From positions 1 to 27,194 of the IMG/VR virus record IMGVR_UViG_3300029286_000213: DNA of 27,194 nucleotides. One strand, written 5' to 3'. The number at the start of each line of letters is the position of its first letter. Within the stretch, counting starts at the first letter, position 1. The position numbers were made by a program, and so were the translations under genes. Source of the stretch: a virus. Below are positions 1 to 27,194 of this stretch, in pieces. A model generated the notes under the pieces. It made no database searches. It saw only the letters and a list, made by a program, of their open reading frames with translations, and was not told where the DNA came from.

Positions 1-1
1 A

Positions 2-943
2 GAATTAGCAAAAATATTAAACTCAGCTCCAACTGAAATAAAACCTTTAAAGGTTGATAAAACATCAGTAGGTAAAGATTTAGATAAAATTGTATCTGAT
101 AATACGCTAAAAGCTGTTAATGTAGGTATGCAATTAAGAACTGCATTATCAGAAGGGTTTAAAACAATTCCAGAAGGAGATAAACCAACTACTGCTGATT
201 TGATTGGTATATCAGAAGATGATTATACAGCAATGATTAATAATCTTAAAGAAATTGGTATTGAAGGTATTGGGCAGTTATTAAGTCAGTCATTAGCTAT
301 GAATACTAAAACTGAAATTGATAATATGAATGCTGCAATTCAAGAAGGTTATGATAAAGAATCACAAGCTTTGGAAGATTCAAGAAAAAGAAATCTTATA
401 ACCGAAGAAGAATATAATAAACAAAAAGAAAAATTAGATTCTAAACAAGCTAAATTAGTTAAGGCAGCAAAAGAAAAAGAATGGAAACTAAACCAAAAAG
501 CAGCTTTAATTCAAGTAGCAATTGATACAGCAGTTGGTATTGCTAAAACATTAGCTACATTAGGTATGCCATTAGCTATACCAGGTATGATTGTAGCAGC
601 TGCAGCAGGTGTAGCACAAGCAGCAATTATTGCAAGTCAAAAAATGCCACAATTCGCAAAAGGTGGAGTTCTTCAAGGACCTTCACACGCTAACGGTGGT
701 ATATTAACTAACTTCGGAACAGTAGAAGGCGGTGAATTTATTACAAATAAATTAGCAACTCAACAAAATCTTCCTACTCTACAAGCAATAAACGGTAATA
801 ATGATATGATAACTCAATTAATACAAGAAGTAAGAGTGCTTCAAGATATAAATATGAGACCAACAAGAGCAGTTGTTTTAGAAAGCGATATTACAAATAC
901 TCAAAACAAAATAAGAAAAATAGAAGCTTCGGCATCTCTATAA
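2..943 (+). CDS. Tail tape measure protein, C-terminal part (5' end outside window)
   Basis: The frame is open from the first bases of the window, so this is the last 313 residues of a longer protein. Tape measure proteins set tail length and help DNA entry into the cell. Visible parts: a charged helical stretch rich in K, E and Q (about residues 115-165), then a hydrophobic Ala/Gly/Ile segment (about 170-215) that could be a membrane segment, then a Gly-rich tail with the GGVLQGPSHANGG and VEGGEFI motifs that close many phage tape measures. An internal ATG at 128 exists, but the codons before it are uninterrupted, so it is unlikely to be the start. The protease gene follows 17 nt later, an unusual neighbour because tape measures usually lie well after the head genes. 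The family call is firm; the length is unknown. Confidence 0.85.
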   Translation, partial: ELAKILNSAPTEIKPLKVDKTSVGKDLDKIVSDNTLKAVNVGMQLRTALSEGFKTIPEGDKPTTADLIGISEDDYTAMINNLKEIGIEGIGQLLSQSLAMNTKTEIDNMNAAIQEGYDKESQALEDSRKRNLITEEEYNKQKEKLDSKQAKLVKAAKEKEWKLNQKAALIQVAIDTAVGIAKTLATLGMPLAIPGMIVAAAAGVAQAAIIASQKMPQFAKGGVLQGPSHANGGILTNFGTVEGGEFITNKLATQQNLPTLQAINGNNDMITQLIQEVRVLQDINMRPTRAVVLESDITNTQNKIRKIEASASL

Positions 944-960
944 AAATAAATATATTAGAT

Positions 961-1737
961 ATGTTAATTCAAGAATTAGAATTTAAAGAAACAGATTTAG
1001 GTGTATTAGCAGTTTCAATTGTACCAGACCCAGCAATCGAATTACCCTTTACTACATTTGCTGTTGCTCCTAAATATTATTATACTTTAAAACCTGAATA
1101 TGTAGGAGAAGAAATGGTAATTGATACGTCACATTCTTTATGTAAAAAATACGCTAAAGGAGATGCAGTCGCTTACTCTGTACCAGTTATTCAAAGCTGG
1201 AAAAGATATTATCAATATAAAAATTGGGGATTTAAAACAGAAGCAGAACAAATTTTATCAGAAGCTCCTGGATCAACTATTGATTTAGGTAACGTAATGT
1301 TTGGTTGTCGTCATATGCTTAAAAGAGTAGATATGTTTCACAAAACTATTTCTTTTGATTATAAGTTTTCAGAAGTAGATACAAAACCTAGAAGAATTAG
1401 AGGACCAGTAATGGTGGCTAATAAAATGATATTAAGGCCTCCAGCAGATTTAAATGGAGTTGATTTTGGATATGTTTGGTTTTCAAATGATACAATTGAG
1501 AAATTACAGAAATCTTATGGAATTAATTCAAGCGCAACAATGCTACATCAAATGGATATTTCTAATAATGTTATTATGACTAAAAGTTGGGTAGATAAGA
1601 CAAATGATAAATCTTGGGTATGGATGGCGGAATATCACATTCTATCTGATTTTATTTGGGAACAAATCCAAACTGGTAGTGTCCGAGGGTTTTCTGTAGA
1701 ACTGCAGGCATCTCCGAAGAAAGTGACCATTTTTTGA
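961..1737 (+). CDS. Prohead maturation protease, XkdF-like (peptidase S78_2 type)
   Basis: Likely cleaves scaffold and capsid proteins during head maturation. The C-terminal half shows the XkdF-type pattern: GPVMVANKMILRP (148-160), YVWFSNDTIEKL (171-182), a His in LHQMD (H196), WMAEYHILSDFIWE (221-233) and GFSVE (243-247). H196 and S245 are my candidates for catalytic residues. The gene sits just before a scaffold-like gene and the capsid gene, the usual place for this enzyme. Residues 56-123 are odd: SHSLCKKYA (57-65) and GCRHML (115-120) recall the Cys/Cys-Arg-His pattern at the end of MuF/SPP1 gp7-type minor head proteins, so the protein may be a fusion. Start ATG follows an A-rich leader. 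Protease call likely; the fusion reading is inference. Confidence 0.75.
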   Translation: MLIQELEFKETDLGVLAVSIVPDPAIELPFTTFAVAPKYYYTLKPEYVGEEMVIDTSHSLCKKYAKGDAVAYSVPVIQSWKRYYQYKNWGFKTEAEQILSEAPGSTIDLGNVMFGCRHMLKRVDMFHKTISFDYKFSEVDTKPRRIRGPVMVANKMILRPPADLNGVDFGYVWFSNDTIEKLQKSYGINSSATMLHQMDISNNVIMTKSWVDKTNDKSWVWMAEYHILSDFIWEQIQTGSVRGFSVELQASPKKVTIF

Positions 1738-1775
1738 ATTGTTGGGTCTATATTTAAAAATAAAACACACAAAGT

Positions 1776-2378
1776 ATGAAAATATTTGATGCATTTAAAA
1801 GCCTTTTCTCAACATACATCTTTGAAGGAACAGCAAAGTTGATTGACGGAAAAGAAATCAGAATCGCAGGTGCAATGGATAAAGGAACAGAAGTATTCTT
1901 AGTCACTCCTGATGCCGAAATTCCGCTTCCAGATGGTGAGTGGACGCTTGATACAGGCGAAGTCATTGTAACCAAAGATGGTTTAATAATTGATGTAACT
2001 CAAATTGATCCAAATGCTCCAGTAGAAGCCCCAGTAGTTGAAGAACCAGTAATGCCAGATATGGAAGAAGTTCCAGTATCGGATGAGCAAGTCCAACCAG
2101 AGCCTACTATAGATTTAGAATCAAGAGTATCTGAAATTGAAACAAAATTAACCGAATTGTTAACTAAATTTGATGAATTAACATCAAAACACGAAGCAGT
2201 TCAGGCAGAAAACGCTACTTTAAAAGTAGATTATTCAGCTTTAAAAGAGGAATTTAGTTCAAAATTCGAAAGAGTATTGGTTGTAGAACCAGTAAAACAG
2301 AATGACACAGTTCCAATTAACTCCACCAATAAGAAAACTATGTTAGGTTCTTATGATGAAGTTTATAAAAATAAATAA
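1776..2378 (+). CDS. Scaffold-like capsid assembly protein
   Basis: No domain was recognised with certainty; the role is inferred from shape and place. The 200-residue protein has a beta-rich N-terminal third (about 15-75), a Pro/Glu/Val-rich acidic linker (about 78-108, PVEAPVVEEPV), a heptad-like helix rich in L, E and K (about 112-168, probable coiled coil) and a basic C-terminus. Acidic linker plus coiled coil is typical of phage scaffolding proteins, and the gene lies between the protease and the major capsid protein, the classic scaffold position. It ends 7 nt before the capsid start chosen here. Alternative: a head decoration or minor structural protein. Confidence 0.55.
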   Translation: MKIFDAFKSLFSTYIFEGTAKLIDGKEIRIAGAMDKGTEVFLVTPDAEIPLPDGEWTLDTGEVIVTKDGLIIDVTQIDPNAPVEAPVVEEPVMPDMEEVPVSDEQVQPEPTIDLESRVSEIETKLTELLTKFDELTSKHEAVQAENATLKVDYSALKEEFSSKFERVLVVEPVKQNDTVPINSTNKKTMLGSYDEVYKNK

Positions 2379-2385
2379 AATAACG

Positions 2386-3294
2386 ATGGCAGGATTTAGC
2401 TTAGGCACTTTAACCACTTATACCTCACAAATTAGTGACGTATTTGTAAAATCCGTACTTCCAGAAACATTATTCAACTCAGTTGATATAATGCAAAATG
2501 TTAAGTACAAAACCGCTATTAACTTGTTAGGTAAAACTTTACAATTACAGAACACAGCTTGCGGAATGACCCCAACGGGTACAACCGAGTTATATCAAAG
2601 AGTATTAGAAGTATGCGAAATATCAGCTTTTGATAAATTTTGTATGACCGATTTAAACCAATATTGGACGAATGAGAAATTATCTCCTGGTTCTAATATT
2701 ACTGATCTTGATTGGTTCAGTTCAGTTTATCTTGAAGATTTAGCTGGAAGAATTTCAGTTGAAACTCAAAAAATCGCTTGGCAAGGTAATACCGACACAG
2801 GTGTAAATAACTTAGCTTTATGCGATGGTTTTGTTTACATTTTATCTGGCGAAACAACTAGAGTTCATAGCGCAACTGGCACAACTGCAACTCCAGCAGG
2901 AGTAGTAGCTTGGATCAATGCAATGATCTTAACAATTCCAGCAGAAATAGCAGGTAATCCATTAAATATCTATTTATCACATACATTATACAATGCATGG
3001 GTAATGGGCTGGGCTGCTGCTTATCCATATGGATATTCTCCAATGCAAACAAATAATTCAACTACACACCCATTCTATAGCAATATTACATTCTCTCCAC
3101 AATCAGGTTTAGAAGGAACTAGCTATATCTTTATTGGTGAAAAACGTAACTTTGTTTATGGTACAGATTTAAAAGACGAAAACTCTAAAGTTGAAGTCGT
3201 TTATAATCCATTCGATAAATATATCTACACAACTGTAAACTGGAAACAGGGTGCACAGGTTAGATGGCCTGACCAAATCGTCACAAACTTCTAA
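2386..3294 (+). CDS. Major capsid protein
   Basis: A 302-residue protein following protease and scaffold-like genes, with the length and composition of a Bacteroidota phage coat protein. Visible signs are a helical N-terminus (MAGFSLGTLTTYTSQISDVF), the segment SVETQKIAWQGNTDTG (about 128-143) and a C-terminal region with IFIGEKRNFVYGTDL and VRWPDQIV, typical of HK97-fold capsid chains that end in a beta strand. I chose ATG 2386 (MAGFS) over the in-frame ATG 2353, because 2353 lies inside the previous gene while 2386 has the AAAATAACNATGGC leader also seen before the next gene. The next gene follows after 18 nt and the pair ends at a strong terminator, fitting very high expression. No motif proves the fold. 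Confidence 0.75.
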   Translation: MAGFSLGTLTTYTSQISDVFVKSVLPETLFNSVDIMQNVKYKTAINLLGKTLQLQNTACGMTPTGTTELYQRVLEVCEISAFDKFCMTDLNQYWTNEKLSPGSNITDLDWFSSVYLEDLAGRISVETQKIAWQGNTDTGVNNLALCDGFVYILSGETTRVHSATGTTATPAGVVAWINAMILTIPAEIAGNPLNIYLSHTLYNAWVMGWAAAYPYGYSPMQTNNSTTHPFYSNITFSPQSGLEGTSYIFIGEKRNFVYGTDLKDENSKVEVVYNPFDKYIYTTVNWKQGAQVRWPDQIVTNF

Positions 3295-3312
3295 AAATAA
3301 TCCAAAATAACT

Positions 3313-3873
3313 ATGGCAACAACAAATTGCGGATGTCCAGATAGAAGTGTAGCATTAAATTGCCCTGGCGTAGGCGTAGGAGTTTTAACTCTTTACGTAG
3401 CTTGTTTCACTGATGTAACTGCGGTTACATTTGATACAGCTGATGAGTATATTAGCGGAATATCAGGTAAAACAGCAACTGGCTATACCAGCGGGTATTT
3501 TTTTGAACTAGGCGTACCATTTGAATCAACGAACTTCGATGTAGAACTTATTACATCTAAACAAAATAATAACTATATGTTTAACCCAAAGGTTACATTT
3601 AAGTTAGCTAGTTTAGACCATGATGTAATTAAACTATACGAAAGTTTCGCAAAAAGTAAAGTAATGATTATGGTGAAATTACACCAATCAAGATATTACT
3701 TACTTGGTTTCGAAAATGGAATTATAGCTGAAACAGGTAACTTAACAACAGGTACTGCAGCTGGCGACTTTAAAGGTCTTACAATGACCCTTTCATCTTT
3801 CGGTGAAAGTAAATCAACCAGAGAAATCGACACAACTAAAGTAACTATTGCTAATTTAATAGCAACAATATAA
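3313..3873 (+). CDS. Probable major tail (tube) protein
   Basis: A 186-residue beta-rich protein with few charged runs, directly after the major capsid gene and before a terminator, so probably made in large amounts. The N-terminus is unusual in holding four Cys within the first 18 residues (NCGCPDRSVALNCPG) plus C31, which may bind metal or form disulfides. The C-terminal half (YYLLGFENGIIAETGNLTTG, then GLTMTLSSFGE) looks like a tail tube beta barrel ending in an exchange strand. ATG 3313 has the same AAAATAACNATGGC leader as the capsid gene. It could instead be a head decoration protein; the call rests on position, size and fold impression. Confidence 0.5.
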   Translation: MATTNCGCPDRSVALNCPGVGVGVLTLYVACFTDVTAVTFDTADEYISGISGKTATGYTSGYFFELGVPFESTNFDVELITSKQNNNYMFNPKVTFKLASLDHDVIKLYESFAKSKVMIMVKLHQSRYYLLGFENGIIAETGNLTTGTAAGDFKGLTMTLSSFGESKSTREIDTTKVTIANLIATI

Positions 3874-3894
3874 TCTACTAACAACTATCGCAGA

Positions 3895-3927
3895 GAGGCG
3901 GCGGCAGAAGCTGCCGCCTCTTTTTTT
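3895..3927 (+). terminator. Rho-independent terminator after capsid and tail tube genes
   Basis: A GC-rich hairpin, GAGGCGGC pairing with GCCGCCTC (inner GGCAG/CTGCC pairing is an alternative), followed by seven T. It stands out sharply in AT-rich DNA. No promoter is visible between it and the next gene 19 nt on, so downstream structural genes probably depend on read-through. Confidence 0.9.
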
Positions 3928-3945
3928 AAAACAAAATAATTTAAA

Positions 3946-4323
3946 ATGGTATACTGGAATCTTTCTGCTTCAACTAATACATGGTATAGCGACATAAATG
4001 AAACCGCAACTGGTTTAACTTATTCAATGTCTTTATACAATAAATTATTAAAAACTACTCAAATTTTTAATATTTTTGATGCAAGTTCTACTATAAATAA
4101 AAATATATTTAGCGTAAATATCACTCACAACTCTGGATTAACAAGCACAGGAGCAACACCTACTTTGTTTTTAGATAATTGGGATGGATATAATGATTAT
4201 ATTATTACGTTAAATAATACAGAAGTAGATAGAGGATTTGTTTATATTATTTATGATACTTTAACTTACCCAACATATAGTGGCTATACAGCAAACATAG
4301 CAATAACTTATAATAAAAATTAA
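3946..4323 (+). CDS. Small structural protein of unknown function
   Basis: The 125-residue product is not recognised. It is rich in Thr, Asn, Tyr and Ser, has no signal peptide or membrane segment, and alternates hydrophobic and polar residues as a beta sandwich would (for example NIAITYNKN at the end and FVYIIYDTL at about 99-107). It lies between the capsid/tail-tube terminator and the portal gene, only 6 nt before the portal ATG, so it is probably cotranslated with it and is likely a virion component such as a head fibre, decoration protein or adaptor. Function is open. Confidence 0.5.
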   Translation: MVYWNLSASTNTWYSDINETATGLTYSMSLYNKLLKTTQIFNIFDASSTINKNIFSVNITHNSGLTSTGATPTLFLDNWDGYNDYIITLNNTEVDRGFVYIIYDTLTYPTYSGYTANIAITYNKN

Positions 4324-4329
4324 AAATCT

Positions 4330-5472
4330 ATGAAAATATTCAATTTTAGCCAACCAACTTTAGGAATGAAATTTCCTGAATATGAAAATAAACTTGTATC
4401 TTATCAAAATTATCAATACTTTCTGCCAACCAACAAAGAACGAGATGTTTATAAAGAGATAAAAGAAATGTATGAAAATTCTCCTCTACATTCTAGCATA
4501 CTAAACAATCTTATGCAAGCAGTAAACGGTACTGGTTTAATAGCAGGCGTTCCAGTAGATGATAAAATTATAGAAGCATTTGATTTAAATGATATTTTAG
4601 AAAAATGTATTTTTGATTTTATCTTATTTGGTGGTGCTTATATTGAAATATTTTGGAATATAGAACATACAAAAATCTTAAAATTAAAACATATTAAATA
4701 CTCTCAAATTAGAATTGGTGATTATGACCAAATAATCAATAATGATGAAATTAGCGTTTACTTACAATGTACTGATTGGAACAAATATAGAGATAAAAAA
4801 ATAGTACCATTAGTACCATTTAATACAAACCCAAATAGTGATGCTCATCAAGTTATGCCTATTTTATATCAGAACTTTCTTGATGTTTATCCAAAACCTT
4901 ATTATCACGCATTATGGAGATGGATTGCTATTGATGTTGAATTAAGTAAATTTTATTTAAATCTTATTAAGAACAATTTCATTTCAAATACGATGATAAG
5001 TTTGCCTGGTTTTATTGAACCAGAGCAAAAAGAAGATTTAGAATATATCTTAAAGAAGAACTTTACTGGATCTGAGGGTATGAAGACTATCATTTTCAAC
5101 CCTGAAACACCTGAAATGAAACCTGAGATTATTAAATTTAATGGAGAAGATGATGGTACAAAATACCACGAATGGATTACTATTGTAAGTCAAGAAATTA
5201 TCTCAGGTCATAATCTTCCAAGCCCTGCATTAGCAGGTATTGCTCAGCCTGGGCAACTTGGAAACACACAAGAATTAGCAACTGCTAATTCAATTTACAA
5301 TCATAAAAAGGTTTATCCTTTTAGGAATTATTTCTTAGATACATTTACTGAATTAAATAAATGGTTAATACAACCATTAAGTCAAATTGAAATTGAAGAT
5401 ATTGCATTAGAATTTATAGAAAAACCAGTAGCACCTAATGCTACACAAAATAATATACCAACAAATGGATAA
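4330..5472 (+). CDS. Portal protein
   Basis: The portal forms the ring at one capsid vertex through which terminase pumps DNA and to which the tail joins. The 380-residue chain shows the usual order: N-terminal clip region with EMYENSPLHSSILNNLMQAVNG, then FILFGGAYIEIFWN (about 96-109), then RIGDYDQI, the basic helical stem PYYHALWRWIAIDVELSKFYLN, and a C-terminal GHNLPSPALAGI...NTQELATANSIY segment shared by HK97/PBSX-type portals. It is somewhat short for the family. It lies after the capsid genes and about 10 kb before the terminases, whereas portal normally follows terminase directly. It overlaps the next gene by 8 nt. Confidence 0.85.
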   Translation: MKIFNFSQPTLGMKFPEYENKLVSYQNYQYFLPTNKERDVYKEIKEMYENSPLHSSILNNLMQAVNGTGLIAGVPVDDKIIEAFDLNDILEKCIFDFILFGGAYIEIFWNIEHTKILKLKHIKYSQIRIGDYDQIINNDEISVYLQCTDWNKYRDKKIVPLVPFNTNPNSDAHQVMPILYQNFLDVYPKPYYHALWRWIAIDVELSKFYLNLIKNNFISNTMISLPGFIEPEQKEDLEYILKKNFTGSEGMKTIIFNPETPEMKPEIIKFNGEDDGTKYHEWITIVSQEIISGHNLPSPALAGIAQPGQLGNTQELATANSIYNHKKVYPFRNYFLDTFTELNKWLIQPLSQIEIEDIALEFIEKPVAPNATQNNIPTNG

Positions 5473-6001
5473 TTCATATTTAGAACCATATAACATAGCG
5501 TTAATTAACCCAAGTTTAGTTAAGAAAGTTTGTCCTGAGATTCCAAATTCAGTAGACGATGCTTTAATGGTTTCTTGGATTATAGATGTACAAGAGAGTT
5601 CGATTTTAAATTTACTTGGTTGTGATTTATATAGAGATATTGTTATTCAACAATCAGGTAATACATTCACAGCTGATAATAGATACTTATTTGATAGATT
5701 TATTGTTAGAATTTTAGCAAAAGGAGTTGTAATCAGAACTCTTTATTCAGCTTCGTATCAAATAGAGAACTTAGGTGTTAGAAAGAAAACAAGTGATCAA
5801 AGTGATTATGCAGATAAAGAAGAAATTAATTCTTTAAAACAACTATATCAGAACGATATTGAAAGATTGAGTAAAGATATGGTGTTGTATATGAATGAAA
5901 ATATTACGAAATACCCAGAATTTGAATCATCAAATTTTTGTGTACCTTGCGGAGCAAAGGATAGGCAAATTTTCAGCTCATTAAAAATATCTGGAATATA
6001 A
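5465..6001 (+). CDS. Probable head-tail connector (adaptor) protein
   Basis: A mostly helical 178-residue protein after the portal, where the adaptor that links portal ring to tail is normally found. The region PNSVDDALMVSWIIDVQESSILNLLG with LYRDIV resembles gp6-like adaptors that start with a multi-helix bundle. C-terminal CVPCGAK holds a CxxC pair. I chose ATG 5465 (MDNSYLEP), which overlaps the portal stop as ATGGATAA, over the in-frame ATG 5438 lying deeper inside portal. The gene ends in TAATG, shared with the next start. Family assignment is from position and helix pattern, not from a decisive motif. Confidence 0.6.
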   Translation: MDNSYLEPYNIALINPSLVKKVCPEIPNSVDDALMVSWIIDVQESSILNLLGCDLYRDIVIQQSGNTFTADNRYLFDRFIVRILAKGVVIRTLYSASYQIENLGVRKKTSDQSDYADKEEINSLKQLYQNDIERLSKDMVLYMNENITKYPEFESSNFCVPCGAKDRQIFSSLKISGI

Positions 6002-6306
6002 TGGATTTGATTTTAATAATAGGATTGAGTTGTTTTGGTTATTTATGGGCAGGAAATGTAGATTTTCTTGAAGATTTTAAAAACTGTATTGGCTTAGGTC
6101 AAAAGCAAAAAGATATAAATTTTAAAAACAAAGTAGTAAATTATATCTGGAAGTTTATACATAAACTCTTTAACTGCAATTGTATTGCGTTTTGGGTTAC
6201 ATTATTATTAACAGGTTCAATATGGTTAGGATTTATTACATATGTAGGTAGTGAACTATTATATGTAATCATAAAATATTTTAAGAATAACACATTTTAT
6301 AATTAA
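6001..6306 (+). CDS. Small membrane protein, unknown function
   Basis: A 101-residue protein with two likely membrane segments: residues 2-17 (LILIIGLSCFGYLWAG) and about 62-92 (IAFWVTLLLTGSIWLGFITYVG). The loop between them is basic and holds a CNC motif just before the second segment. Its start overlaps the previous stop (TAATG) and a holin follows 11 nt later, so a role in lysis, or in membrane passage of DNA, is possible. It is not recognised as a known holin or spanin: there is no lipobox and no long periplasmic domain. Confidence 0.55.
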   Translation: MDLILIIGLSCFGYLWAGNVDFLEDFKNCIGLGQKQKDINFKNKVVNYIWKFIHKLFNCNCIAFWVTLLLTGSIWLGFITYVGSELLYVIIKYFKNNTFYN

Positions 6307-6317
6307 TTTAAAAAACA

Positions 6318-6782
6318 ATGTTGAAGGAACTTATGGCATACTTTATTTATTATACAAAGACGCTACTTGCGTTATTCACAGGCAGCGGATTGCTTAAATT
6401 TTTATCTGCTATTTTCGTTACGTTTCTTGCCTACTTTTCACCAATTGCACCACTTGCACACTTGTTTATGTTTATCATATGTTTAGATTTCATAACTGGA
6501 ATTATTGCATCACATAAACGTAAGGAAACCATTGAGTCATCAAAGATGAAGGCTTCGATTTATAAGATAGTATTATATAGTTTATTTATATTATTATGTT
6601 ATACGATAGAAAATGTAGTTTTTGCTAATTTAATTCCATTAACAAAGATATTAACATCGGTTATTATACTTACAGAATTTAAGTCATTAACTGAGAATTT
6701 AGATGACATCTTTCAAGTACAGATATTTCATCAAATCTATAATAAATTGAAGAATTTATTTAATAAAAATAATCAAGAATAA
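6318..6782 (+). CDS. Phage holin (holin_4/toxin-secretion type)
   Basis: Holins make the inner-membrane lesion that ends infection. The 154-residue protein has several hydrophobic segments (about 24-65, 80-103 and 105-121) and the family pattern LDFITGIIASHKRKETIESSKMK (about 56-78), where an Asp in a membrane segment is followed by a basic loop and SSKM. The charged C-terminus ends in KKNLFNKNNQE-like residues. The neighbour at 6001 is a second membrane protein, and the two may work together. No endolysin is visible in the window, so it must lie outside or be unrecognised. Confidence 0.8.
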   Translation: MLKELMAYFIYYTKTLLALFTGSGLLKFLSAIFVTFLAYFSPIAPLAHLFMFIICLDFITGIIASHKRKETIESSKMKASIYKIVLYSLFILLCYTIENVVFANLIPLTKILTSVIILTEFKSLTENLDDIFQVQIFHQIYNKLKNLFNKNNQE

Positions 6783-6784
6783 CT

Positions 6785-7087
6785 ATGAGCACAGGATTTA
6801 ACTTTGGACATTTAAAAAAATATACTAAATTCGTATCAGATACTGATCAATATATTTTTTGTAACGCAGATCATACATTTGCAACAAGCGGATTAACATT
6901 TCAACTTTCGGTTGTAAATCAAGATAATGTAAGTATAACAAATGAATGTGTTTATACATCAAGTGATAAAGCAATAGCAACAGTATCATCAACAGGATTA
7001 GTTACTTCAGTATCTAGTGGTACTTGTAAAATATACATAAATTTTGATCGTGCTGGTCAAATTGATGGAGATATAACTGTATCTTAA
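6785..7087 (+). CDS. Ig-like (Big_2) domain virion protein
   Basis: The 100-residue protein is essentially a single bacterial Ig-like domain: CVYTSSDKAIATVSSTGLVTSVSSGTCKIYI (about 56-86) matches the Big_2 pattern of a strand, then VSSTGLVT, then G-T-x-I. Such domains decorate phage heads and tails and bind carbohydrates weakly. The first 35 residues (FGHLKKYTKFVSDTDQYIF) would be the anchor. It starts 2 nt after the holin stop and is the penultimate clear gene of this late block. Domain call good; the place on the virion is unknown. Confidence 0.7.
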   Translation: MSTGFNFGHLKKYTKFVSDTDQYIFCNADHTFATSGLTFQLSVVNQDNVSITNECVYTSSDKAIATVSSTGLVTSVSSGTCKIYINFDRAGQIDGDITVS

Positions 7088-7105
7088 AAAATAAATATTT
7101 TAGTC

Positions 7106-7150
7106 ATGGCTTGCAAACCTAAAACCCCAAAAAAACCAATCAAGAAATAA
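7106..7150 (+). CDS. Possible 14-residue basic mini-ORF
   Basis: ATG 7106 opens a 14-codon frame (MACKPKTPKKPIKK) with an A-rich leader and an ATGGC start context like the capsid gene. Its TAA overlaps the ATG of the next gene as TAATG, the coupling used elsewhere in this genome. Five of 14 residues are Lys and three are Pro. It may be a true micro-peptide or a leader whose translation couples the next gene. Too short to judge by coding statistics. Confidence 0.35.
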   Translation: MACKPKTPKKPIKK

Positions 7151-7341
7151 TGCCATTAGCAAAAAGAAAATCAGGAGAAGACAGAAATACCTTCGTTAGT
7201 CGTTGTATTAGAGAAGAAACTGCAAAAGCAAATAATATGACACACGAAATGATTGTAGCAGCCTGTGAAAATGCTGCTGATATGAGTACTGTATTTATGC
7301 CATTAGATGAGTATCTAGCGATGATAAAAAGTAAAAAATAA
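7150..7341 (+). CDS. Small conserved-type phage protein, unknown function
   Basis: The 63-residue product begins MPLAKRKSGEDRNTFVSRCI. This resembles a family of very short phage proteins starting MPLP with FISRC, often found among head genes, but the usual C-terminal part is replaced by a different helix (MTHEMIVAACENAADMSTVF). It is helical, with basic N- and C-termini. It is the last gene of the late block and lies 90 nt before a terminator. Its ATG is formed from the stop of the mini-ORF before it. Function is unknown even for the better matched relatives. Confidence 0.55.
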   Translation: MPLAKRKSGEDRNTFVSRCIREETAKANNMTHEMIVAACENAADMSTVFMPLDEYLAMIKSKK

Positions 7342-7431
7342 TTTCAACCTTTTTATTTTTTAAATCTAAAAGTATAAGAGTTCTTTAAAAAGTTCTTTGT
7401 ATTTAATTCAATTTTATTTTCTAATCGTTCA

Positions 7432-7470
7432 AAAAACCCGCTGTTTTCTCAAAATGTTCAGCGGGTTTTT
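7432..7470 (+). terminator. Terminator closing the left late block
   Basis: AAAAACCCGCTG (7432-7443) pairs with CAGCGGGTTTTT (7459-7470) around a 15-nt loop. A-tract before and T-tract after make it usable in both directions. It separates the late genes from the early promoter 30 nt downstream. Confidence 0.9.
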
Positions 7471-7500
7471 ATTTAGACCAAATAAAAATAACAAATTATT

Positions 7501-7530
7501 TTTTTATTTCAGAAAAAAGCTATATCTTTG
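7501..7530 (+). promoter_or_regulatory. Early promoter 1, Bacteroidota type
   Basis: TTTTTATTTC (7501-7510), a 12-nt spacer, then TATCTTTG (7523-7530), an exact TAnnTTTG box. The gene starts at 7573, leaving a leader of about 35 nt. A second promoter with the same boxes and spacing occurs at 7894-7925. Confidence 0.8.
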
Positions 7531-7572
7531 CTCTATCGAAACACAACAACTAACCCTTTAAAACAAAATAAA

Positions 7573-7893
7573 ATGAACACAATCACAGTAGTAGGACACC
7601 CTTACGGAAAAAGAACAGTAGTAGAAATGGATGTTGAAGTATTTGAAGCAATTGAACAATTACATTTCAATAGTAATTCAGGTTGCATGATAATGTTTGA
7701 AAATGGCTGGCCCAAAACTATTGAAGAAGGTTCACTTCTTGAAGTTCTTATGAAAGAACAGGATAAATTGCATAGATTTATTAATGAAAAGGGCATAAAT
7801 AAAGAATGGAAAAGAACTTCTTGGGTTGAAACAACAGAAGAAAAAGAAAAAGAATATCAATATGGTATTGAATGTTTAAATTCTTGGAAATAA
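7573..7893 (+). CDS. Early protein of unknown function
   Basis: A 106-residue soluble protein, first gene after early promoter 1. I take ATG 7573 (MNTITVVGHPYGKRTVV) because the longer frame from 7528 would begin inside the TATCTTTG promoter region and lacks an A-rich leader. The N-terminus reads as a beta strand pair, followed by helices and a charged C-terminal tail (TTEEKEKEYQYG). No known motif seen. As a first-expressed phage gene it may act on the host, but that is only a guess from position. It has its own promoter, and a separate promoter serves the next gene. Confidence 0.6.
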   Translation: MNTITVVGHPYGKRTVVEMDVEVFEAIEQLHFNSNSGCMIMFENGWPKTIEEGSLLEVLMKEQDKLHRFINEKGINKEWKRTSWVETTEEKEKEYQYGIECLNSWK

Positions 7894-7925
7894 TTTTTTT
7901 ATTTCAACAATTATACTTATCTTTG
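7894..7925 (+). promoter_or_regulatory. Early promoter 2, Bacteroidota type
   Basis: TTTTTTTATTTC (7894-7905), 12-nt spacer, TATCTTTG (7918-7925). Boxes and spacing equal those of promoter 1. The next ATG is 7946, giving a leader of about 14 nt. Confidence 0.8.
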
Positions 7926-7945
7926 TACTATCAAATTAAAACAAG

Positions 7946-8269
7946 ATGAAAAAAATTAAATTGACTGAAAAAGAAAAGTATGTTATTGCTAAAGCAAAAA
8001 CTGCCGCTGAAATGTATTATATGGTTAATAACCAACCATACAGATTTAGTATGCAAGAAGTTTTAGATAGTAGAACATTTGAAATGTGGGTTAATCTTAA
8101 ACCTGTTTTAAGCCCTCTTTATGAAATACTAATCTTGAAGTTCTTTAAAGAACACAAGGTAGTTAATGATGCAGAAAAATTGGTTTGGGCAAGCGAAGTA
8201 TTGGATTCAATAAATAATAATCATCAACTATGGATTGATTACAATCCATTATTAAAATTAAAAAAATAA
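7946..8269 (+). CDS. Early protein of unknown function
   Basis: A 107-residue, mostly helical protein with no recognised domain. The N-terminus is basic (MKKIKLTEKEKY), the middle holds aromatic patches (MYYMVNNQPYRFSMQEV, MWVNLKPVLSPLYEIL), and it ends LLKLKK. The gene follows early promoter 2 with a very short leader and is followed after 5 nt by the next gene, so the two form an operon that probably runs on into the replication genes. No signal or membrane segment. Confidence 0.6.
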   Translation: MKKIKLTEKEKYVIAKAKTAAEMYYMVNNQPYRFSMQEVLDSRTFEMWVNLKPVLSPLYEILILKFFKEHKVVNDAEKLVWASEVLDSINNNHQLWIDYNPLLKLKK

Positions 8270-8274
8270 ACACT

Positions 8275-8508
8275 ATGGAAAACATTAAAGAATTAAGAAA
8301 AGAATTAATTGAACTATTCAATTCAGTTAAACTTGGTGACATCAAAAAAGGTGACGCAAAAGAAATGGCTAATGCCGCTGGTAAACTTATGACTTCTATT
8401 AAATTAGAATTGGACTACGCAAAATTGATTGATAAGAAACCTATCATTGACTTCTTAGAATATGAAGATAAAAAATATCATGACGATGGCAAGACCAACG
8501 AAGTATAA
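8275..8508 (+). CDS. Small helical early phage protein
   Basis: The 77-residue product resembles a common but uncharacterised phage early-gene type: ELRKELIELFNSVKLGDIKKGDAKEMANAAGKLMTSIKLELDYA, two amphipathic helices joined by a short turn, then a loose acidic tail. Such proteins often lie near replication genes. There is no HTH or metal motif. It overlaps the next gene by 23 nt and is probably cotranslated. Family resemblance is from memory of the helix pattern and is moderate. Confidence 0.6.
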   Translation: MENIKELRKELIELFNSVKLGDIKKGDAKEMANAAGKLMTSIKLELDYAKLIDKKPIIDFLEYEDKKYHDDGKTNEV

Positions 8509-8941
8509 TACAGAAGAAGAAAAGAAAGAAGCAAGGGCTTTAATCAATAAGAAATATAGGGAAAAACATTCTACTGAACTTAAACTTAAACGTAAGGCTT
8601 CTTATGAACAAGTTAAGGATGATCCTGAATATAAAGAAAAAGCTAAAGAATATAATGCTAAAGCAAGGTTAAAACCTGAATATAAAGAAAAGGTTATACA
8701 ATGTACTAAGAAATGGCTTCTTTTAAACCCAGATAAGGTTAAAGTTCAACAAGAAACTTACAGGGAAAAGAATAAAGAACACCTTTTAGAAACAGATAAA
8801 CAACGTAGATTAAAACTTAAAGAAGAATTTGGTGGGTTAGCGCAATACACTATCTTGCAATATGGCATAGAAAATCTTAGAAACAATCCAGAAATCGTTG
8901 AAATTTTACTTGGTATACAAAATATAATTCATTTAAAATGA
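8486..8941 (+). CDS. Highly charged helical protein with endonuclease-tail-like repeats
   Basis: A 151-residue protein made of Lys/Glu-rich helical repeats (ALINKKYREKH, EYKEKAKEYNAKARLKPEYKEK, ETYREKNKEH), then a neutral C-terminus (GGLAQYTILQYGIENLRNN). The repeats look like the charged C-terminal arm of the HNH protein at 13149, but no HNH catalytic core is present. MARPTKY is a common opening in phage DNA-binding proteins. I chose ATG 8486 (MARPTKY), which has the same AACG/GACGATGGC context as the capsid start; ATG 8462 and 8480 are possible. Probably binds nucleic acid; it could be a relic of, or accessory to, a homing endonuclease. Confidence 0.5.
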   Translation: MARPTKYNTEEEKKEARALINKKYREKHSTELKLKRKASYEQVKDDPEYKEKAKEYNAKARLKPEYKEKVIQCTKKWLLLNPDKVKVQQETYREKNKEHLLETDKQRRLKLKEEFGGLAQYTILQYGIENLRNNPEIVEILLGIQNIIHLK

Positions 8942-9012
8942 TAAAAGAAACTTGCCCTATTTGCGGTTTAGTCTATATAAAACGAAAAATAAAATTAATA
9001 AAAGTAAAATAA
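8938..9012 (+). CDS. Possible 24-residue CxxC mini-protein
   Basis: ATG 8938 overlaps the previous stop as ATGA and opens a 24-codon frame, MIKETCPICGLVYIKRKIKL then IKVK. It holds one TCPICG zinc-knuckle half and a strongly basic tail. The ATGA coupling and the non-random CPxCG motif support real translation. Alone it has only two metal ligands, so it would need a dimer or a partner. It could also be the remnant of a longer zinc-ribbon gene. Confidence 0.4.
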   Translation: MIKETCPICGLVYIKRKIKLIKVK

Positions 9013-9018
9013 ACTTTC

Positions 9019-9055
9019 ATTTATGTTTTTTATATATAAACATAAAAACATAAAT
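9019..9055 (+). promoter_or_regulatory. Palindromic operator and promoter before the RHH gene
   Basis: A perfect 12-bp inverted repeat, ATTTATGTTTTT (9019-9030) and AAAAACATAAAT (9044-9055), frames TATATATAAACAT. It ends 1 nt before the ATG of the ribbon-helix-helix protein. Overlapping it is TTTTTATATATAA (9027-9039), a 13-mer also found before 13149 and 14045. Likely an autoregulated promoter. Confidence 0.65.
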
Positions 9056-9056
9056 T

Positions 9057-9311
9057 ATGAAAGAAAACGAAAAAATGTTTAGTTTAGTAGTATCACAAAA
9101 GCTTTACGATGAATTACGCTTATATGCGTTTCTAAAAGAAGAAAAATTATCTCAGTCTGTAAGAAGAATCGTCTCTGATTTTATCTCTGAAAACCTCCCT
9201 AAAATGTTAAAAGATTTTGATACGTTCAATAACAACGAATCAGATGTTATTTCAATTGAAAATCTTAATGAGGATTTTCCTGATAGATATCCAAAAGCAC
9301 CAAGAGGTTAG
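9057..9311 (+). CDS. Ribbon-helix-helix transcriptional regulator
   Basis: The 84-residue protein has the RHH layout: a short strand FSLVVS (8-13), helix KLYDELRLYAFLKEE (15-29), then LSQSVRRIVSDFISENL (31-47), where the SQSVRRIV segment begins the second helix that contacts the DNA backbone. The last 30 residues are acidic and disordered-looking, ending DRYPKAPRG. RHH dimers bind inverted repeats, and a 12-bp perfect inverted repeat lies directly upstream, so autorepression is likely. It lies before the replication genes and may time their expression. Alternatively it could be an antitoxin-like protein, but no toxin gene is adjacent. Confidence 0.7.
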   Translation: MKENEKMFSLVVSQKLYDELRLYAFLKEEKLSQSVRRIVSDFISENLPKMLKDFDTFNNNESDVISIENLNEDFPDRYPKAPRG

Positions 9312-9330
9312 TTAGAATTTTGTCACGAAG

Positions 9331-10365
9331 ATGAAAATTAAAAATATGAAATTAAACGATATTAGATTTTCTATTTATAATAATATACACGACACTAGAA
9401 GTCAAATGTCTATTGGTCTAAAAGATGTTATTGAATGTGTAAAATCAAATGAAAATTTTTATGCTCAAATTCAAGATTTAAGAGATCTTTATAATCAATA
9501 TCTTAAAGAAACTAATGAAATTCTTAAAGAAGATTTATTAAACCTATACTCGGAATCCAAATCTGCTTTACCATATATCACAATATCAGGTTTATTTAGT
9601 AGAAGAAATTCAGCAGGATTAGTTAAATTTAATCACTTAATGCAAGTTGATATTGATTATAAAGATAATATCGGAAAAGATTTATCGTTTCTAAAAGACG
9701 ATCCATACACATTTGTAATTTTTGATAGTCCTAATGGCTACGGAAAGAAGATAATAGTCAAAATAGACGTAGGTGGAATTGAACCAGGTGATAAATATCA
9801 GAATCTAAAAATGTCTAAAATGTGGAACGAACTTAATATTTACTACACAAATTTAGATATTAAGATTGATCCAAGATGTAAAGATATTAGTAGACCTTGC
9901 TACTTATCAAGTGATCCAAACATTCACATAAATACAAAATCATTAATATTTAAGTATCATTTAACAACAGAAGATACTTATGAACCTGAAATTACAATTG
10001 ATGATAGTTTTGAATATGATGATGTATTACAATACCTTCTAGATACCTGCATAAAAGATGGTATTGTAATACACTCTAACGAATACGACAGAGAAGTGGC
10101 ATTAGGTCTCGTAATATGTGATCTAATACCAGACGACGCAACACGATATAAAATATACCTAGATTTTTGTAAAAACGGCAAACGCAAAGAATCTAAATAT
10201 AAAGAACAAATGAGAGCTATTATAGATAAACATAATAGAGAAAGACATATGTACCTACAACATAAATATACTATCTCTACCATATGTAGATGGGGTAGAG
10301 ATTTAGGTGTAAGATTACCTTACAACTTATATAAAAAAATAATCACTAAAACAAATGAAAAATGA
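9331..10365 (+). CDS. VirE_N-type primase-like replication protein
   Basis: The 344-residue protein carries the BT4734/VirE N-terminal domain found in Bacteroidota mobile elements and phages. Key segments: YITISGLFSRRNSAG (82-96), MQVDIDYKDN (104-113, with D107 and D109 as likely metal-binding acids), DPYTFVIFDSPNGYGKKIIVKID (124-146) and DPRCKDISRPCYLSSDP (about 188-204), which together resemble the core of archaeo-eukaryotic-type primase/primpol domains. A C-terminal helical region with EYDREVALGLVICDLIPDDATRY follows. The usual partner, a DUF3987 ATPase, is the next gene, overlapping by 11 nt. ATG 9331 is used; ATG 9346 is also possible. Likely makes primers or recognises the origin. Domain call strong, activity inferred. 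Confidence 0.8.
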   Translation: MKIKNMKLNDIRFSIYNNIHDTRSQMSIGLKDVIECVKSNENFYAQIQDLRDLYNQYLKETNEILKEDLLNLYSESKSALPYITISGLFSRRNSAGLVKFNHLMQVDIDYKDNIGKDLSFLKDDPYTFVIFDSPNGYGKKIIVKIDVGGIEPGDKYQNLKMSKMWNELNIYYTNLDIKIDPRCKDISRPCYLSSDPNIHINTKSLIFKYHLTTEDTYEPEITIDDSFEYDDVLQYLLDTCIKDGIVIHSNEYDREVALGLVICDLIPDDATRYKIYLDFCKNGKRKESKYKEQMRAIIDKHNRERHMYLQHKYTISTICRWGRDLGVRLPYNLYKKIITKTNEK

Positions 10366-11758
10366 AAAAATTGAAGAATTAAATTTAATTGAAGAAGATT
10401 TAGATTTTTGGAATACACCAACTCTTAAAGAAGAACTAGAAGAACTAGAAGAACAAGAACAAGAAGAAATACAAGATGTTTTATTAAATGCGCCATACTT
10501 TCCTGATGAAATGTATAAAAACTTACCACCAATATTTAATCAGATATTAACAGGACAAACTAGCAGAGAATGTGATATGCTATTTTTGAGTACATTAGTA
10601 GGATTTTCATTTATACTACCGAGCATATGGTTCGAACAAGCAAATAAAATACATAACCCAAATTTGATATGCTTCATAGGCGCACCAGCAGCATCAAATA
10701 AAAGCATTATTAAACAAATATTAAAAATATTCGAAAAAAGATTTATCGAAGAACGAAATACACTTGATGAATTAAGAAGAAACAATCCAAAACAACTAGT
10801 ATGTAATTCAATTTTATATACAGATAGTTCTGCAGCAGCCACATTAGATAAACTAGAATATAATAATGGTAGCGTTATCATAGTAGAAACTGAAATCAGA
10901 ACTATGATGAATAATAAAAAACAAGATTGGGGTAATAATATTCCGTTTTATTCCGAAAGTTGGGATCACGGGTCTTGGTCAACTAGTAGAAAAGGTAGAG
11001 AAATTTATATTGATAAGTTAAATATATCTTCAGTTCAAACTGGTTATTTATCAAGTTTGTTAGGTATATTTAGTGATAAAGGTAGTGAAGATGGATTTTT
11101 TAGTAGGTGTATATATTATGTATTTCAAAAGAAATGGGAATATAAGAAAAATTTATTGAAACTAGAAAATAAATTACCTAAAATAAATATAACTAATAAA
11201 ATTAAAGAAGATGTTTATGATTTAGAAAATTTCTTTAAGTTAAAAGATTTTGAATTACACTTAACAGAATCACAAAATGATAATTTAGGTGATTATATGT
11301 CCAAACTTGCTGATAACTACATAAAAATAAAAGATGGTTTTGAACATACTAATATGAGAATGCTTATTGTTGCACTTAGAATTTTGATGATTTTCTCAGC
11401 AATAAGATTTTTTTATTTACAAAACAAACCAACATTATTAGAATTTAATATTTTAAATGTTTATGATATTGATATTGAAAATGTTAAATTGATTATGAAA
11501 ATATTATATGAACACACGGCACTCGTATTTGATAATCTAAATAAAGATGCAGAATTAAAAGATTTTAAAAAAGATAATAAAATTACACAATTCTATAACA
11601 AACTACCACAAGAATTTATATTGAAGACAGCAATATTGATTGGTGATCAGACAAAATTATGTAGTAAAGCAACTACACAAAAATGGATTAAAAAATTATA
11701 TGAATGTGGAGATTTAATACGTGATGAACATAAGAAATATACAAAAACTAAAAAATAA
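10355..11758 (+). CDS. DUF3987 ATPase/helicase-like replication protein
   Basis: The 467-residue protein matches the DUF3987 layout, a RecA/AAA-like ATPase working with VirE_N primases. Seen: a degenerate Walker A GAPAASNKS (109-117), DSSAAATLDKL (157-167), the Walker B-like strand IIVETEIRT (175-183) with E178 or E180 as candidate catalytic acid, YSESWDHGSWSTSRKG (199-214) and the tail of the core DGFFSRCIYYVF. The first 45 residues are very acidic and contain LDFWN (16-20). The C-terminal region (about 400-467) looks like a winged helix. The Walker A lacks the usual GxxGxGK order, which deserves notice. It is the last gene of the early operon; no DNA polymerase gene is visible in the window. 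Confidence 0.75.
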   Translation: MKNEKIEELNLIEEDLDFWNTPTLKEELEELEEQEQEEIQDVLLNAPYFPDEMYKNLPPIFNQILTGQTSRECDMLFLSTLVGFSFILPSIWFEQANKIHNPNLICFIGAPAASNKSIIKQILKIFEKRFIEERNTLDELRRNNPKQLVCNSILYTDSSAAATLDKLEYNNGSVIIVETEIRTMMNNKKQDWGNNIPFYSESWDHGSWSTSRKGREIYIDKLNISSVQTGYLSSLLGIFSDKGSEDGFFSRCIYYVFQKKWEYKKNLLKLENKLPKINITNKIKEDVYDLENFFKLKDFELHLTESQNDNLGDYMSKLADNYIKIKDGFEHTNMRMLIVALRILMIFSAIRFFYLQNKPTLLEFNILNVYDIDIENVKLIMKILYEHTALVFDNLNKDAELKDFKKDNKITQFYNKLPQEFILKTAILIGDQTKLCSKATTQKWIKKLYECGDLIRDEHKKYTKTKK

Positions 11759-12013
11759 TAGAAATAATAGCAAACTATCCATAAATTATCCTCCAGCAAC
11801 CCCGATAGAAATTGAAAGAAGATAGAATATAATAAATAATAAAAAATAATAATAATAATATATATATAACTCTCTGTGTGAGCGTGAGGGGGTCAAAAAC
11901 TATTATTATGATTATTACTATTTAAACTTACAATATCAATCAAAGACGGTGGATTTTAGATAATAGTTGATATTATTTAAAAAAAATAAATATGTAAAAA
12001 TAAAGGTTTACTT
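11759..12013 (+). other. AT-rich intergenic region, candidate replication origin
   Basis: These 255 nt hold no convincing gene. They contain TAA/AATAA runs ending in TAATATATATATAA (about 11830-11869), then a G-rich patch (GAGCGTGAGGGGGTC, about 11880-11894), then an inverted repeat AATATCAA (11932-11939) and TTGATATT (11967-11974). An easily melted tract beside the primase/helicase genes fits an origin, but no iterons were found. Inference only. Confidence 0.3.
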
Positions 12014-12370
12014 ATGAAAAAGATTAAAAAAGAACCCTACAAGAATGAATATGACTACATTAGACATAAATTCATGAATGAATTACCAAATTATTCTGAA
12101 GTCTTTTTGTTTAAAGAAGGCAATAGAATCTACTTTACAGACGAATTAAGTACTTGGTCTATCTCAACTATTAAAAGAAATAAATACGATTCCGTTGTTT
12201 CAATTGACTTTGGACTAAACGAAAGACAAACCCGTTTCTTTCAATACAATAATCAAGATATCTACAAATATCGTAAATCAGGGACCGAAAGTAAAGATGA
12301 ACTCTATGACTTCGAAGAATATCTTAAAAAAATAAATGAAAAAGAAAGTGACGACTTCTGGGAATCTTAA
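12014..12370 (+). CDS. Small protein with acidic DFW tail, unknown function
   Basis: The 118-residue protein has a basic N-terminus (MKKIKKEPYKNEYDYIRHKF), a central beta-rich part (YSEVFLFKEGNRIYFTDELSTWSIST) and a highly acidic C-terminus ending KESDDFWES. The same kind of ending (EEDFWNS) closes the DNA methyltransferase at 15827, and the gene-end nucleotides are similar as well. An acidic tail with aromatic residues suggests docking to a replication or transcription partner, as in SSB tails, but the partner is unknown. It runs head-on into the sigma gene on the other strand, overlapping by 4 nt with no terminator seen between them. No known family was recognised. Confidence 0.5.
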   Translation: MKKIKKEPYKNEYDYIRHKFMNELPNYSEVFLFKEGNRIYFTDELSTWSISTIKRNKYDSVVSIDFGLNERQTRFFQYNNQDIYKYRKSGTESKDELYDFEEYLKKINEKESDDFWES

Positions 12371-12738
12371 AAATTATAATACCAGTCAATAGAAATTACT
12401 TTAATACCTTGAAGTTTCTGGTGATATTTCTTATTGTTAATCAAATTAGCACCATCCGCAAGCCCTCTTTTTAAGATTTCAGTTACATAAGGAAGTGCTT
12501 GTTTATATTTAAGTGGATTAAATCCATACCAATTCTTAAATAAATGTAATACCGATTGTTGATAACAATCCATCTGATCGTCATAACTTCTAAACTTTAA
12601 CTTGTGAATAACATTATCTGCAATTAATACAAACTGCCTTTCAGCTTTTCTAGTAAGCTTTCCTTTGCCCTTCGAAAGGACTAATTCATAATATAAATCA
12701 ACTTCTTTAATATAGTTTGTGTTTTTCTTAGTAACCAT
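12367..12738 (-). CDS. Late-transcription sigma factor, T4 gp55-like
   Basis: The 123-residue protein has the layout of the gp55 family of minimal sigma factors, which recruit host RNA polymerase to late promoters. Seen: YYELVLSKGKGKLTRKAERQ (16-35), IADNVIHKLKFRSYDDQMDCYQQ (39-61), LFKNWYGFNPLKYKQALPYVTEI (66-88) and LKRGLADGANLI (89-100). The segment from DDQMDC through the FNP and A-PYVTEI parts corresponds to sigma region 2, which binds the polymerase clamp and the -10 DNA. Region 4 is absent, as in gp55. It is the only gene on the minus strand, placed between early and late blocks. It would be copied from a separate promoter in 12739-13148. Call by pattern recognition; a profile search would settle it. 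Confidence 0.7.
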   Translation of the reverse strand: MVTKKNTNYIKEVDLYYELVLSKGKGKLTRKAERQFVLIADNVIHKLKFRSYDDQMDCYQQSVLHLFKNWYGFNPLKYKQALPYVTEILKRGLADGANLINNKKYHQKLQGIKVISIDWYYNF

Positions 12739-12836
12739 GTTATTAGGATTGTTTCTTTATTATATCCATTAAGAGTTTAAATGTCTAAAATAAAAAATAT
12801 ACACCAGGATCAATTCAATTACTACTTTTTATTATC

Positions 12837-12867
12837 GGTATGTAAATTGGATTAAGATCGATCCTGG
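12837..12867 (-). repeat. 31-nt inverted repeat, left copy
   Basis: On the minus strand it begins CCAGGATCGATCTTAATCC; the mate at 13891-13921 lies on the plus strand. The first 25 positions are identical and the last six differ at two. The core holds GATCGATC. With CCAGGATC at 12804 it also forms an imperfect local palindrome. Function may be packaging, regulation or a mobile-gene border. Confidence 0.9.
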
Positions 12868-12937
12868 CGCATCCCAATGCCCTAGAATTTGATTTTTTAA
12901 TTCATCCTTAATCAACCAAAAATTAAATACCTAAAAT

Positions 12938-12966
12938 AAAAAAAGCCCTACAAAATTGCAGGGCTT
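12938..12966 (-). terminator. Minus-strand terminator with no gene before it
   Basis: AAGCCCT (12943-12949) pairs with AGGGCTT (12960-12966); CAA/TTG inside extends the stem past one mismatch. The long T-run lies on the minus strand (A-run 12938-12944), so it stops leftward transcripts. Leftward RNA would have to start in 12967-13148 or be antisense to the HNH gene. Confidence 0.7.
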
Positions 12967-13119
12967 CTTAAAAAAAATAGTTAAACATTAGAACTGAACT
13001 GTAATTCAGCGAACATAATATTTAGTTTTTTAAACCCAAAATGTTTTTAAAAATTTTATAAAAAGTTTACCTTACAACCAATAACTTTTCCTTCCGACTG
13101 ATATTTTTTAACCTTTTCT

Positions 13120-13132
13120 TTTTTATATATAA
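13120..13132 (+). promoter_or_regulatory. Candidate phage promoter motif before HNH gene
   Basis: TTTTTATATATAA, identical to 9027-9039 and 13987-13999. It lies 17 nt before the HNH ATG, close to the 18 nt seen before the RHH gene. A shared 13-mer ahead of three genes suggests a promoter, perhaps read by the gp55-like sigma. In AT-rich DNA some chance matches are expected. Confidence 0.45.
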
Positions 13133-13148
13133 TAATAAAAAGAACATT

Positions 13149-13883
13149 ATGGAAAAAGAAAAATTAGATTTTGTACCACAAAGAAAAGGATCAACGTATA
13201 TTAAAATCAAATTACCAAACGGAAAATATGAAAATCTACACAGGTATTTATGGAAAGAAGCGAACGGTGAAATTCCAAAGGATTGTATTATCCACCACAT
13301 CAACGGAGACATACTAGATAATCGTTTAGAGAACTTACAATGTATGACGAGAGCAGAGCATTATAAAGTTCATAAAGAAGAAAAATTACAATCATCAGCT
13401 TATGAGTATTATTCTACTTATCAAAAACAATGGCAAAAAGATAATAAAGAAGAATGGAATGCCTATCAATTAAAGTATAAGAAAGACAACTACGATAGAT
13501 ATGCTACTTATCAAAAAGCAAATGCTAGAAAGTTTTATAATGAAAATAAAGAAGAAGCTCTAGCAGCAGCAAATGCTTACTATAAAGAAAACAGAGAAGC
13601 GATTCTTAAAAAGAATAAAGAGAAAAGAGAAAAAGCTCCACCATTAACAGAAGAAGAAAGATTAGCAAGATGTTTAAAGCAAAATACTTATTATAAAGAG
13701 CATAAAGAAGAAATAAATGAAAGAAGACGTGTAGGTATGACAGAAGAAAAGAGAGAGAAAGCAAGGGCAGCAGTTAAAGAGTGGGTCAAAAATAATCCAG
13801 AAAAATATAAAGAGTCAATGAAAAAATCTCAGGAAAAAATTAAAGCAAAAAGACAAGCTAAAAAATCAAATCCTAGCCTATAG
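13149..13883 (+). CDS. HNH endonuclease with long charged helical arm
   Basis: Residues about 30-80 form an HNH_3 type nuclease core: LHRYLWKEANGEIPKDC, then IIHHINGDILDNRLENLQCM and a final RAEHYKVHKE. The His-His pair (about 53-54), the Asn in DNRLENL and the last His are the likely catalytic and metal residues. The remaining 160 residues are repeated Lys/Glu/Tyr helices (YYKENREAILKKNKEKREK and similar), like those at 8486. Two roles are possible: a homing endonuclease spreading itself, or the HNH partner of terminase that helps cut packaged DNA in HK97-like phages. The gene lies directly before the terminases and between inverted repeats, so both fit. It has its own promoter motif and terminator. 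Confidence 0.85.
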   Translation: MEKEKLDFVPQRKGSTYIKIKLPNGKYENLHRYLWKEANGEIPKDCIIHHINGDILDNRLENLQCMTRAEHYKVHKEEKLQSSAYEYYSTYQKQWQKDNKEEWNAYQLKYKKDNYDRYATYQKANARKFYNENKEEALAAANAYYKENREAILKKNKEKREKAPPLTEEERLARCLKQNTYYKEHKEEINERRRVGMTEEKREKARAAVKEWVKNNPEKYKESMKKSQEKIKAKRQAKKSNPSL

Positions 13884-13890
13884 GTATCGT

Positions 13891-13921
13891 CCAGGATCGA
13901 TCTTAATCCAATTTAAGTACC
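13891..13921 (+). repeat. 31-nt inverted repeat, right copy
   Basis: Mate of 12837-12867 in opposite orientation, starting CCAGGATCGATCTTAATCC, with 29 of 31 positions equal. It begins 8 nt after the HNH stop and is followed by AATGCCCTAGA (13932-13942), which also follows the left copy at 12876-12886 in the same orientation. Confidence 0.9.
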
Positions 13922-13930
13922 AGAGTATCA

Positions 13931-13964
13931 AAATGCCCTAGATTAATTTCTAGGGCATTTTTTT
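13931..13964 (+). terminator. Terminator after HNH gene
   Basis: AAATGCCCTAGA (13931-13942) pairs perfectly with TCTAGGGCATTT (13949-13960) around a 6-nt loop, followed by more T to 13964. It isolates the HNH gene from the terminase operon, which then needs its own promoter. Confidence 0.9.
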
Positions 13965-13986
13965 ATGGAATTTTTTGGCTATAAGA

Positions 13987-13999
13987 TTTTTATATATAA
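13987..13999 (+). promoter_or_regulatory. Candidate late promoter for the terminase operon
   Basis: TTTTTATATATAA, the third copy of the shared 13-mer, lies between the HNH terminator and the small terminase gene with a 45-nt leader. As the only promoter-like element before a run of about 13 kb of same-strand genes, it may drive the main late transcript. Confidence 0.5.
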
Positions 14000-14044
14000 T
14001 ATATCAATCCGATATTTCAAAAGACAAAATTAAGAAACCTGCAT

Positions 14045-14557
14045 ATGTCAAGACCCAAAGGCTCTAAGAACAAAATTCAAAAAGTTAAGCCACAACCACT
14101 TCCGGTTGGAGTACAGGCTAAATATAGAGCACATCCATTTTTAGGTAAATCAAAAGAAGATAGAGAAATTATATTAGGTAATGCTTTAATCAAAAATCGT
14201 GGATTATTTTCACACGCAGCGCAAGAATTACAAATTGATAATGCGACAGTTACTAAATTGGTACAAGAATCAGATTATTTAGCACATATTATAATTGAAA
14301 TTAGAGAAAAACTTAAAAGTGATATTCAAAGAGTAGGTGTAAATAGAGTTCTTGATAGCTCAAACCCAGAATTACAATACAAATACTGGAAAGAATTTAT
14401 TAAGAATAAAAATATGAAAGAGTTTGGTTGGGATAATACACCAGAATTACAGTTTACACAGAATAATCTTAAACAAGTTATAATGAACTTTCCTGAACCT
14501 ACTAATAAATTTGTGATTGAAGGTTTAGATTTTGATGAAAAATTATTAAATGAATGA
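14045..14557 (+). CDS. Terminase small subunit
   Basis: The small terminase recognises the packaging site and loads the large subunit. The 170-residue protein opens with a basic, Arg/Lys/Pro-rich arm (MSRPKGSKNKIQKVKPQP), then has a helix-turn-helix region, NRGLFSHAAQELQIDNATVTKLVQESDYL (about 51-79), the typical place for DNA binding, followed by an oligomerisation helix (IIEIREKLKSDIQRVGVNRV) and a loose C-terminal tail that would contact the large subunit. It overlaps the large terminase gene by 4 nt (ATGA). Position gives most of the confidence, since these proteins diverge fast. Confidence 0.75.
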   Translation: MSRPKGSKNKIQKVKPQPLPVGVQAKYRAHPFLGKSKEDREIILGNALIKNRGLFSHAAQELQIDNATVTKLVQESDYLAHIIIEIREKLKSDIQRVGVNRVLDSSNPELQYKYWKEFIKNKNMKEFGWDNTPELQFTQNNLKQVIMNFPEPTNKFVIEGLDFDEKLLNE

Positions 14558-15705
14558 ACTGTACTAACGTCTTCGTAAAGAATATAGAACAAATTAATAA
14601 AGGTAAGAAAATTATCTGTAATGAAGGCGGCTCAAGATCTTCAAAAACTTATAGTATTCTGCAAATATTTTTATGGTTTATGACGAAGACTAATAACAAA
14701 ACCTACACAGTTGTATCAGAAAGTTTGCCACACTTAAAGAGGGGAGCCTTAAAAGATTGGTTCGAAATCTTGAAAACAGATGATCTATACGAAGAAAAAG
14801 CCCATAATAAAACAGATAATAAATACACTTATAACTCAAATACAATTGAGTTTTTTGGAGTTGAAGAGTTTACAAAAGTTACAGGAGCAGGCAGAGATTT
14901 TCTATTTATCAATGAGTGTAACAATGTAAGTTGGAAAGTATTTCAACAGTTACAATTAAGAACAAAGAAGTATACATTCTTAGACTGGAATCCAACTTCT
15001 ACTTTTTGGTATCATGAATTTCTACAAGATCAAGATAATGTAGGTTATATTCATTCAACTTATTTAGATAACCCATACGTTTCTCAAAATACAATTGATC
15101 TTTTAAATAGTATGAAAGATAAAGACCCTAATTTCTATAAGGTTTATGCATTAGGATTAGTTGGTAATCTTGAAGGTTTAGTATTTAATTTTGATATTTC
15201 TGATTTTGAAGATAATCCAAAAAGAATATTTGGTTTAGACTTTGGTTATACCAACGATCCAACAACATTAGTTTCTGTTTATGAAAAAGATAAAGTATTA
15301 TATGTAGATGAATTACTTTATCAAGCAGGATTAACTAATCAAGATATATCAAGGCATCTAGAACAACTTGGGTTACAGAAACACAAAGATATTATCTATG
15401 CAGATTCAGCAGAACCTAAATCAATAGAAGAATTAAGTAGATTAGGTTGGGTAGTTAAGCCTTGTATAAAAGGTCCTGATTCAATTAGAAATGGTATTCA
15501 AGCAGTTAAGATGTATGATTTAAAAGTTTCAAGACGTTCAACTAATTTGATAAAGGAGTTGCGCAATTATCAATGGCAGAAAGATAAGGATGGTAAACCA
15601 ATCAATAATCCGATAGGTGTAGATCACGCTATTGATTCGTTAAGATATGCTGTTAGTAGTCATTATAGAGTTGAGAAAAGAAAAACAACCTGGTCAGTAG
15701 TATGA
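14554..15705 (+). CDS. Terminase large subunit, PBSX/terminase_3 type
   Basis: ATP-driven packaging motor with nuclease. The 383-residue chain has Walker A GGSRSSKT (25-32), Walker B and catalytic Glu in FLFINEC (116-122), coupling motif LDWNP (143-147), and the RNase H-like nuclease acids in GLDFGYTNDPT (227-237), YADSAEP (282-288) and DHAIDSLRY (357-365). All key residues are present and the length is a little short but normal for this subfamily. It starts inside the small terminase stop and its own stop overlaps a 42-codon frame. Portal is not next, as it would be in most relatives, but about 10 kb upstream in the window. Confidence 0.95.
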   Translation: MNCTNVFVKNIEQINKGKKIICNEGGSRSSKTYSILQIFLWFMTKTNNKTYTVVSESLPHLKRGALKDWFEILKTDDLYEEKAHNKTDNKYTYNSNTIEFFGVEEFTKVTGAGRDFLFINECNNVSWKVFQQLQLRTKKYTFLDWNPTSTFWYHEFLQDQDNVGYIHSTYLDNPYVSQNTIDLLNSMKDKDPNFYKVYALGLVGNLEGLVFNFDISDFEDNPKRIFGLDFGYTNDPTTLVSVYEKDKVLYVDELLYQAGLTNQDISRHLEQLGLQKHKDIIYADSAEPKSIEELSRLGWVVKPCIKGPDSIRNGIQAVKMYDLKVSRRSTNLIKELRNYQWQKDKDGKPINNPIGVDHAIDSLRYAVSSHYRVEKRKTTWSVV

Positions 15706-15830
15706 GATTAAAAACAATTTGGATTGAGGAGATTAACAAATTACTAAAAATGTTAGATAATGATGATTTAGAGAGAGTACTTGAAATTATAATAATGATG
15801 ATGTTAAATAAAAATAAAGATGAAGTTTGA
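15702..15830 (+). CDS. 42-residue helical small protein
   Basis: ATG 15702 overlaps the terminase stop as ATGA, and the frame of 42 codons ends at TGA 15828-15830, which in turn overlaps the TTG start of the methyltransferase as TTGA. The peptide (RLKTIWIEEINKLLKMLDND, then DLERVLEIIIMMM, ending KNKDEV) is an amphipathic helix pair with a Met/Ile-rich second helix. Exact coupling on both sides suggests it is translated. Function is unknown; a small regulator or assembly helper is possible. Confidence 0.55.
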   Translation: MRLKTIWIEEINKLLKMLDNDDLERVLEIIIMMMLNKNKDEV

Positions 15831-17383
15831 AAGATTTAAAAAATGCAGATGTATTAGAAGATATTAAAACATATCCAGATTTATTTATGGATATTATTTA
15901 TACTGACCCACCCTATAATCTAAGTTCTACTTGGTTTATTGATAAAGATGGTCAGTATAAGATTAAAAAAGCAAGTAAGGACTTCTTGAATAAGTGGAAT
16001 GGTTTAACAGAAGTTGAATTTGATATATTCTTTAATGAAAGTTTTAGAACATTAAAACACGGTGGATATTTAATAATGTATGGTTTAGATAGACAACTTG
16101 GACCATTTCATTATTATGCTGTTAAAAATGGATTTGAAGTGTGCCAATCGCTTTACTGGTTTTTTATGTCAAATTTTCCTAAGGCCACAGACGTTAGTAA
16201 GATGGTTGATAAAAGATTTAAATGTGAAAGGGAAGTTGTTGGTGTAAAAAAATATGCCGATGGTAGTAGTGGTAGAAAAACTTCTAAACTTTTTTCAGAT
16301 AAATTACTTGGTGGTCAAAGTATGGAAACAATTTCAACCCACCCAATAGCAAAAAAATATGAAGGTTATAAGTATTCAATTGCCCCATTAAAACAAGTAT
16401 TAGAAACGGTTATGGTCTTTCATAAACCATTAAAAGGTAAGTCGTATATTGATGATATAATCCAAAGTGAAAAAGATTGTGAAGTTCATAGTAGTTGTTT
16501 AAATATAGATGGTGAAAGGGTTGAATATAAAGATGAAGTTTTAGCAATAAGTAAATTGACTAATATGAAAGGTAAAGCAAATTATGGTCGTGAAGGTTTA
16601 ACAAATAAATTAGATAATGATTATATACCAAACGAAACTGGTAGATTTCCAAGTCAGTTATTAGTTGATGAAGGTGCTGCTTCTATAATTGATAATCAAA
16701 CTGGGATTAAAAAAGCAAATCCACAAGATGACAAATTATTTAACAAATCTTCTGATAATATAGATATTGGTGGTGGTTTTAAAACGGGTTATTCTGACAC
16801 TGGTGGTGGTTCAAAGATACTACACAAATGCGTTTATGAAACTGATGAAATTGATTTAATAAAGTATCAACCAAAAGTTTCTAAAAGTGAAAGAAATGCT
16901 GGGTTGGAAGGTTTTGAAAAGAAAGAAAGGGATTGGGTAAATGGTGGTGGATTAGAAAATGATCCTAAATGGCAAGGAAGCCCTACAGCCAACAATCATC
17001 CCACATTAAAACCCATAAGCCTTGGCAAACATATCTTAAACTTATTCAAGACCCCAAATCATACAAGAATATATATTCCTTTTTCTGGTAGTGGTTCAGA
17101 AGTTATAGCAGCAATACAAGTTGGTTATGATGAAGTTTATGCTTGTGAAATAAATGAAGAATATTGTAATTTAGCAGAAGCAAGGGTAAATTATTGGTGT
17201 AAGGATTTAATTTATGAAGATAAGGTGCCCTTGGTTGCGTCCAAAATTAAAATTGATAGTAAGCCTTTACCTAAAAAAAAGGTTGCGCCTAAACCAAAAA
17301 AATCCAAAGAAGTAGATTTGTTTGAAGTAGCAAAAACAATAATCGAAATTGAAGATTCAGAAGAAGATTTCTGGAACTCTTAA
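15827..17383 (+). CDS. DNA methyltransferase, beta class (N6-adenine or N4-cytosine)
   Basis: The 518-residue protein has the catalytic motif IV DPPY at residues 27-30 and the SAM-binding motif I as FSGSGS near 419-424, followed by YACEINEEYC. Catalytic motif before SAM motif defines the beta class. HPTLKPISLGKHIL lies just before the SAM motif, as in N6/N4 enzymes. The roughly 390 residues between hold the target-recognition part, including Gly-rich IGGGFKTGYSDTGGGS. The last 60 residues are a Lys/Pro linker and an acidic tail ending EEDFWNS. The start is a TTG with TTGA overlap; no ATG precedes DPPY closely. No restriction gene is near, so it probably guards phage DNA against host enzymes. 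Confidence 0.85.
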   Translation: MKDLKNADVLEDIKTYPDLFMDIIYTDPPYNLSSTWFIDKDGQYKIKKASKDFLNKWNGLTEVEFDIFFNESFRTLKHGGYLIMYGLDRQLGPFHYYAVKNGFEVCQSLYWFFMSNFPKATDVSKMVDKRFKCEREVVGVKKYADGSSGRKTSKLFSDKLLGGQSMETISTHPIAKKYEGYKYSIAPLKQVLETVMVFHKPLKGKSYIDDIIQSEKDCEVHSSCLNIDGERVEYKDEVLAISKLTNMKGKANYGREGLTNKLDNDYIPNETGRFPSQLLVDEGAASIIDNQTGIKKANPQDDKLFNKSSDNIDIGGGFKTGYSDTGGGSKILHKCVYETDEIDLIKYQPKVSKSERNAGLEGFEKKERDWVNGGGLENDPKWQGSPTANNHPTLKPISLGKHILNLFKTPNHTRIYIPFSGSGSEVIAAIQVGYDEVYACEINEEYCNLAEARVNYWCKDLIYEDKVPLVASKIKIDSKPLPKKKVAPKPKKSKEVDLFEVAKTIIEIEDSEEDFWNS

Positions 17384-17399
17384 AAATAATAATTAGAAC

Positions 17400-17720
17400 A
17401 TGTGCGTGTCATGCAGCAAGAAAGAATCATTAAAGTTACCATTACCTCAAAATATAGATATGGTTAAGTTTCAAGAATATAGTAATAGAAGGGCTGGGTT
17501 ATCAATAACAGGAATCTTTGAATACTTCATTTACTTTTATGGAAATAATTGGGTATATAATCCAAAGCAAGCTCGAAGGGCTTTAGTAAATATGGAAGAG
17601 TTGTATTATTATTATAAAAATTTGCCCGTGGTCGAATCCAAAATTCAGGATGAAATAGTTATTGTCCAGGAAGTTTTAATTCAACCTAGCTCAAAAGGGG
17701 CCCCTAAAAAAAGCAAATAA
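17400..17720 (+). CDS. Small protein of unknown function with N-terminal CxxC
   Basis: A 106-residue protein opening MCVSCSKKE, so a CxxC pair at residues 2-5, then a helical and aromatic middle (GLSITGIFEYFIYFYGNNWVYNPKQARRALVNMEELYYYYKN) and a basic tail ending APKKSK. The first cysteines could bind metal with a partner; I see no lipobox-type signal peptide. It lies between the methyltransferase and a sigma-like gene, with which it shares TAATG. Not recognised as any named family. Confidence 0.55.
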   Translation: MCVSCSKKESLKLPLPQNIDMVKFQEYSNRRAGLSITGIFEYFIYFYGNNWVYNPKQARRALVNMEELYYYYKNLPVVESKIQDEIVIVQEVLIQPSSKGAPKKSK

Positions 17721-18217
17721 TGAAAGAGGAACTTCTAAAATTATTTATCGAAGAACACGGAAAAGAACTTGATAATTTTATTTTCAAGAATCTTTTTCAT
17801 AAAGGTTATTATGATGATTTTAAACAAGAAGTCTATCTAAAAATTTGTAATATGAAAGTAGAGAAACTACACGAATTATTTGTACTTGATGGTACTTTAT
17901 ATTATGCTAAAAAGATTTGTATTAATTTATGGAATACGAAACACCAATCTTTTCATAAGTTAATAAGGCATATTGGTTCTGATTATCAAATACCAGAAAA
18001 TGAGTCTATAGAATCAGAGGATAATTATATTTATATACCAGAAATTAATGAAACAACAAATGACTTTTGGGTTGAATTATATAAGTATTACGTGTTAAAT
18101 AAAATAAGTACTAAGAAAATCGCAGAAGATTTAAATATAAGTAAGACGACTATACAAAAGCGTTTTATTGAAGTTAAACAAAAAATAAAGAATAAATATT
18201 ATGATACAGGAAACTGA
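17720..18217 (+). CDS. Sigma-70-like (ECF-type) factor or HTH regulator
   Basis: The 165-residue protein resembles small sigma factors: a region 2-like helix set (YDDFKQEVYLKICNMK at 31-46, then GTLYYAKKICINLWNTKHQS at 58-77), an acidic linker (91-116) and a region 4-like helix-turn-helix, ISTKKIAEDLNISKTTIQKRFIEVKQKIK (129-157). It would direct host RNA polymerase or bind DNA. The linker contains NDFW, a string also in other proteins of this phage. Its start overlaps the previous stop and its end overlaps the next gene by 17 nt. Together with the gp55-like protein it gives this phage two sigma-like candidates. Many phages carry such an ORF near terminase as a transcription activator, so the exact role is open. 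Confidence 0.65.
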   Translation: MKEELLKLFIEEHGKELDNFIFKNLFHKGYYDDFKQEVYLKICNMKVEKLHELFVLDGTLYYAKKICINLWNTKHQSFHKLIRHIGSDYQIPENESIESEDNYIYIPEINETTNDFWVELYKYYVLNKISTKKIAEDLNISKTTIQKRFIEVKQKIKNKYYDTGN

Positions 18218-18545
18218 TTTTATTAATTATTTCTACACCAATTATGTAGTAGAAAGAAAAACTAATGTAGATGTAATTAACAAAGCTTATAAATTATTAC
18301 ACGGTGTTGAGCCAATTAATAATTGTAATGCTTGTGTACAATCAAGATTGGATAAATTAAAAAATACTTATATTTCTTTGATTAAAGTACAACCTCCAAA
18401 GTTAATCGAGAAATTTACTATTGATGAGTTTGCAGAGAAGTTATCTAGTATACCAGAAGAAGAAATTAAAGAATTGAATATGATTGTAACGGGTAAGAAT
18501 GAGTATGGTACTTATGGAACAATTAAAAATAAGAAAGTAAAATGA
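18201..18545 (+). CDS. Small phage protein of unknown function with CNACxxSR motif
   Basis: The 114-residue protein begins inside the sigma-like gene (17-nt overlap) and ends in an ATGA overlap with the next gene. The notable segment is VEPINNCNACVQSRLDKLKNTYISLIK (about 36-62): a CxxC followed by a basic helix, a pattern seen in small uncharacterised phage proteins. The first 35 residues and the last 40 are helical and charged, with no membrane segment. It leads directly into the tail chaperone genes. It may bind metal or nucleic acid; no function is claimed. Confidence 0.55.
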   Translation: MIQETDFINYFYTNYVVERKTNVDVINKAYKLLHGVEPINNCNACVQSRLDKLKNTYISLIKVQPPKLIEKFTIDEFAEKLSSIPEEEIKELNMIVTGKNEYGTYGTIKNKKVK

Positions 18546-19096
18546 CATTATATCAATTTCAAGAGTTATTAAAAGTAGATGATTATGCAAAACAGATGCA
18601 AATCTTAGGTAAAAATATTGATAATATGACTGTTAAAGAAATGGAAACAGTTATTAAAGATGAATTATCAATAGATTATTCTCCTAAATTTTCTAAAAAG
18701 TTTAATACCAAAGGTAGAAAGTTCAATGTAACTATTGATATTGAAAGTTTAAAGGCAGGAGAGTATGCATATTTTAAACAATTATTAGGTAATTCAGTTG
18801 CTGATGACATTACAGATGATGGAACGATTATAATTGTGGAGGAGAATGAGAAGATTTATAGATTATTTAAGGTTGCTCACAAGATATTAGCAATTTTCTT
18901 GAAGGAAACTACTTGGTTTAAGAGGCATTTAGATTTTGGTAAGAAGCAGGAGTTATTATTATATTCTGAGATAAAGGATATTGTGCCCTTGATTTTTTTT
19001 TTATGGAACAAGATAGGAAATTTACAGAGAGCTACGCAGATATATTACTTAAACCAAGTGAAAATACAATCTCAGAAAGAGGACGATTACTCTTAA
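18542..19096 (+). CDS. Tail assembly chaperone, short (G-like) form
   Basis: The 184-residue protein has the features of tail assembly chaperones: a beta-rich start (GRKFNVTIDIESLKAGEYAYFKQLLG, about 60-85), a conserved-looking core (YRLFKVAHKILAIFLKETTW, about 106-125), and a helical end with DIVPLIFFLWNKI. It overlaps the next reading frame by 94 nt, and a ten-T run with the heptamer TTTTTTA lies in the overlap (18993-19003). That is the arrangement of the G and GT proteins of lambda-like tails. Ribosomes that do not shift make this protein with its 30 frame-specific C-terminal residues. Chaperones usually precede the tape measure gene; here adhesion genes intervene. Confidence 0.7.
   Translation: MTLYQFQELLKVDDYAKQMQILGKNIDNMTVKEMETVIKDELSIDYSPKFSKKFNTKGRKFNVTIDIESLKAGEYAYFKQLLGNSVADDITDDGTIIIVEENEKIYRLFKVAHKILAIFLKETTWFKRHLDFGKKQELLLYSEIKDIVPLIFFLWNKIGNLQRATQIYYLNQVKIQSQKEDDYS
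18993..19003 (+). promoter_or_regulatory. Programmed -1 frameshift site
   Basis: Ten T followed by A. In the upstream frame it reads ATT TTT TTT TTA, giving the slippery heptamer T TTT TTA (18997-19003). A -1 slip continues at codon 19003 in the frame of the next gene, making a fusion of 154 + 99 = 253 residues. No clear downstream pseudoknot was seen. Confidence 0.75.
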
Positions 19097-19302
19097 CACG
19101 TTACAACTGGTATTTACTTTTATTTAATATGTCTGGTAATATTGAAACTTATAATAGATTAGTTAATTTAGAGATGAGTGAAATAATGTCTTATTTAGAT
19201 ATTTCTGAAAAGAAAAGCAGGTTAGATAAGATAGAAGAAGTTGAGAATAAAATTGCAGGAATAGATGCACAATTTTCTCAAGCCGCCCCAAAAATATTAT
19301 AA
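19003..19302 (+). CDS. Tail assembly chaperone, frameshift (T-like) extension
   Basis: A 99-residue frame starting inside the chaperone gene in the -1 frame. It is most likely made only as the C-terminal part of a frameshift fusion: it overlaps by 94 nt, the join lies at the slippery run 18993-19003, and its apparent ATG (19003) is preceded by ten T rather than the A-rich leader other genes use. The product is helical and charged (KKSRLDKIEEVENKIAGIDA, about 70-89), as expected for the T domain that binds the tape measure protein. A small separate protein from internal initiation cannot be excluded. Confidence 0.65.
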   Translation: MEQDRKFTESYADILLKPSENTISERGRLLLTRYNWYLLLFNMSGNIETYNRLVNLEMSEIMSYLDISEKKSRLDKIEEVENKIAGIDAQFSQAAPKIL

Positions 19303-19339
19303 TTTTGGGTCTATAGAATTAAAAAGAACAACTTGAAAA

Positions 19340-22300
19340 ATGTTATATAAACAAATTGTAGACATATTAAAATCAACGCTTGAAGGTCCACAAGTAATTA
19401 AAAGTACTGACTTCGGAAGCATAAAAGAATTCGTAGAGCATAATAAAGTTTTTCCTTTTGGGTTTTTCGAGCCAGCTAATATTGGATATGAGCAGAATTA
19501 TACGAACTATGCTTTTAGATTATTTCTTTTAGATCAAAAACAAAAGACGAATTATAATGAGTTAGATATTATTTCTCAGATGGAGCAGGTTGCTCATGAA
19601 TTTATTGTTGCTCTTTCTTTATTAGGGCAATTTTATATTTATAATGTAGGTTATGATGCGTCTCAGTCTGAAATAGTTTTCTTTACTCAAGATGAAGGTC
19701 TTTGTGGTTTAATATTATCTTTCAATTTAAGAATACAAGTTAATAATACCGGTGATTGTATTCCTTACGTTCAATCAGGTTATACAATTAAATACCAATA
19801 TGGTATTGACGGTTCTTCTGGTTCATCTGGTAGTTCAGGTAGTTCAGGTTCATCAGGTTCAAGTGGTAGTTCAGGTAAAGATGGTACTTGGGTAGGTTCT
19901 TCAGGTTCAAGTGGTACATCTGCTACATCAGGTTCAAGTGGTAGTTCAGGTTCAAGTGGTTCTAGTGGTAGTTCAGGTAGTTCAGGTATTAATGGTTCAT
20001 CAGGTTCAAGTGGAACAGCAGGTACTTCTGGTAGTTCAGGTTCAAGTGGTTCAGGTGGTTCATCAGGAACAAGTGGTAGTTCTGGTTCTTCTGGTATTAA
20101 TGGCAGTTCAGGTTCATCGGGTATAGAAGGTTCAAGTGGTAGTTCAGGTTCATCAGGTTCAAGTGGAACAAGTGGTAGTTCAGGTTCAAGTGGAATGGAT
20201 GGTAGTTCAGGTTCATCAGGCATTAATGGTAGTTCAGGTTCAAGTGGTTTAAATAGTACAGTAACTGGGGCGACTGATGTTGATTTCTATTATGAAGAAA
20301 GTTCAGATACGTTACATATGCCAAATATCGCAATAACTTCTGGTGCAACTGCAGGTTATGTATTAACAGTATTAGATAGTTCAGGTCATTCTTACTGGGC
20401 TTATTTTGCAGGTGGTTCATCTGGAAGTTCAGGTTCAAGTGGTATTAATGGTAGTTCAGGTTCTAGTGGTATTGGTATATCAGGTTCTAGTGGAAGTTCA
20501 GGTTCTAGTGGTGTTGGTATATCAGGTTCTAGTGGAAGTTCAGGTTCTAGTGGTGTTGGTATATCAGGTTCAAGTGGTTCAGATGGTTCATCAGGAAGTT
20601 CGGGTACATCAGGAACTGATGGTAGTTCAGGTATAAATGGTTCATCAGGAAGTTCAGGTATAGAAGGTTCATCAGGAAGTTCAGGTACATCAGGAACTGA
20701 TGGTTCTAGTGGTTCATCAGGTTTAGAAGGTTCATCAGGAAGTTCGGGTTTAGAAGGTTCATCAGGTAGTTCAGGTACATCAGGAACTGATGGTAGTTCA
20801 GGTAGTTCAGGTTTAGAAGGCTCATCAGGTAGTTCAGGTATTGACGGTATAAATGGTTTAAGTGGTATTTGGTTTGCAGATAATACAGTAGATATAACAT
20901 TGCCAGGTAATATGAATTTTGCAGGTGGTACAGATTGGACAATGTTATCGACGGTTAGTATAAATTGTATTGATTTATCGGGTATGCAACAACGTCCTTT
21001 GTTGACTAATTATACTAATTATTATATTACATTTTATAGAAAATCAGATAGATCTTGTTATGGTAGTTATACAGGAAGTTTATCAGTAGATTATACAAGT
21101 TACATTTCTATAAATTTAGTTTATATTTCTTCTAATAGTTACATTGCTAATGTAGAAGATTGCATAGTTGAAATAACCCCAATTGCTATTGGTTCTCAGG
21201 GTTTATATGGTGGTAATACAATTAAATTTATCTTAGATAAAGCTCATGCAAGTGCATGTACTGAAACTTTTGATGTTTCATTTTTAGAAAATACTCCTGG
21301 TGAAGGTAATGGGTTAGTTGGTATAGGGACATCCTCATCTTGGACAACCTTTCAATCTTTTCATCCAAGTGCAGTTTGTTATTTTGCATTCGCAGATACA
21401 GACTGGTCTTCTTATCCAACTGATTTATCTAAATGGTTAGATTTATTAACATTAAATCCAAATACATATATCAAAATTTCAGCAGAGGGTAATTCATCTG
21501 CTTGGGCTGTTTATAAAGTATCAGCTCAAACTCAATCTTATGTACCAGCAACAACTGCAAGAATAATAACAGTTGAATTTGTATCTACTCCTAATGGCAT
21601 AGATATAGAGCAAATTGCTCCAATAGCATCTCCTTGGTTAGATACATTCTTAATGACTCTTTCAGTAGGTGGACAAAATGGATCATCAGGTAGTTCAGGA
21701 ATTGGAATATCAGGTTCATCAGGAAGTTCAGGAAGTTCTGGTATTAATGGCAGTTCAGGTTCATCAGGTTCAAGTGGTATAGAAGGTTCATCAGGTAGTT
21801 CAGGTTCATCAGGTATAGAAGGTTCAAGTGGTTCATCAGGTAGTTCAGGACAATCAGTTACAGCAACTACATACGCAGAATTATGGTATGATAATACAGG
21901 TCAAACTTTATATACGCCTAATTTAAATGTAAGTAATGTAGTAATGCCTGCTATATTTATTGATGGTAAAGACCCATCGGGTTTTGTAGATCCAGAAAAC
22001 ATTCAAGTAACTTATAATTGGGCTAATAAGACTATAACTTTAAGTTCAACTACTAATTTAGATTATTATTGGCAAGGTGTAAAGAAAAGTTTAACTATAC
22101 CTTGGACTTCAACAGCGCATACTAATATAGACGCAGATCATTTCTTAAGTAGTTCAGATGGAACTAACTTTACTTGGGCAACTTCTATATGGCCTTTTAG
22201 TAATATACAAGTTTCAGCAGTAAATCACGACCCAACAGTTTCAGCAAATACTTATGCTTATAAAGAAACACATGGTTTAATGGATTGGACTACGCATCAA

Positions 22301-23353
22301 GAATTTCATAGAACTTATGGTACTTATTTAGTAAGTGGTGGTAAATTGACAGCAGGTTCTTATCAAGAAGCAACAGCAACAGATGTAGCAGTAACCCCTG
22401 ATTTTGATGCAGCAGTAATAGCAGATGAAGACTTACAAACATCTATATCAGCTTGGATTAATACAGGTTATACTTTAATGTGGGTTTCAGCAAATACAAG
22501 TCAATGGGTATTTAAACATCCTTATCCATTTTCAGGTGCAACTAATTTACAAATGTTTGTAAATAATCCTGCAACAGGAACATTTACAGTAGGGACAGCT
22601 AATCGTTGGTATAATGTTTATCAAGTAATAGTTCCAGTAACTAATGATGTAGGTTCTAATAAGTTTAGAATGATAATGTTACAACCACAAGCAACTTATA
22701 CTTCATTAGCAGCAGCGCAAGCAGAAGATACTAGAAGTTTAAATTTTGGTGATTTAATTGGTGCATCAGGTGAATTTGTAACTTATTCAAGAATAACTTA
22801 TGCAACTGGTGGATCAACTAACTATGGTAAATGTACAATAGCAACTAATGGTGTAACTTATGTAGTAGGTGGTAAACAACAATCTATTTCAGTTGCAGGT
22901 ATTAGTTCAACTAATCATGCTAATTTAAGTAATTTAACTTGGTCAGCATCAGGACATTTAGGTGATGCTAATACATACGCAGCATTTGATGGTTCAGGAA
23001 ATGCAATTTCTACATCAGCAGTAACACCAACAAGTTATGTAGGTTTAGTAGAACAACAAGATATTAATTTATATTTAAGTGGTAATACAACTTTCTGTTT
23101 AACAGATTATGCTTGGTATGGTTGGACTATTTCAGCAATGACTTTAAGAACAGATACAGGAACAACTAATATAACTTTAAAGATTGGGACGACAGTAGTT
23201 ACTGGATTAAATTCGGTGACTGGAACAACAACAACAACAGTATTTTATGCAACGGCAGCAAATACTGTAGCAGTAACTAATCAAGTTAATTTAATTGTAA
23301 ATACGAATACAGCGAATTATTTAATAGCAACAATAAAAACAATAAGAACGTAA
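19340..23353 (+). CDS. Giant collagen-like tail fibre with tail-structural N-terminal domain
   Basis: The 1337-residue protein is the longest gene. Residues 1-150 form a compact domain (SKIEDF-like start, FGFFEPANIGYEQNYTNYAFRL at 41-61, then DIISQMEQVAHEFI at 76-89) resembling a small tail completion or terminator-type protein of flavobacterial phages, so it may anchor the fibre. Gly-X-Y repeats, mostly GSS, fill about 155-303, 357-510 and 780-838, with GTS, GIN, GIE, GLE and GTD variants and no proline. Globular stretches lie between (about 304-356, 511-779) and after (839-1337). The C-terminus includes HANLSNLTWSASGHLGD (about 1192-1208), a motif of tail fibre tips. Gly-X-Y chains form trimeric collagen-like stalks. 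A 42-nt tandem repeat lies at 20468-20593. Confidence 0.85.
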   Translation: MLYKQIVDILKSTLEGPQVIKSTDFGSIKEFVEHNKVFPFGFFEPANIGYEQNYTNYAFRLFLLDQKQKTNYNELDIISQMEQVAHEFIVALSLLGQFYIYNVGYDASQSEIVFFTQDEGLCGLILSFNLRIQVNNTGDCIPYVQSGYTIKYQYGIDGSSGSSGSSGSSGSSGSSGSSGKDGTWVGSSGSSGTSATSGSSGSSGSSGSSGSSGSSGINGSSGSSGTAGTSGSSGSSGSGGSSGTSGSSGSSGINGSSGSSGIEGSSGSSGSSGSSGTSGSSGSSGMDGSSGSSGINGSSGSSGLNSTVTGATDVDFYYEESSDTLHMPNIAITSGATAGYVLTVLDSSGHSYWAYFAGGSSGSSGSSGINGSSGSSGIGISGSSGSSGSSGVGISGSSGSSGSSGVGISGSSGSDGSSGSSGTSGTDGSSGINGSSGSSGIEGSSGSSGTSGTDGSSGSSGLEGSSGSSGLEGSSGSSGTSGTDGSSGSSGLEGSSGSSGIDGINGLSGIWFADNTVDITLPGNMNFAGGTDWTMLSTVSINCIDLSGMQQRPLLTNYTNYYITFYRKSDRSCYGSYTGSLSVDYTSYISINLVYISSNSYIANVEDCIVEITPIAIGSQGLYGGNTIKFILDKAHASACTETFDVSFLENTPGEGNGLVGIGTSSSWTTFQSFHPSAVCYFAFADTDWSSYPTDLSKWLDLLTLNPNTYIKISAEGNSSAWAVYKVSAQTQSYVPATTARIITVEFVSTPNGIDIEQIAPIASPWLDTFLMTLSVGGQNGSSGSSGIGISGSSGSSGSSGINGSSGSSGSSGIEGSSGSSGSSGIEGSSGSSGSSGQSVTATTYAELWYDNTGQTLYTPNLNVSNVVMPAIFIDGKDPSGFVDPENIQVTYNWANKTITLSSTTNLDYYWQGVKKSLTIPWTSTAHTNIDADHFLSSSDGTNFTWATSIWPFSNIQVSAVNHDPTVSANTYAYKETHGLMDWTTHQEFHRTYGTYLVSGGKLTAGSYQEATATDVAVTPDFDAAVIADEDLQTSISAWINTGYTLMWVSANTSQWVFKHPYPFSGATNLQMFVNNPATGTFTVGTANRWYNVYQVIVPVTNDVGSNKFRMIMLQPQATYTSLAAAQAEDTRSLNFGDLIGASGEFVTYSRITYATGGSTNYGKCTIATNGVTYVVGGKQQSISVAGISSTNHANLSNLTWSASGHLGDANTYAAFDGSGNAISTSAVTPTSYVGLVEQQDINLYLSGNTTFCLTDYAWYGWTISAMTLRTDTGTTNITLKIGTTVVTGLNSVTGTTTTTVFYATAANTVAVTNQVNLIVNTNTANYLIATIKTIRT
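20468..20593 (+). repeat. Three tandem 42-nt units in the fibre gene
   Basis: Units 20468-20509, 20510-20551 and 20552-20593 encode GIGISGSSGSSGSS, GVGISGSSGSSGSS and GVGISGSSGSDGSS. The first two differ only in the second codon and the third is more diverged. Such repeats can change number by slippage or recombination and so change fibre length in frame. Confidence 0.9.
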
Positions 23354-24472
23354 ATGGCTCATAAATTTACTTATCTTCCTTATTATAGTACTTATGTAGC
23401 ACCAGTTGTACCAACTTGGTTAAAGATACCTATGAATAGTGGCCCAAATAATTCTGTTGTTTTGAAATCTAATGGCGCAGCTTATGCTTGGGGTTATGGT
23501 GGTTGGGGAACTTTAGGTAATAATTCAACAGCTAATAATGCAGTACCAGTATTAATATATGGTAGTCATACTTTTTGTACAATAAGTACAGGTTATATGA
23601 TGACTGGGATAGATAATCATGGTAAAGCTTGGGGTTGGGGATTAAATTCAAAGGGTCAAGTAGGTGATAATTCAATAACAAATAGAAGTATTCCAGTAGC
23701 AGTTTGTGGTGTACATACTTTTTGTGCAATTAGTTTTGGTGCTTCATCTTGGCATACTTTAATGTTAGATAAAAATAATAAAGTATGGGCTTGGGGTAAG
23801 AATGATAATGGACAATTAGGTAATAATTCATTAACTTCTGCTAGAACACCAATCGCAGTTTGTGGTAATCATACATTTCAAATAATGGCTACTGATGATT
23901 ATAATTCAGTTGCATTAGAAAACGGTAAAGCTTGGACTTGGGGTGATAACGCATCAGGTCAATTAGGTAATAATACAACGGGTAATACATCAACGCCAGT
24001 TGCAGTGTGTGGCAATCATACATTTTGTAAAATATCAGTTGGGGGTCAAAACTTTGTAGTAGCAATAGATAATCACGGTAAAGCTTATTCTTGGGGTAAT
24101 AATTTAGTAGGGCAATTAGGTGATGGAACAAAAGTAAGTAAACGAACACCGATTGCAGTTTATGGAACTAAAACCTTTTGTCATATTCATGCACAATATT
24201 TAAGAACATTAGCAATTGATAAAAATGGTAAAGGTTGGGGTTGGGGAACACAACCAAATGGTGCATTAGGTAATAATTCTATATCTGATTTTTGTACACC
24301 AGTTGCTATATGTGGTAATCATACATTTTGTTATATACAAGGAACTTCGCAAGGTGGTTTAGCAATTGATAAAAATAATAAATATTGGTCTTGGGGATAT
24401 AATACCAATAATGAACTAGGTAATAATAATACAACAAGTGTAAGAACGCCAATAGCAGTCTGTGTTATTTAA
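23354..24472 (+). CDS. RCC1-repeat seven-bladed beta-propeller protein (probable receptor binding)
   Basis: The 372-residue protein is almost entirely RCC1-type repeats. Aromatic-x-W-G signatures recur at 43-47, 92-96, 144-148, 193-197, 244-248, 294-298 and 344-348, spaced by about 50 residues, each followed by N-x-x-G-x-LGNN and TPVAVCGNHTFC. Seven units would close a seven-bladed propeller. Cys residues recur at the same place in most blades, unusual for a phage surface protein. The first 23 residues are a short anchor. ATG is directly after the fibre stop with no gap (23354). In phages, propellers on tails bind receptors or sugars; the exact ligand is unknown. This RCC1 fold is rare in phage compared with eukaryotes. 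Confidence 0.85.
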   Translation: MAHKFTYLPYYSTYVAPVVPTWLKIPMNSGPNNSVVLKSNGAAYAWGYGGWGTLGNNSTANNAVPVLIYGSHTFCTISTGYMMTGIDNHGKAWGWGLNSKGQVGDNSITNRSIPVAVCGVHTFCAISFGASSWHTLMLDKNNKVWAWGKNDNGQLGNNSLTSARTPIAVCGNHTFQIMATDDYNSVALENGKAWTWGDNASGQLGNNTTGNTSTPVAVCGNHTFCKISVGGQNFVVAIDNHGKAYSWGNNLVGQLGDGTKVSKRTPIAVYGTKTFCHIHAQYLRTLAIDKNGKGWGWGTQPNGALGNNSISDFCTPVAICGNHTFCYIQGTSQGGLAIDKNNKYWSWGYNTNNELGNNNTTSVRTPIAVCVI

Positions 24473-24487
24473 AAATAATAAATAAAA

Positions 24488-25063
24488 ATGGAATACTTTA
24501 ATCCTAATATGAATGGATATTATACACATCAAGAATATATTAAAAGAATTTTAGATATACTTTTAATGCACGACCCTTTGTTTAATTTAAAAGTTAATGT
24601 ATTAGAATTTGGATCAGGTGATGGTTCATCAATAGTCTTTAATGAATATGCTAATAAATATAAAGATATACTTACAGTACAAAGTTTCGAACACGTTATT
24701 GATTGGTATGAAAAAATGAAAAGTAAATATAGTTTAAGTAACTATACTTTCAATTTAGTTGATTGGGCTAAGTTTGATTATACTGAATTGAAGAAAGAAA
24801 AGTATGATTTTGTATTTGTAGATCAGGGTATATGGGAAGAAAGAATTAGAACTATTGATGAATTAAAAGATTGTACTAAGATATTTATCTTACATGACTA
24901 TTGTTATTATAATGGTTTTAGACAACATACTACACCTTATCAAGATATGCCAGAAAATTCGGTAGGTAAAGGAACTTATTTTTATGAAAAGTATAATGAT
25001 GAATTTGAATTAATACCAGAAACTTCATTATATCCACCAACTTTAATTTTTAAGAAAAGATGA
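24488..25063 (+). CDS. Class I SAM-dependent methyltransferase in the adhesin block
   Basis: The 191-residue protein has the SAM-binding loop VLEFGSGDGSS (38-48), an acidic residue after strand 2 (VQSFEH, 64-69), and the motif KYDFVFVDQG (105-114) at strand 4, as in Rossmann methyltransferases. C-terminal YGT-like parts (SVGKGTYFYEKY) may form the acceptor site. It has no DNA-methylase DPPY motif, so sugars, small molecules or proteins are likelier substrates. It overlaps the following lectin-like gene by 4 nt (ATGA), so its product may modify the fibre, a receptor glycan or the host surface. Similar enzymes modify polysaccharides in bacteria. Family call good, substrate unknown. Confidence 0.75.
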   Translation: MEYFNPNMNGYYTHQEYIKRILDILLMHDPLFNLKVNVLEFGSGDGSSIVFNEYANKYKDILTVQSFEHVIDWYEKMKSKYSLSNYTFNLVDWAKFDYTELKKEKYDFVFVDQGIWEERIRTIDELKDCTKIFILHDYCYYNGFRQHTTPYQDMPENSVGKGTYFYEKYNDEFELIPETSLYPPTLIFKKR

Positions 25064-25578
25064 AACTACAATTAGACGCAAATAACCAAGTATTATTAAA
25101 TACTAAAAGATTATTAGTAGATGATAGACCAACCTATACCACAGGGCAATATGCCCAAGGTGGTATAGTGGTATATACATATAATGATGGGTTAAATGGG
25201 TTTGTAATTGATTTATCTGGCAATACATCAGGTATTGTAACTTGGGGTTGTCCAGGTATAAATATTTCAACATCTGCTGCAATATTAGAAGGTGGTAATA
25301 ATACAGTAAATATACTTGCATTATGTTATTCACCAGCAGCAGCTTATTGTACGGGTTTAACTTCATCAGGTTATAATGATTGGGTAATGCCAAGTAAAGA
25401 TGAATTAACAGAGATATGGAATAATAGGGCTTTATTAGATAGTTTATCTGTTAATCTTTGGGCTTCTGGGAATCAAGCAAGTAATTCAACTGCTTATTAT
25501 TTAAGGGTAAGTGATGGTGCATTAATAAGTCAATCAGTAGGTTTAACAAGTAGGGTAAGGGCAATAAGATATTTTTAA
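25060..25578 (+). CDS. DUF1566/C-type-lectin-like tail fibre tip protein
   Basis: The 172-residue protein has the DUF1566 pattern of Bacteroidota surface and phage proteins: YAQGGIVVYTYNDGLNGFVI (31-50), CTGLTSSGYNDWVMPSKDEL (97-116) and the closing NLWASGNQASNSTAYYLRV (132-150) then SRVRAIRYF (164-172). The first 30 residues probably join it to another fibre part. C-lectin-like folds bind receptors, and several such genes are targets of diversity-generating retroelements, but no reverse transcriptase was found in this window. A strong hairpin (25134-25168) lies within the coding sequence. The start overlaps the methyltransferase stop. Confidence 0.75.
   Translation: MKLQLDANNQVLLNTKRLLVDDRPTYTTGQYAQGGIVVYTYNDGLNGFVIDLSGNTSGIVTWGCPGINISTSAAILEGGNNTVNILALCYSPAAAYCTGLTSSGYNDWVMPSKDELTEIWNNRALLDSLSVNLWASGNQASNSTAYYLRVSDGALISQSVGLTSRVRAIRYF
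25134..25168 (+). repeat. Intragenic hairpin in the DUF1566 gene
   Basis: CTATACCAC (25134-25142) pairs with GTGGTATAG (25160-25168); inside it GGGC (25144-25147) pairs with GCCC (25153-25156), with a five-base loop AATAT. A 13-bp two-part stem is remarkable in this AT-rich coding DNA. It encodes the conserved GQ..GGIVVY region, so it may be partly coincidental. Confidence 0.75.
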
Positions 25579-25592
25579 AATAAAGATTTAAA

Positions 25593-26315
25593 ATGGCAAA
25601 CAATGTAATATTTAATGGTAGTAACGGTGAAATCTTTTTTAATAATTTAGAAAAAGTATACTATACCGAAACTATAACCCCACCAGGACCAAGTTATGTA
25701 ACATCAGGGTTAATAATGTATATTGATGCAGGTGATTCTAGTTCTTATCCAGGTTCAGGTACTAATATGACAGATATTTCACCATTAGGAACTAATAGTG
25801 CAACAATGCCAAATGGCGGAACTTATTCAGCTTCAAGTGGTGGTGTAATTCAATTAGATGGTATAAATCAGTATATAAGATGTTCTACTTATAATTCAAA
25901 CAATCACGATTTTACAATAATGGGCGCAACAAGATATATTGTACCAAATGTAGGACGTAGTTTAAGTTGTTTAAATAACAATTGGTTAGTAGGACATTGG
26001 CAAAATTATCCAGAAAACTATTATGCAGAAGGAGCAATTGCATTACCAGCAGGACCTTATAATAGTACAGCTTGGCGTATTTATACTGCAAATGGTATTA
26101 TAGGTGGTACGTATAATTTATATGTTAATAATATATTTAATGTAGGTAATTCAGCAGGTTCACAAGGACCTAATGGTTGGTCAATTGGTTGTCATACTGG
26201 TGGTGATGAGTTTGGTAATATAGAATTTGGTTTCTTAATGTGTTATGATAGGATATTGGATAGTACAGAAATGACAACTAATTTTGATTACTTTAAAAAT
26301 AGATATGGTTTATAA
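25593..26315 (+). CDS. LamG/concanavalin A-like lectin tail protein
   Basis: The 240-residue protein matches the LamG-type lectin layout used in phage fibres: GLIMYIDAGDSSSYPGSGTNMTDISPLG (about 39-66) at the start, VIQLDGINQYIRCS (about 84-97), a central part with WRIYTANG, and the closing NIEFGFLMCYDRILDSTEMTTNFDYFKNRYGL (about 209-240), where Y-x-R-x-L is the usual end strand. The first 35 residues (NGSNGEIFFNNLEKVYY) are a small beta anchor. It probably binds cell-surface glycans. It ends TAATG shared with the next gene and is the last of the adhesion block. Confidence 0.8.
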   Translation: MANNVIFNGSNGEIFFNNLEKVYYTETITPPGPSYVTSGLIMYIDAGDSSSYPGSGTNMTDISPLGTNSATMPNGGTYSASSGGVIQLDGINQYIRCSTYNSNNHDFTIMGATRYIVPNVGRSLSCLNNNWLVGHWQNYPENYYAEGAIALPAGPYNSTAWRIYTANGIIGGTYNLYVNNIFNVGNSAGSQGPNGWSIGCHTGGDEFGNIEFGFLMCYDRILDSTEMTTNFDYFKNRYGL

Positions 26316-26794
26316 TGGAATTAGAACAAACTAAAAGGAGATTATTTAAGATGGCAGATGCAACAGTAATGTTGATGAGAAACCATATTAAAAAAGCTGG
26401 TAAATTTAATACAGGACAACTCTCAAATTCAATTGGATGGAAAGTAGTTCAAGGTGGTATTCAATTTTATGTAGCTGCTCCTTATGCTAAATATGTTATT
26501 TCTGGTAGAAGAAAAGGTGCTAAACAACCTCCTTCTTGGGCAATTAGAGAATGGTTCAAAGGAGCAAATGGTAGAAAAGTATTCGAAAGTATGAAATCTA
26601 AATGGAAAGGGATTTCAATGGAAGGAGCAACGTATGTAGTAGCGAAAAGTATAAAAGAAAAAGGAATTAAACCGTTGGATTTTTATAATCCAGCAATAAA
26701 TAAATTGTACAGTAAAGATGCTTTTCATGAGTTGGAGGCGGCTTTCGCTCAAGATTTAGAGAAAGGTATACAAAAAGAATTAAATAGCAAATGA
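26315..26794 (+). CDS. Tail completion/head-tail component, HK97 gp10-like
   Basis: A 159-residue protein with the gp10-like layout: an N-terminal basic helix, FNTGQLSNSIGWKVVQGGIQFYVAAPYAKYVISG (31-64), the loop PPSWAIREWFKG, then MEGATYVVAKSIKEKGIKPLDFYNPAI (103-129) and a final amphipathic helix. In HK97-like phages this family helps join tail and head. The A-P-YA-Y-x-x-x-G string and the terminal K-GI-P motif are the key similarities. It sits after the adhesin genes rather than next to the head genes, another sign of gene reshuffling. Start overlaps the lectin stop (TAATG) and its stop overlaps the next start (ATGA). Confidence 0.7.
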   Translation: MELEQTKRRLFKMADATVMLMRNHIKKAGKFNTGQLSNSIGWKVVQGGIQFYVAAPYAKYVISGRRKGAKQPPSWAIREWFKGANGRKVFESMKSKWKGISMEGATYVVAKSIKEKGIKPLDFYNPAINKLYSKDAFHELEAAFAQDLEKGIQKELNSK

Positions 26795-27194
26795 GCATAA
26801 CTTTATCACATTCACCTGAAAATTATATTAGAGCTTACGATACTAATAGTTGTTATTACAAAATATCATCTACTAATGTTGCTCAAACTAATTTTAAATT
26901 TGTAGTAAAAATATACAATGGTGCAACCTTATTAACTACAATTAAATTACTTCCTGATTCATCTGGTTATGGTTATTATAACCCTACAAGCTTTATTAAT
27001 AACTATTTAACTAGTGATATTTCTACTTCTACTGCTTTAACTACTTGCCCAAATAGTATGAAAACTATTTCATTTAATTTTAGTGAAGAATATGGAGATC
27101 CAATTGTAAGTTATACTGGCGCTACTAATAGTACAAAGTATTTTTACAATGGTTGTCAGATTTATGAAAACTATGATGCCCTTTATACTAACGC
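26791..27194 (+). CDS. Tail structural protein, N-terminal part (3' end outside window)
   Basis: ATG 26791 overlaps the previous stop as ATGA, and the frame stays open for 134 codons to the window edge. The product begins MSITLSHSPENYIRAYDTNS, then KISSTNVAQTNFKFVVKIYNGATLL, then DSSGYGYYNPTSFINNYL. This beta-rich opening resembles a widespread tail/baseplate-type protein of flavobacterial phages, where an N-terminal Ig-like domain is followed by larger parts. The family call is by pattern only. Full length and C-terminal domains are unknown. It lies close before the tape measure if the genome is circular. Confidence 0.55.
   Translation, partial: MSITLSHSPENYIRAYDTNSCYYKISSTNVAQTNFKFVVKIYNGATLLTTIKLLPDSSGYGYYNPTSFINNYLTSDISTSTALTTCPNSMKTISFNFSEEYGDPIVSYTGATNSTKYFYNGCQIYENYDALYTN

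Follow-up and report, generated by a model that had tools for sequence, protein, structure and literature searches.

Homing genes of phages often adjoin the terminase genes or cluster near them (PMC10448857). Free-standing HNH homing genes of the HNH_3 family (PF13392) carry the HNH domain near the N-terminus and stand alone beside an essential late gene with a promoter motif of their own, and they are not conserved at that place in relatives. HNH genes of the HK97 gp74 type also lie directly before the terminase genes, and HK97-type HNH proteins act together with the cos terminase (PMC9410871; PMC10448857). In phage SPP1, the packaging site pac overlaps the late promoters and terS, and the right copy of the repeat described below likewise stands just upstream of a promoter-like motif before terS. 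Lastly, template switching between imperfect inverted repeats is known to homogenise the two arms (PMC8604942). Duplications of this quasipalindrome type consist of an inverted copy of a nearby short stretch, show a patchwork of blocks and have arms that are more alike than expected.

The locus that we describe resembles each of these systems in part. It lies in a stretch of viral DNA of 27,194 nt (positions 1 to 27,194 of IMG/VR record IMGVR_UViG_3300029286_000213), hereafter the window, where an HNH gene between a divergent late sigma gene and the terminase genes is bracketed by an inverted repeat (Table 1). The nearest named matches of the large terminase TerL, at about 40 %, come from Parabacteroides and Bacteroides phages, which points to a phage of the Bacteroidota host type. 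The sole PDB match of TerL is the nuclease of SPP1 gp2 (2wbn/2wc9), and we classify the enzyme from its sequence as SPP1-like, of the headful type.

Table 1. Features of the repeat locus and its neighbours, in window coordinates
Feature	Position	Strand	Remarks
Late sigma transcription factor family gene, divergent	12367-12738	-	phrog_234, E 6e-5
Third, partial copy	12804-12826	+	CCAGGATC, 6-nt gap, AATTCAATT
Left copy of the 31-nt repeat	12837-12867	-	25 nt exact at 12843-12867
Full left arm	12837-12899	-	63 nt; matches the right arm at 52/63 positions
Second inverted block	12876-12887	-	12 nt, the same as 13948-13959 (+), the descending terminator arm of the HNH gene; the right arm has another sequence at the matching place
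Intrinsic-terminator-like hairpin	12940-12969	-	between the left arm and the HNH gene
HNH promoter-like motif TTTTTATATATAA	13120-13132	+	29 nt before the ATG
HNH_3 endonuclease gene	13149-13883	+	244 aa; HNH domain aa 30-71; C-terminal part Lys/Glu-rich
Full right arm	13859-13921	+	63 nt; its 5' 25 bases overlap the end of the HNH ORF
Right copy of the 31-nt repeat	13891-13921	+	25 nt exact at 13891-13915
HNH terminator hairpin AATGCCCTAGA-TTAATT-TCTAGGGCATT	13932-13959	+	strong; T run after
Small terminase gene (presumed terS)	14045-14557	+	assigned by position; weakly similar (28 %) to the gene that precedes terL in L006
Large terminase gene (terL)	14554-15705	+	Terminase_3/Terminase_3C

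The repeat is real and statistically clear. As the initial annotation had claimed, two inverted 31-nt copies flank the HNH gene and agree at 29 of 31 positions. Their 25-nt exact block is the longest exact inverted repeat of the window (the runner-up has 18 nt), and in 20 first-order shuffles of the window the longest one measured 15-19 nt. The ungapped homology of the arms extends over 63 nt and has sharp ends, outside both of which identity is at background. Mismatches between the arms are clustered, with 25 of 25 identical positions beside a 14-nt stretch that holds 8 mismatches, and the inner halves of the arms are not identical. The right arm overlaps the HNH ORF by 25 bases, up to and including the stop codon, which ends at 13883, and the left arm lies in non-coding DNA. 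We also considered the arms as coding sequence and rejected this candidate: the frame KD[KE]LKNQIL..PGSILIQF can be read in both, and their differences are not concentrated at third positions. No homolog of the arm-encoded peptide was found with the 29-residue query, a length that gives little power.

The annotation had also claimed that the left copy pairs with a sequence at 12804 and that each copy is followed by AATGCCCTAGA. The pairing holds, as a hairpin between the left copy and a gapped third copy (z of -3.8 and -4.9 on the two strands). This third copy matches over 8 nt exactly before its 6-nt gap, and its score against the core has a P of about 0.017 for a random 47-mer. AATGCCCTAGA is present at 12876-12886 and 13932-13942, on the plus strand at both places. 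At the left arm it is on the inner side, at the right arm on the outer one, and the repeat therefore does not include it symmetrically. The right-hand occurrence is the ascending arm of the HNH terminator hairpin. Beyond the three copies we found the core at no position of the window, and a DNA core pattern search of IMG/VR gave no match.

The protein encoded between the arms scores 60.9 bits against PF13392 (HNH_3), above the curated cut-off of 24.8. Its domain near the N-terminus, its stand-alone position beside an essential late gene, its own promoter motif and its absence from the same place in relatives are shared with the phage homing genes of this family. The gene is most likely a free-standing homing endonuclease gene, probably a selfish one, and its function is probably homing. 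No Rfam match to a group I intron or structured RNA was found in the window at gathering scores, the region giving weak sub-threshold matches only, and a search for a solved structure related to the HNH protein found none. Other homing-type genes were seen in related phages: the ORF directly after terL in L006 (9158-9808) resembles, as read by eye, a GIY-YIG homing endonuclease, and a 35-nt inverted repeat on the same contig (G001) is produced by two paralogous HNH-motif genes on opposite strands. These genes suggest that homing-type genes are common in this phage group.

One proposal of the initial annotation was that the arms are the target-site borders of a homing gene. While homing endonuclease is the best reading of the gene itself, the part that concerns the borders does not stand. 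Among 81 HNH-containing ORFs, a set chosen by an HNH-motif pattern that includes a few long or secondary ORFs, the window has an inverted-flank score of 76 and the next ORF reaches 27; 330 control ORFs reach 32. None of the 80 other HNH-containing ORFs has arms like those of the window, and this 63-nt inverted duplication sets the gene apart from the other genes compared. Inverted borders are therefore not a property of the HNH family, and to our knowledge canonical homing does not yield inverted borders.

The same comparison bears on the idea that the HNH gene travels within a mobile element, as one unit, whose terminal inverted repeats are the arms. The arms do enclose one complete gene with its own promoter motif, but besides the lack of arms at the 80 other ORFs, the window holds no second copy and the core does not occur in IMG/VR. 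By eye, we also see no target-site duplication where the arms end on the outside, at 12837 and 13921, and we know of no transposase that is an HNH_3 protein. We consider a mobile element very unlikely. Two near-identical inverted 31-nt arms 1 kb apart could also mark a segment that is flipped by recombination between them, as had been proposed. This possibility is disfavoured and in our view extremely improbable. No recombinase is present among the annotated genes of the 27 kb (the ORFs were partly scanned and the record is an incomplete contig), and the arms differ in their inner half. Moreover, a flip would change little, since the promoter motif of the HNH gene lies inside the segment and inversion would only aim the HNH gene at the sigma gene.

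We compared 82 related terminase loci, including the window, each with at least 2.5 kb of upstream sequence; these relatives are all distant. An HNH gene within 2.5 kb upstream of terL occurs at one locus, the window itself, and is absent in the other 81. For inverted pairs upstream of terL the window scores 76, against 42 for the next of the 81 other loci, and no such repeat pair was found upstream of terS in L006, L009 and L010. We looked for close relatives in IMG/VR with TerL, TerS, the HNH protein, the late sigma protein and the DNA core, and in GTDB genomes and among named phages with TerL, and found none that are close. The nearest relative has 73 % TerL identity and an intergenic region in which no DNA can be aligned, so that no empty site can be read from it. 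The element is private, being seen at no related gene or phage that we examined. A different arrangement was noted in L010 (IMGVR_UViG_3300022555_000171), where a 60-nt palindromic element occurs twice (5864-5923 and 7180-7239, 83 % identical) and brackets the large terminase gene.

These results bear directly on the proposal that the repeats form a packaging site cut by the HNH protein plus terminase, as in the HK97-type cos phages. The position of the gene, directly before the terminase genes, is that of the HK97 gene (PMC10448857; PMC9410871 on gp74). The terminase, however, is of the Terminase_3/3C type and matches the headful enzyme of SPP1 rather than an HK97/cos enzyme, and at one locus in 82 an HNH gene is not conserved beside this terminase type. 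In addition, the assembly continues across the site and has its left end in the tape-measure gene, which is weak evidence against this explanation; exact terminal direct repeats of the contig were searched for and none were found. The data thus do not support a cos or pac site cut by HNH plus terminase, and we regard this as a quite improbable explanation.

The best reading of the repeat, to which we would give an even chance, is that a template switch in the course of phage replication produced a local inverted duplication. A homing-type HNH gene with its own promoter and terminator lies between the divergent late sigma gene and the terminase genes. About 63 nt, made up of the 3' end of this gene and its immediate downstream sequence, would have been copied mirror-wise to the other side of the gene by a polymerase that switched template during phage replication, possibly during break repair. 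The left copy would then be pieced together from three blocks of the right-hand region, all inverted. The repeat, its extent, its block structure and the gene families are observed, and both the template switching and its direction, from right to left, are what we infer; the left copy looks derived because the right arm holds the 3' end of the HNH ORF and the left arm is non-coding.

The first of the three blocks is the 25-nt exact match. The second (12 nt, Table 1) corresponds to the terminator arm, and the third pairs 12887-12899 with 13859-13871 (13 nt) and abuts the second. The terminator-arm block is the weakest of them: it adds only about 7 nt to the CTAG that is already aligned, and a match of at least 12 nt turns up in about 15 % of simulated region pairs. 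That the homology forms a single 63-nt unit with sharp ends supports a duplication, and a patchwork and arms growing more alike are the outcome of template switching (PMC8604942). On the other hand, the clustering of the mismatches might also reflect selection on the core, one event does not account for the third partial copy at 12804, and a relative with an empty or ancestral site was not found among the relatives searched. The window also differs from quasipalindrome-type duplications in that 1 kb separates its arms, with a whole gene between them, and the ancestral sequence was not found. Similar scars are seen in two related phages: a perfect, template-switch-like 44-nt inverted repeat lies inside a tandemly duplicated gene of L010 (G003; 1431-1474 and 1703-1746), and in L009 roughly 110 bp are directly duplicated ahead of the small-terminase gene.

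Alternatively, the core of 25-31 nt may be a binding site that is kept upstream of both divergent units, with the HNH gene inserted later. It could act on the late sigma gene and terS as an operator or activator site, or it could represent small-terminase (pac-like) sites that also regulate terS, comparable to those of SPP1 gp1. The two copies share their orientation relative to the downstream gene, the left one lying 98 nt before the ATG of the late sigma gene and the right one 123 nt before that of terS. The core is identical at 25/25 positions next to 14 nt with 8 mismatches, and the third copy forms its hairpin with the left one. The depletion of GATC throughout the window (41 against about 75-76 expected), yet with five GATC in the three copies, points the same way. 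A pac-like role would suit the SPP1-like TerL; in SPP1, pac overlaps the promoter region of the small terminase gene and its start, with pacL and pacR both bound by gp1 (PMC6316719). Core identity, orientation, the hairpin with the third copy and the SPP1 precedent together make a shared regulatory or pac-like site possible. Nevertheless, the homology extends 30 nt further into the HNH coding sequence, which binding would not need, the core has no further occurrence in the window or in IMG/VR, and L006, L009 and L010 are without such a pair upstream of terS. In contrast to SPP1 pac, moreover, the copies are inverted, 1 kb apart and placed around another gene, and binding by the small terminase is putative. 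We hold this explanation as tentative and on the unlikely side.

It is conceivable that the mirror-image 25-nt cores before the late sigma and terminase genes let one protein, for example the small terminase, couple late transcription to the start of packaging, and that a homing gene then settled between them; we find this doubtful. If the core were indeed a site shared by the late sigma and terminase genes, it would offer a handle on late gene control in the poorly studied phages of Bacteroidota.

Overall, the repeat probably represents either a copying scar that arose once or two local binding sites, and not a new device for packaging or switching. As an inverted duplication around an HNH gene of homing type it is private and ordinary in kind. 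Striking symmetry beside terminase genes can thus come from a private event, and the 80 HNH-containing ORFs and 81 terminase loci remove the packaging and mobile-element readings as general rules.

The promoter-like motif of the HNH gene, TTTTTATATATAA, occurs exactly at 9027, 13120 and 13987 of the window, in front of the gene at 9057, the HNH gene and terS at 14045, and may serve as a late promoter of the sigma factor whose gene lies beside the left arm. CATG (20 against 60 expected) and GAATTC (1 against 11 expected) are depleted in the window together with GATC, which looks like restriction avoidance, and an N6/N4 methyltransferase is encoded at 15827-17383. Further downstream, after a collagen-like fibre gene, the window carries a phage gene of RCC1 repeats (23354-24472; PF00415, E 7e-43).
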